Below, in pieces: positions 1 to 64,000 of a DNA stretch of 64,000 nucleotides. Under the pieces are notes generated by a model. The model ran no database searches. It was given only the letters and a program-made list of their open reading frames with translations, and was not told the DNA's origin. The first letter of the stretch is position 1, and each line of letters begins with the position of its first letter. Source of the DNA: Labrenzia sp. OB1 (GTDB taxonomy: Bacteria > Pseudomonadota > Alphaproteobacteria > Rhizobiales > Stappiaceae); assembly GCF_001624695.1 (NCBI RefSeq), contig NZ_JSEP01000003.1, forward strand, positions 310,001 through 374,000. Direction: 5' to 3'. The position numbers were made by a program, and so were the translations under genes.

Positions 1-43
1 GCAAAAGCAATCGCTCTGTCTCCAGGAATACAGGCTCTGTCAT
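1..43 (-). CDS. GNAT-family acetyltransferase, N-terminal fragment (runs off left edge)
   Basis: On the minus strand an ATG at 43 opens a frame reading MTEPVFLETERLLL before the window ends. The LETERLLL pattern is the usual first beta strand of RimJ/RimL-like GNAT N-acetyltransferases. A GGAG (minus strand, 52-55 on plus) sits at ribosome-binding distance. Only 14 codons are visible, so the family call rests on this short motif and the substrate cannot be inferred. It would lie just downstream of rho on the same strand. Confidence 0.5.
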   Translation of the reverse strand, partial: MTEPVFLETERLLL

Positions 44-68
44 GAGTACGGCTCCGAATCGAAACGGC

Positions 69-84
69 TGATTCACGTGAAACA
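69..84. other. parS-like ParB-binding site
   Basis: TGATTCACGTGAAACA matches the widely conserved parS palindrome TGTTTCACGTGAAACA at 15 of 16 positions (seen directly). ParB-CTP clamps load at parS, and these sites cluster near oriC. Location between rho and the next gene, about 3.3 kb from the candidate origin, fits. parA and parB are not in the window, and binding is inferred. Confidence 0.6.
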
Positions 85-100
85 AATCTTAACAAAAAGT

Positions 101-131
101 AAAGGCGCGACCCTCCCCGGGCCGCGCCTTT
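101..131 (-). terminator. Rho-independent terminator after rho
   Basis: A perfect 9-bp inverted repeat (AAAGGCGCG at 101-109, CGCGCCTTT at 123-131) with a C/G-rich loop lies just beyond the rho stop codon. On the minus strand the stem is followed by a T-rich tract. It would end the hemE-hemJ-rho transcripts. Confidence 0.75.
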
Positions 132-155
132 CGCATTGAACCTGATCTCTGGATA

Positions 156-1421
156 TCAGGTGTTCATGCTGTCGAAGAATTCGTCGTTCGACTTGGTCTG
201 CTTCAGCTTGTCGAGCAGGAACTCGACCGCATCGACCGTGCCCATAGGGTTGAGGATACGGCGCAGAACAAACGTTTTCTTGAGGCGTTCGTGCCGAACC
301 AGAAGCTCTTCCTTCCGGGTGCCGGAGCGCTGAATATCGATCGCCGGATAGACACGCTTGTCGGAAATCTTCCGGTCCAGGATGATTTCGGAGTTACCCG
401 TACCCTTGAATTCTTCGAAGATAACCTCGTCCATTCGGCTACCGGTATCGATCAGCGCGGTCGCGATGATCGTCAGCGAACCACCCTCTTCGATGTTTCG
501 GGCGGCACCGAAGAAACGCTTTGGACGCTGCAGCGCGTTGGCGTCCACACCACCGGTCAGGACCTTGCCAGAAGACGGCACGACCGTGTTGTAGGCCCGG
601 CCGAGGCGAGTGATGGAATCGAGCAGAATGACAACATCCCGCCCATGTTCCGTCAGGCGCTTCGCCTTTTCGATCACCATCTCGGCAACCTGCACATGTC
701 GGGAAGCCGGTTCGTCGAAAGTGGACGACACCACTTCCCCGTCAACCGTACGCTGCATGTCCGTCACTTCCTCGGGACGCTCATCGATCAGAAGAACGAT
801 CAGGTAGCATTCCGGGTGATTATGGGTGATGGACTTTGCAATGTTCTGCAGAAAAACTGTCTTACCCGTTCGTGGCGGCGCGGTGATCAACGCACGCTGC
901 CCCTTGCCGAGCGGGGCCACCAGATCGATGATCCGGGAGGACAGATCCTTGTTGGTCGGATCCTCGAGTTCCATCCGGAAACGTTCGTCCGGATAAAGAG
1001 GCGTCAGGTTATCGAAATGAACCTTGTGCCGGGCTTTGTCGGGATCTTCGAAATTGATCGTGCTGACCTTGAGAAGGGCGAAATACCGCTCACCTTCTTT
1101 CGGACTGCGAATCTGGCCTTCGACGGTATCCCCAGTCCGCAACGAGAAGCGGCGGATCTGCGAGGGAGAGACGTAGATATCGTCCGGTCCCGGCAGATAA
1201 TTGGCATCGGGAGACCTGAGGAACCCGAACCCGTCCTGCAGAACTTCGACGACACCTTCGCCGATGATGTCTACGTCCTGGGCAGCCAGATTTTTCAGGA
1301 TGGCGAACATCAGCTCCTGCTTGCGCATGGTACTGGCGTTTTCGACTTCGAGCTCTTCAGCAGTTTGAAGCAGCTCTGTCGGCGTTTTTGCTTTTAGATC
1401 TTTAAGTTTCATTTCCCGCAT
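156..1421 (-). CDS. rho: Transcription termination factor Rho
   Basis: This encodes the hexameric RNA-dependent ATPase that loads on unstructured C-rich RNA and releases RNA polymerase. The 421 residues match the usual length. The order is an N-terminal Rho helical domain (about 5-50), a cold-shock-like RNA-binding domain (about 55-125) with the GFGFLRS motif, and a RecA-like ATPase. The P-loop APPRTGKT is at 181-188, and Walker B ([10 protein letters not shown]) and the [20 protein letters not shown] stretch follow. Translation could start at M1 or M4 (MKLKDLK). It is the last gene of a minus-strand run after hemE and hemJ, separated from hemJ by a 301-bp leader region, so it probably also has its own promoter. 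Identification is secure. Confidence 0.98.
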
Positions 1422-1722
1422 CGAATTGGGGTCTTTAATGTTGTTATGGAGATTTGGTTTGGAAGGTCGTTCTGAACCGCAAGGGATGGGTCGGCCAGGA
1501 TGTATCTGAAAGACTTCTAGGCATGTCCAGATTACACGGCGGTTGCTGAGTGACTTAAAACAAACACAGCGCCGTTTGGAAGTGGCCGGAAGATACGTTT
1601 TTTTGAAACGAATCGCAAGCCCGGAATTCTGCCGATTTTAGAGGCATAAATATGCCTTTTTCAAACATGTCCCGAGCAGCCGCTGAAAGACGGCTGAGCC
1701 CGCTTGGCAGAAGGGCTGGATG
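1422..1722. other. Intergenic region upstream of rho
   Basis: These 301 bp separate hemJ from rho and should hold the rho promoter and leader. Two inverted repeats are visible: CAGCCG/CGGCTG (1677-1682 and 1691-1696), just past the hemJ stop and possibly a weak terminator without a T tract, and AGGCATA-AA-TATGCCT near 1642-1657. No ORF with a convincing start is present. Confidence 0.5.
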
Positions 1723-2151
1723 TCAAAAAGGCTTGCCGATCACAAGGATCACGATCCCGATCATCAGCACCGTCGGCACCTCGTTCAACACACGGTAAAA
1801 CCGGGCCGTCCGGGTGTTCTCGTCTTTGGCGAACGTTTTCACGCAACGGCTCAAATAGCCGTGAAGCCCGGACATGACGATGACCAGGGTCAGCTTGGCA
1901 TGGAACCAGCCATCCCGCCAGGCGTCCAGCTCATAGGCCATCCAGAGTCCCAATATCCAGGCCACTGTCATGGACGGATTGATGATCGCCTTGAGCAACC
2001 GGCGCTCCATCACCTTGAAGGTCTCGGATTGCGGGGAGCCGACTTCCGATTCAGCATGATAGACGAACAACCGCGGCAGATAGAGCATTCCCGCCATCCA
2101 GGCGATGATCGCGATGACATGCAGGGATTTGATCCAGAGAAACAGATCCAT
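1723..2151 (-). CDS. hemJ: Protoporphyrinogen IX oxidase HemJ
   Basis: HemJ oxidises protoporphyrinogen IX to protoporphyrin IX, the penultimate step of haem synthesis, in the cytoplasmic membrane. The 142-residue protein has the expected four hydrophobic segments (about 5-30, 60-74, 84-103 and 124-140). The His at 11 (SLHVIAIIAWMAGMLYLPRL) and the Lys at 86 in WFHAKL are positions conserved in the HemJ/UPF0093 family. It starts five nucleotides after the hemE stop, so the two are almost certainly co-transcribed, and pairing with hemE supports the haem role. No hemG or hemY is seen nearby, consistent with HemJ being the oxidase used in many alphaproteobacteria. Confidence 0.92.
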   Translation of the reverse strand: MDLFLWIKSLHVIAIIAWMAGMLYLPRLFVYHAESEVGSPQSETFKVMERRLLKAIINPSMTVAWILGLWMAYELDAWRDGWFHAKLTLVIVMSGLHGYLSRCVKTFAKDENTRTARFYRVLNEVPTVLMIGIVILVIGKPF

Positions 2152-2156
2152 TTGCC

Positions 2157-3185
2157 CTAACCCTTCTTCACCAGCTCGACCATGCGCGCCACATTTTCGG
2201 GATCCGCATCCGGCGTCACGCCATGACCCAGATTAAAAACCAGCGGGCCCTTGTTGAATGTCCTGAGAATATGTTCGACGCCTTCCTCGAGCGCCTGCCC
2301 ACCGGCAACCAGCCGCATCGGATCAAGGTTACCCTGGATGGGAATTCGTTTTTGAATATCCAGCGCGAGATCGTCCGGAGCCGTCCAGTCCAGTCCGACC
2401 GCATCGACGCCTGTCCCCGCAATATAGGACGTCATTCGCGCCGAGGACGCTTTCGGAAATCCGATGATCTTCGCATCCGGCCGCACCGCCTTCACACCGG
2501 ATACGATCCGGGCTGTCGGTTCGATCGACCAGCGCCGGAAGCCTGCATCGTCCAGCACCCCGGCCCATGTATCGAAGATCTGCACCGCATCCGCGCCCGC
2601 ATCGAGTTGACGGATGAGGTAGCGAATGGACGCAGTGACCAGCTGATCAACGAACCGCTGCATAAGATCCGGATCGCGGTAGGCTCCCACCCGGGCGGCG
2701 ACCTGATCCTGCGTCGTGTGCCCGGCAACAGAATAGCAGGCAACCGTCCAGGGCGCCCCGCAGAAGCCCAGCAGCGTCGTTTCCTCGGGCAGTTCCGCTC
2801 GAAGACGGGAAACCGTCTCTATCACCGGTTTGAGATGATCCTCCGCACGGTCCTGTTCGAGCTGGTCGACGAGGTAGGATGTCAAAGGTTCCAGAACCGG
2901 ACCACGCCCTTCTTCAAAACGAACCGGATAACCGATGGCGTCCGGAACGACGAAGATGTCTGAAAACAGAATGCTTGCATCAAAACCATAACGGCGGATC
3001 GGCTGGAGAGTGACTTCAGTGGCCAGATCCGGAGAATAGCAGAACTCCAAAAAGTTGGGGGCTTTGGCCCGGACCTTCCGGTATTCGGGAAGATAGCGTC
3101 CGGCCTGACGCATCATCCAGATGGGGGGCGGCCAGATCTTCTCTCCCTTGAGAACCCTCATAACGGATCTGTCTTCAGACTTCAT
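2157..3185 (-). CDS. hemE: Uroporphyrinogen III decarboxylase
   Basis: HemE removes four carboxyl groups from uroporphyrinogen III to give coproporphyrinogen III in the cytoplasm, without a cofactor. The signature RQAGRYLPEY lies at 26-35 and the catalytic Asp is in LFSDIFVVPDA (Asp76). GFCGAPWT and the C-terminal FNLGHGVTPD motif are also present. Length (342 aa) is typical. It heads the minus-strand hemE-hemJ-rho group and its 5' end borders the candidate origin. In Caulobacter hemE likewise flanks oriC, so this position is informative. A weak AAGGT lies upstream of the ATG. Confidence 0.97.
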   Translation of the reverse strand: MKSEDRSVMRVLKGEKIWPPPIWMMRQAGRYLPEYRKVRAKAPNFLEFCYSPDLATEVTLQPIRRYGFDASILFSDIFVVPDAIGYPVRFEEGRGPVLEPLTSYLVDQLEQDRAEDHLKPVIETVSRLRAELPEETTLLGFCGAPWTVACYSVAGHTTQDQVAARVGAYRDPDLMQRFVDQLVTASIRYLIRQLDAGADAVQIFDTWAGVLDDAGFRRWSIEPTARIVSGVKAVRPDAKIIGFPKASSARMTSYIAGTGVDAVGLDWTAPDDLALDIQKRIPIQGNLDPMRLVAGGQALEEGVEHILRTFNKGPLVFNLGHGVTPDADPENVARMVELVKKG

Positions 3186-3277
3186 GAGGTCGCACCTTTC
3201 CCACTTTTCAAATCTAATAAAGAGTCTTTATTTGAATCTGTTTCTTTTGTTTAAGCGTGGATTACAGGGATCAATTT

Positions 3278-3286
3278 ATATCCACA
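3278..3286. promoter_or_regulatory. DnaA-box-like sequence
   Basis: ATATCCACA differs from the DnaA consensus TTATCCACA only at the first base. It is the best match in the gap between hemE and the regulatory protein gene. Confidence 0.4.
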
Positions 3287-3399
3287 ATCCGCCCGCCTGA
3301 TTTTCTCGCCGGGACAAATCCGGTCCCTTGTTTAGCTGAATCGCTCCCCAGGAGTCGATAAAAGCATTACAGTCGATATTACAAACACTTATTTGGGTG

Positions 3400-3414
3400 T
3401 TAACCTTTCGTTAG
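3400..3414. promoter_or_regulatory. CtrA-box-like site
   Basis: TTAA, seven bases, then TTAG: one base off the alphaproteobacterial CtrA consensus TTAA-N7-TTAA. CtrA represses initiation by binding within oriC in Caulobacter, so its presence here supports the origin reading without proving it. Confidence 0.4.
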
Positions 3415-3612
3415 GAAATTGGGCGGTAGTGGACAATCTGTCGATATGTCACAGCGCTCTTGTGAATCCACACCCATGCACAACCGTTTCGGGATCGGTT
3501 TCCCGGCATTTAGGTTTTGTTAACAAATCATGCTGAGCGGGCATAAACTTCGTGCTAGGCAGAGGCGATATGGGTTTAGTCCCAATCCATCAACAGCCCT
3601 GGGGATGACAGC

Positions 3613-4461
3613 GTGAACAAGTCGAGACACTACTTTCATCTGCATCTGGTGTCCGACTCGACCGGCGAAACGCTCATGACCGTGGCGCGCGCGGCGACGG
3701 TCCAGTACGAAAATGTCCAGGAGATCGAGCATGTCTATCCGCTCGTCCGCTCCCAGAAGCAGCTCGACAGGGTTATCAGCGAAATCGAAAAAGCACCCGG
3801 TATCGTGCTCTACACGCTCGTTGACGTGGACATCGCCAAACGGCTGGAACTGAAATGCCGCGAACTGGGTGTTCCCTTCGTCAATATTCTGGATCCGGTC
3901 TTCGCAGTCTTCCAGTCCTATCTGAATGTCACGCAAACACATCGCATCGGTGGCCAGCATGAACTCGATGCGGAATATTTCCAGCGCATGGAGGCGCTCA
4001 ACTACACCATGCTGCACGATGACGGTCAGATCTGGGACGACCTGGAATCCGCGGATATAGTGCTGATCGGCATATCGAGAACCTCTAAGACTCCAACCTG
4101 CATTTATCTCGCCAATAGGGGCATCAAGGCTGCGAATGTTCCGCTTGTTCCCGGTATTCCTTTGCCGGAACATGTGAAAAAGCTGAAATCGCCGATGATC
4201 ATCGGTCTGATCGCCTCTGTCGAACGCATCCAGCAGATTCGCCGGAATCGCGTCTTGTCGCTGAACTCGGATGGTTATAACGACACTTATGTCGATCGAA
4301 AGGAAATCTCTCAGGAGATCAACATGACCCGCAGGCTGTGTACCGAGAACGACTGGCCGCTGATTGACGTCACCCGGCGTTCGGTCGAGGAAACGGCCGC
4401 TGAAATCATGACCCTTTTCAAGGCTCACCGGACCGAGCAGGAAGACAGCCGCGGAAATTGA
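3613..4461 (+). CDS. ppsR: Bifunctional kinase/pyrophosphorylase regulating pyruvate dikinase (DUF299)
   Basis: Proteins of this family switch PEP synthase or pyruvate,phosphate dikinase off and on by ADP-dependent threonine phosphorylation and Pi-dependent dephosphorylation. The 282-aa protein begins HLHLVSDSTGET and carries the P-loop-like GISRTSKTPT at 153-162, both family signatures. The start is GTG at 3613 with GGGGA seven bases upstream. Whether the target is PpsA or PpdK cannot be told here, because neither gene is in the window; the symbol is the common one. It lies beside the candidate origin and begins the maf-aroE-coaE-dnaQ run. Confidence 0.9.
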   Translation: MNKSRHYFHLHLVSDSTGETLMTVARAATVQYENVQEIEHVYPLVRSQKQLDRVISEIEKAPGIVLYTLVDVDIAKRLELKCRELGVPFVNILDPVFAVFQSYLNVTQTHRIGGQHELDAEYFQRMEALNYTMLHDDGQIWDDLESADIVLIGISRTSKTPTCIYLANRGIKAANVPLVPGIPLPEHVKKLKSPMIIGLIASVERIQQIRRNRVLSLNSDGYNDTYVDRKEISQEINMTRRLCTENDWPLIDVTRRSVEETAAEIMTLFKAHRTEQEDSRGN

Positions 4462-4499
4462 TCGGCACATTTTGAAGACGCATCTAGAAAAGGACGTTC

Positions 4500-5093
4500 A
4501 TGACACTTGTACTTGCGAGCGGCAGCAGCATCCGAGCCGAACTCCTCAAAAACGCCGGTCTCGTGATTGAGGTCGATCCCGCCGACGTCGATGAACGGGC
4601 GGTGGAGGCCCCTCTTCTGGAAGCGGGGTTTCCGCCTGAAGACCTGGCTGCCATCCTTGCGGAGGCGAAGGCCAACGACGTCAGCAGCCGGCGTCACGGG
4701 GACCTCGTGATCGGGGCCGATCAGATTCTCGCCTTCGAGGGCGAACGCCGCACGAAACCTGACGACATGGAAGCCGCCCGCCGCCAGTTGCTGGCTTTTT
4801 CCGGAAAGACCCACGAATTGTTGTCCGCAGTGGTGATTTCCCGCAACGGCGAAGCTATCTGGAGCCATGTGTCCACTTCCCGTCTTACCATGCGGGATCT
4901 GACGCCGGAGTTTGTCGGTCGCTACTTGGCTGCTGCCGGCGATGACGTGCTGTCAAGTGTCGGCGCCTATCAGCTTGAAGGCATCGGCGTGCAGCTTTTC
5001 GAGAAGATTGACGGCGACTATTTCACCATCCTCGGTTTGCCGATGCTGCCTCTTCTGGATCATTTGCGCACGCTCGGAGCCATCGAAACATGA
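4500..5093 (+). CDS. maf: Maf-like nucleoside triphosphate pyrophosphatase
   Basis: Maf enzymes hydrolyse noncanonical or modified nucleotides to the monophosphate and pyrophosphate. The 197-aa protein starts [14 protein letters not shown], a variant of the LASxSPRR motif, and has the catalytic-loop motif GADQIL. A Gln after the Asp resembles the YceF branch (7-methyl-GTP pyrophosphatase) more than the YhdE branch (ADT), so the substrate is inferred with caution. It overlaps aroE by four bases (ATGA), implying translational coupling, and follows the regulatory gene by 38 bp. Confidence 0.88.
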
Positions 5094-5938
5094 CTGCGGC
5101 GGTAAAAAAAGCCGTGGTGACCGGCCATCCGGTCGCCCATTCCCGCTCGCCGCTCATCCATGGCTACTGGCTGAAAAAATTCGGCGTCGATGGCGAATAC
5201 GGATGTCTCGATGTGGCGCCGGAAGATGCAGACCGGTTTTTCCGGGACTTTTCCGAAAGTGGGCTGACCGGTGCGAATGTCACCGTGCCCCACAAGGAAA
5301 TTGCGGCCGCGGCATGCGGCTGGCTGGATGAAGCGGCAAAAGTCATGGGAGCCGTCAACACCATCTGGCTGGACGATGACGGTCGATTATGCGGCGCGAA
5401 TACGGACTGGACCGGATTTCTGGGCAATCTCGACCAACGTGCCTCGGGCTGGGACGATGACGCCGGAACAGCGATCGTCCTGGGTGCGGGCGGAGCCGCG
5501 CGGGCAATCGTATTCGCGCTGCTCTCGCGAAAATTCAAGGCTGTGCACATCGTCAACCGGACACCGGGAAAGGCTTCCAGGATCGCCGAGGAGTTCGGAC
5601 CCAGAACATTCGCACACAGTTGGGACAACCTGGGGACATTGCTTGAAGAAGCCGATCTTCTGGTGAACACCACTTCCCTGGGTATGACCAGCAAACCGTC
5701 CCTCGAGATCGATCTTTCTTCTCTTCCGGAAAGCGCGTTGGTAACCGATGCGGTGTATGTTCCCTTGCAAACCGGTCTGTTGAAACAGGCCGACCAGCGG
5801 GGCAATCGCACGGTTGACGGTCTCGGTATGCTTCTTCATCAGGCGGTGCCGGGTTTTGAGCGCTGGTTCGGTGTGCGCCCGGAGGTGGATGACGATCTGC
5901 GTGCGCTGATCGTCAGGGATCTCGGAGGAGCGACGTGA
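5090..5938 (+). CDS. aroE: Shikimate dehydrogenase (NADP+)
   Basis: AroE reduces 3-dehydroshikimate to shikimate in the aromatic amino acid pathway. At 282 aa it has the substrate motif HSRSPLIH (17-24), [10 protein letters not shown] with the catalytic Lys69, NTDWTGF with the paired Asp106, and the NADPH-binding [10 protein letters not shown]. Its ATG overlaps the maf stop and its own stop overlaps the coaE start (GTGA), so maf-aroE-coaE is one translationally coupled block. Confidence 0.96.
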
Positions 5939-6522
5939 TCCGGATTGGCCTGACAGGTTCCATCGGCATGGGAAAGTCGACCACCGCGAAAATGTTTGCC
6001 GCCGAGGGTGTGCCTGTTCACGACGCCGATGCCACCGTTCACGCTCTCTACAGCGGCCGTGCTGCTCCCTTGATCGAATCCGCCTTTCCCGGAACGGTGA
6101 TTGACGGCAAGGTCGATCGCGCGTTGTTGTCACCCCATGTGCTCGGCAAGCCGGACGCCATGAAACGGCTGGAAGCGATCGTCCATCCGCTGGTGCGGGA
6201 GGAAGAACTGCAGTTTCTGGAGAAGGCGCAGGCCGCCGGGCGGCGCATTGTCATGATGGATATTCCCCTGTTGTTCGAAACCGGAGGCAATCGCCGGGTC
6301 GATGTGTCCGTGGTCGTGACTGCCGATGCGCAAATTCAGCGGGAGCGGGTCCTGTCCCGCGCAGGCATGAACGAAGACCGGTTCCGGTCGATTTTGCAGA
6401 AGCAGATGCCCGATGCGGACAAACGGCGGCGGGCGCATTTTCTGATCGATACAGGCCTCGGCATGGAGCCGGCGCGGCGCTGTGTCCGGGCGATCCTGAA
6501 AGCACTGGCGGGCTGCGGCTGA
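5935..6522 (+). CDS. coaE: Dephospho-CoA kinase
   Basis: CoaE phosphorylates the 3'-OH of dephospho-CoA in the last step of CoA synthesis. The 195-aa protein opens with [13 protein letters not shown] (P-loop at about 8-16), followed by the DAD motif and IVHPLVR, all typical. The GTG start at 5935 is fixed by an ideal GGAGGAG immediately upstream (5924-5930) and by overlap with the aroE stop. coaA, the first CoA-pathway kinase, lies elsewhere at 41 kb. Confidence 0.96.
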
Positions 6523-6614
6523 AGCCCGCAGAACACCGGGGAAAACCGGGCCGCCTTCTTGGCTTCAACGGGCTCAGCCTTCACACTGCTTTCAAAGATA
6601 AGGCAGGTACTACC

Positions 6615-7328
6615 ATGCGCGAAATATCCTTCGACACGGAAACCACGGGTCTTAATCCGCGAGACGGGGACCGGCTGGTGGAAATCGGCGGCGTGGAGCT
6701 GATCAATCATATTCCGACAGGCAATGCCTATCACGTCTATATCAATCCGCAGCGGGACATGCCGGAGGGAGCCTTCCGCGTGCATGGCCTGTCGGCGGAA
6801 TTCCTTTCGGACAAGCCATTGTTCGCCCAGATCGCCGATGAGTTCCTTGAATTTGTCGGTGACGGCACGCTGGTCATCCACAATGCGGCCTTCGACATGG
6901 GTTTCATCAATGTGGAGCTGGAGCGTGCCGGCCGCAGAACGATCCCAAACAGCCAGGTGATCGACACGCTGGAGATCGCCCGGCGCAAACATCCAAGCGG
7001 ACCGAATTCACTCGACGCGCTTTGCTCGCGCTATGGCATCGACAATTCCAGACGCGTCAAGCACGGCGCGTTGCTCGATGCGGAAATCCTCGCGGAAGTC
7101 TATCTCGAACTGATCGGTGGACGTCAGAGGGCACTCGGACTTGTACCGGAGGAAGAAGTGTCCTCCTCCTCCAATTCGGTCATGGAACCGGGTGAACTCG
7201 GTAACTTCAACGCCGCCCGCCGTCCCGCGCCACTTCCCTCGCTCCTCTCGGAAGCAGAGCATGAAGCTCACAAAGCCTTTGTCGAAGGCATGGGAAACGA
7301 TGCGATCTGGTCGAAATACGGCGGCTGA
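6615..7328 (+). CDS. dnaQ: DNA polymerase III epsilon subunit (3'-5' proofreading exonuclease)
   Basis: DnaQ proofreads for the replicative polymerase. The DEDDh exonuclease motifs are all present: Asp7 and Glu9 in FDTETTGL, HNAAFDMGF in the middle, and HGALLDAE. The C-terminal tail ending HKAFVEGMGNDAIW resembles the conserved polymerase-contact segment. Length is 237 aa. It follows coaE by 92 bp on the same strand, the standard alphaproteobacterial neighbourhood; secB, which sits next to dnaQ in many rhizobia, is instead at 50 kb. Confidence 0.96.
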   Translation: MREISFDTETTGLNPRDGDRLVEIGGVELINHIPTGNAYHVYINPQRDMPEGAFRVHGLSAEFLSDKPLFAQIADEFLEFVGDGTLVIHNAAFDMGFINVELERAGRRTIPNSQVIDTLEIARRKHPSGPNSLDALCSRYGIDNSRRVKHGALLDAEILAEVYLELIGGRQRALGLVPEEEVSSSSNSVMEPGELGNFNAARRPAPLPSLLSEAEHEAHKAFVEGMGNDAIWSKYGG

Positions 7329-7339
7329 TATAGCCGGGA

Positions 7340-7450
7340 ATCAGAACAGCGTTGAGTTGACTTCTGGGGGGCACCCAAATGCTTTTTGCGAAGCAAACGC
7401 TGCTTCCTGCGTCTTCCTGAAATCAGAAATCCGCTTAAACGTGAAACGGT
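7340..7450 (-). repeat. Dispersed ~105-bp repeat, copy A
   Basis: Read on the minus strand, this shares an ordered core with copies at 35105-35210 and 59018-59121: GTTTAAGCGGATT, then TCAGGAAGACG, CAGCGTTTG, and a GCnAA half-palindrome. It is the most diverged copy, and its 3' arm no longer matches CTTCCTGAA. It fills the gap between dnaQ and the convergent kinase gene. No ORF or transposase accompanies it. Confidence 0.65.
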
Positions 7451-8323
7451 CTAATCCAGAAGCCAGCGCGTGGTCTCGAAATGGCGTTCGGACCAGGGGC
7501 TGCTGAACGCCCAGGCCATCGTCTGTCCGATTGTCCATAGCCTCGCCCTCTCCCGGTCGATGTCCAGCTCCTCCGACAACCGGTCCAGGCGGTAGAGCGC
7601 CGCTGACTTCGAATGGCCGAACTCGAAACTTCTCACGATAGGGCTGAGGCAGAACGCCGGGTCGCCGACCAGAGGTTTTGGATCGATCGCCAGCCAGGGT
7701 TCGCGGTCGCTCGACAGGATATTGTGACCGTGAAGGTCCTGATGGAGAAGGACCTGGGCAGTATTTTGCTCCGAAAGACCGGATAGCGCCGCCACGGCGG
7801 TATCCATGAGGCGTTTCTCGCAGGGTTTTCCGGCGTTCAGCCAGTCCTTTTCCATGGACCGGCACCATATCGCGGCTTCGTCCGTCAGCGAGTTGAACGG
7901 TTTTCCGGCCGGCACCAGCAGCTTTCGAAGAATATGCGCCAGGACCGCGAGCTTGTCGGCGGACGGGTCGTCCGCAAGGAAGTGTCCCGGCCGGCAGCGT
8001 TCCAGCACGAGAATTCCAGCCTCCGGTGCGTGGTCCAGCAGCCGGATAGCACCCTTGCCGTTCCAGGCCTTGAGCGCGTCGGCTTCATAGCGGGATTCTC
8101 GGCCCGGGAACTGGAGCTTCAGAACTGCTGCCACGCCAGCCCGTTCGGCAGGCACGACATAGGAAACGTTGCCTCCGGAAAAGGGAGAACCGGCGAGTTT
8201 CAGCTCGAAGCGGTCGCAGGCTTCGGTCAACAGATCCGGAAGCGACGCCAGCCAGTCGCGACCCGCTTCCGTCCGATTCAGCCAGGACAGGCTTTCTGGT
8301 GCCGAAACAACGAGATCAGGCAT
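7451..8323 (-). CDS. Aminoglycoside 6-phosphotransferase-like kinase (PF04655-type)
   Basis: The 290-aa protein has the kinase-like phosphotransferase fold: a G-loop region SGGNVSYVV, an AVLKLQ lysine strand, the catalytic loop LLHQDLHGHNIL and the metal-binding AIDPKPLVGDPAF. These are the signatures of the streptomycin 6-kinase / hydroxyurea kinase family. Chromosomal homologues often have unknown substrates, so resistance is not claimed. It stands alone on the minus strand, convergent with dnaQ, with repeat copy A in between. Confidence 0.82.
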   Translation of the reverse strand: MPDLVVSAPESLSWLNRTEAGRDWLASLPDLLTEACDRFELKLAGSPFSGGNVSYVVPAERAGVAAVLKLQFPGRESRYEADALKAWNGKGAIRLLDHAPEAGILVLERCRPGHFLADDPSADKLAVLAHILRKLLVPAGKPFNSLTDEAAIWCRSMEKDWLNAGKPCEKRLMDTAVAALSGLSEQNTAQVLLHQDLHGHNILSSDREPWLAIDPKPLVGDPAFCLSPIVRSFEFGHSKSAALYRLDRLSEELDIDRERARLWTIGQTMAWAFSSPWSERHFETTRWLLD

Positions 8324-8397
8324 AAAGGTGTCTCAACAATACAGTCTCAGGGACGAGTGCTGGAGAGCTGGAATTCTCGCGAATGCCCACGAATGTT

Positions 8398-9384
8398 TCA
8401 AAGCATGGAAGGCAGGACGCGGTCCGGCGGGCGGTGTCCGTCCATGAAGGTTCGGATATTGATGATCACCTTCTCGCCCATTTCAATCCGACCCTCAATT
8501 GTCGCTGATCCCATGTGCGGCAGAAGCAGGACATTTTCCATTTTCGCCAACTTGGGATTGACTGCCGGTTCATGTTCGAAGACATCCAGCCCCGCACCGG
8601 CGAGATCGCCTGATTCCAGCATCCGGATCAGGGCGTTTTCATCAATGACTTCGCCACGCGCCGTATTGACCACATAGGCGTCCTTTTTAAGGAGCTTCAG
8701 ACGCCGGGCGGACAGGAGATGGAAAGTCCCCGGCGTATGCGGGCAGTGGATCGAAACCACATCCATGCGCGCCAGCATCTGGTCGAGGCTGTCCCAGTAG
8801 GTCGCCTCCAGCTCGTCCTCGATGGTCTCGGAAAGACGGCGGCGATTGTGATAATGGATCGACATGCCGAAGGCTTTCGCCCGACGGGCGACCGCCTGGC
8901 CGATCCGGCCCATGCCGATAATGCCGAGCCGTTTCCCCCAGATCCGGTGACCGAGCATCCAGGTCGGCGACCAGCCGGCCCAGTCTCCGGCTTCCAGTGC
9001 CTTGATGCCTGTGGCAAGACGACGCGGTACGGCAAGCATCAGCGCCATGGTCATGTCGGCGGTGTCTTCGGTCAGAACTCCGGGGGTGTTGGTAACATTG
9101 ATTCCCCGGTTGTTAGCGGTCACGACATCGATGTTGTCGACACCATTGCCGAAATTGGCGATCAGCTTCAGGTTTTCCCCTGCCTGGGACAGGATCGAGG
9201 AATCGATTCGATCGGTCACCGTCGGAACCAGCACATCCGCGGTGCGGACCGCTTCCACCAGTTCCGCCTGGCTAAAAGGCCTGTCATTGTCATTCAGACG
9301 CGTCTCGAAGAGCTCCCGCATCCGTGTTTCAACGACGTCCGGAAGTTTCCGAGTGACAACGACGACAGGCTTCTTTTTTACCAT
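8398..9384 (-). CDS. D-2-hydroxyacid dehydrogenase (glyoxylate/hydroxypyruvate reductase-like)
   Basis: This is an NAD(P)-dependent D-isomer-specific 2-hydroxyacid dehydrogenase of 328 aa. The substrate loop NFGNGVDNIDV, the nucleotide-binding GMGRIGQAVARRAKAFGM, the Arg in VNTARGEVIDE, the Glu in DVFEHEP and the catalytic His in LLPHMGSAT are all present. Similarity in layout to GyaR-type glyoxylate or D-glycerate dehydrogenases suggests that role, but the substrate is not fixed by the sequence. A 248-bp divergent promoter region separates it from the SH3 protein gene. Confidence 0.88.
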   Translation of the reverse strand: MVKKKPVVVVTRKLPDVVETRMRELFETRLNDNDRPFSQAELVEAVRTADVLVPTVTDRIDSSILSQAGENLKLIANFGNGVDNIDVVTANNRGINVTNTPGVLTEDTADMTMALMLAVPRRLATGIKALEAGDWAGWSPTWMLGHRIWGKRLGIIGMGRIGQAVARRAKAFGMSIHYHNRRRLSETIEDELEATYWDSLDQMLARMDVVSIHCPHTPGTFHLLSARRLKLLKKDAYVVNTARGEVIDENALIRMLESGDLAGAGLDVFEHEPAVNPKLAKMENVLLLPHMGSATIEGRIEMGEKVIINIRTFMDGHRPPDRVLPSML

Positions 9385-9632
9385 AGCAATTTGCCTTTCG
9401 CGCTTCGTTGAGGAATTGTTAACCTCAACGGTTCCACCTTGACGCTGCGCGGAGCGCGAGCGGATAAGACCTTACCCTTTTCCTTACCAGATGGTCCGCC
9501 AGAAACAAGGGATCGGCTTCATTCACCGCGCATTGCAGACAAGCCGGAGCCGGCCCGCTGGTTTTCGCGACGAATTTTCGGTAAAGGTTTGCCACAAGTT
9601 AACAATCAATAACAATTGGACTACCGGACAAT

Positions 9633-10196
9633 ATGGCTCGTTCGATCTCAGGTGCCCGAATTTCTCTCAGGTTTGTCGCAAGGTTTGTTCTTTGCGGGAT
9701 GATCCTTTTCGCCGGACTGAGCAACACAGCCCTTCCTGTCGCGGCCCAGGGCACATCGACCGGCTCAACAGGGCTTCCCGTGCCGCGCTTCGTCAGTCTG
9801 AAATCCGATAGGGTGAATGTCCGGGTCGGGCCCTCGCGGGATCATGATATCGCCTGGACATTCGTTCAGTCGGGCCTGCCGGTTGAAATCATTCAGGAAT
9901 TTGAGAATTGGCGCCGGATTCGCGACTGGGAGGGCAAGCAGGGCTGGGTCTTTCATTCGCTTCTGTCCGGCCGTCGAACCGCGCTCGTCACTCCGTGGGA
10001 AAAGAGCGATCTCACACCGTTGCGCGCCCGGTCCCGTTCGGACGCCGACATTGTCGCCGAGCTTGAACCCTTTGTGCTGACGTCGGTGACGGAATGCGCC
10101 GGAGGCTGGTGCCGCGTCAATGGCGAGAGTTATGACGGCTGGCTGGACCAGACGAGGCTTTTCGGCGTCTATCCGAATGAGAGTATCGAGGACTGA
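9633..10196 (+). CDS. Secreted bacterial SH3-domain protein
   Basis: The 187-aa protein begins with a long basic n-region and a hydrophobic core (about 15-37) ending VAAQ, a likely Sec signal peptide. The mature part holds two SH3-like repeats: one with DRVNVRVGPSRD and WEGKQGWVF, and a second with RSRSDADIV and WCRVNGESYDGWL. Such proteins usually bind peptidoglycan or partner proteins in the periplasm; no catalytic domain is present. It is monocistronic, ending before a shared terminator that also faces fabI. Confidence 0.85.
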   Translation: MARSISGARISLRFVARFVLCGMILFAGLSNTALPVAAQGTSTGSTGLPVPRFVSLKSDRVNVRVGPSRDHDIAWTFVQSGLPVEIIQEFENWRRIRDWEGKQGWVFHSLLSGRRTALVTPWEKSDLTPLRARSRSDADIVAELEPFVLTSVTECAGGWCRVNGESYDGWLDQTRLFGVYPNESIED

Positions 10197-10230
10197 CCAG
10201 GGTTCTTCGAAAGAGATGGATGATAAGGAA

Positions 10231-10256
10231 AAAAGGCGGCCGATTGGCCGCCTTTT
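10231..10256. terminator. Bidirectional terminator between SH3 gene and fabI
   Basis: A perfect 11-bp stem (AAAAGGCGGCC at 10231-10241, GGCCGCCTTTT at 10246-10256) with loop GATT has A and T flanks on both strands, and the genes on either side converge on it. Confidence 0.88.
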
Positions 10257-10281
10257 GTATTCTGTCGAAGTCGTGGAAACT

Positions 10282-11094
10282 CTAGTCAGCCTTGACTTCC
10301 TGAACCTTGAGTTCATTCAACCGCGGCATGGACATGATGTTGTAGCCGCTGTCGACGAAATGCACTTCGCCGGTGACCCCGCCCGAAAGACCGGACAGCA
10401 GGTAAAGGCCGGTGCCACCGATTTCTTCCAGCGAAACCGTCCGGCACATTGGCGAGTTGCGTTTCTGGAAATTGAACATCAGCCGCGCGTCGGATACTCC
10501 GGAGCCGGCGAGTGTGCGTACGGGTCCGGCGGAGATCGCGTTGACGCGGATATTCTGTTCGCCGTAGTCAACCGCGAGGTAGCGGACGGAGGACTCCAGA
10601 GCTGCTTTTGCAACGCCCATGACATTGTAGTTCGGCATCACCTTGGTGGAGCCGCCATAGGTCAGGGTCACCATGGAGCCACCATTCGGCATGATGGCGG
10701 CCGCGCGTTTGGCGATTTCCGTGAAGGAAAAGCACGAAATCAGCATCGTGCGGGAGAAGTTTTCCCGGGTCGTGTCGGCGTATTTTCCGCGCAGTTCGGA
10801 CTTGTCGGAAAATGCAATGGCATGCACCAGGAAATCGATGCTGCCCCATTCTTCCTTTAGGGTGTTGAAGACACTGTCGACGGAGCCGATATCTTCCACA
10901 TCGCAGGGCAGCAGCAGCTTCGAGCCGACTGATTCCGCGAGCGGTTTTGTACGTTTCCCGAAGGCTTCGCCCTGATAGGTAAAGGCAAGCTCCGCGCCGT
11001 GCTCAGAAAGAGTCTTGGCGATGCCCCAGGCTATGGAATGGTCATTGGCAACGCCCATTATCAGGCCGCGTTTGCCCTTCATCAGTTCGGTCAT
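10282..11094 (-). CDS. fabI: Enoyl-[acyl-carrier-protein] reductase (NADH)
   Basis: FabI reduces the enoyl-ACP double bond in type II fatty acid synthesis. The ATG at 11094 (MTELMKGKRGLIMGV) gives 270 aa, the family length; an upstream in-frame extension overlaps fabB and is rejected. GVANDHSIAWGIA binds the cofactor, and YNVMGVAKAALE carries the active-site Tyr and Lys of the YX6K motif with a preceding Tyr in TLTYGGS. It starts 10 bp after the fabB stop, so fabA-fabB-fabI form an operon. Confidence 0.96.
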   Translation of the reverse strand: MTELMKGKRGLIMGVANDHSIAWGIAKTLSEHGAELAFTYQGEAFGKRTKPLAESVGSKLLLPCDVEDIGSVDSVFNTLKEEWGSIDFLVHAIAFSDKSELRGKYADTTRENFSRTMLISCFSFTEIAKRAAAIMPNGGSMVTLTYGGSTKVMPNYNVMGVAKAALESSVRYLAVDYGEQNIRVNAISAGPVRTLAGSGVSDARLMFNFQKRNSPMCRTVSLEEIGGTGLYLLSGLSGGVTGEVHFVDSGYNIMSMPRLNELKVQEVKAD

Positions 11095-11104
11095 GAAAAT
11101 ATCC

Positions 11105-12328
11105 TCAGCCGTGGTAGCGCGACAGCGCAAGGGAGGCATTGGTGCCGCCGAAGCCGAAGCTGTTGGAGAGCACGGTATCAAGCCCGGCGTCGTCGACACG
11201 GTCCATGACGATCTCGCCTTCCTTGAGCGCAGGATCGAGCTGGGTGATGTTTGCGGATGCCGTGATGAAATCGTTCTGGAGCATGAGCAGGCAGTAAATT
11301 GCCTCTTGCACGCCCGTCGCACCGAGGCTGTGCCCGGTCAGGGATTTTGTCGAAGAGACCGGGGGCTGGTTTTCGCCAAAGACCCGTCGGACGGCTTCGA
11401 TCTCGCCGATATCGCCCACCGGGGTCGATGTACCATGCGAGTTGATATAGTCCACCTTGCGGTCACCCAGGGTTTCGATGGCAAGGCGCATGCAGCGCTC
11501 GCCGCCTTCACCGCTTGGAGCGACCATGTCATATCCGTCGGAATTGGCGGCATAACCGGTTACTTCGGCGTAGATCTTGGCGCCGCGCGCCTTGGCGTGT
11601 TCCAGCTCCTCCAGAACGACGACCCCACCGCCACCGGCGATGACGAAACCGTCACGGGTCGCGTCATAGGCGCGTGCTGCCGTCTGGGGTGTGTCGTTGT
11701 ATTTGGAGGACATGGCGCCCATGGCGTCGAACAGACAGGACAGGGTCCAGTCCAGTTCCTCGCCGCCGCCGGCGAACATCACATCCTGCTTGCCGAACTG
11801 GATCTGCTCCGTCGCCGCGCCGATGCAATGGGCCGACGTGGAACAGGCCGAGGTGATGGAATAGTTGATGCCCTTGATCTTGAAAGGCGTGGCGAGGCAG
11901 GCCGAGTTGGTGGAACTCATGCCACGGGTCACCATGAACGGGCCCATGCGCTTCGGCGCGCCCTTTTCCAGAACGATCTGATGCGCCTGGAACAGGTTTT
12001 TGGTGGACGGGCCGCCCGAACCCATGATCAGGCCGGTGCGCACGTTGGAGACATCCGTCTCCTCGAGGCCGCTGTCGGCGATGGCCTGCTGCATGGCAAT
12101 GAAATTGTAGGCCGCACCGTCGCCCATGAAGCGAAGCTGGCGCTTGTCGACCAGCGAGGGGATGTCGATATCCGGTTTTCCGTGCACCTGGCTGCGGAAA
12201 CCGTGTTCCGCATAGTCGGGGGCAAAACTGATGCCGGACTTGCCTTCGCGCAGGCTCGACAGCACTTCTTCGACGTTCGATCCGATGGACGAAACGATTC
12301 CCATACCGGTGACGACAACGCGTCTCAT
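11105..12328 (-). CDS. fabB: 3-oxoacyl-ACP synthase I (beta-ketoacyl-ACP synthase I)
   Basis: FabB elongates acyl-ACP by condensation with malonyl-ACP and is needed for the unsaturated branch started by FabA. The 407-aa protein has the nucleophile Cys162 in [11 protein letters not shown] and the two catalytic His in [11 protein letters not shown] and [10 protein letters not shown]. It lies between fabA (235 bp upstream, with unusual hairpins) and fabI (10 bp downstream). Identification as FabB rather than FabF rests on fabA linkage and motif style. Confidence 0.95.
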
Positions 12329-12386
12329 TGCGGTCTCCTACCTTTTTGCTCTGGATCGGCCTGCATTCGCATGATGGCACGCGAAG

Positions 12387-12537
12387 CCGGTACGCCAATC
12401 GGAATTGGTGTGCCGGGGTCACCGGCGCGATAGACTAGATCAACCCGCCTTGCCTTCATTCTTCCACTCGAAGGCGATCGGGTTGATCGGGATAATGCGC
12501 AAACCGGCGCTTCCAAGAACAAAGAAGCACCGGTTTG
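12387..12537. repeat. Three successive hairpins between fabA and fabB
   Basis: Three inverted repeats stand in a row. The first has 13-nt arms at 12387-12399 and 12404-12416 (11 of 13 complementary, loop CGGA). The second has perfect 10-bp arms GATCAACCCG/CGGGTTGATC (12438-12447 and 12479-12488), with further internal pairing between GCCTT and AAGGC. The third is CAAACCGG plus GCTTC at 12500-12513, pairing with 12524-12537. None is followed by a clear T tract on the minus strand. They may modulate readthrough from fabA or stabilise mRNA. Confidence 0.6.
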
Positions 12538-12563
12538 TAAGTAAACCTGCAAATTGAAGGCAA

Positions 12564-13070
12564 TCAGGACTTTGCCAGGCCCACGCGCAGGTCGGTCGCC
12601 TTGTAGATCAATTCGCCGTCGGCCTTCAGCCAGCCGTCAGCGGTGCCAAGCACCAGGCGGCCCTTCATGATGCGTTTGAAATCGATACCGTATTCAACCA
12701 GCTTCACGTCGGGAGTGACCATGCCCTTGAACTTGATTTCACCGGTCGAAAGCGCCATGCCCTTGCCCTCCAGACCCAGCCAGCCGAGGAAAAATCCGGT
12801 CAGCTGCCACATGGCGTCGAGACCGAGGCAGCCCGGCATGATCGGATTGCCCTGGAAATGGCAGGGAAAGAACCAGAGGTCCGGCTTGATGTCGAACTCG
12901 GCGCGGGCATATCCCTTGTCGAACTCGCCGCCGGTTTCGGAAATTTCCGTAATCCGGTCGAACATCAGCATCGGCGGCAGCGGCAGTTGCGCATTGCCCG
13001 GGCCAAACAGTTCGCCTCGGCCACAGGCAAGAAGGTCTTCGTATTCGTAGCTGGAGCGGCGCTCGGTCAT
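12564..13070 (-). CDS. fabA: 3-hydroxydecanoyl-ACP dehydratase/isomerase
   Basis: FabA dehydrates 3-hydroxydecanoyl-ACP and isomerises trans-2- to cis-3-decenoyl-ACP, the entry point of anaerobic-type unsaturated fatty acid synthesis. At 168 aa it has the hot-dog fold motif [16 protein letters not shown] with catalytic His71, and GLDAMWQ with Asp85. It is the first gene of fabA-fabB-fabI and diverges from irr, an arrangement seen in other Hyphomicrobiales. Confidence 0.97.
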
Positions 13071-13425
13071 ACAAGGTCCGTTATTTTGTTTCCTGCCCTG
13101 GGACCTCCCGAAGGCGGAACGGGTTTGTTTTTTGTCGTTTGAGGCGCCTTCCTAACACAGGGGAACCCCGACCGAAAGATGTCACTTGGCGGAACTTGCT
13201 GGCTTTTCCGGGACATATTTTAAGATTTTTGTCTCATAACAGAGCAGATGGGAATACAGGTTCGTATTTCAACGCGGTGTTTAAAACTTGCATCTCAAGT
13301 GCAAGAAATGGCAGATATAGGGTGATGTCCGACAAGTCAGCGGTTTGAACGGTCGACGCAGGCCTTGAAATTGCTGCTTACAAACGCGACCTTGAATGTG
13401 GATGTATAGAGGAATGGCGACGCAT
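13071..13425. promoter_or_regulatory. Divergent fabA / irr promoter region
   Basis: The space between the fabA start and the chosen irr start is noncoding. A 6-bp-arm inverted repeat, CTTGCA-N7-TGCAAG, lies at 13287-13305 and could be an operator. I could not identify a convincing iron-control element or sigma-70 boxes by eye. Confidence 0.4.
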
Positions 13426-13845
13426 ATGGCGACGGAAACTGCCGCGAAGAACGTGACCGACATCCTGCGGACCGCAGGTCTGCGGCCGACGCGCCAGCGT
13501 GTTTCCCTGGCTGAGCTGCTCTATTCCAAGGGCGACCGGCACATCTCCGCGGAACTTCTGCATGAGGAAGCCGTCGAGGCGAGTGTTCCCGTTTCCCTGG
13601 CCACCGTCTACAACACCCTGCACCAGTTCACCGAGGCTGGCCTCCTGCGTGAAGTCGCGATCGACGGCAACAAGACCTATTTCGACACCAATGTATCCGA
13701 ACATCACCACTTCTTCATCGAAGGCGAAAACCGGGTGATCGATATACCGGGCGAAGGTGTCGGCATTGGTCGTCTTCCCGAAGCGCCGGCAGGCATGGAA
13801 GTCGTGCGGGTCGATGTGGTCGTGCGGGTTCGCGAGAAGCAATAG
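13426..13845 (+). CDS. irr: Iron response regulator Irr (Fur family)
   Basis: Irr is the haem-responsive Fur-family regulator that represses haem and iron-using genes when iron is scarce in alphaproteobacteria. The winged helix reads LRPTRQRVSLAELLYSKGDRHIS and VSLATVYNTLHQF, and the haem-binding His cluster is SEHHHFF. No N-terminal GLRCP haem motif is present, as in many rhizobial Irr proteins. Four in-frame ATGs (13396, 13402, 13414, 13426) are possible. AGAGGA at 13408-13413 abuts the third and lies 12 bp before the fourth, so 13426 is chosen with limited certainty. It diverges from fabA. Confidence 0.9.
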   Translation: MATETAAKNVTDILRTAGLRPTRQRVSLAELLYSKGDRHISAELLHEEAVEASVPVSLATVYNTLHQFTEAGLLREVAIDGNKTYFDTNVSEHHHFFIEGENRVIDIPGEGVGIGRLPEAPAGMEVVRVDVVVRVREKQ

Positions 13846-13865
13846 TCCGGAGACGGTCTCCAGTA

Positions 13866-14414
13866 CTATCCAAGCCCGTTTTCGACGTATCTTAATTTCC
13901 AGATATAGTAATCCGACGTCTCGCCAATCTCGCTGAGATGACGCTGGCCGTCCGCCTCAAAGCCGATTTTGAGCAGCAGATTTGCGGAACGCGCGTTTTC
14001 CGGATGGGTAATGGCGCATAGGGTCCGCAGTTTCAGCTCATTCTGCGAGAAATCGAGCACCGCCTGACCGGCTTCCTGCCCGAAACCCTGGCCGCGAAAC
14101 GCCTCGTGGAGCGCAAACCCGAGGTCCGGATACTTGAGTTCTTTGCGCACGACGAGGCCGCAAACCCCGATCGGCTGACCCGTTTCCTTCAGCTCCACCA
14201 GCCAGAGCCCGACCCCGTGGGCGGCGAAGCGGGCGAGAGATTTGCCCTTGATATACTGCACCGCCTGGTCGGTCGTCCGAATGCCCGCATCCGATATGAA
14301 CCGGATGTAATCCGGCTGATTCATGAGGTTCAGATAAAACTCGGCGTCGTTGGTGGACGGCAGCCGGAAGCGCAGCCGTTCGCTCGTCGGAAAGGGCCCC
14401 AGGAGAAAGCTCAA
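13866..14414 (-). CDS. GNAT acetyltransferase (RimJ/RimL-like)
   Basis: The 182-aa product has a GNAT fold: PTSERLRFRLP, then WLVELKETGQPIGVCGL, the acetyl-CoA loop region EAFRGQGFGQEA, and ITHPENARSANLLLKIGFE. The substrate is unknown. A long upstream in-frame extension overlaps nth and is rejected. The start is taken as TTG at 14414, where TTGA overlaps the nth stop by four bases and AAGGA lies nine bases upstream, suggesting coupling to nth. Confidence in the family is high and in the start moderate. Confidence 0.8.
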   Translation of the reverse strand: MSFLLGPFPTSERLRFRLPSTNDAEFYLNLMNQPDYIRFISDAGIRTTDQAVQYIKGKSLARFAAHGVGLWLVELKETGQPIGVCGLVVRKELKYPDLGFALHEAFRGQGFGQEAGQAVLDFSQNELKLRTLCAITHPENARSANLLLKIGFEADGQRHLSEIGETSDYYIWKLRYVENGLG

Positions 14415-15220
14415 GCGGCGGTATCCTTGTCGATCTGCGCCTTCGCGCGCAGGGCGATCTCGGGAATCGCATCGAATTTTTCTTTTTCGGTGCTCTTGCA
14501 CAGATCGTAAATGACGCAGCGTCGGCATTCTGGCTTGCGGGCCTTGCAGATGTAGCGCCCATGCAGAATCAGCCAGTGATGAGCATGCAACGCGAAGTCC
14601 GGCGGAACCACTTTTTCCAGCGCTTTTTCGACATCGAGCGGCGTCTTTCCCGGCGCGATGCCGATCCGGTTGCCAAGGCGGAACAGATGCGTGTCGACGG
14701 CAATCGTCGGATGGCCGAAATAGATGTTCAGGACGACATTCGCTGTTTTGCGGCCGACGCCTGGCAGCTTTTCCAGAGCCTCGCGGTCGTCGGGCACTTC
14801 GCTGCCATGATCGCGGATAAGCTGTTGGGAAAGAAGAATGACATTCTTGGCCTTGGTCTTGTACAGACCGATCGACTTGATCTCCTCGCGCAAGAGGTCC
14901 TCGCCCAGGGCCAGCATCTTTTCCGGCGTGTCCGCGATTTCGAACAGATGCCTGGTCGCTCTGTTCACGCCGACATCGGTCGCCTGGGCGGACAGAACGA
15001 CAGCCACCAGCAGCGTGAAGGCGTTGACGTAATTCAGCTCACCTTTCGGCTCGGGATTGTCAGCGTGGAACCTCTGGAAGATCGCATATGTCGCGGCCCT
15101 GTTGTAGCGGGACCGCTTCAGCACCCTGCCGGGATTGTCGACAGAGGGTGAGCGGGACTTGATGGATTTGGCGGAACGCCTGGTTCCCTTTCCGGAGATC
15201 GTGCTCTTTGCTTGCGTCAT
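14411..15220 (-). CDS. nth: Endonuclease III (DNA glycosylase/AP lyase)
   Basis: Nth removes oxidised pyrimidines in base excision repair. The helix-hairpin-helix LPGVGRKTANVVLN holds the catalytic Lys, the catalytic Asp is in TIAVDTHLFRL, and the 4Fe-4S cluster cysteines follow C-x6-C-x2-C-x5-C near the C-terminus. The ATG at 15220 (MTQAKSTISG) is preferred because a longer frame would run into the divergent DUF2244 gene. That leaves only 22 bp between the two divergent starts. A basic N-terminal stretch of about 40 residues precedes the core. Confidence 0.95.
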   Translation of the reverse strand: MTQAKSTISGKGTRRSAKSIKSRSPSVDNPGRVLKRSRYNRAATYAIFQRFHADNPEPKGELNYVNAFTLLVAVVLSAQATDVGVNRATRHLFEIADTPEKMLALGEDLLREEIKSIGLYKTKAKNVILLSQQLIRDHGSEVPDDREALEKLPGVGRKTANVVLNIYFGHPTIAVDTHLFRLGNRIGIAPGKTPLDVEKALEKVVPPDFALHAHHWLILHGRYICKARKPECRRCVIYDLCKSTEKEKFDAIPEIALRAKAQIDKDTAA

Positions 15221-15242
15221 AATCACTCTATAATCTGAGCGC

Positions 15243-15764
15243 ATGAGCGAGAACAATCTGAAACCCGAGAAAAATGACGATTTGTCCGTGACGGACAAGC
15301 CGTTCTTTACTGCGGTGCTCACGCCCTACCGGTCCCTGGGTTCGAACGGCTTTCTGGTCCTGATGCTTTGTTTCGGGCTCATCAGTTTCGTGTCCGGCAT
15401 TCTGTTCTGGCGCATTGGTGCCTGGCCCGTATTCGGCTTTTTCGGTCTGGACGTGGCGATTCTCTGGTTCGCCTTCCAGATGAACTACCGTTCCGCCCGG
15501 ATCTTCGAGGAAGTCGCGCTCTCCCGCCACGAAATTTCCATCCGCAAGGTCGGGCCCGGCAAAAACTACCAGGAATATTGCTTCAACCCGGTCTGGGTCC
15601 GTCTCACTGTCAAACGGATCGAAGATGAAGGTGTCGTGAAAATCTGCCTAACGAGCCGCGGGGAATCCGTGGATCTCGGTAATTTCCTGAACCCGGACGA
15701 CCGGACCAGTTTCGCCGGAGCCATGGCGAACGCCCTAGCGGTGGCAAAAGCGGGCGGGGCCTGA
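15243..15764 (+). CDS. DUF2244 integral membrane protein
   Basis: The 173-aa protein has a cytoplasmic N-terminus, two adjacent transmembrane helices (about 38-56 and 61-79), and a C-terminal soluble domain with FNPVWVRL and LTSRGESVDLGNFL. This layout matches DUF2244 proteins, whose function is unknown. It diverges from nth by 22 bp and meets the MFS gene tail-to-tail with no intervening base (stops at 15762-15764 and 15765-15767). Confidence 0.85.
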   Translation: MSENNLKPEKNDDLSVTDKPFFTAVLTPYRSLGSNGFLVLMLCFGLISFVSGILFWRIGAWPVFGFFGLDVAILWFAFQMNYRSARIFEEVALSRHEISIRKVGPGKNYQEYCFNPVWVRLTVKRIEDEGVVKICLTSRGESVDLGNFLNPDDRTSFAGAMANALAVAKAGGA

Positions 15765-16952
15765 CTAACTTTCTGGCCCGGTATCCTGTGGGCGGACCTT
15801 GAGGGTTGCAAGCAACACGACCAGGGCTGCGAAGGAAGTTAATGCCGCCACGTAGAGAACGGTCTGGAAGTCGGTGGCGCTGGCAATGAAACCCATCGAA
15901 ACGCTGCCGATCATGCCTCCGAGAAACAGGCTGTTCATGTAGATCGCGGTTGCACGCCCGGGCCTGTCCGGTGCGAAACTTTGCACGAAACTGATCGCCA
16001 CGCCGGCAAACAACCCGTAGTACATGCCCTCGAGCACGGAAACCGTCAGGGCCTGCCAGAGCGCCGTGACCTGGGTGAACAGGAGCATGCTTGCGGCCGC
16101 AAGACAGGCAGCGAGCATGAGAACCTGACGGATACCGATGCGTTCCGCCAGCCGGACGGAGCCGAATATGACGAACACCTCCACAAGGCATTTGACGGAA
16201 AGCGACAGGCCGGGGGTCGCGCCGGGCAACCCGGTTTCCCTTACGAAGAACAGCGGCATGGCGGAAACGAACAGGGAGTTGGTGATCACGAAGCCCATGC
16301 AGATAAACCCGGCGATCAGAAGTCCCCAATTGACGGGATCGCCGTTGCGGTTGGTCTTTCGTTCCTTCTCCGATTTGAACCCCCTCGGCACGGCGATATG
16401 CCAGAGCGCCAGATGGATCAGACCGATCGCGAGGGCACAGATGAATGCGGTCCGGAAACCGAACTGCGCGACCAGCGCGAAGGAAACCGCCGGGCCGATC
16501 ATCCACGCCAGGGAAACGGTCATGCGCTGCCAGGAATTGATGTGGGTGATGTCCAGGTTCCGTCTTTCGGCATTCAGACGTCCGAATGTGAAAATGATGC
16601 CGGCCCCCATGTTGGCAACGCCCATCAGTGGAGCGACAGTCAGGACAAGCATGAAAAAGCTGGACGTCTGTGTCAGCAACGTCGCCGCTGCCACAAAAGC
16701 GCCGACAGACAACAAGAGCAGGGTCCTGACCGGAAAACCATGATCCAGGCGCTCTCCGGCCCAGCGATTCGCGACGAGCGTCAGAGACAGGACCAGACCA
16801 GTGTAAAATCCGATCTGCCAGGGTTCGGCACCGAGTCCTTCCACGATGAAGAAGCTCATCATCGGTATGAGCGCGGAGGTTCCGAGGCTGTTCGTGAACT
16901 GCAGCAAAAGGATCAGGATTTCCTGACGGCGCAGTTGGGCGAATGAAAACAT
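15765..16952 (-). CDS. MFS transporter, sugar-efflux (SetA)-like
   Basis: A 395-aa major facilitator with about twelve hydrophobic segments is encoded. The stretch INSWQRMTVSLAWMIGPAVS and the early QFTNSLGTSALIPMMSFFIV recall the SetA/SetB sugar-efflux group, which gives the tentative substrate class. The ATG at 16952 (MFSFAQLRRQE) is preferred to a 40-residue extension rich in Pro and charged residues; no good ribosome-binding site is seen. It is convergent with the DUF2244 gene and downstream of mutS on the same strand, with a 228-bp gap. Confidence 0.75.
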   Translation of the reverse strand: MFSFAQLRRQEILILLLQFTNSLGTSALIPMMSFFIVEGLGAEPWQIGFYTGLVLSLTLVANRWAGERLDHGFPVRTLLLLSVGAFVAAATLLTQTSSFFMLVLTVAPLMGVANMGAGIIFTFGRLNAERRNLDITHINSWQRMTVSLAWMIGPAVSFALVAQFGFRTAFICALAIGLIHLALWHIAVPRGFKSEKERKTNRNGDPVNWGLLIAGFICMGFVITNSLFVSAMPLFFVRETGLPGATPGLSLSVKCLVEVFVIFGSVRLAERIGIRQVLMLAACLAAASMLLFTQVTALWQALTVSVLEGMYYGLFAGVAISFVQSFAPDRPGRATAIYMNSLFLGGMIGSVSMGFIASATDFQTVLYVAALTSFAALVVLLATLKVRPQDTGPES

Positions 16953-17180
16953 GAAGAAATGAGCCAGATGAACAGGGAGCAGGCCGAATACATCCGGCCT
17001 TGGGTGGGGATCGGGTCTTGTCGAAGGGCAGGGCAAAGAGCCGTTCGCGGAAGCAAACGGATGGAAGCGCAAACCGGAAACGAAGTTCGGGAACAGTCTG
17101 CAGGGAATACTGCCAGTTGAATGAAATTGCCGTCAAGAGGCAACAGTGGCGGCGTTATTCACACCGCGAGAGCTCATCGC

Positions 17181-19901
17181 TCAGGTTGGTTTCTTTCCGC
17201 TGAGAGCCTTCAGTCTGTACAGAGCTTCCAGGGCTTCCCTTGGTGTCATGTCATCAGGATCGATGTCGCGGAGGGAGTCCAGAACGGGGTCAGGTTCGGC
17301 GGAAGCAGCGGCAGCGGCTACTGGTGCCAGATTGGCGAACAGGGGCAATTCGTCGATCAGGCTTTCGGCGGGAGATCCCCGGTCCTGCTCTTCCAGCTGG
17401 CTCAGAACCTGTCTGGACCGTTCGACCACCATCGCGGGAAGACCGGCGAGTTTGGCGACCTGAATGCCGTAGGATCTGTCGGCGGCGCCCGGTACGATTT
17501 CGTGCAGGAAGATAACGTCGCCGTCCCATTCTTTCACCGAAACGGTGGCATTCGACAGCCGCGCAAGTCTGGCTGAAAGGGCCGTAAGCTCGTGATAATG
17601 AGTTGCGAACAGGGCGCGGGATCTGTTGACCTCGTGCAGGTGCTCGATGGTGGCCCAGGCGATGGACAGGCCGTCGAATGTCGCCGTTCCCCGGCCGATC
17701 TCGTCCAGAATGACCAGCGACCGGTCGCCGGCCTGATTGAGAATTGCGGCCGTCTCGACCATTTCCACCATGAAGGTGGAGCGGCCGCGGGCAAGATCGT
17801 CGGCGGCCCCGACACGGGAGAAGAGCCGGTCCACGACGCCGATATGCGCATCGGCGGCCGGAACGAACGCTCCTATCTGGGCCATCACGGCAATCAGTGC
17901 GTTCTGGCGCAGAAAGGTTGATTTACCGGCCATGTTCGGACCGGTTATCAGCCAGATATGGCCGGTGTCCCCGTCCTTGTCGGGACCGAGACTGGCGTCA
18001 TTGGCGACAAAGCTGTCGCCACCGGTTTTTTTCAGGGCCCGTTCCACGACGGGGTGGCGCCCGCCCTTGATCTCGAACGCCCTGCTGTCATCGACGGCCG
18101 GGCGGACATGGTTTTCTTCCTGTGCGAGCTTTGCCAGCGCTGCCGACACATCCAGGATGCTAAGACCCTGCGCGGCAGCCTTGATCGTCTCGCTCGCGCT
18201 GATGATTGCCTGGGCCAGACGGTCGAAAATCTCAAGCTCGATGGCAAGCGAGCGTTCACCGGCGCTGGCGATCTTCGATTCCAGTTCGGCCAGTTCCGTC
18301 GTCGTGAAACGCATCGCGCCGGCCATGGTCTGGCGGTGAATGAACCGCCCGGTATCCGCCGTCATTTTTTCGGTTTGTGCCGAGGGAGCTTCGATGAACC
18401 AGCCGAGCACATTGTTATGCTTGATCTTCAGGGATCTGAGGCCGAGTTCTTCCGCGTAACTGGCCTGGAGCCTGGCGATAACCTTGCGGCTTTCATCGCG
18501 CAGGGCGCGCAGTTCATCGAGATCGGCATTGAAGCCGGTGGCGATGAAATTGCCGTCCCGTTTCAAAAGAGGGGGGTCTTCCCGGATCGCGGAAACCAGC
18601 TCGGCACCCAAATCATGCGGTGCGCGCTCCAGGCTGGCGCGGGCTGCGGCGATTTCCGCCGGGATGATATCAGCAACCGCGCCTGTCTGAGTGAGAACCA
18701 CGCGGGTCGCCTCCAGTCCCTGGGCAATGGCGAGAATGTCGCGTGGCCCGCCCCGGTTCAGCGCGATGCGGGAAAGCGCCCGGGCCATGTCAGGCGCGCC
18801 CTTCAGCGTCCGGCGCAGATCTTCGCGCATGATTTCGTTGTCGAGGAAGAAGGCGACAGCGTCGTGACGGCGGTTTATGGCGTCCACATTGACCAGCGGC
18901 CCGGCAAGACGGCTGGCGAGAAGCCGCGACCCGCCACCGGTGACGGTGCGATCGATCGTGGCAAGCAGGGAACCCTGCTTCTCTCCGGAAAGCGTGCGTG
19001 AAAGTTCGAGATTCGCGCGTGTCGCCGGATCGATGAGCATGCGGCCCGCACCCGCCTCGCGCACCGGCGGGTCGAGAGGCGGCCGCTCTCCAAGCTGTGT
19101 TTTTTCGATATAGGCCAGAATGCCGGCGGCGGCCGAGAGCTCGGCCCGGCTGAAGGTGCCGAACCCGTCCAGCGTCTTGACACCGAAATACTGCCCCAGT
19201 CGGTCGGTGGCGGTCGCACTGTCGAAAAAGGCGCGTGGCACGGGCGACAAGGCGCCGCCCGGCTGTTCGGCGATCAGGCGAAGCTCGGGTTCCTGCAGCA
19301 GATTGTCCGGCAGCACAAGCTCGCGCGGCGACACCTGCGCCAGATCGGCGGCAAGGCGCTGGTGATCGGTTTCAGAGACCTGGAACGAGCCTGTCGACAT
19401 GTCGATCCAGGCAAGGCCGTAAACCGCATCGCCTTCCAGCGAGCCGCCCTTCAGGCGGGTCAGCGCCATCAGGTAGTTGTTGGCGCCCGCATCGAGCAGA
19501 CGTTCTTCGGTCAAGGTGCCGGGCGTCACCAGCCGCACCACGTCCCGCCGGACCACGGATTTTGATCCGCGCTTTTTGGCCTCCGCCGGGTTTTCGGTCT
19601 GCTCGCAAACCGACACCCTGTGACCCTTCGCGATCAGTTTCTGCAGGTAATCGTCGGCAGCGTGAACCGGCACGCCACACATGGGGATGTCCTCGCCCTG
19701 ATGCTTGCCGCGTTTGGTGAGCGTGATGCCCAGCGACTGCGATGCGATCTCGGCATCTTCGAAGAACAGCTCGTAAAAATCCCCCATCCGGTAGAACAGC
19801 AGGCTGTCCGGATTGGCGGTCTTGATCTCGATGTACTGGGCCATCATCGGCGTGACCTTGGCGTCCGCCGGGGCCGCTTGTTGCGCGCTCCGTCCACTCA
19901 T
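17181..19901 (-). CDS. mutS: DNA mismatch repair protein MutS
   Basis: MutS recognises mispairs and small loops and recruits MutL. The 906-aa protein has the mismatch-reading Phe-x-Glu (FYELFFEDA, about residues 37-45), connector, lever and clamp domains, then the ABC ATPase with GPNMAGKST, the Walker [16 protein letters not shown], and THYHEL. A C-terminal dimerisation tail is present. It is divergent from maeB across 251 bp. No mutL is in the window. Confidence 0.98.
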
Positions 19902-20152
19902 GCCTGATACCTAAATCAACAGGCTTTCAAGGGAAAGCGCCTCGAGGCGGTTAACGTCATCGATCCAAAGGAGAAAGCGCTCTGTGTCCGTTTTCGGCAC
20001 AGGCCTGTGTCGTTTCGGCGTGCACAGCACTCCTTATGCGAACACCATTAAGCTAAGAGGCTACCGCGTCGCGGGTTGAGGGTTCAATTTTCAGCGGATA
20101 AGGTCAGGCGCCCGCCACCAAGAGCGGGTTTTCTAGAGGAACCGCCCGCACA

Positions 20153-22435
<2,283 letters not shown>

Positions 22436-22497
22436 TGCCGGGCGACATGGGGTCTCCGGCTGTCGTCGCCTGCCGGCGCCCCGTGTCCGTCCCGGAT

Positions 22498-23274
22498 TTA
22501 CGCCCCGGACACGCTGGCAAGGCGCTCTGGCAGGGTTTCCTGCCGGATCCATGCTTTCAGCGTGGCGGCGAACAGGTCCGGGTCTCTGGCGAGCCAGCCG
22601 TGGCCGAGACCTGCAACCTGGCGTGCCATGCAGTTCGGCATCCTGTCCTGAAAGACAGGCAGGGACGCGCTGATCGCGGAGTGTTCCTTTTCACCGGCAA
22701 TCACAAGCGTCCGGGCCGGGACGTCCGGCAAGTGCACCCGGACGTCGAACGCCAGCGCGTTGGCTCCGATTTTTCGCATGGTTGCGGCGGAGGCGTTCGC
22801 TCTCCTGTCCGGCTGGCTGATCAGCCGGACATCCATGACGCCCATGGAGCGCGCCATCTTCTCGCGCGAACGCCGCGACACCATCATCCAGGAAGACACA
22901 TGCATCATGGCGCGCAGAAATGCCGAGGACGGAATGGGATCGCATTGAAATCCGCTCAGAACGGCGCTCCGGACAAGGCCGGGGTGCCGTGCCATGAGCT
23001 GGAAGCCGATGTAAGACCCCATCGAAAGACCGGCGATATTGACGGGAGCGCCGCCGAGAGTCCCGATGATTTCGGCGACGGCATCACCGGCCTTTGCGAA
23101 ATCGGTGACCTCCACCGCCTTGCTCTTTCCGTGACCCGGCAGGTCGATGCAGACGCAATTGAAATCCGGAAGGCGTTCGACCGCGGCGCTCCACATGCGC
23201 CGGTCAAATCCGGCGGCATGCAGAAAGACGATCGTGGGATCGTCTGCTGACCTGGTTTGACTGAAATGCAACAT
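22498..23274 (-). CDS. Alpha/beta hydrolase
   Basis: The 258-aa protein is a classical alpha/beta hydrolase: oxyanion-hole region FLHAAGFDRRMW, IDLPGHGKS, nucleophile elbow GLSMGSY, an acid position near VIAGEKE, and the catalytic His in GLGHGWL. The layout resembles 3-oxoadipate enol-lactonase-like hydrolases, but no beta-ketoadipate genes are nearby, so no substrate is assigned. It is convergent with maeB and divergent from trpF. Confidence 0.85.
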   Translation of the reverse strand: MLHFSQTRSADDPTIVFLHAAGFDRRMWSAAVERLPDFNCVCIDLPGHGKSKAVEVTDFAKAGDAVAEIIGTLGGAPVNIAGLSMGSYIGFQLMARHPGLVRSAVLSGFQCDPIPSSAFLRAMMHVSSWMMVSRRSREKMARSMGVMDVRLISQPDRRANASAATMRKIGANALAFDVRVHLPDVPARTLVIAGEKEHSAISASLPVFQDRMPNCMARQVAGLGHGWLARDPDLFAATLKAWIRQETLPERLASVSGA

Positions 23275-23451
23275 TCTTCTTGACCGCCGTTATCCCTCGT
23301 TCTGTCGGGTCAGGCTTGTACCGCATTTTCGACCGGCCCTGCCGGAAATCCGCGCGGGGTTCGAAGTTTTTTTCGAAGCCGAGCGGGTGACGGCGCGGGA
23401 AAGTCCGTTCTGCTTTGACAATTGTGTTTCAAGCGGCGATACCTCGAAACC

Positions 23452-24096
23452 ATGTCTGATATTCAAGTCAAGATCTGCGGTCTGTCGACCGAAGCAACCA
23501 TGGAAGCCGCGCTCGATGCGGGGGCGGATATGGTCGGGCTGATGTTTTACCCGAAAAGCCCGCGTCATGTGTCCCTCACACAGGCCTGCAAGCTGGCTGA
23601 CATGGCGCGCGGCAGGGCGGAGATTGTGGCGGTCACGGTCAATATGGACCTGGACGGACTGTCGCGGATCAATGAACTGGTTGCGCCCGACACGTTCCAG
23701 TTTCACGGCAGTGAAACTCCGGAAGCCTGCGCAGCGGTTAAGGTGATGCAGGGAACCAAGATCATGAAAGCCGTAGCGGTTTCGGAAAAGGCCGATCTGG
23801 AAGAGGCGCAATACTACGCCATCGTCGCGGACCGGATCCTGTTTGATGCCAAGCCGCCTGAAGGATCGGATCTGCCTGGCGGCAACGGCGTTGCCTTCGA
23901 CTGGACGCTTCTGAAAGATCTTGACCTGAAGAAGCCCTATATGCTTTCCGGGGGGCTGACTGCGGCAAATGTCGCGGAGGCCATCCGCTTGAGCGGGGCA
24001 AGGGCGATCGATGCTTCCTCCGCTGTCGAGCGGGAACGTGGCGTCAAGGACAACGACCTGATCCGCGCTTTTATTGCGGCAGCCAAAAACGCCTGA
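23452..24096 (+). CDS. trpF: Phosphoribosylanthranilate isomerase
   Basis: TrpF isomerises N-(5'-phosphoribosyl)anthranilate to CdRP in tryptophan synthesis. The catalytic Cys lies in VKICGL near the N-terminus and the catalytic Asp in ILFDAKPP; phosphate-binding [11 protein letters not shown] and [12 protein letters not shown] complete the TIM barrel. The ATG at 23452 ([10 protein letters not shown], 214 aa) is preferred over a TTG ten codons upstream. trpB follows after 38 bp. Confidence 0.95.
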
Positions 24097-24134
24097 TATC
24101 CGGAAGAAACCTGCCTGCGGCAAGGAGTTTACGC

Positions 24135-25349
24135 GTGAACGAGATGGCAAACAGCATTCGGACCGGCCCGGACGATCGCGGTCACTTCGGCATCTTCGGG
24201 GGCCGCTATGTCGCCGAGACCCTTATGCCGCTGATCCTGGATCTGGAACAGCACTACAAGGATGCCAAGAACGATCCGGCTTTCCATGCCGAGATCGAGG
24301 ACCTGAACAAGAACTATACCGGCCGCCCCTCGCCGCTCTATTTCGCCGAGCGCCTGACGGAAGAGCTCGGCGGTGCCAAGATCTATTTCAAGCGTGACGA
24401 GCTGAACCATACCGGGTCGCACAAGATCAACAACTGCCTGGGCCAGATCCTTCTGGCCAAGCGCATGGGCAAGACCCGCATCATCGCGGAAACAGGCGCC
24501 GGTCAGCATGGCGTCGCCACCGCAACTGTCTGCGCCCGCTTCGGTCTGCCCTGCGTCGTCTACATGGGCAAGACCGACGTGGAGCGGCAGAAACCCAACG
24601 TCTTCCGCATGAAGCTTCTGGGTGCCGAGATCGTTCCGGTGACCGCCGGGGCCGGGACCCTGAAGGATGCCATGAACGAGGCGTTGCGGGACTGGGTCAC
24701 CAATGTCGACGACACCTATTACCTGATCGGCACGGCGGCGGGCCCCCACCCCTACCCGGAAATGGTGCGCGATTTCCAGTCGGTGATCGGCAAGGAACTG
24801 CGCGACCAGATGACGGAAGCCGAGGGCCGTCTGCCGGATGCGCTGGTGGCTGCTGTCGGCGGCGGCTCCAATGCCATCGGTCTGTTCCATCCGTTCCTGG
24901 ATGACAAGAACGTAAAGATCTACGGCGTGGAAGCCGGTGGTCGCGGTCTGCAGGGCGAAGAACATTGCGCCTCCTTGACAGCCGGCAAGCCCGGGGTTCT
25001 CCATGGAAACCGAACCTACCTGCTGCAGGATGACGATGGTCAGATTCTGGAAGGCCACTCGATTTCCGCCGGTCTCGACTATCCGGGCATCGGTCCGGAA
25101 CATTCCTGGCTGAAGGAAATCGGCCGCGTGGAATACGTGCCGGTAATGGACACCGAAGCTCTGGAGGCTTTCCAGATGCTCACCCGTGTCGAAGGCATCA
25201 TTCCGGCGCTGGAGCCGGCCCATGCGCTGGCTCATGTGGTCAAGCTGGCACCGCAGATGGACAAGGATCAGATCCTTGTCATGAACCTCTGCGGCCGTGG
25301 CGACAAGGACGTCTTTGCGGTCGGCGAGATGCTGGGCTTCGACCTTTAG
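24135..25349 (+). CDS. trpB: Tryptophan synthase beta chain
   Basis: TrpB joins indole and serine with PLP. The PLP lysine is in HTGSHKINN, the phosphate loop is GGGSNAIG, and [12 protein letters not shown] holds the catalytic Glu region. The 404-aa frame can start at GTG 24135 or ATG 24144; AAGGAG at 24122-24127 is seven bases before the GTG and sixteen before the ATG, favouring GTG. Unusually, trpA does not follow directly: a terminator and about 560 bp intervene. Confidence 0.97.
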
Positions 25350-25386
25350 ATCGGGGCTGCCTGGCTACGATTGACGAGATTGTATA

Positions 25387-25420
25387 GGCCGTGCGTTTTC
25401 AGGACGCGCGGCCTTTCTTT
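25387..25420 (+). terminator. Terminator after trpB
   Basis: A 9-bp stem (GGCCGTGCG at 25387-25395, CGCGCGGCC at 25405-25413, one T-G wobble) is followed by TTTCTTT. It lies about 40 bp past the trpB stop and also overlaps the 3' end of the small minus-strand gene. It would uncouple trpB from trpA. Confidence 0.8.
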
Positions 25421-25638
25421 GCAAGGATCGGACGGGCGGCAAGCGCGGATTCCAGAAGCTGCTGCTGACCGCGCGCATCCAGATGCTCCTCCTGCTGCGG
25501 CGGTTCGGACACCGCAGGCCGCACCGAGCCAAGCGGTTGCCTTTGGCTGGCGTGAAAGCCGATATTGAATCTCTTCATGCTCCGCCAAAGCTTTTCGCCG
25601 AGAGGTCTGGGGGCCGGTTCGAAGAGGGAATGGGCCAT
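25399..25638 (-). CDS. Small protein of unknown function between trpB and trpA
   Basis: A 79-residue frame begins MAHSLFEPAPRPLGEKLW and ends with a basic KKGRAS. It has no signal peptide, membrane helix or motif I recognise; the middle is rich in Gln and Glu. The case for expression is a perfect AAGGAG six bases before its ATG and a stop codon placed inside the trpB terminator hairpin. It runs opposite to trpB and trpA. Its function is unknown. Confidence 0.6.
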   Translation of the reverse strand: MAHSLFEPAPRPLGEKLWRSMKRFNIGFHASQRQPLGSVRPAVSEPPQQEEHLDARGQQQLLESALAARPILAKKGRAS

Positions 25639-25741
25639 TTTCAGCTCCTTGTTGTCGTTTGCGGGGTTGAGACTGATCTTAGAATAGGCGCACTTAGTGC
25701 ATTCTTCCAGTCAGAATTTACGGGTTTCCCGAATTGCTGCC

Positions 25742-25814
25742 ATGCACAAACAGTGGAGCTGAGCTATGGCTCCGGGCCATCCCGCGTACAGTCCCGGTAG
25801 GTCCGTTTGTGCAT
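25742..25814 (+). promoter_or_regulatory. Structured trpA leader with alternative stems
   Basis: A perfect 10-bp inverted repeat (ATGCACAAAC at 25742-25751, GTTTGTGCAT at 25805-25814) encloses two smaller stems that share bases and so exclude each other: GGAGC/GCTCC (25755-25759, 25769-25773) and CCGGG/CCCGG (25772-25776, 25793-25797). A TTGACA at 25822-25827 downstream could be a -35 box, with only a poor -10 (TACATC at 25846). No leader peptide with Trp codons is visible, so classical attenuation is not claimed. Confidence 0.4.
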
Positions 25815-25908
25815 TGTTGGATTGACAGGGTGCCTGCGGCCCCCGTACATCGCAGGAACGAAAAAGGCCTGCGGGGATGTGAAGCAGGCGCAGGAAGGGT
25901 AGCAGTGC

Positions 25909-26742
25909 ATGACGCAAACGCGCATCGACCGCCGTTTTAAGGCCTGTGCGGACGCAGGCCGACCGGCTCTCGTCACGTTTATTACCGCAGGCGATCCGGA
26001 TCTCGAAACGTCTCAGGCCGTATTGGACGCTCTACCGGCGGCTGGTGCCGACATCATCGAACTCGGCATGCCCTTCTCCGATCCGATGGCCGAAGGCATT
26101 CCGATCCAGCTCGCCAACCAGCGCGCCCTGGCTGCGGGCCAGACCATGGAAAAGACTCTCGACATGGTCCGCAGGTTCCGCATGAAAGATCAGGAAACGC
26201 CGATCATCCTGATGGGCTACTTCAATCCCATTTATGTGCGCGAACCGGTGAAATTCGTCCAGGTCGCCAAAGACGCCGGTGTCGACGGCTTCATCATTGT
26301 CGATATTCCGGCGGAAGCCGACGACGAGTTGTGTATTCCGGCGATGGACGCCGGGCTGAACTTCATCCGTCTGGCGACGCCCACGACGGACGACAAGAGG
26401 CTGCCCGCCGTTCTGGCCAATACCTCCGGTTTCGTCTATTACGTATCCGTCACAGGCATAACCGGCGCCGATATCGCCGATACCGGCCGGGTTACCGACG
26501 CCGTCAACCGGATCAAGGGCCATACCGATTTGCCCGTGGCCGTCGGTTTCGGCGTCAAGACCGCCGAGCAGGCGGCCGTTATCGGCAAGGATGCGGACGG
26601 TGTGGTGGTCGGCTCGGTTCTGGTCAATGCCATTCGCGACAGCCTGGATGAAACAGGCAAGGCGACGGACAGAACGGTACAGGCGGTTTGTGATGTGGTG
26701 ACCGGACTGGCCGGCGGCTGCGCCCGATCCCGTAAGTCCTGA
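25909..26742 (+). CDS. trpA: Tryptophan synthase alpha chain
   Basis: TrpA cleaves indole-3-glycerol phosphate to indole, channelled to TrpB. The 277-aa TIM barrel has the general-base Glu51 in [11 protein letters not shown] (Glu49 of Salmonella). The next loop reads [10 protein letters not shown] where the family has DPMADGPxIQ, so the second catalytic acid, Asp60 in Salmonella, is Glu62 here and the following Pro is Ile. The phosphate site ([18 protein letters not shown]) is normal. GGAAGG lies upstream of the ATG. accD follows after 143 bp, and the trpA-accD-folC order is conserved in proteobacteria. Confidence 0.95.
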
Positions 26743-26885
26743 TCTCGCCCCATTTGGCAATTGTATTGGCGGGAAGTGTGGCGGACCCCATATTCCCGCC
26801 TGTCGGTAACCGGAGCACTTGCGGGAAAGCTGGTCAAACGGCTTTACATATCCTCAAACAGCTCAAAGCAACGGACACGTGAAAC

Positions 26886-27848
26886 GTGAACTGGATCAAT
26901 TCTATCGTACGCCCCAAGATCCGGGATCTTTGGAAAAAGCGTGAAGTTCCGGAAAATCTCTGGATCAAGTGTCCGGAAACGGGGGAGATGGTGTTCCACC
27001 GGGACCTGGAGGCAAATCTCTGGGTTATCCCGAATTCCGGGCATCACATGCGCATGCCGGCGCGCCGGCGGCTGGAATCCTTTTTCGACGGCGGCCAGTA
27101 CACCCGTGTCGCAACGCCAGAGGTTCATGCCGACCCGCTCAAGTTCCGCGACAGCAAGCGCTATAATGACCGCCTGAAGGATGCCCGCTCCAAGACCGGC
27201 GACGACGAGGCCATCCATGTCGCCCAGGGCAAGGTCAACGGCATGGATATCACCACGGCCATTCAGGACTTCACCTTTATCGGCGGCTCTCTCGGCATGG
27301 CCGTCGGAGAGGCCATCCTTGCCGGCATGTTGAAGGCCGTTGAGGACAAGACCCCCTTCGTCATGTTCGTTGCCTCTGGCGGTGCCAGAATGCAGGAAGG
27401 CATCCTGTCGCTGATGCAGATGCCCCGCACCACAGTCGGCGTGCAGATGCTGCGCGAAGCGGGACTGCCCTATATCGTTGTTCTGACCAACCCGACGACG
27501 GGCGGCGTTTCAGCGTCTTACGCGATGCTGGGCGATGTCCAGATCGCCGAACCCGGCGCCCAGATCGGCTTTGCTGGCCGGCGCGTGATCGAACAGACGG
27601 TCCGCGAAAAACTACCGGACGATTTCCAGACGGCCGAATACCTTCTCGAACACGGCATGATCGACATGGTGGTGCCGCGCCAGCAGATGAAGGACACGGT
27701 CGCCCGGATCTGCGGCATTCTCATGAAACGGGAAGTCCAGTTGCCGCAAATGGCGCTTGAAGCTCCGAAAGAAGCGGAACCCGAGGCCAATTCTGAAGCT
27801 GACGCTCCGGTGGAAGCAAAGGCCAAAGAGACCGAAGCCGCCAAATAA
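26886..27848 (+). CDS. accD: Acetyl-CoA carboxylase carboxyltransferase beta subunit
   Basis: AccD and AccA transfer CO2 from biotin to acetyl-CoA, the first step of fatty acid synthesis. The 320-aa protein has the crotonase core [12 protein letters not shown]-like segment (here [12 protein letters not shown]), [18 protein letters not shown], and [10 protein letters not shown]. In the N-terminal ribbon only one of four zinc cysteines remains (Cys29 in IKCPETGEM; the other positions are T, I and S-like), which I recall as normal for rhizobial AccD. A C-terminal Ala/Glu-rich tail is present. The start is GTG at 26886. Confidence 0.95.
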
Positions 27849-27948
27849 GCATTCAGGTTTACCCTGAATTGTCGCGAAAACGGCATGAGAGAACAAATTT
27901 GGCCTCGCCGCTTGTCAGGCGGCCGGCCATCTCGTAAACGCGTATCTC

Positions 27949-29304
27949 ATGCTGAACACGGGACCAAAGGGGCCCGCGGAGGGCGCATTGGATCAAATTA
28001 TCAAAATCCTCGACCGCCTGCTGGCCCTGCACCCCAAGGAGATAGATCTCTCGCTTGGGCGCATGCACCGGCTGCTGGTGGCGCTTGGCCACCCGGAAAG
28101 GCATCTGCCGCCGGTCATTCATATCGCCGGTACCAACGGTAAGGGCTCCGTGACCGCCACAATGCGGGCGGTGCTGGAAGCGTCCGGAAAACGCTGCCAC
28201 GTCTACACCTCGCCGCATCTGGTCTCCTTCAACGAACGCATCCGGCTCGGCACGGACGGTAAATTCGTCTCCGACGCCATGCTTCAGGATGCGTTACAGC
28301 GCTGTGAGGAAGCCAATGCCGGCGAGGAAATCACGTTTTTCGAAATCACCACCGCCGCGGCCTTCCTGCTGTTTGCAGACAACCCTGCCGACATTTTGCT
28401 TCTGGAAGTAGGACTCGGGGGGCGTCTGGACGCGACCAACGTCGTCGACCGGCCGCTTGCAACGGTCATAACGCCGGTCTCCATGGATCACGAGAAATTC
28501 CTCGGCGATGACGTCGCGGATATTGCCGCGGAAAAGGCAGGGATTATCAAGCAGGGTGTTCCGGTCGTTTGCGCGGCTCAGGAAGACGCCGCCCTTAAGG
28601 TGATCGGCCGCCAGGCAGCCCGAAACCGGTCCTCTGTCGAAGTCTTCGGTCAGGATTTTGTGGCCCTGGAGGATCAGGGCCGGATGATCTTTCAGGACGA
28701 CGATGAGCTGATCGATCTGCCCTTGCCGGTGTTGAACGGCCGCCATCAGGTCGCCAATGCCGGTCTGGCGCTGGCAACGCTGAAGTCAGCCGGGCTTCTG
28801 CCGGAAGAGGCCGTCATTGCCGATGGCCTGAAGTCGGTCAACTGGCCGGGACGCCTTCAGCCGGTCACGCACGGGCCGCTCCATGACCTGTGCCCGGACG
28901 ATGCGGAAGTCTGGGTCGATGGCGGCCACAATCCCGGTGCTGGTGTTTCCATCGCCGAGTTCATGGGGGAGCAGGAGGAGCGCGCTCCCCGGCCGCTCTA
29001 TCTGGTGTCCGGTATGCTGACCACCAAGGACCCGGTCGGATTCTTTCGGCCTTTTCACGGTCTGGTCCGCCATGTCGGCACCGTGCCGATCTCCTCGACA
29101 AACACTGCCAGAACGCCGGAAGATCTCGCGGATCTCGCCCGTTGCGCCGGTCTGGAGGCAACACCGTTCCAGTCTCTGGACGCAGCGCTTGCCGATGTGG
29201 CAGTCTGTGCCGCGAAGGATGGCGAGCCACCGAGAATCCTGATTTGCGGATCGCTTTATCTGGCTGGTGAGGCTTTGGCGCGCAACGGCACGGCGCCGCG
29301 ATAG
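27949..29304 (+). CDS. folC: Folylpolyglutamate/dihydrofolate synthase
   Basis: FolC adds glutamate to dihydropteroate and to folates, using ATP. The Mur-ligase-like P-loop is HIAGTNGKGSVTA, with YTSPHLVSFNERI, LEVGLGGRLDATNVV and ITPVSMDHEKFLG following; the C-terminal domain contains WVDGGHNPGAG. It has 451 aa. The first about ten residues (MLNTGPKGPAEG) may be extra, and an internal start is possible. It follows accD by 100 bp. Confidence 0.94.
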   Translation: MLNTGPKGPAEGALDQIIKILDRLLALHPKEIDLSLGRMHRLLVALGHPERHLPPVIHIAGTNGKGSVTATMRAVLEASGKRCHVYTSPHLVSFNERIRLGTDGKFVSDAMLQDALQRCEEANAGEEITFFEITTAAAFLLFADNPADILLLEVGLGGRLDATNVVDRPLATVITPVSMDHEKFLGDDVADIAAEKAGIIKQGVPVVCAAQEDAALKVIGRQAARNRSSVEVFGQDFVALEDQGRMIFQDDDELIDLPLPVLNGRHQVANAGLALATLKSAGLLPEEAVIADGLKSVNWPGRLQPVTHGPLHDLCPDDAEVWVDGGHNPGAGVSIAEFMGEQEERAPRPLYLVSGMLTTKDPVGFFRPFHGLVRHVGTVPISSTNTARTPEDLADLARCAGLEATPFQSLDAALADVAVCAAKDGEPPRILICGSLYLAGEALARNGTAPR

Positions 29305-29356
29305 GCCGGACGATTCATAATGCCATAGCGATCTTTGGCGACAGGGAGAGAAGCTG

Positions 29357-30619
29357 ATGCATCCGATGTTCAAGGTGTCGGTTCGGTTTGCCGGTCTTCT
29401 CGCGGGCACCGTCGCGGTTGCGGCCACCGCATTTGCGCTCTCCGGCCAGTTTGAAACGCCTCCGGAACAGGACCCGGCCACCGTTCTGGCGGGAAAGGAA
29501 CTCGGCCCGGGCTATGCCGTTCTTGCGCCGGTCCGCGGCGACGGTTTCCTGCGTATTTACCAGCTCCAGACGGATCTTGGCGTTGAGAGGATCGAAGGCG
29601 ACGGCCTTCTGAAACTCCGATTGTCGGAAATTGCGGTCGTGATCGGTCTGGAGGGTCTCAAGAACGATGCGAACTTTGTCGACGGTCTCAAGCAGGCCGC
29701 AATGAAACCGGTCGAATTCGTCGAGAGCACGGTCACCGACCCGGTCGGCACGGCCAAAAGCACGGCGACGGGTGTCGGACGCATGTTCGGGCGCCTGACC
29801 AAAGGCGTCGAAGCCGTAGTGAGCGGCAAGGGCGGTTCCCCGGCGGAGCTCGCCAGGTCGATTACCGGTCAGGCCCGCGCCCGGCGTGAACTTGCTGTGG
29901 AACTCGGCGTCGATCCTTATACATTCTACCGGCCGCTTTCGGAAAAACTCGATGAAACCGCCAGCGTCACCACGGCGGGCAACTGGACGATAACGGCGAT
30001 TACCAGCCTTCTCCCGGGGGGCCTGATCGTCAACACGGCCCGCACGGCGAACAATTTCCGCACGATGATCGTCGACAGCTCTCCCGCCGAGTTGGAAGAG
30101 CGCACGGCGGAAACATTTCGCAAGGCCGGCGTGTCGGAGGCGACAATTACGAAAATCGCAGCCAATCCGTTCTTTACCGAAGGGGAAAAGGCGGTCATCG
30201 CCTATCAGCTGCTGGCTATGCCCGGGGTTCAGGATCTTGACCTCGTCGCGGCCAAGGCCGCCGAGGCCGACAGCCGTGACATTGCCTATTTCCAGCTGCG
30301 CCGGGTCGTCCTTCTGGAAACCTACAACCGGACCGTCTCCGGCCTCAGTCAGATAAAGCTGGTCTCCGGCATTCCCGTCGCCATCCGGCGCGACGGGCAA
30401 GCGGCCATTGTCATGCCGCTCGACATGGTGGCCTGGACCCAGACTGTCGCGCAGACCTTTTCCGCCATGCATGAAGGCCTCGGCAGCCTGCCGTTTCCTC
30501 TCACCGGCGTGGACTTCCTGATCACCGGCGACTTCACCCCCATGGCAGCGGAACGCCTCGCCTCCTTCGGCTGGTCGATCACCGGCAGCTACCCCCTGCC
30601 GCCGGGCCCTGTGCATTGA
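29357..30619 (+). CDS. Conserved hypothetical exported protein
   Basis: I do not recognise this 420-aa protein. The N-terminus (about 6-29) is a hydrophobic segment that could be a signal peptide or anchor. A Gly/Thr-rich helix region (DPVGTAKSTATGVGRMFG) and a second weakly hydrophobic patch (ITAITSLLPGGLIVNTA) follow, then an acidic helical stretch. There is no cysteine cluster and no catalytic motif I can name. It follows folC by 52 bp on the same strand but is not obviously connected to folate synthesis. An ATG with GGGAG upstream supports the start. Confidence 0.75.
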   Translation: MHPMFKVSVRFAGLLAGTVAVAATAFALSGQFETPPEQDPATVLAGKELGPGYAVLAPVRGDGFLRIYQLQTDLGVERIEGDGLLKLRLSEIAVVIGLEGLKNDANFVDGLKQAAMKPVEFVESTVTDPVGTAKSTATGVGRMFGRLTKGVEAVVSGKGGSPAELARSITGQARARRELAVELGVDPYTFYRPLSEKLDETASVTTAGNWTITAITSLLPGGLIVNTARTANNFRTMIVDSSPAELEERTAETFRKAGVSEATITKIAANPFFTEGEKAVIAYQLLAMPGVQDLDLVAAKAAEADSRDIAYFQLRRVVLLETYNRTVSGLSQIKLVSGIPVAIRRDGQAAIVMPLDMVAWTQTVAQTFSAMHEGLGSLPFPLTGVDFLITGDFTPMAAERLASFGWSITGSYPLPPGPVH

Positions 30620-30718
30620 GTAGGTGAGCCGGTACGGCGCGCTCTCGGATATCAGGTGAATGCAGGGCCTGTAACCTTCCTCCGGAACCGATGTTTTCCG
30701 TTCCAACCGGCAAAGGCT

Positions 30719-31636
30719 TCAAACACATTCCAGCACGGGTCCGGACAATCCACTTTCCCAGCCGAGAATGGCGCGCTTGCGGGTAAGGCCCCAGTGATAG
30801 CCACCGAGTTTACCGCCCTTGGCGAGTACCCTGTGGCAGGGAACCACGAAGGAAATCGGGTTGCGGCCGACCGCCGTTCCGACGGCCCGTGACGCCTTGG
30901 GGCTGCCGATGCGCGCGGCGACGTCGGAATAGGTGGTGACCTGGCCCATGGGAATGTTCAGGAGCGTCTGCCAGACCCGGATTTCGAAATCCGTACCGAT
31001 CATGACGATATTCAGGGGCTGGTCCTGCTGCCATTTTTCCGGATCGAATACGCGTTCGGCATAGCCGGACGTTGCCTCCAGATCCTGAACATACCGCGCC
31101 GCCGGCCAGCGGCCGCTCATGTCTTCCAGGGCCGCTTGCTCCTCGCCCGGGTCGGCGAAGCCGAGGCCGGCGAGGCCCTTGTCGGTGGCCATGACGAGCA
31201 CCTGGCCGAACGGCGAGGGATGAAAGCCATAGGCAATTGCCAGCCCGCCGCCCCGGTTCCGGTAATCGCCCGGGGTCATGGCTTCGTGCGTGACGAAGAG
31301 ATCGTGCAAACGGGATGAGCCGGACAGGCCGACTTCATAGGAGGCATCCAGAACGCTCGCGGAGTCCCGCAGGAGTGCCTTGGCGTGGTCGAGCGTGATT
31401 GCCTGCAAAAACTGTTTCGGGGTCAGTCCGGCCCAGCGCGAGAACACTCTTTGCAGCTGGATCGGTTGCAATCCCGCCTCCCGCGCCAGTTGTTCCAGTG
31501 ACGGTTGATCGCGCCAGTCGCTGGTGATCCGCTCAAGTGTCCGGCGGACCACGGCATAATGCTCGGCGGCTTCCTCGCCGACCGAAATCGGCGTGGGGTC
31601 CGGCGCAAGGCCGGCAAGATCGATGACTTTGGTCAT
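30719..31636 (-). CDS. Ada-like AraC HTH / O6-methylguanine-DNA methyltransferase
   Basis: The 305-aa protein joins an AraC-type helix-turn-helix (about 30-128; LAREAGLQPIQLQRVF, DHAKALLRDSASVLDASYEV) to a C-terminal O6-alkylguanine-DNA alkyltransferase domain with the active-site motif PCHRVLAKGG and the arginine-finger region GSPKASRAVGTAVGRNP. The N-terminal zinc-cysteine Ada domain that repairs methylphosphotriesters is missing. It can therefore repair O6-methylguanine, but the classic methylation switch is not obvious. It is monocistronic, upstream of the Lrp-type gene on the minus strand. Confidence 0.88.
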   Translation of the reverse strand: MTKVIDLAGLAPDPTPISVGEEAAEHYAVVRRTLERITSDWRDQPSLEQLAREAGLQPIQLQRVFSRWAGLTPKQFLQAITLDHAKALLRDSASVLDASYEVGLSGSSRLHDLFVTHEAMTPGDYRNRGGGLAIAYGFHPSPFGQVLVMATDKGLAGLGFADPGEEQAALEDMSGRWPAARYVQDLEATSGYAERVFDPEKWQQDQPLNIVMIGTDFEIRVWQTLLNIPMGQVTTYSDVAARIGSPKASRAVGTAVGRNPISFVVPCHRVLAKGGKLGGYHWGLTRKRAILGWESGLSGPVLECV

Positions 31637-31722
31637 GGCGATTGCCTCATTTCCTCATGTCCGGTCCGATCCTAGCGGCCGCCGGGAGCAGGGGCGACCC
31701 GATTTGCGAGAGAGCCAGCCAG

Positions 31723-32184
31723 TTACCCCGCCTCCTGCTTGAATTCGTTCGCGGAGACCGCAGGTCCCTTGCGTGTGGTCAGAAGCAGGTTGGTTTCCGT
31801 TGCCGCGATGCCGTCGATCAGCCGGATCCTGTTCAGCGCATCGTCGAAAGCGGACAGGTCCCGCGTCGCGACATCGAGGACAAGATCCCATTTGCCATTG
31901 GTGGAATGAATCGCCCGGACCTCGGCCATCGCGCTCAGGGCGCGGATCGCGGGGTCGGTGTTTCGACCCTCCACCACGACGAGGGTGACGGCACGGATCG
32001 GCAGGTCCCGCCAGTCATCGCGCAGGACCGCCGTGAAGCCGAGGATTTCGCCGGTCTCCACCAGCTTTTCCATCCGCGCGCGAACCGTTGCGCGTGTGAC
32101 TTTCAATTCACTCGCCAAATCGGACACCGATCTCCGGCCATCGTGACGTAGCAAAGCTATCAATCGCAGATCCAGATCGTCCAT
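31723..32184 (-). CDS. Lrp/AsnC-family regulator of the adjacent arginase genes
   Basis: A 153-aa regulator is encoded: the helix-turn-helix MDDLDLRLIALLRHDGRRSV and SELKVTRATVRARMEKL, then an alpha-beta ligand-binding domain (AVTLVVVEGRN, VRAIHSTNGKWDLVLDVATR). The ATG at 32184 is chosen since the upstream frame extends across the operator. It diverges from arginase and ornithine cyclodeaminase, with a two-site palindrome between, so control of arginine catabolism and autoregulation are likely. The ligand is probably arginine or ornithine, by context only. Confidence 0.9.
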   Translation of the reverse strand: MDDLDLRLIALLRHDGRRSVSDLASELKVTRATVRARMEKLVETGEILGFTAVLRDDWRDLPIRAVTLVVVEGRNTDPAIRALSAMAEVRAIHSTNGKWDLVLDVATRDLSAFDDALNRIRLIDGIAATETNLLLTTRKGPAVSANEFKQEAG

Positions 32185-32193
32185 ATTATCACT

Positions 32194-32244
32194 TTGATCA
32201 ATTATACATATCAGAATGATAGATCTGATTGCGCAATTGATCAA
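32194..32244. promoter_or_regulatory. Candidate Lrp-type operator between regulator and arginase
   Basis: Two copies of the palindrome TTGATCAA (within TTGATCAATT at 32194-32203 and AATTGATCAA at 32235-32244) sit 43 bp apart centre to centre, about four helical turns, in perfect mirror order. A further ATCAGA/TCTGAT pair (32210-32215 and 32224-32229) is centred between them. This spacing suits the multimeric, DNA-wrapping Lrp family. Confidence 0.65.
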
Positions 32245-32313
32245 GTGAGTGGATTTACTCCGCCGCCATGTTTCCGCAGAATTGAAACATTCGGAGACGG
32301 GCGGAGGAACAAG

Positions 32314-33255
32314 GTGAACGTTGCCAGGAAAGACATTGTGCTGGTCGGCGCGCCCGTTGACGAAGGCGCGGGACAGCGAGGCTGTCTCATGGGTCCGGAC
32401 GCCTATCGCACCGCCGGGCTTGCCGGCATGCTTGAGGCGCTGGGTCACACGGTCATCGATCACGGCAACCTGGCACCCGCCGAAATCGGTCCCCTACGCG
32501 TTCCCAATCCCATCCTTAAGAACTACAGGGCCTATGTCGGCTGGACGCGGGCGCTTCATGACAAGGCAGCCGATCTTGGCGCCGCACCCGTCTTTCCGAT
32601 CTATCTGGGCGGTGATCACGCCATGGCCGCGGGTTCGGTCTCCGGCCAGGCCAGGGCCGCGGCCGCGCAGAACCGTCCGCTCTTCGTGCTATGGCTCGAC
32701 GCCCACTCGGATTTTCATACTCTGGAGAGCACTGCCAGCGGCAATCTGCACGGCACGCCGCTCGCCTTCCTGTGTGGCCTGCCCGGTTTTGACGATCTGC
32801 TCGGATCGCCGCTTCAGCACACCCTGAGGCCGGAAAACGTCGAAATACTCGGGGTCCGCTCCATCGACGCGCAAGAGCGCGACATGCTGCGCAGTCTCGG
32901 CGTCGGTGTCAGCGATATGCGCCGGATCGACGAGCAAGGCATCGGACCGCTGCTGAAGCCGTTTCTGGAGCGGGTGCGGGCCGCAAACGGCTTGCTGCAT
33001 GTTTCCCTGGACGTCGATTTCCTCGACCCGGAAATCGCCCCGGCCGTGGGAACCACCGTTCCGGGCGGGGCCTCCTTCCGCGAGGCTCATCTGGTCATGG
33101 AAATGCTGCACGACAGCAGCCTGGTGACCTCCCTCGATCTCGTCGAACTCAACCCATTCCTGGATGAACGCGGAAGAACCGCGCGCCTGATGGTCGAACT
33201 CGCGGGCAGCCTTTTCGGTCGTCGCGTCTTCGACCGGCCGACAAGAAGCTTTTGA
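32314..33255 (+). CDS. rocF: Arginase
   Basis: Arginase hydrolyses arginine to ornithine and urea using a dinuclear manganese site. The metal ligands are visible in GGDHAMAAG, LWLDAHSDFH and SLDVDFLDP; the opening IVLVGAPVDEGAGQRGCLMGPD is typical. A GTG at 32314 (MNVARKD, 313 aa) is taken as start because GGAGG lies six bases upstream; the in-frame region before it covers the operator. Twelve bases separate it from ornithine cyclodeaminase, so arginine goes to proline via two co-transcribed enzymes. Confidence 0.95.
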   Translation: MNVARKDIVLVGAPVDEGAGQRGCLMGPDAYRTAGLAGMLEALGHTVIDHGNLAPAEIGPLRVPNPILKNYRAYVGWTRALHDKAADLGAAPVFPIYLGGDHAMAAGSVSGQARAAAAQNRPLFVLWLDAHSDFHTLESTASGNLHGTPLAFLCGLPGFDDLLGSPLQHTLRPENVEILGVRSIDAQERDMLRSLGVGVSDMRRIDEQGIGPLLKPFLERVRAANGLLHVSLDVDFLDPEIAPAVGTTVPGGASFREAHLVMEMLHDSSLVTSLDLVELNPFLDERGRTARLMVELAGSLFGRRVFDRPTRSF

Positions 33256-33267
33256 AGGATCAATCCC

Positions 33268-34353
33268 ATGCAACGTGCAGCCGCCGATCTGAAACCGTCC
33301 GATCTCGCCTACGTGCCTTTCGTCAGTGTCGATAACATGATGCGCATTGTGCGCGCCGTTGGTGTCGGGACCTTCCTGCGCGGCCTCGCGGACTACATTG
33401 AAGAGGATTTTCTCCGGTGGGAAAGTTTCGACAAGAAACCGCGCATTCCCGCACATGCGCCCCAGGGCGTCATCGAGCTGATGCCGACCAGCGACGGCAA
33501 GACCTTCGGCTTCAAATATGTCAACGGCCACCCGGGCAACACAAACGACGGCCTGCAGACGGTGACGGGGTTTGGCGTTCTCGCCAACCTGAAGACCGGT
33601 TATCCGGTTCTTTTCAGTGAAATGACCATCCTGACAGCCCTGCGCACCGCCGCGAACTCGGCACTGGCCGCGAAATATCTGGCCCCGAAGCGCGCGACCA
33701 CCATGGCCGTGATCGGCAACGGCGCCCAGTCCGATTTCCAGTGCCTGGCTTTCAAGGAACTGCTCGGCATTACCGAAATTCGCGCCTTCGACATCGAAAA
33801 GGCGGCCAGCCTGCGCCTCGCCCGCAACCTGCTGGATTCCGGCCTGAACGTGACCATCTGCAAGACGCCGGAAGATGCCATCGAAGGTGCGCAGATCATC
33901 ACGACGGTGACGGCCGACAAGAAGAACGCGACCATCCTGACGGACAACATGGTCGGGGCAGGTGTTCATATCAACGCGGTCGGGGGCGACTGTCCGGGCA
34001 AGACCGAGCTGCACAGGGACATCCTTCTGCGCTCCGACATCTTTGTCGAGTTTCCCGACCAGACCCATATCGAGGGCGAATTCCAGCAACTCGACAGGGA
34101 CCACCCGGTCACCGAACTCTGGCAGGTTTACTCCGGCAAGGTTCCCGGCCGCACGTCCGACGACCAGATCACGCTCTTCGACAGCGTCGGCTTCGCTATC
34201 GAGGATTTCGCCGCCCTGCGCTATGTGCGCGATCTGCTGCCGAAAACCGGTCACTTCGAAAAGCTGGATCTCCTGGCCGACCCGGACGACCCCCGCGATC
34301 TCTACGGCATGGTGCTGCGCTCCGCCGCCTGCGATGACGACAAGGCGGCTTGA
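33268..34353 (+). CDS. Ornithine cyclodeaminase
   Basis: This enzyme converts ornithine to proline and ammonia with bound NAD+. The 361-aa protein has FGFKYVNGHPGN, the substrate-region SEMTILTALRTAANSA, the nucleotide-binding AVIGNGAQSDFQ, and GGDCPGKTEL, all hallmarks of the ornithine cyclodeaminase/mu-crystallin family, of the longer type found in rhizobia. It follows arginase by 12 bp, and the pair is controlled by the divergent Lrp-type regulator by inference. Confidence 0.93.
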   Translation: MQRAAADLKPSDLAYVPFVSVDNMMRIVRAVGVGTFLRGLADYIEEDFLRWESFDKKPRIPAHAPQGVIELMPTSDGKTFGFKYVNGHPGNTNDGLQTVTGFGVLANLKTGYPVLFSEMTILTALRTAANSALAAKYLAPKRATTMAVIGNGAQSDFQCLAFKELLGITEIRAFDIEKAASLRLARNLLDSGLNVTICKTPEDAIEGAQIITTVTADKKNATILTDNMVGAGVHINAVGGDCPGKTELHRDILLRSDIFVEFPDQTHIEGEFQQLDRDHPVTELWQVYSGKVPGRTSDDQITLFDSVGFAIEDFAALRYVRDLLPKTGHFEKLDLLADPDDPRDLYGMVLRSAACDDDKAA

Positions 34354-34502
34354 GCCGGTCCTTGCGGTCCCGGTGCGGTGATGGACAGCTTGCTTCGTCC
34401 CGGAGCGATGAAGATAAAATCTTCCAGGCAGAGTGCTTTAAATCTTAAGAATATCCATGTTGAAAGAACGCTCTTCAACGTCAGGTCACTTAAGGATATT
34501 CC

Positions 34503-35051
34503 ATGAATTTCAGATTTTTTGCTCTCCTGAGCCTTGCCTGCTGCACGGCCTCGGTCGCCCAGGCCAGCGACCAGTATTTTACCTACAAGGACTGGACCGT
34601 CCTGGTTGAAACGGTGGATACGGGGGAAGATTTGCGAACCACATGCCGGATGTGGACGGGCGGTGATGGCGATCCGACGGTTGGTTTTTCCATCTCGAAC
34701 GGCGACGCGCTTCCGCCCGGCTATTTTCCGGGCGTCCAGCTCTCCGAACATGCCTTCCGCGGTCAGGCAACCGTTTTGCAGAACGATCAGAAGGTGAATT
34801 TCGTCTTCGATGACGGCGACAGCGCGCAGGCGACGGTCTTTGCCGGTTTCGACGAAGACGGATTTGCCTTCGCGGAGACAAATTTTCCCTATGAGGACAA
34901 TCAGCGCGTCCTGCAGGCGATGCAGCGCAACGGCCAGATTGACATCGTCGCGCCGGGCGGTCTTTTCTACACCGCCTCGCTGAACGGCTTTACCGCATCC
35001 TACCGCAAGGTTGCCGAGCAATGCGGTTTCACGGTCGAAGGCGTGCTCTAG
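34503..35051 (+). CDS. Hypothetical periplasmic protein
   Basis: The 182-aa product has a clear signal peptide (MNFRFFALLSLACCTASVAQA, likely cleaved after AQA). The mature part starts with YKDWTVLVE, has one Cys near TTCRMW and another near the end (EQCGF), and is probably all-beta. The DWTV...C pattern faintly recalls IalB-like proteins, but the match is not good enough to assign. AAGGA precedes the ATG. It is monocistronic. Confidence 0.7.
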   Translation: MNFRFFALLSLACCTASVAQASDQYFTYKDWTVLVETVDTGEDLRTTCRMWTGGDGDPTVGFSISNGDALPPGYFPGVQLSEHAFRGQATVLQNDQKVNFVFDDGDSAQATVFAGFDEDGFAFAETNFPYEDNQRVLQAMQRNGQIDIVAPGGLFYTASLNGFTASYRKVAEQCGFTVEGVL

Positions 35052-35104
35052 TATCAACCCTTTCAAACAGGGTCTTGTTTGTTGAGGTTGGTGCAGGGCC
35101 TGTC

Positions 35105-35210
35105 GCGTTTAAGCGGATTCATCGATTCAGGAAGACGGCCCGGGTCAGCGTTTGTATTGCGAATGCGCTTGGCGACTTCCTGAATTCAATTTGAAGCGAC
35201 AGCCTGCTAG
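35105..35210 (+). repeat. Dispersed ~105-bp repeat, copy B
   Basis: The most complete copy: GCGTTTAAGCGGATTC, then an inverted repeat TTCAGGAAG (35126-35134) / CTTCCTGAA (35176-35184) enclosing CAGCGTTTG, then a tail ending GCTAG. Its last bases overlap the pyrF stop codon (CTA at 35207-35209). See copies A (7340-7450) and C (59018-59121). Confidence 0.75.
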
Positions 35211-35947
35211 GCCGGAACAGCGTCCAGCGCTCCGTCGATCTCCGCAACGACTGCTTCGGCAGCCGCACCGGGGTCGGCGGCCTGGCTGATCGGCCTGCCG
35301 ACGACCAGATAGTCGCTGCCGGCGCGCATGGCCTCGGCCGGGGTCATGATACGGCGTTGGTCGCTGGCCGCACTGCCCGCCGGGCGGATGCCGGGGGTCA
35401 CAATGACCAATTCGTCGCCGAGGATCGGCCGCAATCTCCGGGATTCTGTCGCGGCACAGACGATCCCGCCCATGCCGGCGGCTTTCGCGTCCCTGGCGCG
35501 TGCCTCCACCACGTCTGTGAGCGGGCCGCGATATCCGGCCGCATGCAGGTCCGCCTCATCCATGGAGGTCAGGACGGTCACGCCTAGCAGGCACAGATTA
35601 GGATTGCCGTCTTCCGCCAGTCCCCTCACCGCTGCCCGCATTGTCTTGGGATAGGCATGCAGTGTCACGAAGGTGACCCCCATCCTGGCGACGTTGCGCA
35701 CCGCCTTGGTGATGGTCATGTCGATGTCGTGGAGTTTGACATCGAGGAAAATTTTCCGGCCTTCCGCCGCCAGATCGCGCGCGAATTCCAGACCGCCCGC
35801 GAACTGTAGTTCCATGCCGATCTTGTAGACGCCGACCTTGCCGTCGGTCCGCCTGACCAGATCTTCCGCTTCAGCGACAGTCGGAACGTCCAGTGCAAAC
35901 ATCAGGCGGTCGCGCGAGTTTTCGGGTGCGAAGCGGCTGTTCGGCAT
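35207..35947 (-). CDS. pyrF: Orotidine-5'-phosphate decarboxylase
   Basis: PyrF decarboxylates OMP to UMP, the last step of pyrimidine synthesis. The 246-aa barrel has FALDVPTVAEA, the catalytic FLDVKLHDID (Lys and Asp), FVTLHAYP and VTPGIRPAGSAASDQ near the C-terminus. Its stop codon lies inside repeat copy B, so the repeat forms the immediate 3' flank. An SDR gene lies upstream on the same strand, 114 bp away. Confidence 0.96.
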   Translation of the reverse strand: MPNSRFAPENSRDRLMFALDVPTVAEAEDLVRRTDGKVGVYKIGMELQFAGGLEFARDLAAEGRKIFLDVKLHDIDMTITKAVRNVARMGVTFVTLHAYPKTMRAAVRGLAEDGNPNLCLLGVTVLTSMDEADLHAAGYRGPLTDVVEARARDAKAAGMGGIVCAATESRRLRPILGDELVIVTPGIRPAGSAASDQRRIMTPAEAMRAGSDYLVVGRPISQAADPGAAAEAVVAEIDGALDAVPA

Positions 35948-36061
35948 GATTCGGGTTCCTTTCTGCGGCTGGGGAATGGCCTGATCCTACCATTTCGCAC
36001 ACAGCCGCGCCAGAAGCGGACCACGGTTCGAAGTCGTCCGCCAACAGATACGAAGGCCTGA

Positions 36062-36910
36062 TCAGCTTTCGCACGGTCTTTCAAACGCGGCATAGGCGTC
36101 CTTGTAGTCCGGATGCCAGCGCGAGAGCGGCGGGCGGTTCTCGATGATGTCGCCGATGGCCCATCTGGCCCGCAGCCGGTCCCGGGCACTGTCTACGTCA
36201 TTGTCCGGGCACAGGATGTAGAAATCGCCCGCGGCCATGCGCTCGATGAAATAATCGACTGTTTGCTCACTGGTCCAGGCGGCCGCAGGTTTTTCCTTAT
36301 GATTGCCCGCGGTTATGCCCGTGAAGGTAAAACCCGGCACGAAGAGATGCACCGAAATCGGCGCGCCCGCCTGCCGCAGTTCATGCGCGAGCTGCTCGCT
36401 GAGCACCTTGACCGCCGCTTTCGTGACATTGTAGCCCGGATTGCCCGGCGGTGTGGTGATCCCCTGTTTGGAGCCGGTGTTGATGATCGCCGCCGGGCGG
36501 CCGGCATCGATCATGCGTTGCGTGAACGCCTGAACCCCGCGCAAGACACCGAAGAAATTGACGTCGATCAGCTTCGACCAGTTGTCGGCCTCTCCCCACG
36601 CCGTGGTCGGCAGGCTGATGCCCGCATTGTTCATCAGAACGGCAACCGGCCCACTTGCGAAGGCCTTTGCGGCCAAAGCCTCGACCTGGGTCGTGTCGGC
36701 GACATCTGTGGCAACGGCAAGCACCACGGCATCCGGTTGCGCGGCGGCGCGCACCGTCCGGGTTGCCGCCTCGAGGGCAGCGCCCGGCAGATCGGCCAGG
36801 ATGACGCCCAGCCCAGCCTCGGCGAATCGGATGGCGGCTGCCAGTCCAACACCGCTCGCAGCACCGGTCACAACGGCAAGGCCGCCTTCTGAAACTGCTT
36901 TTGTGTACAT
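36062..36910 (-). CDS. Short-chain dehydrogenase/reductase
   Basis: This is an NAD(P)-dependent SDR of 282 aa: cofactor motif [21 protein letters not shown], catalytic Ser in INTGSKQG and Tyr/Lys in YNVTKAA. A C-terminal segment with [12 protein letters not shown] follows. AGGAGAG seven bases before the ATG at 36910 fixes the start; a start six codons upstream is rejected. The substrate is unknown. It diverges from the histidine operon. Confidence 0.88.
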
Positions 36911-37050
36911 GGTCGGTCTCTCCTGCATTCGGGTTGGAACAGGGCGGTCAGGGAACCGCCGGAACTTTCGCGTCGAAGTCTCTATTTCATTGGGCGGTTC
37001 AGGCTGCTACAACACCGCCGGTTCGTCACCCTGAACGAGGACAACAGCTT

Positions 37051-37644
37051 ATGCGCACAGCGAGTGTATCGCGCGATACGAAAGAAACCCGCATTTCGGT
37101 AGAAATCAACCTGGACGGCACGGGCGCGTATGACGTCCAGACCGGCGTCGGGTTCTTCGATCATATGCTGGAGCAGCTTTCGCGCCATTCGCTGATTGAT
37201 ATCAAGGTCCGCGCGGACGGTGACACCCACATTGATTTTCACCACACGGTCGAGGACACCGGCATCGCGCTGGGCCAGGCGATTCGCGAGGCCTTGGGCG
37301 ATCTGGCGGGCATCAACCGTTATGCCGACACGCACCTTGCCATGGACGAGGCCCTGACCCGCTGCGCGCTCGACGTGTCCGGACGGCCATTCCTGGTCTG
37401 GGACGTGACCTTCGACCGGGACAAGATCGGTGAATTCGATACGGAGCTGTTCGAGGAGTTCTTCCGCGCCTTCGCGATGAATTCCGGCATCACCCTTCAT
37501 ATCGCCAATCTTTACGGGTCCAATTGCCACCATATCGCGGAAACCTGCTTCAAGGCCGTTGCCCGCACGTTGCGCAAGGCGGTTGAAATCGATCCCCGGC
37601 AGGCGGATCGGGTTCCGACCACCAAGGGCCGGCTTGGCAGCTGA
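37051..37644 (+). CDS. hisB: Imidazoleglycerol-phosphate dehydratase
   Basis: HisB dehydrates imidazoleglycerol phosphate to imidazole acetol phosphate. Manganese-binding HHTVED and HHIAE are present, plus FFDHMLEQL and LDVSGRP. The monofunctional 197-aa form lacks the histidinol phosphatase domain. ATG at 37051 is chosen over a 50-residue upstream extension with no family similarity. It opens the cluster hisB-DUF2628-hisH-DUF1330-hisA-hisF-hisE-coaA. Confidence 0.97.
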
Positions 37645-37657
37645 AACGGATTGGCGC

Positions 37658-38158
37658 ATGAGCACTTACATCGTCATGGCTCCGCCGGAATTTGAAGATC
37701 TGGCGGGAGATCCCCGCCAGACCGACCGGCTTGCCTTTGTGCCGGACGGGTTCTCTTTCCTTGCCTTTTTCTTTTCACCCATCTGGCTGCTGTTTCACCG
37801 CATGTGGCTGGTTCTGCTCGGATATCTTGCGGTGACACTCGTGATCGAATTGCTGGCACAGTCTTTCGACAGCGGCACCATCGGACTTGCCGCCATGATT
37901 GGCTCGATCCTGTTCGCACTGGAAGCGCAGGCGCTGCGCCGCTGGTCTCTGGGACGCAAGGGCTGGCGTGTGGTCTGTATCATCGAGGGCAAAGGTGTGG
38001 CTGAAGCCGAGCTGCGCTTTCTGCACAAGCCCGGCCAGATCCCGGCTTCTCCCGAAGCAGGCAAGGATCGGCAGCGTCCCGCTCCGGCAGCAATCATCCC
38101 GAGGGTGGGCAGCGAGCAGGTCGTCGGCCTGACGCTTGGTCCGGAGACCCGTCAATGA
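37658..38158 (+). CDS. DUF2628 membrane protein in the his operon
   Basis: The 166-aa protein has a short soluble head, then hydrophobic segments (about 30-50, 52-70 and 74-90) containing [13 protein letters not shown], a motif of DUF2628 proteins, then a soluble C-terminal tail. Its function is unknown. It begins 13 bp after hisB and overlaps the hisH start by four bases (ATGA), so it is firmly part of the operon and translationally coupled to hisH. Confidence 0.85.
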
Positions 38159-38808
38159 CAATTGCGATTATCGACTACGGCTCGGGCAATCTGCGCTCGG
38201 CGGAAAAGGCATTCGAGCGCGCGGCCCGCGCTCATGCCCATACGCCGAATGTGATCGTGACCGCCGACCCGGAGCGGGTTCTCAAGGCCGACTATGTGGT
38301 GTTGCCGGGCGTCGGCGCCTTCGCAGACTGCAAGCGCGGCCTGTGGGCGGTCGACGGCATGCCGGAAGCGTTGGAAGAGACAGTTCGCGTCCGGGGCAAG
38401 CCGTTTTTCGGCATTTGCGTCGGCATGCAGCTCATGGCCGGCCGCGGTCTTGAATTCGAGACGGTCGAAGGCCTGGGCTGGATCGAGGGCGACGTGACGG
38501 CCATGAAACCGTCCGATCCGTCCCTGAAGATCCCGCATATGGGCTGGAACACCATCGACGTCCGGCCTGACGGTCATCCGGTGTTCAAGGGCATCGAAAC
38601 GGGCCCGGACGGCCTGCATGCGTATTTCGTCCACTCCTATCACCTTGAATGTGCCCGTGAGGACGACCGGCTGGCGACCTTCGACTATGCCGGCACTTTC
38701 ACGGCGATGGCGGCGAAGGACAATATGATCGGAACCCAGTTCCACCCGGAAAAAAGCCAGCGGCTCGGACTTGAGCTGATCGCCAATTTTCTGGACTGGA
38801 CGCCCTAA
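38155..38808 (+). CDS. hisH: Imidazole glycerol phosphate synthase, glutaminase subunit
   Basis: HisH supplies ammonia from glutamine to HisF. The triad is visible: Cys in [10 protein letters not shown], and His and Glu in [10 protein letters not shown]. The opening [13 protein letters not shown] is typical. The protein has 217 aa. Overlap with the DUF2628 gene and the nearby hisF support the call. Confidence 0.96.
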
Positions 38809-38829
38809 AAATCAATTCGGGAGACAGAC

Positions 38830-39117
38830 ATGACGAAAGCCTATTGGATCGCGCGGGTTGATGTGAACGATCAGGACGGATATCCGCTATACGTCGAGAC
38901 GGCGAAACCGGCCTTTCAGAGGTTCGGAGCGGTCTTTCTGGCACGCGGTGGCAAGACCAATGCCGTCGAGGGGCCGGGCCGGGCTCGCAACGTCATTATC
39001 GAGTTTCCCAGCTTTCAGGACGCTGTCGATTGCTATAACTCGCCGGAATATCAGCAGGCGGTGAAAGTCCGTCAGAAAGTTGCCGATGGCGAAATCGTCA
39101 TCGTTGAAGGAATTTAG
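38830..39117 (+). CDS. DUF1330 small protein
   Basis: The 95-aa protein (AYWIARVDVNDQDGYPLY, FLARGG, RNVIIEFPSFQDAV) is a dimeric ferredoxin-like DUF1330 protein. Its biochemical role is not known to me. It lies 21 bp after hisH and 6 bp before hisA, thus inside the his operon, so a part in the pathway or in protecting an intermediate is possible but unproven. Confidence 0.88.
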   Translation: MTKAYWIARVDVNDQDGYPLYVETAKPAFQRFGAVFLARGGKTNAVEGPGRARNVIIEFPSFQDAVDCYNSPEYQQAVKVRQKVADGEIVIVEGI

Positions 39118-39123
39118 GAAAAC

Positions 39124-39867
39124 ATGATTCTCTTTCCCGCCATCGATCTGAAGGATGGCCAGTGCGTGCGCCTGAAACTTGGCGACATGGATCAGGCGAC
39201 CGTCTTCAACGACAACCCCGGAGCCCAGGCGAAAGCCTTCGAGGACCAGGGTTTCGAATGGCTTCATGTGGTCGACCTGAATGGGGCTTTCGCCGGTGAA
39301 ACCGTCAATGGCGCGGCGGTTGACGCCATTCTGTCGGCGACGAACAATCCGGTGCAGCTCGGCGGCGGGATCAGGACCCTGGATCATATCGAGACCTGGC
39401 TGGCAAAGGGCATCACCCGTGTCATTCTCGGAACGGTCGCTGTGCGCGATCCGGATCTGGTGAAAGAGGCCTGCCGCAGGTTTCCCGGCAAGATCGCCGT
39501 CGGCATTGACGCCAGGGGTGGCCGTGTCGCCGTTGAAGGCTGGGCGGAAACCTCCGAGCTCACCGCCGTGGACCTTGCCAGACGCTTCGAGGACGCGGGT
39601 GTTTCTGCGATCATCTACACCGATATCGACAGGGACGGCGTTCTCAAGGGCCTCAATATCCCCTCCACGCTCGAACTGGCCCGTTCCGTCTCCATTCCGG
39701 TGATCGCCTCGGGCGGTCTGGCCTCCATAGATGACATTCACCGGCTGCTGGAGCCGGATTGCAATATTCTCGAAGGGGCGATTTCCGGAAGAGCCCTCTA
39801 TGACGGGCGGCTCGACCCGAAAGAGGCGATGGAGCTGATCGCGGCGGAGCGGAGCAGCGCATCATGA
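39124..39867 (+). CDS. hisA: Phosphoribosylformimino-AICAR-phosphate isomerase
   Basis: HisA catalyses the Amadori rearrangement of ProFAR to PRFAR. The two half-barrel signatures are present: [15 protein letters not shown] with the catalytic Asp, and [12 protein letters not shown] with the second Asp. Length is 247 aa. It overlaps hisF by four bases. Confidence 0.97.
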
Positions 39868-40643
39868 CTTTGAAGGCTCGTGTCATTCCCTGCCTTGACG
39901 TGAAGGACGGCCGTGTCGTCAAGGGCGTCAATTTTGTCGATCTCGTGGATGCCGGCGACCCGGTGGAGGCTGCCAAGGCCTATGATGCCGCTGGAGCCGA
40001 CGAGCTGTGCTTTCTCGATATCACCGCCAGTCACGAGGGCCGCGACACGATCTACGACGTGGTGCGCCGGACCGCCGAGGCCTGCTTCATGCCGGTGACG
40101 GTTGGCGGCGGCGTGCGCACGGTCGAGGATATCCGCAAGCTCCTCATCGCCGGTGCGGACAAGGTGTCCATCAACACCGCCGCGGTGATAAATCCCGACT
40201 TCGTCCGCGCGGCGGCCGAAAAGTTCGGGGCGCAATGCATTGTGGTGTCGATTGACGCCAAACAGGTCAACGCACCGGGTGAACCTGAAAAATTCGAGAT
40301 CTTCACCCATGGTGGGCGCAATCCGACAGGCATCGACGCGGTGGAATTCGCCAAAAAGGTCGTCGAACTCGGCGCAGGTGAGCTGCTGGTCACCTCCATG
40401 GACAGAGACGGCACCAAATCCGGCTACAATATCGCGCTGACACGGGCGATCGCCGACGCGGTGCCGGTTCCCGTCATCGCTTCCGGTGGCGTCGGCACTC
40501 TGGACCATATGGTTGAAGGTATCCGGGATGGTCACGCCACCGCGGTTCTGGCGGCTTCGATCTTTCATTTCGGCGAGTTCACCATCCAGGATGCCAAGAG
40601 GCACATGGACTCCGATGGTGTGCCGATGCGCCTTTATGCCTGA
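39864..40643 (+). CDS. hisF: Imidazole glycerol phosphate synthase, cyclase subunit
   Basis: HisF joins ammonia from HisH with PRFAR to make IGP and [19 protein letters not shown] (catalytic Asp) and [15 protein letters not shown] (second Asp) match, along with [13 protein letters not shown]. Length is 259 aa. It starts within the hisA stop and is followed by hisE after 17 bp. Confidence 0.97.
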
Positions 40644-40660
40644 CTGAAGGACCTAGCCAA

Positions 40661-40984
40661 ATGACCAAGTTCACTCTGGACGATCTGGACGCCATAGTGG
40701 CCGCGCGTGCGAAGAGCAGCGACGAGACGTCCTATACGCGCAAGCTTGTCGGCAAGGGCGTGGCCAAATGCGCGCAGAAACTCGGAGAGGAAGCGGTTGA
40801 AGCGGCGATTGCCGCCGTCAGGCAGGACCGCGCGGAATTGACGGCGGAAGCCGCCGATGTGCTTTATCATTTGCTGGTGGTTCTGAACGTGTCCAATGTT
40901 CCGCTAGGGGATGTCATGATGGAACTCGGCAAACGTACGGGACAGACCGGACTTGAAGAAAAGGCGTCCCGGCCGCAGGAATAG
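40661..40984 (+). CDS. hisE: Phosphoribosyl-ATP pyrophosphatase
   Basis: HisE removes pyrophosphate from PR-ATP, the second step of the pathway. The 107-aa MazG-like protein shows [10 protein letters not shown] and the metal-binding [13 protein letters not shown] plus [11 protein letters not shown]. It is a separate protein, not fused to HisI. It is the last his gene; coaA starts 46 bp downstream. Confidence 0.96.
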
Positions 40985-41030
40985 TAACCGTTTCCCGCGG
41001 TCAGCCGCAGCAGCAGGGACTGCGATAGAG

Positions 41031-41996
41031 ATGGATCAGAAAGTCTCAACGGCCCTGGACATGGATCTGTCCCCCTACCGGGTGTTCACCGAGCGCCAGT
41101 GGGCCCGCTTGCGGGCCGACACGCCAATGACCTTGTCGGGTCATGAGGTCTCGCAATTGCAGGGACTGAACGCGCCGATGTCCATTGAGCAGGTCGAGAC
41201 GATCTATCTGCCATTGTCCCGGCTGCTCGCCTTTTATGCGGAAGCCACGGTGACCATCCATCAGGCAACGCAGAACTTTCTCCAGACCAGCGACGGCAAG
41301 ACCCCCTTCATCATCGGCGTCGCGGGCTCCGTGTCCGTGGGAAAATCGACCACCTCCCGCGTTTTGCGCGAGCTGCTTGCCCGCTGGCCGGCCAGTCCCA
41401 AGGTTGATCTGATCACCACGGACGGATTTCTATACCCGAATGCGATCCTGGAAGCCGAGGGATTGATGTCCAAGAAAGGCTTTCCGGAGAGCTTCGACCG
41501 GCCTCAGCTGCTGAAATTCCTGTCCGACATAAAGGCCGGCAAGCGTCATGTCAGAGCGCCGGTCTATTCGCACTTCTATTATGATGTCATGCCCGGCCAC
41601 ACGATCACCGTCGACAGGCCGGACATCCTGATCGTCGAGGGTCTTAACGTCCTTCAGACGCGGGAGCTGCCCAAGGACGGACGCGCGGTGCCGTTCGTCT
41701 CGGATTTCTTCGATTTCTCGGTCTACATCGATGCCAGCGAGAAGTTGCTGCTGAAATGGTATGTCGACCGGTTCATGCAATTGAGGGAAACGGCTTTCCG
41801 CGATCCCGGGTCTTACTTCCACAAGTATTCGCGCATTTCGGACGAGGAAGCTCAGGAGACCGCGCACAGGATCTGGACCGAGATCAATCTGGTGAACCTG
41901 CGCGAGAACATCCTGCCGACGCGGCCGAGAGCCGATCTCATCCTGTCGAAAAACGCCAGCCACCGGATTTCCAAGGTCGCGCTGCGCAAGATCTGA
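41031..41996 (+). CDS. coaA: Pantothenate kinase (type I)
   Basis: CoaA phosphorylates pantothenate, committing it to CoA. The 321-aa protein has the P-loop [20 protein letters not shown], the family motif [10 protein letters not shown] and [14 protein letters not shown] at 41031 ([10 protein letters not shown]) is the family-like start; the longer frame overlaps hisE. Its last codons (A-L-R-K-I-stop) fall in a duplicated block, and a ghost copy of them lies at about 43993-44009. Confidence 0.96.
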
Positions 41997-43078
41997 GGCA
42001 CTTCGGATCGTCGATCCAACGCAAAACGCCCGCGCCTCTTGAAAGGCGCGAGCGTTTTTTCATGTCGCGGTACTTGTTCAGGCTGCGGAGCGGTTGCGCA
42101 CTTCCTGCAGGAAGTTGGCCACCTGGTTGCGCAGCATGGAAGCGTTTTCCTTCAGCTGCTGCGCGGAGGAGTCCACCTTGTCCGCGGTGTCGCGGGTGTT
42201 CTCGGCAGCTTGCGAAACGGATTCGATGTTTGTCGTCACCTCGACGGTGCTGCGCGACGCCTCGGTCGCATTGCTGGCGATTTCCTGCGTTGCGACCCCC
42301 TGCTCCTCGACGGAGGAAGCGATGGAAGAGGCGATTTCGTTCATGTTGTTGATGATCTCGGTCACCGACGAGATCGCGCTCGCCGCATGGCCGGTCTCTT
42401 CCTGGATCGCGGTGATCTGGCTGGAGATGTCCTCGGTCGCCTTCGAGGTCTGCGTCGCGAGCTCCTTCACCTCGGAGGCAACAACCGCGAAGCCTCTGCC
42501 GGCCTCGCCGGCACGGGCGGCCTCGATGGTCGCGTTGAGCGCCAGCAGGTTGGTCTGCTCGGCAATCGCCTGAATGAGGGTGACCACTTCACCGATCCGG
42601 GTGGCGGCGTCCGACAGACCGTTCATGCGCTGGTTTGTCGACTGGGCTTCCCCTGCGGCGCGGGAGGCGATTTCGCTGGAAGCCTGGACCTGTCTGCGGA
42701 TCTCGTTGACCGATGCGGAGAGTTCTTCCGCGGCCGCTGCAACCGTTTCCACGTTGTGGGACGCCTGGGAGGAGGCGTTGGAGACGACGCCGCTCTGCTC
42801 GGTTGTCTGGGCGGCAACGCCTGTCATGTCGCTGGAGGCGGCTTGCAGGTTTTGCACCGAGCTGTCGATGATGCTCATCATTTCGGTGATCTGGCGGTCG
42901 AAATCACCACTGAGCTGCTGGATTTCCTCACCTCTGCGCGCGGCGTCTTCCTGAGCGTTGGTCTGCCGGTCTTCCAGCTCGCGCCGCTCGGTCTCGTTGC
43001 GCACGAAGATTTCCATCGCAGACGCCATCTGACCGATCTCGTCACCACGGTCCACGCCCATGATTTCAATATCGGTAT
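41979..43078. repeat. 1.1-kb near-identical repeat, copy 1 (coaA tail + chemoreceptor 3' half)
   Basis: About 1,100 bp match 43993-45092 at a constant offset of 2,014 bp, with about 14 mismatches by eye. The block runs from the last codons of coaA through the shared terminator into the HAMP region of the chemoreceptor gene. Confidence 0.9.
42023..42060. terminator. Bidirectional terminator for coaA and first chemoreceptor
   Basis: The stem AAAACGC-c-CGCGCCT pairs with AGGCGCG-a-GCGTTTT (one C-A mismatch) around the loop CTTGAA, followed by a T run on plus and flanked by As for the minus strand. Confidence 0.85.
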
Positions 43079-43769
43079 TGCCGTCTGCAAGGGAACTCAT
43101 GTCCGCTGTCAAAGCGCGAATGGGCCGGACGAGGCTGCGGATCGCGAAATAGGCGATCGAGCCAGCCAGCAGGGCGCCGATGAGCGTAAGGGCGATGATC
43201 ATGATCGCCTGGTTCCAGAACGCGGCTTCCAGGTCGTCGATGTAAACGCCGGTGCCGATCATCCACTGCCAGGGTTCGAATGTTTTGGCGTGACCCCATT
43301 TTTCGATCGGCACATCGTCGCCGGAACGTGGCCAAAGGTACAGCAGGTTTCCTCCGCCGCTGCGTCCCAGTTTGACGAGTTCAGGAATGATCTTGACGCC
43401 GTTGGCGTCCTCGAGACCCGATAGGTCCGAACCGATGAGAGAGGCTTTTGCATGGGAAATGGTTATGGAGTCATAGTTGAAAACGAAGATATAGTTCTCT
43501 CCGTTTTCGAACCGCATTGCCGAAATCGCTTCGACCGCGCGTTGCTGCGCTTCCTCTTTCGAAAGGCCGCCCGACGTCTCCAGTTCGTGATAGCGCTCTG
43601 CAATCTTCGTCGCGGTATCGGTGATGTCGGCGATCTTGACCAGACGCTCCTCAAGCATGGCATCCTTGAGTGAGTTCAGTGAAATGCCCGCGAGCGCAAT
43701 TGAGAAAATGGCGATTGCGAGGACTGGAGTAGAGATTTTCCAAGCCAATGGCCAACGTGCGAATGACAT
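42078..43769 (-). CDS. Methyl-accepting chemotaxis protein (first of tandem pair)
   Basis: The 563-aa chemoreceptor has TM1 (about 12-33), a periplasmic single-Cache-like sensor (about 35-185; [31 protein letters not shown]), TM2 (about 187-210), HAMP (about 211-265) and the signalling domain with the hairpin tip [20 protein letters not shown]. The protein ends [12 protein letters not shown] without an NWETF-type CheR tether. From residue 232 on it is identical to the second receptor except Ile245 for Val, while the sensor halves differ greatly. The ligand is unknown; Cache sensors of this layout often bind small carboxylates. Confidence 0.93.
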
Positions 43770-43992
43770 GCCAGGTTTTTCCTCTTGATATGCTTTAACT
43801 AAGAGAAGTCGGCGAAATACATGACTAAAGATTTAAAAGTCGACGTTCAGCCAATTTAAATTTGGATAATTGTCAAAAATGACAATAATGAAAATATCAA
43901 TTCTAGTCATTTAAAAGGTGAGTTCTTCCCATAATTGCTTTTTTCTCGGCGGGCGAAGAAAACCTCCCCGATGTCCGAACGCGACCCGTTTT
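43770..43992. promoter_or_regulatory. AT-rich region upstream of first chemoreceptor
   Basis: This noncoding stretch is much more AT-rich than its surroundings. It contains TTGTCA-AAAA-TGACAA (43870-43885) and a partial palindrome around AATTTAAATT (near 43853). It probably carries the promoter of the first receptor gene (minus strand). The downstream part joins the coaA-tail ghost of repeat copy 2. Confidence 0.45.
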
Positions 43993-45092
43993 GCACTGCG
44001 CAAGATCTGAGGCATTTCGGATCGTCGATCCAACGCAAAACGCCCGCGCCTCTTGAAAGGCGCGGGCGTTTTTTCATGTCGCGGTACTTGTTCAGGCTGC
44101 GGAGCGGTTGCGCACTTCCTGCAGGAAGTTGGCCACCTGGTTGCGCAGCATGGAAGCGTTTTCCTTCAGCTGCTGCGCGGAGGAGTCCACCTTGTCCGCG
44201 GTGTCGCGGGTGTTCTCGGCAGCTTGCGAAACGGATTCGATGTTTGTCGTCACCTCGACCGTGCTGCGCGACGCCTCGGTCGCATTGCTGGCGATTTCCT
44301 GCGTTGCGACCCCCTGCTCCTCGACGGAGGAAGCGATGGAAGAGGCGATTTCGTTCATGTTGTTGATGATCTCGGTCACCGACGAGATCGCGCTCGCCGC
44401 ATGGCCGGTCTCTTCCTGGATCGCGGTGATCTGGCTGGAGATGTCCTCGGTTGCCTTCGAGGTCTGCGTCGCGAGTTCCTTCACCTCGGATGCCACGACC
44501 GCGAAGCCTCTGCCGGCCTCGCCGGCACGGGCGGCCTCGATGGTCGCGTTGAGCGCCAGCAGGTTGGTCTGCTCGGCAATCGCCTGAATGAGGGTGACCA
44601 CTTCACCGATCCGGGTGGCGGCGTCCGACAGACCGTTCATGCGCTGGTTTGTCGACTGGGCTTCCCCTGCGGCGCGGGAGGCGATTTCGCTGGAAGCCTG
44701 GACCTGTCTGCGGATCTCGTTGACCGACGCGGAGAGTTCTTCCGCGGCCGCTGCAACCGTTTCCACGTTGTGGGACGCCTGGGAGGAGGCGTTGGAGACG
44801 ACGCCGCTCTGCTCGGTTGTCTGGGCGGCAACGCCTGTCATGTCGCTGGAGGCGGCTTGCAGGTTTTGCACCGAGCTGTCGATGATGCTCATCATTTCGG
44901 TGATCTGGCGGTCGAAATCACCACTGAGCTGCTGGATTTCCTCACCCCTGCGCGCGGCGTCCTCCTGAGCGTTGGTCTGCCGGTCTTCCAGCTCGCGCCG
45001 CTCGGTTTCGTTGCGCACGAAGATTTCCATCGCAGACGCCATCTGACCGACTTCGTCACCACGGTCCACGCCCATGATTTCAATATCGGTAT
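43993..45092. repeat. 1.1-kb near-identical repeat, copy 2 (coaA-tail ghost + chemoreceptor 3' half)
   Basis: Second copy of the block at 41979-43078. It begins with codons for A-L-R-K-I-stop that match the end of coaA but have no coaA gene in front, showing that the duplication arose next to coaA. Confidence 0.9.
44037..44074 (-). terminator. Terminator of second chemoreceptor
   Basis: Duplicate of the hairpin at 42023-42060, here with G restoring the one mismatched pair, giving a continuous stem plus T run. It lies just past the stop codon of the second receptor. Confidence 0.82.
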
Positions 45093-45783
45093 CGCCTTCG
45101 GCAAGTTTGATCATGCTGCGGGTAAGAGACCGCAAGGGTCCGACGACACTCCTGAACGACAGGAATGCGATTGCGCCCGCGGCCAGGGAGCCTGCAACCG
45201 CGAGAGAAATGATGATCAAGGCCTGGCTCAAGTAGGCACTTCTCAGGTCTTCGATGTAGACACCTGTTGAAATGCTCCATTGCCAGGGTTCGAAGCCCTT
45301 GGCATAGGCCCACTTCTCGATGGCGGTTTCCTCGCCTTTCCGTGGCCAGTGATAAGAGACGAAGCCGCCACCTGCACGAGCCGCACTCATCAACGTTGCG
45401 TTTATGTCAACGCCGTTGACGTCCTTCAGGCCGGATTGATTTGTGCCGACGAGCTTCGCGAGCGGGTGGTACACCATGACCGCGTCATAACTGATGACGG
45501 CCATGTAGTTGGAACCGCCTTCATAGCGCATCGCGCCAAGCGCCTCGATCGCGCGCTCCTGAGCCTCCTCTGTCGTGAGAGCTCCGGATTTCTCATGTTC
45601 GTGATATCGGGCAACAATGGATTCCGCAGTTTCGGTGATGTCCTGGATCTTCGCCAGGCGTTCTTCCAGCATCGCAGTGTTCAGCGAATTGAGCGACACG
45701 ACGCAAAGCGCGACGGCGAACACAGCGACGACGGCGACTGGAGCGAAGATTTTCCAGGCCAGGGGCAAACGTGAAAAGGACAT
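44092..45783 (-). CDS. Methyl-accepting chemotaxis protein (second of tandem pair)
   Basis: This has the same architecture and exact length (563 aa) as its neighbour: TM1 (about 12-33), Cache-like sensor (about 35-185; [30 protein letters not shown]), TM2, HAMP and signalling domain. The sensor half aligns without gaps but is well diverged, suggesting a different or shifted ligand, while residues 232-563 are essentially identical. An A/T-rich 180-bp region upstream separates it from the secreted VHL-like gene. The two receptors would signal through the same CheA-CheW arrays. Confidence 0.93.
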
Positions 45784-45965
45784 GATTTTCTTCCGTTAGG
45801 TAATTTGAAGCAAGACCTAACGTAAAAAGTTGACTAAATAGATAATAGAGGCGATATCAACAGTAGAAAGAACGATATATTGTCACAATAATCAATAGTA
45901 TAAGTGCGAAAGCTCCCGGAACGGACGACTATCCTGGGTGATTGCTGATAGCGATTTCCCCCGGA

Positions 45966-47804
45966 TCACCGGCGGGCGCAGAAAACATCCCTGAGGCCCG
46001 GGCGTGACCAGGTCGCATTGTGTAGCTGGCCCTTCAGAACATGGCCCTGCGACTCGAAATAAAAGGTGTTGGCGCCACCCGCCCGCTGCAGGGTTACGGC
46101 TCCGTATCCCATCTCCGCAACCGTTGCGCTCTGACCGTCCGGAGAAAAGACCACATTCAGATCGATACCTGCGGTGCACAGATAGTCGGCGACATTCGCC
46201 CGTGCGGTCTGCTGGCCGAATTCGGGTCGAATCGCGCCGCCGACATCGCCGGGTGGTACTGGTCCTGTCGGGAAGCCGTTGTTCTGCGGAGCATTCGGGA
46301 ATCCGCCCTGCCCGCCGAAGGGATTGTTGACATTGCCGCCGCCGCCCGGATTGAAATTCGCGGGCCCGTTGATGACAACTTCCCGATAGGGGGTCTTCGT
46401 CACATAGACACCTCGGCATTCGCCGTTTGCACCGCGGACGGACCAGGCATGCGACACATAAGTCTGCTGCTCGAGAATCTGCCCCGGCTCAAGCCGGGCA
46501 TAAGGCCGTTCTCCGCCCCGGTAATCGATCCAGTGTACCTCAATCGGCTGGCGGCTGGCATTGCGGAAGATGATCTGTCCGGGACGCACGGCCTCCATGG
46601 ACCGGATACGGCCAAGCTCGGCACAGGAAACGTCGGAGCCGGCCTCCTGGCCCGGAACGCCGAAGGCTTCGTCTGAAACGATCTGCTGCGGAAGGGCGCA
46701 GGTGGCAACGAACAGGCGCACCGGATTGGCGCTTCCGCGCAAGGAAACCGCGTAGACGGGCAGGCCTTCCACGGCGATCGACAGTTCGGTCTGCCGGATC
46801 ATCTCTTCCCAGAGAGGATCGCTCATTTCAATATTGAGTTCCGGCAGGGACTGGCCTGCCTCGTTGGCCGCCGAAGAGCCAAATGCGTTGTAGGTGGCTT
46901 CGAAGTCACCCGCGCTGATTCGCACCGCCTGCGGCATCCCTTCCAGAAGCCCTGCCGGCGCCTGCTGGAACGTCAGCCTCGCAAAGCCGGACTGGGTGCT
47001 GCATTCGGCTCGGAAATCCCTGTCATCCGTCTGCTCCACCGTATGCTGCAGAAAGGTAAGGGACCCTGGTTGGCTGCCCGGTTCGGCGAACCATTGCCGG
47101 TCTTCTCGCGGAGTAACGAGCACCGGTTGGGCATTCCCGCTTCCGCCATTTGAAAGCCTGTCACGGACAATCGTCTCCAGGTCACCGGACAAACGGGCCG
47201 TCTCGGATGCTTCCTGGTCTGGGGTGGAGATAGGCGTGTCCACCCGTTCAAGGGGCTCCAGACCGCCTGGCTCTGCAGGAGGCCTGACTTCGGTGATGGT
47301 GGCGTTGCTGTCATCCACCGGCTCGCCAGAAGAAGACGTTTGCGTTTGCGGTCGGCTCTCCGCCTGGGGTGAGGTCGCGGATACGGGTCCGGCAGCTGTG
47401 CCCGAGCTGGTGCCGACCACGCGCGCCGCGGCGCCGGGTTTACCGTCGCTGGAGACATCCACCACCAGTGTGTTGCCACCGCAGATATCTGCGTCGCGGT
47501 GCAGGACGCGGCTGTTTTCAAGAGTGACTTCCAGCTTTACGTCACAGGGCGGCAATTTATTATCGCTACCCATCGTATCGATGACGACGCCCTTGCCGTC
47601 CCGGCTGATGATCGGCCGGTACTTCTTGTTCACGGTGATTGATCGGATGCCGGGTTCCGGCGGCTCCACATTTATGCGCACGGTTTCGGGAACGGACTGC
47701 GCACGGGCGACCTGACCGGAAAAAGGCAGGATGAGGCTGCTGGCCGCGAGAAGGCCGGATGCCAACACGGGTGCGAAACGGGCATGAGCAGCATTATGCC
47801 GCAT
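45966..47804 (-). CDS. Secreted multidomain protein with VHL-beta-like and MliC-like domains
   Basis: The 612-aa protein has a long signal peptide (cleavage about AQA at 34-36), an N-terminal beta region (40-130), a Ser/Thr/Pro-rich linker (130-230), a beta domain (about 235-370, with WFAEPG and YAVSLRGSANPVRLF), a VHL-beta-like domain (about 399-479; PGQIIFRNASRQPIEVHWI, YARLEPGQ, THE SHAWSVR segment), a Gly/Pro/Asn-rich linker (480-530), and a C-terminal MliC-like domain (about 538-610; ADYLCTAGIDLNVVF). GGAG precedes the ATG. The MliC-like part hints at lysozyme-inhibitor ancestry; overall function is unknown. It stands alone downstream of regA. Confidence 0.8.
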   Translation of the reverse strand: MRHNAAHARFAPVLASGLLAASSLILPFSGQVARAQSVPETVRINVEPPEPGIRSITVNKKYRPIISRDGKGVVIDTMGSDNKLPPCDVKLEVTLENSRVLHRDADICGGNTLVVDVSSDGKPGAAARVVGTSSGTAAGPVSATSPQAESRPQTQTSSSGEPVDDSNATITEVRPPAEPGGLEPLERVDTPISTPDQEASETARLSGDLETIVRDRLSNGGSGNAQPVLVTPREDRQWFAEPGSQPGSLTFLQHTVEQTDDRDFRAECSTQSGFARLTFQQAPAGLLEGMPQAVRISAGDFEATYNAFGSSAANEAGQSLPELNIEMSDPLWEEMIRQTELSIAVEGLPVYAVSLRGSANPVRLFVATCALPQQIVSDEAFGVPGQEAGSDVSCAELGRIRSMEAVRPGQIIFRNASRQPIEVHWIDYRGGERPYARLEPGQILEQQTYVSHAWSVRGANGECRGVYVTKTPYREVVINGPANFNPGGGGNVNNPFGGQGGFPNAPQNNGFPTGPVPPGDVGGAIRPEFGQQTARANVADYLCTAGIDLNVVFSPDGQSATVAEMGYGAVTLQRAGGANTFYFESQGHVLKGQLHNATWSRPGLRDVFCARR

Positions 47805-48029
47805 GTGCGATCTCCATCGGAGCGCTGGATCGGCCTGCTTTCATTCACATGAAGGACGGCAAGTCGATCAGTCTGAATTGATTGGACCATCTTATCCGTA
47901 ACAACCGGATTACAGGATGTTCCATGGAACCTTCGAACGGAATTACTTAGGCAAAGTGGCGCGGAAAGGGCAAGCCTGCAACCGGCGAACACCGGTCTTG
48001 GCCTGCACTGTCCTCAAAAAACCCGGATT

Positions 48030-48587
48030 TCAGCGCGGCGCGCGCTTTGCGAGGATCCGCTGCAGCGTGCGCCGGTGCATGTTGAGCCGCCGTGCGGTTT
48101 CCGAAACGTTGCGGTCGCAGAGCTCATAGACCCGCTGAATGTGTTCCCAGCGCACCCGGTCGGCCGACATGGGATTTTCAGGCGGTTGCGCCTTGTCTTC
48201 GGGCTTGCGGGCAAGAGCGGCAAGGATGTCTTCTGGATCCGCGGGTTTGGCCAGATAGTCGATGGCGCCGAGTTTCACTGCGGTCACCGCCGTGGCGATA
48301 TTACCGTATCCGGTCAGGACGATAGCTCGGGCATCTGGCCGTTTCTGGTGGATCTTTTCAATCACATCCAGGCCGTTTCCGTCCTCCAGCCGCATATCGA
48401 CAATCGCGTAGGCCGGGGCATGCTGGGCGATCTTGATCGCCGCATCCTGAACGCCGTCCGCCGTTTCCGTTTCAAAGCCGCGCTTTTCCATGGCGCGGGC
48501 AAGACGTTGCTGAAACGGCTTGTCATCGTCCACGATGAGCAGGCTCATGTCTTCCGTGGCGGGAAAGGACGTATTCTGATCCGTCAT
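48030..48587 (-). CDS. regA: Redox response regulator RegA/ActR
   Basis: RegA/ActR is the DNA-binding partner of RegB/ActS, controlling respiration, carbon and nitrogen metabolism with redox state. The 185-aa protein has a receiver domain (acidic pocket in LIVDDDKPF, phospho-Asp in AIVDMRLEDGNG, Thr in IVLTGYG, Lys in YLAKPAD) and a Fis-type helix-turn-helix ending NVSETARRLNMHRRTLQRIL. This C-terminal helix is nearly invariant in the family. It follows regB by 65 bp on the same strand. Confidence 0.95.
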   Translation of the reverse strand: MTDQNTSFPATEDMSLLIVDDDKPFQQRLARAMEKRGFETETADGVQDAAIKIAQHAPAYAIVDMRLEDGNGLDVIEKIHQKRPDARAIVLTGYGNIATAVTAVKLGAIDYLAKPADPEDILAALARKPEDKAQPPENPMSADRVRWEHIQRVYELCDRNVSETARRLNMHRRTLQRILAKRAPR

Positions 48588-48652
48588 GTCGCGTTACCGT
48601 TTTATTCTTGCCGTGTGCCGTGAACCGGTCTGGATCTGAGGCACATCATGTG

Positions 48653-49999
48653 TCAGTTGCTGCTGTTATGGTGCGAAAAGGGTGGTTCGTCCACTCTGCC
48701 ATCATGCTCGAACACATCGCGCGGCCAACTCACGCGGACATGGGCCCCTGTTTGAGGAGGAGCCTGGTTGTCAAGGCTGAGCTTGGCGCCTGTGCGTTCC
48801 AGCAGGGTTTTGGCAATGAAGATGCCGAGGCCAAGCCCGCCGCCGGTTCCGTTTTGCGGCGTTTTACCGCTGCGTATCGAAACATACGGATCGCCGATCT
48901 TGCCGAGAATATCGACGGAGAATCCCGGACCGTCATCCCGGATCGAGATCGACAGCGTCTTGTTGTCCCAGCTGGCAGAAACATCGACGTGGGTGTCCGC
49001 GAAATCAAGGGCATTTTCGACAAGGTTGGCGAGACCATAGCGGATTGCGGCATTTCGTGTTCCGACGGGCTCGTCCCCTTTGCCCTCGTGAGTGCATTGG
49101 ATGGCGATCCCCGTTCCCCGGTGCGGATCGATGACATCCTCGAGAAGCTGGGACACGGGCATACGCTGGTAGGTTCGGTCCTGTTCACTCGACAGGCTGG
49201 TGAGTTGCCGCAGGATTCCCCGGCAGCGTTCCGATTGCGAACGGATCAGCGCCACATCCTCCGCGCGGCTGTCGGTGGCATCGAATTCGTCGGAAAGTTC
49301 CTTGGCAACCAGATAGATGGTCGCCAACGGGGTTCCCAGTTCATGCGCGGCGGCCGTCGCCAGTCCGTCCAGGGCGTTAAGGTGCTGCTCGCGGGCGAGG
49401 ACCAGTTCTGTCGCGGCCAATGCGTCAGCAAGCTGCCGCGCCTCCTCGGCGACCCTGAAGGCATAGATCGCCATGAAGCCGAGGGTCGAAACGAGAGCAA
49501 TCCAGATCCCGACCGAATAGACCACCGGCAGCCGGAACACCTCGTCCTCCGGCCAGGGCAACGGCAGGTGAAAAAACGCCAGCAAAGTGGCGCAGCCTGT
49601 CGCCAGAACTCCCAGCACGAACGTGTGCCGGATCGACAGGCCCGTCGCCGAGACCATGACCGGCGCCATCAGCAGGAAAGCGAACGGATTGCCCAGCCCG
49701 CCGGTCAACAGCAACAGACCGCTCATCTGCAGGATGTCGTAGGCAAGTTGCAGGGTAACGGCGCGTTCCGACAGACGCATGGCCGAAGGCCAGCGGATCT
49801 TCAGAAAGATGTTCAGCCAGGCCGACAACGCCACCATGGCGAAGGCGGGACCCGCGGGCAGGGGATAGCCGAGCCCCACGTGCACCACCAGCAGCGCGGC
49901 CGTCTGCCCGCCAACGGCGAGCCAGCGCAGGCGCACCAGCGTGTCGAGTTTCAGCCGTCTGTGCGGCAGGGTAATATAGGAGGCGGGTTGATCGGGCAT
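48653..49999 (-). CDS. regB: Redox sensor histidine kinase RegB/ActS
   Basis: This is a membrane kinase with six hydrophobic segments (TLVRLRWLAVGGQ start) and the quinone-sensing motif GGLGNPFAFL. The H-box is AAAHELGTPLATI. A Cys exactly 40 residues after the His, in SERCRGIL, matches the redox-active Cys of RegB, and the ATP-binding domain (NLVENALDFA, DDGPGF, GGGLGLGIFI) follows. The ATG at 49999 (MPDQPASY, 448 aa) is preferred; a 46-residue upstream extension is Pro/Gly-rich. It lies divergent from secB. Confidence 0.94.
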   Translation of the reverse strand: MPDQPASYITLPHRRLKLDTLVRLRWLAVGGQTAALLVVHVGLGYPLPAGPAFAMVALSAWLNIFLKIRWPSAMRLSERAVTLQLAYDILQMSGLLLLTGGLGNPFAFLLMAPVMVSATGLSIRHTFVLGVLATGCATLLAFFHLPLPWPEDEVFRLPVVYSVGIWIALVSTLGFMAIYAFRVAEEARQLADALAATELVLAREQHLNALDGLATAAAHELGTPLATIYLVAKELSDEFDATDSRAEDVALIRSQSERCRGILRQLTSLSSEQDRTYQRMPVSQLLEDVIDPHRGTGIAIQCTHEGKGDEPVGTRNAAIRYGLANLVENALDFADTHVDVSASWDNKTLSISIRDDGPGFSVDILGKIGDPYVSIRSGKTPQNGTGGGLGLGIFIAKTLLERTGAKLSLDNQAPPQTGAHVRVSWPRDVFEHDGRVDEPPFSHHNSSN

Positions 50000-50174
50000 A
50001 TGTTTCTTTTGAAGCTGAATCGGAACGCTGGCAAGGCCGTGGTACTTGTGCCGACCCGGCGTAGATGGTAGCCAGCCGCTGACAGGGTTGCCCGGTTGGC
50101 GCGGGCCGGCGGCCGGCTGGAGGTTTTTCCGGCTCACTATTTCAGATTCTCAGCGCGAAACGGAATGAGACACG

Positions 50175-50675
50175 ATGACCGATACCAATGACGGCGGCGC
50201 ACAGCCGCAGGCGGAAGGCGGCGCAGCGCCGGGCATGAACATCCTTGGCCAGTACATCAAGGACCTGTCTTTCGAAAACCCCAATGCCCCCCGTTCGCTG
50301 GCCCAGGGCGAACAGCCGAAACTCGACATCAACGTGAATGTCGGCGCACAGCAGATGGGAGACGACCAGTTCGAGGTCGTCCTGACCCTGACCGCCAAGG
50401 CCGAGCGCCCGGACATGGTCATGTTCAACGTCGAGCTTGTCTATGCCGGCATTTTCAAGATCACCGGCGTTCCGAAGGAGCACATGCACCCGTTCGTCAT
50501 GATCGAATGCCCGCGCATGATCTTCCCGTTCGCCCGCAACATCCTGTCCGAAGCCACGCGCAACGGCGGTTTCCCACCGCTGATGCTCGATCCGATCGAC
50601 TTCGCCCAGCTTTACCGCCAGAACATGGCGCAGCAGGCCGCGACCCAGCAGGCCGGCGACCAGAAGCCGAACTGA
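50175..50675 (+). CDS. secB: Protein-export chaperone SecB
   Basis: SecB holds presecretory proteins unfolded and passes them to SecA. The 166-aa protein has the LGQYIKDLSFENPNAP signature, the central KLDINVNVGAQQ, and the PFARNILSEATRNGGFPPL motif. It diverges from regB and is monocistronic with a strong terminator behind it. In many relatives it lies beside dnaQ, so the location here is different. Confidence 0.97.
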   Translation: MTDTNDGGAQPQAEGGAAPGMNILGQYIKDLSFENPNAPRSLAQGEQPKLDINVNVGAQQMGDDQFEVVLTLTAKAERPDMVMFNVELVYAGIFKITGVPKEHMHPFVMIECPRMIFPFARNILSEATRNGGFPPLMLDPIDFAQLYRQNMAQQAATQQAGDQKPN

Positions 50676-50701
50676 AGACTTTCGATCTGATGAAGTTTCA
50701 G

Positions 50702-50736
50702 ACCCGCGCCGGCGAACGCCCGCGCGGGTTTTTTTA
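50702..50736 (+). terminator. Terminator after secB
   Basis: ACCCGCGC (50702-50709) pairs perfectly with GCGCGGGT (50722-50729), followed by an uninterrupted T run. The convergent MoeB/ThiF gene ends 40 bp further on. Confidence 0.88.
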
Positions 50737-50775
50737 TATGCCGAGCTTCAAGACGCCGGACAAATAGCCCGCGCC

Positions 50776-51579
50776 TCACGCCTCTTCCAGCATCTCCGCC
50801 CAGCTTTTCGGGTTGTCGCCGTTCAGCGGGTTCTTGGGGGACTGCCTGTAGCGGATCGTTTCCATGCGGAAGCTTCGCGCGTCGAACATCATCAACCGGC
50901 GGACGAGCCCCTCGCCTGTCCCGGTCAGCTCCTTGATTGCTTCCATGGCCTGCATCGCGCCGATGATGCCGGGCAGTGCGCCGAGAACGCCGGCCTCCTC
51001 GCAGGTCGGCAGCAGGCCGTCGCGCGGTTTTTGCGGAAACAGACAGCGATAGGTCGGGTTGGGGGTGCCGTCCGGCCCTGTTTCGAACGGTCTCAACGTC
51101 GTGATGGACCCGTCGAATTGACCGATGGCGGCCGTCACCAGCGGCTTTTTCGTGAAATAGCAGGCATCGGAAACCAGATAGCGCGTGTTGAAATTGTCCG
51201 TTCCGTCGATCACCAGATCGTAGTCCGAAATCACCGAGATCGCATTGTGCCCGGCAAGGCGGACCGGATGCGGGATGACCTTCACATTCGGATTGAGCCG
51301 GGCAATCGCCTCCGCGGCGCTGGCGACCTTGGGCTCGCCCAGTTGGGTGGTGTCATGGATCACCTGGCGCTGCAGGTTGGAAAGCGACACCGTATCGTCG
51401 TCGACGATCCCCAGCGTGCCAATGCCGGCGGCCGCCAGATACTGCAGGACCGGAGCACCGAGACCTCCTGCTCCGACCACCAGAACCCGCGCATTCCTGA
51501 GCGTCTGCTGCCCGCCGCCACCAATCTCCCGCATGACGATGTGACGGGCATAACGTTCAAGTTCGGCTGGGGAAAGCAT
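50776..51579 (-). CDS. MoeB/ThiF-family adenylyltransferase
   Basis: An E1-like enzyme that adenylates the C-terminus of a ubiquitin-like sulfur carrier (MoaD or ThiS). The 267-aa protein begins RYARHIVMREIGG, has the ATP loop GAGGLGAPVLQYLAAAG, and DGTDNFNTRYLVSDAC. The zinc CxxC pairs of E. coli MoeB are not obvious: single Cys residues occur in YRCLFP and PTCEEAG. There is no rhodanese domain. Neither moaD nor thiS is nearby, so moeB versus thiF is left open. It is convergent with secB. Confidence 0.88.
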   Translation of the reverse strand: MLSPAELERYARHIVMREIGGGGQQTLRNARVLVVGAGGLGAPVLQYLAAAGIGTLGIVDDDTVSLSNLQRQVIHDTTQLGEPKVASAAEAIARLNPNVKVIPHPVRLAGHNAISVISDYDLVIDGTDNFNTRYLVSDACYFTKKPLVTAAIGQFDGSITTLRPFETGPDGTPNPTYRCLFPQKPRDGLLPTCEEAGVLGALPGIIGAMQAMEAIKELTGTGEGLVRRLMMFDARSFRMETIRYRQSPKNPLNGDNPKSWAEMLEEA

Positions 51580-51636
51580 TTCCGGTCCTGGTCAAATTGA
51601 AAGATTTCAAACGGTGAAGATCGCGGTCGAGGCTTC

Positions 51637-52686
51637 CTACCTCAATATCTTGCTCACCAGCCGGGCGGTGTAATCCACCATCGGGATCACTCGTGCATAG
51701 TTCAGCCGGGTGGGGCCGATAATGCCCAGAACGCCGACGATGCGCTGGTTGCTGTCCCGATAGGGCGATACCACCAGGGAGGAACCGGACAGGGAAAACA
51801 GATTGTTCTCCGAGCCGATGAAAATACGCACTCCGTCGCCCTTTTCGGCGAGGCCGAGCAGCTGGATGAGATCTTTCTTGTTTTCCAGATCGTCAAAAAG
51901 AAGCCGAATGCGTTCCAGATCCTCAACGGCGTCCAGGTCCGTCAGCAGATTGGAGCGGCCGCGCACGATCAGCGTGCCGGGATCATCGCCGCTTTCGCCG
52001 CCCCACACCGCCAGTCCGGCGTTGATGACCTTCTGGCTGAGCTGATCGAGTTCAGCCTGGTCCACGTCCCGGACCCGCTCCAGCTCGGTGCGGATCTGGG
52101 CGATGGTGCGGCCCTGGATCTGGGCATTCAGATAGTTGGCCGCTTCCACAAGAGCCGATGACGGCAGGCCGGCCGGCAGGTCGATCACCCGGTTTTCCAC
52201 CGAGCCGTCCTCGCTGACCAGAATGACCAGGGCCTTCAGCGGCTCGATGCGCACGAATTCGATATGCTTCAGCCGCATGTCGGTCTTGTGGGTCAGCACG
52301 ACACCGGCACCCATGGAAAGACCCGACAGCATCTGGCTGGCTTCCGTCAGCACCTGTTCGGCGGAATTCGTTCTTTGCGATGCCTTGACCTGAACGTCGA
52401 TGGCGCGGCGCTCGTCCTGGGTCAGATCGCCGACCTCCAGAAGCGCGTCGACGAAAAATCTCAGGCCGACTTCCGTCGGCAGGCGGCCGGCACTGGTATG
52501 GGGCGAGTGCAACAGTCCCAGATGTTCCAGATCGGTCATTACGTTGCGGACGGAAGCCGGCGACAGGGACATCGACAGGCTGCGGGAAACATTGCGCGAT
52601 CCGACCGGTTCCCCGGTTTCCAGATAGGTTTCCACGATCGAGCGGAAAATTTCGCGGGATCTTTTGTCGAGCTCACTGAGACTCAA
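51637..52686 (-). CDS. hrcA: Heat-inducible transcription repressor HrcA
   Basis: HrcA represses groESL and dnaK-type operons by binding CIRCE and is refolded by GroEL. The N-terminal winged helix ([29 protein letters not shown]) and the motif [20 protein letters not shown] are diagnostic; the C-terminus holds [22 protein letters not shown] at 52686 ([10 protein letters not shown], 349 aa) is chosen because GGAGA lies seven bases upstream; another TTG at 52725 adds 13 residues. It diverges from rph across about 185 bp, as in many alphaproteobacteria. No CIRCE was seen here. Confidence 0.93.
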
Positions 52687-52870
52687 GGCATGTTCTCCGA
52701 CTGATTGACCCGGTTTCTGGATCAAAAAACGTCATTCTCACATGATATAGGCGCAAAATGGGCTCCACGTGAAGCTGGGCCTTTACGGCGGATCAAGTTG
52801 GGGTCTACAAGGCCGGTAAGATTGGGAGGAAACAGCCGTTTCCATCGAGACTAGGTTGAAAGGAATATTC

Positions 52871-53584
52871 ATGCGTCCGTCCAAACGCGCTGCCGATGAA
52901 CTGCGTGCCGTCACTCTGGAGCGCAACGTCTCCAAACATGCTGAAGGCTCCTGCCTGATCAAATTCGGAGACACGCATGTGCTGTGCACCGCCAGTCTGG
53001 AAGAGCGTGTTCCGCCCTGGCTGCGCGGTCAGAACCGGGGTTGGGTCACGGCTGAATACGGCATGCTGCCGCGCGCGACCGGTGACCGGATGCGCCGTGA
53101 GGCAAGTGCCGGCAAACAGTCCGGACGGACCCAGGAAATCCAGCGGCTCATCGGCCGCTCGCTGCGCGCCGTCGTCGATCTCGAAGCGCTGGGCGAAGCG
53201 CAGATCACGGTCGATTGCGACGTCATCCAGGCCGATGGCGGCACGCGTACGGCGTCCATCACCGGCGCATGGGTCGCGCTCCGGGATTGCGTGGAGTGGA
53301 TGAAGTCCCGCGAAATGGTTTCCAAAGAGGTTCTCAAGGATTACATCGCGGCCATTTCCTGTGGCATCTATGCAGGTGCTCCGGTGCTCGATCTTGATTA
53401 TGCCGAGGACAGCACCGCGGAAACGGATGCGAATTTTGTCATGACCGGATCCGGCGGCATCGTCGAAATCCAGGGCACCGCGGAAGGCGCGCCTTTTTCC
53501 GAAGATGAATTCGGGCAGTTGCTGGGCCTGGCGAAGTCAGGCATCGGCAGGCTCGTCGACCTTCAGAAAATGGCGATACTTTAA
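52871..53584 (+). CDS. rph: Ribonuclease PH
   Basis: RNase PH trims the 3' end of tRNA precursors by phosphorolysis. The ATG at 52871 ([12 protein letters not shown], 237 aa) is supported by AAAGGA seven bases upstream; the longer frame adds five residues. [17 protein letters not shown] is the hallmark, with [14 protein letters not shown] and [15 protein letters not shown]. Forms a block with rdgB and hemW. Confidence 0.97.
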
Positions 53585-53596
53585 GGATCTGAGGGA

Positions 53597-54235
53597 ATGA
53601 GCCACCGGAAACTCGAGCCCGGCAAGCTGGTTGTTGCAAGTCACAACGCCGGCAAGGTCCGCGAAATAAACGAGCTGCTTCAGCCTTACGGGTTCGATGT
53701 GGTGTCAGCAGCCGAACTGGACCTTCCGGAACCGGAGGAAACCGGGTTGACGTTCGAGGCGAATGCCGCGCTCAAGGCGCAGGCGGCTGCGCAGGCCTCG
53801 GGGCTTCCCTCCCTGGCCGATGACAGCGGCTTTTGCGTGCAGGCGCTGAACGGCGATCCCGGCATCTATTCCGCGCGCTGGGCCGGTCCGGACAAGGACT
53901 TCGCAATGGCGATGCGCACGATCGAGGAAAAGCTGCACTCCCTCGGCGCGACCGCGCCGGAGCAGCGGCGCGGATCCTTTGTCGCCGTTCTGTGTCTGGC
54001 CTGGCCGGACGGGCATGAGGAGTATTTCCGCGGCGAAGTGGACGGCGAGGTGGTCTGGCCGCCGCGCGGCACGCAGGGATTCGGCTACGATCCGGTGTTC
54101 CTGCCCGATGGGCGGGACAGGACTTTCGGTGAAATGACGTCCGAGGAAAAGCACGGCTGGTCGAAAGACACGCCCGCGCTTTCCCATCGCGCCCGCGCGT
54201 TTCAGCTGTTTGCGCAGGGCTGTCTGGAAGGGTGA
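53597..54235 (+). CDS. rdgB: dITP/XTP pyrophosphatase
   Basis: RdgB cleans the nucleotide pool of deaminated purine triphosphates. The 212-aa protein has [12 protein letters not shown] at the N-terminus, [11 protein letters not shown], the catalytic [30 protein letters not shown] and SHRARAFQ. It follows rph by 12 bp and overlaps hemW by four bases (GTGA). Confidence 0.97.
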
Positions 54236-55404
54236 GCAATTTGGCGCAGCCAGGAACAAATGACGGCGGGTTCGGCATCTATGTGCATTGGCCGTTCTGC
54301 GCCGCCAAATGCCCCTACTGTGATTTCAACTCCCATGTTCGCCACCAGCCGGTTGACCAGGCCCGCTTTACTGCGGCCTTCGAACGCGAATTGGCGCATT
54401 TCGCAGACCTGACGAAAGGCAGAACCGTCCAGTCGGTCTTTCTTGGCGGGGGCACCCCTTCCCTGATGGATCCGGCGACGGTCGAACGCATCCTGACCGC
54501 GATATCCGGCCACTGGGCTTTGGATCCGGAGGTGGAAATCTCCATGGAGGCCAATCCCTCATCGGTGGAGGCCGAACGGTTCAGGGGGTACCGGGCCGCA
54601 GGCGTCAACCGTGTTTCCCTCGGTGTGCAGTCGCTGATCGACACGGACCTGAAACTCCTGGGCCGCCTCCACGATGCGCAGACGGCGCGCAAGGCCATCG
54701 AGACCGCCCGGGCCACCTTTCCGCGGTTGTCCTTCGACCTCATCTATGCCCGCCCGGGCCAGACGCTGGACGGCTGGCGACGGGAGCTTCAGAACGCCAT
54801 CGCACTCGCCGCCGACCATCTGTCGCTTTATCAGCTGACGATCGAGGAAGGTACGCGCTTCCACACGCTCTATCATGCCGGCAAACTCAAAATGCCGGAT
54901 CCCGAACTCGGCGCGGAATTCTATGAACTTACGCAGGATGTGACGGATGGGGCCGGATTGCCGGCTTATGAAGTGTCCAACCACGCCCGGCCTGGCGCTG
55001 AATGCCGTCACAATCTGGTCTACTGGCGTTATGGGGAATACGTCGGCGTCGGGCCGGGAGCGCACGGACGATTGACGGTCGGCGCCAGCCGTCTTGCCAC
55101 GGCAACGGAGCTTCATCCGGAGACCTGGCTGGAAAATGTCGAGCACAATGGCCACGGCATGATCGAAAATGCGGGCCTCGGTGAGGAAGAACAGGGCGAC
55201 GAATTTCTGCTGATGGGGTTGCGGCTCACCGAAGGCATCGATCTTGGCCGTTACGAGAAATTCTCCCATAGATCCATCGATCCCGACCGCCTGAACGCGC
55301 TTCTGGAACACGGAATGGTTGAGGAATTGGGGGAAAACCGTATCAGAGCGACGCGGGAAGGTTTTTTTGTGCTCGATGCGGTGGTCGCGGATCTAGCCTC
55401 GTAG
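54232..55404 (+). CDS. hemW: Radical SAM haem chaperone HemW
   Basis: HemW binds haem and delivers it to respiratory enzymes; it is related to, but distinct from, coproporphyrinogen dehydrogenase HemN. The 390-aa protein has the radical-SAM cluster C-x3-C-x2-C in [24 protein letters not shown], and the C-terminal HemN-like domain. The GTG start at 54232 overlaps the rdgB stop. The rph-rdgB-hemW order is common in alphaproteobacteria. Confidence 0.95.
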
Positions 55405-55773
55405 GACCTGGCGGGCGGTTCGGCAATTTAAGCTACCAAACTGATTTAAATGTCCTATCTCTGTTTGCAGTGCACAGAAGTTGCCGGTGAAAACGAGTTC
55501 CTTCGCAAAATTGAGCGCTTAGGGGTGTGTTTACATAACAAATAGCAGTATTGCGGGCGGCAGCCGGCAAAGCTATCCTGCTGCGATGCAACAGATCGGC
55601 GACCGTCCAATCGGAACGGATTGGTCACCCGGGAGTTGATCTGTTCAAAAGCGTTCGAGCATCCGGCGTTCAATTGATCGCGGGATGCGACGTGAGCTGC
55701 GATAACAGGCAGGCCGTTTTCAAAAATCGCCAATGGGGCTGGCGGCGGCTTAGAACTCAAAGGAGACGCGCCG
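55405..55773. other. Intergenic region between hemW and phaZ
   Basis: These 369 bp contain no convincing gene. An AT-rich patch (55430-55550) may include the phaZ promoter. The hairpin CCAATC-N6-GATTGG lies near 55610-55627. AGGAG close to the end is the phaZ ribosome-binding site. Confidence 0.5.
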
Positions 55774-57369
55774 TTGCCGTTTTATCACCTTTACGAGATG
55801 AACCATGCGGTTATGGCGCCGTTCAGAGCTATGGCCGACATGACCAGGCTCTATTTTCAGAACCCACTCAATCCATTGAGTCACACTGAGTACGGCCGTT
55901 CGGTTGCGGCGGGCTGCGAGGTGATGGAACGCACCACCCGGCGCTACGGCAAGCCGGCATTCGGCATCAAGGAAACGCCGGTCAGCGGCGTGCGTGTTCC
56001 GGTACATGAAAACACCGTCTGGAGCCGGCCGTTCTGCGACCTCATCCATTTCGAACGCGGGGTGACCACGCGGCGCAACGATCCGAAAATCCTGATTGTC
56101 GCGCCGATGTCGGGCCACTACGCGACGCTGTTGCGCGGTACCGTCGAGGCGCTGCTGCCGAATGCCGATGTCTACATCACCGACTGGATCGACGCCCGCA
56201 TGGTTCCGGTCCAGGACGGCAAGTTCGATCTCGATGATTATATCGATTATATCATTTCGATGCTGCACTATCTCGGGCCGGATGCCCATGTGCTCGGCGT
56301 GTGCCAGCCCTCCGTTCCGGTTCTGGCCGCCGTTGCGGTGATGGAGGACCGGGAAGACCCGTATGTTCCTTCAACCATGACACTGATGGGCGGACCGATC
56401 GACACGCGCGTCGCACCGACCGCCGTCAACGATCTCGCGGTTTCCAAGGGCATCGAATGGTTCAAGAACAACGTCATCATGAAGGTGCCCTTCCCGCATC
56501 CGGGCTTCATGCGAGACGTCTATCCGGGCTTCCTGCAGCTTTCCGGGTTCATGAGCATGAACCTGGACAGGCATGTCACCGCGCATCGCGACTTCTTCCA
56601 GCACCTCATCGAAGGGGACGGCGACAGCGCGGAAAAGCACCGTGATTTTTACGACGAATATCTGGCGGTGATGGATCTGACGGCGGAATTCTATCTGCAG
56701 ACCGTCGAATCCGTTTTCATCGACCATTCCCTGCCGAACGGCACCATGACGCATAACGGCCGTCTGGTTGATTGCACAAAGATCCGGCGGACGGCGTTGC
56801 TGACAGTGGAAGGTGAGAAAGACGACATCACAGGCCGTGGCCAGACGAAGGCGGCGATCGATCTTTGCACCAGCCTGCCTGCTGATATGAAAGCGCATTA
56901 CGAGCAGCCGAATGTGGGTCACTACGGCGTCTTCAACGGCTCCCGCTGGCGTGCAGAAATTGCTCCACGGGTGATGGACTTTATCCGCTCCAACCGGGCA
57001 GGTACTGTGAAAAAGACACCGGCCGCGCCGACTGCTGCCAAAAAGCCGGCCACGGCGGCAAACGCCAAAAAAACCGTCAAAAAACCGGTGCTGGCCACGA
57101 AGAAGAAAGCCGCGCCCAAGGGCGGTCCGCTGGAGAAAATCCTGCTCGTCAAGCCGGATGGTGTGGCCGACGATCTGAAAGCGATCAGCGGTGTCGGCCC
57201 GAAGTTGCAATCAGCCCTGAACGAGGCCGGGATCTTCCATTACTGGCAAATCGCCTCGCTGACGTCGGAGCAGATCGACGCGCTCGACAGCAAGCTTGAT
57301 TTTCGCGGCCGCATTGCCCGCGACAGGTGGATCGATCAAGCCCGAGAGTTGTCTGAAAAGGTGAGCTGA
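55774..57369 (+). CDS. phaZ: Intracellular PHB depolymerase with histone-H1-like tail and HhH domain
   Basis: PhaZ mobilises polyhydroxybutyrate granules. Residues 1-408 form the intracellular depolymerase: PFYHLYEMNHAVMAPFRA, the nucleophile Cys177 in VLGVCQPSVPV, an Asp near 350 (VEGEKDDIT) and His383 in VGHYGVFNGSRW. The TTG start is supported by AGGAG nine bases upstream and the family-like N-terminus. Residues 411-452 are a Lys/Ala/Pro-rich tail and 455-531 a helix-hairpin-helix-like domain (DDLKAISGVGPKLQSALNEA). At 531 aa it is about 110 longer than the usual about 420. The extra part may bind DNA. Confidence 0.9.
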   Translation: MPFYHLYEMNHAVMAPFRAMADMTRLYFQNPLNPLSHTEYGRSVAAGCEVMERTTRRYGKPAFGIKETPVSGVRVPVHENTVWSRPFCDLIHFERGVTTRRNDPKILIVAPMSGHYATLLRGTVEALLPNADVYITDWIDARMVPVQDGKFDLDDYIDYIISMLHYLGPDAHVLGVCQPSVPVLAAVAVMEDREDPYVPSTMTLMGGPIDTRVAPTAVNDLAVSKGIEWFKNNVIMKVPFPHPGFMRDVYPGFLQLSGFMSMNLDRHVTAHRDFFQHLIEGDGDSAEKHRDFYDEYLAVMDLTAEFYLQTVESVFIDHSLPNGTMTHNGRLVDCTKIRRTALLTVEGEKDDITGRGQTKAAIDLCTSLPADMKAHYEQPNVGHYGVFNGSRWRAEIAPRVMDFIRSNRAGTVKKTPAAPTAAKKPATAANAKKTVKKPVLATKKKAAPKGGPLEKILLVKPDGVADDLKAISGVGPKLQSALNEAGIFHYWQIASLTSEQIDALDSKLDFRGRIARDRWIDQARELSEKVS

Positions 57370-57614
57370 CTTTGGCAGACACCGCTCACGGACACCGAAT
57401 GACCTCCGACCGCAAATGGTTGAGGTCCGTCGGCGGGTGTTTGAAGCGCGGTCTGCCTCTTTGAAACACCCCGGTATTCTCCGATGGCCTAGGGGAATGC
57501 ATGTAACTTTCGACCGAAACAGGTGTTTTCGTCCTATACATTTCGTCCTCTATTGATTCTGCCGTTGCTGCCAAATACAAGTCCGGTCACACAGCGTGGC
57601 CGGAGGTTTTAATC

Positions 57615-58307
57615 GTGCTCAATATTTTTATCGGTTTCGATACGCGGGAAGCGGTCGCCTATCATGTTTGCGTCAACAGTCTGACGCGTCTGTCGAGCGA
57701 CGTTCTGGCAATTACGCCCCTCTCTCTCGGCAATTTGAAGACTTATGAGGAGACCCATTCGGATGGCTCCAATCATTTCATCTACAGCCGTTTCCTGATC
57801 CCTCACCTGATGAATTACAACGGCTGGGCGCTGTTCATGGACGGCGATATGATCGTGCGGGATGACATTGCCAAGCTGTTCGCCATGCGCGACGAAAGCA
57901 AGGCAGTGATGTGCGTCCATCACGATTACAAGACCCGGCAGACCACCAAGTATCTCGGCTCGAAGAATGAAAACTATCCGCGCAAGAACTGGTCGAGTGT
58001 CGTCCTGTGGAACTGCGGTCACCCGGCGAACCGGTTGGTGACGCCCGAATTCGTGACCAACGCCACCGGCGCCCAGCTGCACCGTTTTACCTGGCTAGAG
58101 GACGATCTTGTCGGCGAACTGCCGATCGAGTGGAACTGGCTGCCGGATGAGTTTGGCGCCAATCCGGATGCAAAGCTTCTCCATTTCACGCTCGGTACGC
58201 CGTGTTTTCATGAATACGCCAACGCGCCGATGGCTGCGGAATGGCACCGCGAAAAGCTTCTGGCGAATTATTCGTCCCAGCATGTGATCGACGGCCCTTT
58301 CGACTGA
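57615..58307 (+). CDS. Glycosyltransferase-like protein (GT-A fold)
   Basis: A 230-aa protein starting LNIFIGFDTREAVAYHVCVNSL, with the DxD-type motif LFMDGDMIV and LHFTLGTPCFHEY near the end, as in small GT-A (GT8-like) transferases. There is no transmembrane segment. The GTG start is set by GGAGG eight bases upstream (57602-57606). The acceptor and sugar are unknown; no polysaccharide genes are nearby. Confidence 0.75.
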   Translation: MLNIFIGFDTREAVAYHVCVNSLTRLSSDVLAITPLSLGNLKTYEETHSDGSNHFIYSRFLIPHLMNYNGWALFMDGDMIVRDDIAKLFAMRDESKAVMCVHHDYKTRQTTKYLGSKNENYPRKNWSSVVLWNCGHPANRLVTPEFVTNATGAQLHRFTWLEDDLVGELPIEWNWLPDEFGANPDAKLLHFTLGTPCFHEYANAPMAAEWHREKLLANYSSQHVIDGPFD

Positions 58308-58459
58308 GGGAGCGCTTTCCGTCAAAAAATACAATGCGTTAAGCTCGGATGGAAGGTTGTTCCGCCGGGCTTTTCCGTATGCGGCGGCGAAGTTCATCCA
58401 GTCACGAATCCTTGAAGCTTCGAAGGTTAATCCCCACCTGAAGGCCGTGGATGTCATAA

Positions 58460-58900
58460 ATGGATAGGACAATGACAACAACCAAAAGCTGCATGATCAA
58501 GCCTGCCTGGACGCCGGCGACCATCGGTCTGATGGTGCTGGGGTTCGTGGTGTTCTGGCCTCTTGGCCTTGCCATGCTCGCCTATATTCTCTGGGGTGAC
58601 CGCTTCGAGGGGATGTTCCGTGATGCAAAGGATCAGTGGCGGGGCAGCCCGCTGAAGGGAGCATTTGATCAGATGTCAAATACGACTGGCTATGCCCGTA
58701 CCGGCAACGTTGCGTTCGACGACTATCGCGAGCGTGAATTCAAGCGCCTTGAGGAAGAACGCGCGAAGCTCGACGCAATGCGCGCCGATTTCGACGAATT
58801 CCTCCGGGAGCTGCGCCGGGCACGCGATCAGGAAGAGTTCGACCGCTTCATGTCCAACCATGGCCGCAAGGCAGGTGGAACGGACGCTGCACCGGTCTGA
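58460..58900 (+). CDS. DUF2852 membrane protein
   Basis: The 146-aa protein has one or two hydrophobic segments (about 20-45; TIGLMVLGFVVFWPLGLAML), then GDRFEGMF and a long amphipathic coiled-coil-like C-terminus (YREREFKRLEEERAKLDAMR). This is the layout of DUF2852 proteins of unknown function, common in Hyphomicrobiales. The start may instead be ATG at 58472. Confidence 0.85.
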   Translation: MDRTMTTTKSCMIKPAWTPATIGLMVLGFVVFWPLGLAMLAYILWGDRFEGMFRDAKDQWRGSPLKGAFDQMSNTTGYARTGNVAFDDYREREFKRLEEERAKLDAMRADFDEFLRELRRARDQEEFDRFMSNHGRKAGGTDAAPV

Positions 58901-58947
58901 TCCTCTTCCCCAATTCCGGCTCACTCTCCTCCCAAGCCGGCATGACC

Positions 58948-58977
58948 GAGAGCGGTGCCCCGAAAGGCGCCGCTCTC
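58948..58977 (+). terminator. Terminator after DUF2852 gene
   Basis: GAGAGCGG-t-GCC (58948-58959) pairs with GGC-g-CCGCTCTC (58966-58977) around a CCGAAA loop. The following T content is modest, so it is a probable rather than certain terminator. Confidence 0.65.
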
Positions 58978-59017
58978 GTCCGTTTATAGACCGGGTATTT
59001 TCCACTGGAGTGTGAGG

Positions 59018-59121
59018 TGGTTTTGCGGATTCATGGGCTCAGGAAGACGCTCGGGGCAGCGTTTGCATTGCAAAGGCGTTCGGGTGATTTCCTGAATTCA
59101 ATTTGACGCAACATGCTCTAG
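59018..59121 (+). repeat. Dispersed ~105-bp repeat, copy C
   Basis: Matches copy B (35105-35210): TTGCGGATTCATG, TCAGGAA (59039-59045) / TTCCTGA (59089-59095) inverted pair, CAGCGTTTGCATTGCAAA centre, and the common tail ATTCAATTTGACGCAACATG. It lies 38 bp upstream of the DUF45 gene. Confidence 0.75.
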
Positions 59122-59158
59122 AGTTATTTGACTTGATTCGTTCGGACACCTGGTTTTC

Positions 59159-59896
59159 ATGCTGTTACGCTCCGGCAGAAACAAACTGCCAGATCACATC
59201 GAAATTGAGACGGACACCAGTGCGGTGCGTATCCGGCTGCGGGCCAATCCGAGGGCGCAGCGGTATCTGCTCCGCTTGCCTGCAGACAGGTCAGGACCTG
59301 TTCTCACCGTACCGCGAGGTGGCAATCTGGCGCGCGCGGAACGCTTTGCCCGCCAGCATATCGACTGGCTGATCGAGCGCCTGCAGGATCGGTCGGACCA
59401 TGTGTCTTTCCTTCCGGGCGACATCGTGCCTCTGCGCGGTGAAGGCCATGTGATTGTCCCGACGGGAAAGTTGAGGGGGCTGATTGCGACCGGACGCACG
59501 GAAGGCGGAGACCCGGCCCTGTTTGTGCCCGGCGCGGACGATCACATTCCACGCAAGGTGACCGCCTGGCTCAAGGCACAGGCGCGCGCGGACCTGACCC
59601 TTCGCGCCGGGTTCCATGCAGGAACGATCGGCAGCAGGATTGCCGCGATCAGCATCCGCGATACGAAGAGCCGCTGGGGCTCCTGTGCCTCCAACGGACG
59701 GCTTTCCTTTTCGTGGCGGCTTATTCTCGCCCCTCCCGACATTCTGGACTATGTCGCTGCCCACGAGGTGGCGCACCTGAAGGAAATGAACCATTCCGAC
59801 CGGTTCTGGCGGCTCTGCGAACAATTGGCGCCGCAGACGCCGCAGGCCCGGGTCTGGCTGAAGGAAAACGGCCTCCATCTGCACGGATACGGCTGA
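59159..59896 (+). CDS. DUF45/YgjP-type metallopeptidase-like protein
   Basis: The 245-aa protein carries the SprT/YgjP-type zinc motif AAHEVAHLKEMNHSDRFW, with HExxH and a third His five residues on, plus the conserved TKSRWGSCASNGRLSFSWRL upstream of it. These are hallmarks of DUF45 (M48-like) proteins, some of which are found with restriction systems, though none is here. A ribosome-binding site is weak; repeat copy C lies directly upstream. Confidence 0.88.
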   Translation: MLLRSGRNKLPDHIEIETDTSAVRIRLRANPRAQRYLLRLPADRSGPVLTVPRGGNLARAERFARQHIDWLIERLQDRSDHVSFLPGDIVPLRGEGHVIVPTGKLRGLIATGRTEGGDPALFVPGADDHIPRKVTAWLKAQARADLTLRAGFHAGTIGSRIAAISIRDTKSRWGSCASNGRLSFSWRLILAPPDILDYVAAHEVAHLKEMNHSDRFWRLCEQLAPQTPQARVWLKENGLHLHGYG

Positions 59897-59955
59897 AGAG
59901 CGGTTACAAACTCCGTCAAATGTGCTTCGTTTCCACGACGGGAATGAGGACAATC

Positions 59956-60390
59956 ATGCGAATCTTCAAAAAATCCGGTGTCAGAAGACTAATCCTGCCG
60001 CTTCTGGCGGGACTGGCGATATTGCCTGCGGGCACCGCAATCGCGGACAGCTGCTGGAACCACAACGGTTCGATCATGCGCCTGCAGGCCCAGGGAAACC
60101 AGCGCTGGCTGTCCTATGAAATTCCGAGAAATGTTCTGCGCAATGCCGGTGTGCGGCCCGGCACGCTGCTGTTCAACGGAGTCAAGCAGGGCAACTGGTA
60201 CTCCGGTACGGCGCGGGTGTTTTCCAAATTCTGCCCGGGCAATCCGCTCGAATATTTCGTCGAGGGCCCGGTGCGCGGCGATCAGCTTCAGGTGACGGTA
60301 ACCGGGACGCGCGAAGTCTTCCAGCAGTGCCGTCCAACCGGGCGCTACGTCACCGACACGCTGGTCTTCACCTACAGCCACGACTGCTGA
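59956..60390 (+). CDS. Small secreted protein with four cysteines
   Basis: The 144-aa product starts MRIFKKSGVRRLILPLLAG; the signal peptide probably ends AIA before DSCWNHNG. GAGGA five bases before ATG 59956 decides the start over ATG 59944. Four cysteines (SCW, KFCPG, QQCRP, HDC at the end) suggest two disulfides in a beta-rich periplasmic or extracellular domain. I do not recognise the family. It follows the DUF45 gene by 59 bp. Confidence 0.75.
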   Translation: MRIFKKSGVRRLILPLLAGLAILPAGTAIADSCWNHNGSIMRLQAQGNQRWLSYEIPRNVLRNAGVRPGTLLFNGVKQGNWYSGTARVFSKFCPGNPLEYFVEGPVRGDQLQVTVTGTREVFQQCRPTGRYVTDTLVFTYSHDC

Positions 60391-60426
60391 CACGCTCCAA
60401 GGCGCTTCCGCCTAAACCGCGTTGCT

Positions 60427-62694
60427 TTATCCGCCGCCGAAGAGATTGCGCAGCAGGTTGAGGGGACCCTTGCGCTCGTTGTTCTCCCCACCGCCGACCG
60501 GTGATGGCGGGATCGGTTCGCTTCCGGATCCGACGGACCGGGACGGCACCGGCTTTTGCGGAACAGCAACGGTTGCCGGCAAGTTGGGAACACCGGGAAG
60601 GTCGGCAACGGGAAGACCCTGATGGGCCACATCCATCACTTCTTTCCAGACACCGGCAGGGAGGCCGCCGCCGGTGGCCTTTTTCGTCGGGGAATTGTTG
60701 TCGTTGCCGAACCAGACTGCGGTGGTAAGGTTGCCCGTATAGCCGATGAACCAGGCATCGCGGAAATCCTGCGTGGTACCGGTCTTTCCGCCGGCGGGCC
60801 GCCCGCTGTCCAGCCGGGCCTTGCGGCCGGTGCCTGTCAGCAGCGTTTCCGAAAGCATCAGGTTCATGTTGCCGACCATCTGACGATCGACCACCCGGCC
60901 GCGGCCGTCACCGGAGCGCGAATAGAGCGTCTCGCCGTCGATGCTTTTGATCCGCCGGATGATATGCGGCAGCACGCCGTAGCCGCCATTCGAGAACGGT
61001 ACATAGGCGGCTGCGATTTCCAGCGGAGTAACCTCGGAGGTTCCCAGCGCCAGGGACAGGTTCCTGTTCATATCCGACTCGATGCCGAGCCGCCGGGCGG
61101 TTTTCGCAACGGTCCCCGCCCCCACTTCATGGGCGAGTTGCACCGCGACCGTGTTCAGCGAGAGGCTCAGCGCGCGGGTAAGCGTTACCGGGCCATAGTG
61201 TTCCTTGGTGTAATTTTTCGGCGACCAGCCGCCGATGGTGATCGGCTGGTCCTGGCGGACCGTCTGCGGGGCCATGCCGGTCTCGAGCGCCGCCAGATAG
61301 ACGAATGGCTTGAAGGCCGAGCCGGGCTGGCGCTTGGCATAGACCGCGCGGTTGAACTGGCTCTTGGAATAGTCGGCGCCACCGACCAGGGCCTTGACGG
61401 CCCCGGCCGTATCCAGCGTGACCACCGCGCCCTGGGTGACGGCATAGGCTTCCCTGTTTTCCTTGAGCGCGGCGCGCAGCGCCTTCTCCGCGGCCTGTTG
61501 CATGACCGGGTCGATGGTGGTGTCGACGACGATGTCGGTTTCTATCGAGCCGATGAAATGCGGCAGGACGTCCATGACCCAGTCAGCGGCGTAGTTCTCG
61601 CTGGCCGTGGTGTAGCGGCGCACGACCTTGGCCGGGGCCGCAATGGCGTTCTTCGCCTCGTCGGAATTGATATAACCTTCCTCGTGCATCGCCGCCAGAA
61701 CGAGCTGGGCGCGGTCTTCGGCAAGATCCGGATTGCGCGCCGGGGAGTACCGGGATGGCGCCTTCAGCAGGCCGGCGATGGTGGCTGCCTCCGCGATTGT
61801 CAGCAAGCGCGCCGATTTCCCGAAATAGCGCCGGGCCGCCGCGTCGACGCCATAGGCGCCCGAACCGAGGTAGACCCGGTTCAGATACATCTCCAGGATT
61901 TCGTCCTTGGAATATTCCGCCTCCAGCCAGAAGGCGAGCACCAGTTCCTGGATCTTCCGCCTCATGGTGCGGTCCGGTTCAAGGAACAGGTTCTTTGCGA
62001 GCTGCTGGGTGAGCGTCGATCCGCCCTGTGACAGCCGCCTTGCCGTCAGATTGGTGTAGACCGCGCGCATCAGGCCAATCGGATCGACACCGAAATGCGA
62101 CCGGAACCGCCGGTCCTCGATCGAGATGACGGCATTCGGCAGGTAAGGCGGCAACTGTTCCAGACGGACCGCTTCACCGCCCGTGTCACCCCGGTTGGCG
62201 ATGAGCTGACCGTTTGCCGCTACGATTTTCACGTTCGGCGGGCGGGCGGGCACCTGCCATTCGGACGTCGGCGGAAGATAGGCGGCGTAATAGCCGACGA
62301 TGCAAACGGCGGCGACAACGCCCCAGATGCCCAGAACCGCGCTCCAGTAGAGGCCGCGTTTGACCAGTCTGCCGAGTGCGGCCGGGATGAAAACGCGGCT
62401 TTTCCGTTTCTGGCTGCGCCGTTTTGCACCGGACCGGCTTCCCTTGCGGGCGCGGGGCGCGCTTTTCGTCTTTGTGGACTTCGGCTTGGTCGGCTTTTTG
62501 GTGGCCGGTCTTTTGGCTGCAGGTTTTTTCGCACCGCCGGATCCGGCGGCTTTGCGGGGCTTTCTCTTGGATGTTGACTTTGCCGCAGGCGCAGCCGGTC
62601 TGTCCTGCGGGCTGAGGCGCAGGTCCAGCAGGCTACTGCCAGAGTCTCCAAATGTCGGTTCAATCCGCGCCTGGCGTTTCGCCCGTTGCGCCAT
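60427..62694 (-). CDS. Class A penicillin-binding protein (PBP1-type)
   Basis: A bifunctional peptidoglycan glycosyltransferase-transpeptidase of 755 aa. A long basic cytoplasmic head rich in Lys, Ala, Pro, Arg and Ser (about 35-105) precedes one TM helix (about 112-135). The glycosyltransferase motifs EDRRFRSHFGVD and GGSTLTQQLAKN follow, then the transpeptidase SxxK in GSAFKP, SLN, and KTGTTQDFRDAW. The C-terminus is Pro/Ser-rich and ends NLLRNLFGGG. Exact PBP1 class (mrcA versus pbpC) is not assigned. The basic head is unusual in composition. It is convergent with the small secreted gene. Confidence 0.95.
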   Translation of the reverse strand: MAQRAKRQARIEPTFGDSGSSLLDLRLSPQDRPAAPAAKSTSKRKPRKAAGSGGAKKPAAKRPATKKPTKPKSTKTKSAPRARKGSRSGAKRRSQKRKSRVFIPAALGRLVKRGLYWSAVLGIWGVVAAVCIVGYYAAYLPPTSEWQVPARPPNVKIVAANGQLIANRGDTGGEAVRLEQLPPYLPNAVISIEDRRFRSHFGVDPIGLMRAVYTNLTARRLSQGGSTLTQQLAKNLFLEPDRTMRRKIQELVLAFWLEAEYSKDEILEMYLNRVYLGSGAYGVDAAARRYFGKSARLLTIAEAATIAGLLKAPSRYSPARNPDLAEDRAQLVLAAMHEEGYINSDEAKNAIAAPAKVVRRYTTASENYAADWVMDVLPHFIGSIETDIVVDTTIDPVMQQAAEKALRAALKENREAYAVTQGAVVTLDTAGAVKALVGGADYSKSQFNRAVYAKRQPGSAFKPFVYLAALETGMAPQTVRQDQPITIGGWSPKNYTKEHYGPVTLTRALSLSLNTVAVQLAHEVGAGTVAKTARRLGIESDMNRNLSLALGTSEVTPLEIAAAYVPFSNGGYGVLPHIIRRIKSIDGETLYSRSGDGRGRVVDRQMVGNMNLMLSETLLTGTGRKARLDSGRPAGGKTGTTQDFRDAWFIGYTGNLTTAVWFGNDNNSPTKKATGGGLPAGVWKEVMDVAHQGLPVADLPGVPNLPATVAVPQKPVPSRSVGSGSEPIPPSPVGGGENNERKGPLNLLRNLFGGG

Positions 62695-62861
62695 AGATCA
62701 TCCGTCCCGTACTTGTCCGGCAAATTGCCGGGTTCCCCGGGACGATCCTAGAGTAGACCACTTTAAGGGGGTGTTAAGGCTATTGCGCTTTGGCGCCCCC
62801 GCCTTGCCATTTTGAAAAATTTCTGCGGCCGGACATCTTATTGCCCCATCGAGGGGGAGCG

Positions 62862-63809
62862 TTAGCTGGAATAGCGGCCTGCGTCTGCGCCGTAGTAGTT
62901 GACATAGCGCGTATTAAGTTCGGAGACGGGCATGATGATCAACACGTCGGTGGTGCCGAACTGGTGGTCCACCACCGCGCCATCTCCGATAAAGGCACCG
63001 AGGCGCAGGTAGCCTTTCACCAGCGGTGGCAGGGCGCGGAGTGCGTCCTTCGCGTTTATGGCATCGGCGGGCAGGCGGTTCATGTCCACATGCCTGTCTT
63101 CCACCGCACGCACGCGCCATTCTTCCGGAGCGCGGGCATTGTGATGCAGGAAGGAGAGTTGACCGGCAATCGCATCCGGATTGGTGCCCTCTATGGAAGC
63201 GCAGCCGAGCATCACGTCGATCTTGTGGCGCAGCACATAGGACCAGATGCCGTGCCACAGAAGTTCAACGGTTTTCTTGTTGCGGTAGGGCTTGAGAACG
63301 CATGAACGCCCCAGCTCCATGAAGCGCTTGCCGGGGTTGGCGTCGATCAGGGCCTGAATATTGTATTCGCCGGCAGTATAAAACCCGCCGTGCCGGTCCG
63401 CGATTTCCTGACGCAGAATGCGGTACGTGCCGACGATTTCCGGCTGTAGACGGCCGAGCTTGTTGCGTTTCATCGAGGCATGGTCGACGACCAGCAGATG
63501 ATCGCAATAGGCATCGTAGGGATCGGCGTCCCGGCGTGACGCCTGGGTATGCGCGTCCGCGATGGCCGACATTTCCTCGTAGAAAACATCGTAGCGGAGG
63601 CGCTGGGCCTTTTTGACTTCCTTGAAGTTGCGCGCCATGCGGACTTCCAGGCTGCCGATGCGGCCAAGGGTTTCACCTGTCTTGACGGGTGTGCGGATGG
63701 GATGAACCGGACGCGCCACATTCACCATGGCCGCACCGGACCGCGTGACCGGTGTAAACCTGCGGACCAGATTCCTTGGAGAAAACAGCCCTTGCCGCAT
63801 AATGGACAT
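62862..63809 (-). CDS. olsB: L-ornithine N(alpha)-acyltransferase, OlsB-like
   Basis: OlsB transfers a 3-hydroxyacyl group from ACP to ornithine, giving lyso-ornithine lipid. The 315-aa protein has the GNAT-like region with LEVRMARNFKEVKKAQRLRY, YEEM, DHLLVVD, VGTYRILRQE, FMELGRSCV and RNKKTVELLWHGI, as in OlsB. A basic N-terminal stretch (1-45) precedes the core. The start may be M1 or M4. The partner OlsA is not in the window. Inverted repeats lie upstream. Confidence 0.88.
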   Translation of the reverse strand: MSIMRQGLFSPRNLVRRFTPVTRSGAAMVNVARPVHPIRTPVKTGETLGRIGSLEVRMARNFKEVKKAQRLRYDVFYEEMSAIADAHTQASRRDADPYDAYCDHLLVVDHASMKRNKLGRLQPEIVGTYRILRQEIADRHGGFYTAGEYNIQALIDANPGKRFMELGRSCVLKPYRNKKTVELLWHGIWSYVLRHKIDVMLGCASIEGTNPDAIAGQLSFLHHNARAPEEWRVRAVEDRHVDMNRLPADAINAKDALRALPPLVKGYLRLGAFIGDGAVVDHQFGTTDVLIIMPVSELNTRYVNYYGADAGRYSS

Positions 63810-64000
63810 TCCACCCTCTTGATTCTTATAGGCATATTGTCAGATGTCACAGACGAGTGTCTGATCAAACTGACATATTACCTTCGTCGGAATATTGGCT
63901 CCGCTCTCGGTAAGTGTACGTTGATTCCGCCGTAGAACACAGTAATCCGACAACTGGATGACAATCGTCACGATAGCCTTGAACTCTCCACCGGCGGAAC
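63810..64000. promoter_or_regulatory. Region upstream of olsB with nested inverted repeats
   Basis: TGTCAG (63838-63843) pairs with CTGACA (63870-63875), and CAGAC-GAGT-GTCTG (63850-63863) is nested inside. This could be an operator for olsB. I tested for tandem 11-bp-spaced Pho-box repeats by eye and did not find them. No ORF is recognised to the right edge. Confidence 0.4.

Follow-up and report, generated by a model that had tools for sequence, protein, structure and literature searches.

We found that a predicted intracellular PHB depolymerase (PhaZ) of Labrenzia sp. OB1 is extended at its C-terminus by a Lys/Ala/Pro linker followed by a helix-hairpin-helix (HhH) module that is homologous to the C-terminus of the PHB-granule protein PhaH. 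The fusion, which had been predicted from the DNA alone, was confirmed and is well conserved, and the accompanying interpretation that the tail tethers PHB granules to the nucleoid is, by analogy, partly supported. We tentatively favor, at a little less than even chances, the reading that a mobile alphaproteobacterial HhH module attaches the depolymerase to the nucleoid and perhaps brings the granule along.

The gene lies in a 64,000-nucleotide stretch of contig NZ_JSEP01000003.1, which is referred to here as the window. It comprises the following features.

55760..55765, + strand: AAGGAG, likely ribosome-binding site, 8 nt upstream of the TTG start (sequence read directly)
55774-57369, + strand: open reading frame of 531 codons plus stop, TTG start (sequence read directly)
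55774..56997, + strand: intracellular PHB depolymerase (PhaZ) catalytic region, residues 1-408 (TIGR01849, PF06850)
56302..56304, + strand: C177, presumed catalytic nucleophile (invariant in a 33-row alignment)
56821..56823, + strand: D350, presumed catalytic Asp (invariant in a 33-row alignment)
56920..56922, + strand: H383, presumed catalytic His (invariant in a 33-row alignment)
57004..57129, + strand: Lys/Ala/Pro linker, residues 411-452, predicted disordered (AlphaFold2, dN/dS, no Pfam match)
57136..57366, + strand: C-terminal HhH module, residues 455-531 (NCBIfam, PDB search, HHH_5, AlphaFold2, dN/dS)
57367..57369, + strand: stop codon (sequence read directly)

The frame, the length of 531 aa and the coordinates of the original prediction agree with the sequence, in which the TTG start is preceded by AAGGAG; scans for promoters/terminators and for tRNAs returned nothing relevant. 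The NCBIfam model TIGR01849 for PhaZ covers residues 3-406 (2e-196; 652.6 bits against a cut-off of 300.75), and Pfam PF06850 (PHB_depo_C) covers residues 206-407 (1.5e-99). C177, D350, and H383, which we take to be the nucleophile, Asp, and His of the PhaZ catalytic triad, displayed no variation across 33 aligned relatives, and the claim of a PHB depolymerase with an intact Cys/Asp/His triad thus stands. In a Foldseek search with the whole protein, PHA synthases were the top matches, and the matches listed were to alpha/beta-hydrolases. Within the enzyme part, AlphaFold2 gave a pLDDT of <50 at residues 261-287 only. Judged by TIGR01849 and the triad, the protein belongs to the PhaZ family and is predicted to hydrolyze the granule polymer.

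The Lys/Ala/Pro tail predicted to follow the enzyme was recovered: residues 409-454 contain 12 K, 12 A, and 6 P with a net charge of +11, and AlphaFold2 predicts disorder, with a pLDDT of <50 for linker residues 414-449. The tail had also been called histone-H1-like. Its Lys/Ala/Pro composition fits that name, but a Pfam search with residues 411-452 returned no family up to E 10, and so no histone or H1-like match, and the charge varies among relatives; "histone-H1-like" therefore describes the composition of the linker only. Among 66 distinct fused PhaZ proteins, the mean linker net charge is +6 (+13 in the window), with values of ≤0 in 5 and of ≤+2 in 14 of them, and of ≤0 in 11 of the 66 when charge is taken by a 50-residue measure. 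The linker is predicted to be flexible and is usually basic among fused PhaZ. A chance K/A/P run was considered and rejected, as a K/A/P-rich stretch of 42 residues like that in the linker occurs in only 2 of the 158 window frames (stop-to-stop, ≥150 aa). The only other such stretch in the window is in a class A penicillin-binding protein (Transgly, Transpeptidase; 60427-62694, − strand), whose first 102 residues (62389-62694, − strand) are rich in Lys/Ala/Pro/Arg with a net charge of +29.

For the module, we built a family profile from 18 modules chosen by hand among those of PhaZ, NuoE, L21, S2, and two small proteins. The positions DDL, GxGP, and GR..R..W..QA are invariant in this 18-row alignment, and the window module matches the 65-aa family module, including these positions. 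Pfam HHH_5 matched the window protein below the Pfam cut-off, with an E of 0.031 when the whole protein was searched and of 4e-4 when only the 65-aa core was, and matched 18 of the 18 family modules at E ≤ 1 (best, 1.4e-7). Against the PDB, the family profile first matched two close relatives, 8yy9 and 9wqv, the latter being the best PDB match and a chain named in none of the papers searched; next came a designed protein, matched over a short stretch, and then matches, with E from 9e-4 up, to L32e, RadA, DinB-type polymerases, NusA, topoisomerase V, ComEA, S13, and Pol beta. Foldseek with the module gave RadA as the top match (probability 0.91), along with NusA, Dpo4, Pol iota, and also homeodomains and other folds, and none of these reached an E of 0.001 or better. 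Based on the HHH_5, profile, and Foldseek matches, the module family is HhH by sequence, with a fold match that is weak but agrees. HhH relatives of the family bind DNA, RNA, or protein. The net charge of the module is slightly acidic (mean, −2.6). As the original prediction had suggested, the region of residues 411-531 was examined with Pfam and AlphaFold2, which resolved it into a predicted disordered linker without a family and a compact helical domain at 455-531 (pLDDT, 86.5 for the module alone and 80-92 for the module blocks in the full protein). These data support that residues 455-531 form the HhH-like module that had been anticipated there.

PhaH of Caulobacter crescentus was reportedly the subject of a study by Salinas et al. 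in 2023. The PhaH model NF045508 matched the window protein with 2.6e-17 (63.8 bits). Because the score was identical when the 77-residue module was searched by itself, the linker does not contribute to this match. This model matches from position 120 on only, the N-terminus of the window protein is PhaZ, and Pfam identified no phasin family in it. Lacking the phasin domain, the window protein is not a PhaH, and it may work like one. The NCBIfam models for NuoE, L21, and S2 matched the window protein as well as or better than the PhaH model, and the module is therefore not closest to PhaH in particular. As described in excerpts of a review, the N-termini of PhaM, PhaF, and PhaH bind granules while their C-termini bind DNA nonspecifically; PhaH contacts DNA via its HhH domain and positions PHB granules, which become disorganized upon deletion of phaH (PMC13052382). 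An excerpt of a second source words the nucleoid role of PhaH as proposed (PMC12028471).

PhaH resembles the window PhaZ in carrying, on a PHB-granule protein, a C-terminal HhH domain of the same family, but its carrier is a phasin whereas the carrier here is a depolymerase. The nucleoid tethers PhaF (Pseudomonas) and PhaM (Ralstonia), which the original prediction had named as parallels, are likewise granule proteins whose C-terminal part binds DNA, as is predicted here; compared by description only, they have a histone-like domain according to the excerpted review, in contrast to the HhH domain of PhaH (PMC13052382). PhaH is a closer precedent for the tethering proposed here. Other PHA enzymes with a proposed DNA-binding C-terminus, likened here by description and not by module homology, are PhaC2 of Cobetia and PhaC of Haloferax mediterranei, which are synthases and not depolymerases (excerpts of PMC8686332 and PMC12028471). 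The same excerpts relate that the Cobetia paper noted a match to H3TH (COG3743) in PhaC2 of Halomonas O-1 and speculated about nucleoid anchoring (PMC8686332, PMC12028471). A full-text literature search, outside which most subscription journals fall, yielded no PhaZ with such a tail in titles or the beginnings of abstracts, or in the excerpted passages of the hits.

By analogy to PhaH, the HhH module would most likely bind DNA nonspecifically through backbone contacts, helped by the Lys residues of the linker, while the PhaZ catalytic domain would sit on the PHB granule. With the module on DNA and the catalytic domain on the granule, the enzyme would stay attached to the nucleoid, perhaps together with the granule that it coats, and in Roseibium and its relatives the tether would belong to the depolymerase and not to a phasin of the PhaH kind. 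For this PhaZ, we infer from these likenesses that DNA is bound, that granules are tethered, and that their segregation may be affected. In the genome of the window strain, the module was detected in three places, which from their sequences are PhaZ, NuoE, and L21. The same genome has five Phasin_2 matches, four of them over the cut-off, and none coincides with the three module places; the search thus revealed no phasin bearing the module. The PhaH model scored over its cut-off in 0 of 397 genomes sampled from the order, 0 of 387 genomes sampled from the class, in which nothing reached 1e-32, and 1 of 14 controls (Caulobacter). Because the model passes only in Caulobacter among the 14 controls, complementarity of PhaH and PhaZ across the class is uninformative as a test.

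The PhaZ-module fusion was present in 37 of 37 genomes searched from the same genus (Roseibium/Labrenzia), in one alignment row in 35 of them and as two rows of one open frame in G011 and G020, which excludes a frame or assembly artifact. It was also present in 15 of 15 genomes sampled from sister genera of the family and was scattered through other families of the order. From 19 sequences of this genus and its namesakes, 171 pairs were formed; once pairs with a dS that was ≥3, zero, or undefined had been dropped, 160, 103, and 99 of them were usable for enzyme, linker, and module, respectively. The median dN/dS was 0.057 in the enzyme, 0.405 in the linker, and 0.071 in the module. Thus, the module is under purifying selection and is nearly as constrained as the enzyme, while the linker evolves much faster. 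This difference bears on an explanation in which the tail only regulates or localizes PhaZ on the granule surface, as a basic linker to the phasin/polymer layer, and the HhH fold is incidental. Short Lys/Arg-rich tails also close many, though not all, of the PhaZ proteins that lack the module; a basic end may therefore serve PhaZ itself. However, the constraint on the module is far above that on the linker, and we regard this explanation as distinctly improbable.

In a sample of 397 genomes of the order, 314 had a PhaZ at 1e-140, and at least 70 of the 397 (counted by hand) had a PhaZ row reaching residue 526 or beyond. The module was present in 49 and absent from 31 of the best 80 PhaZ loci, which lean to close relatives because only the best rows were kept. 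We built an enzyme tree of 119 cores, in which identical cores were entered once; 67 of the cores are from proteins with the module and 52 from proteins lacking it. The module occurs in every row of a 31-row clade that is mostly Stappiaceae and in 0 of 33 rows of a clade of Rhizobiaceae, Phyllobacteriaceae, and Ahrensiaceae, and the trait requires at least 16 changes on this tree, at least 5 of them forced. We note that in one genome that looked unfused (G060), PhaZ extends to the end of its contig, and another contig opens with a module fragment (L179) that has a PhaZ-like linker. This genome may carry the fusion, yet it was scored as lacking the module in the enzyme tree and was picked in the unfused group, and the fragment is among the 40 "other" carriers described below. 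As regards descent of the PhaZ module from one named carrier, in a first module tree of 179 rows and 64 columns, the 25 PhaZ modules need 8 changes, of which well-supported branches force at least 2, and this is evidence against one clean PhaZ-module group. After removal of 8 long-branch rows, a single PhaZ group was not rejected (AU p 0.547). A search of plasmids with the module identified 8 records, all <60% identical, with a named feature under the match in two (NADH:ubiquinone oxidoreductase and a hypothetical protein).

Based on NCBIfam, the module is also located C-terminally on NuoE, L21, S2 (NF009040, NF008915/6, and NF008966), and the phasin PhaH, and a PDB sequence search added protein-O of the Dinoroseobacter shibae RC-LH1 complex. 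In NuoE, L21, S2, and protein-O, this homologous module often follows an Ala-rich linker, as part of other enzymes or complexes, and the NuoE and S2 linkers tend to be acidic. Excerpts of the RC-LH1 paper note the shared C-terminal domain of protein-O, call its function obscure, and describe it as flexible and not traceable in the map (PMC12079452). A term search of a Paracoccus complex I paper turned up no mention of an HhH domain. Our carrier inventory covered 54 genomes of the order that were hand-picked by PhaZ status, with a module match in 23 of 23 and 29 of 31 of them. Carriers were sorted by sequence motifs, with NCBIfam run on nine. With identical modules counted once, and with most PhaZ places omitted on purpose along with places retrieved earlier, there were 156 distinct carriers: NuoE (33), L21 (31), S2 (25), L19 (10), PhaZ (8), ABC ATPases (5), RND proteins (3), a single PHA-synthase-like protein, and 40 others. 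In 25 of these 40, a segment of 19 residues with a hydropathy of >2 precedes the module. The module is not a PHB feature because it is also present on NuoE, L21, S2, L19, and membrane-anchored proteins. The mean linker charge per 50 aa is −7.1 for S2, −1.6 for NuoE, +4.9 for PhaZ, +2.9 for L21, and +12.3 for L19; as S2 and NuoE linkers are acidic on average, the module needs no basic linker in general.

The inventory contained carriers of several further types. The PHA-synthase-like protein (L237), presumably a DUF3141 protein, matches TIGR01836 at 6e-10, far below the cut-off, and its genome (G105) also encodes a fused PhaZ. Ten small proteins bear the module (L186, L187, L191, L192, L199, L213, L250, L271, L275, and L141), and no phasin match over the cut-off was obtained with NCBIfam for the eight of them that were scanned. 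One, L213, adjoins a NuoE frame, like protein-O of D. shibae, and several other small carriers are ~2 kb from another module place. Sorted by motif, RND-type transporters (L281, L293, and L296, the last two with two modules) and ABC ATPases (L230, L280, L303, L285, and L286) have near-C-terminal modules. L198, L201, and L290 combine an N-terminal hydrophobic segment with two or three HhH modules per chain. In L210, L235, L240, and L265, which by motif and reading are ribosomal L19, an additional acidic tail comes after the module; the NCBIfam matches of the window protein did not include an L19 model.

The main rival of DNA binding is protein-protein docking, in which the module or one partner would recognize a feature shared by NuoE, L21, S2, PhaZ, and others and gather them with one another or at a common factor, without DNA contact. 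The same residues (DDL, GxGP, and GR..R..W..QA) recur in 18 modules across different carriers, most named carriers are ribosome or complex I subunits, and the module is net acidic; its neighbors include the NusA AR2 domain, whose structure was determined with the protein SuhB bound, and the flexible C-terminal domain of protein-O has an obscure role in the excerpted account (PMC12079452). However, the HhH domain of PhaH is described as DNA-binding in the excerpted review (PMC13052382), and no common partner protein emerged from our analysis. Such diverse carriers are as compatible with a docking tag as with a DNA tag, and we consider docking a real possibility, if not a probable one. The module could also bind RNA or ribosomes instead of DNA, which would place PHB mobilization near translation. 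L21, S2, and L19 together account for 66 of the 156 distinct carriers, and L32e and S13 are among the profile neighbors, but NuoE and the membrane-anchored carriers do not fit this alternative and the PhaH precedent is for DNA, making it improbable.

The preferred reading, in which the module holds PhaZ on DNA, draws support from the homology to PhaH, whose HhH domain binds DNA according to the excerpted review (PMC13052382), and from profile and fold neighbors that are largely from nucleic-acid proteins (RadA, DinB polymerases, topoisomerase V, L32e, S13, and Pol beta). The constrained module, the fusion in all 37 and all 15 genomes, a linker that is basic in most fused PhaZ but acidic on average ahead of the S2 and NuoE modules, and the Phasin_2 matches of the genome, none of which is a module place, are consistent with it. 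Against it are the acidic module, the inconstant charge of the linker, the NusA AR2 neighbor, the homeodomains in the Foldseek list, and the many PhaZ without a module, and the NuoE, S2, L21, L19, RND, ABC, and membrane-anchored carriers suggest a wider role. The original DNA-tether reading is thus supported by the homology of the module to the C-terminus of PhaH and qualified by the spread of the module beyond PHB proteins, by a linker that is not always basic, and by the slight acidity of the module.

The wide use of the module is more surprising than the tether reading. In the broadest interpretation, which we consider rather doubtful, the HhH tail would be a general alphaproteobacterial nucleoid address tag that has moved between ribosomal, complex I, membrane-anchored, and PHB-granule proteins; in Stappiaceae and other Hyphomicrobiales, the depolymerase would then be the tether between granule and chromosome, breakdown would take place on the nucleoid, and granules would be shared out with the chromosome. 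The module is treated separately in the excerpted accounts, as obscure in the RC-LH1 paper (PMC12079452) and as DNA-binding in the PHB review (PMC13052382). Taken together, these accounts open the function of a widespread and unexplained tail to direct testing. Should the tail bind DNA, the storage granule would be positioned by one of its enzymes instead of a phasin, and several large assemblies would share a single module as their connection to the chromosome.
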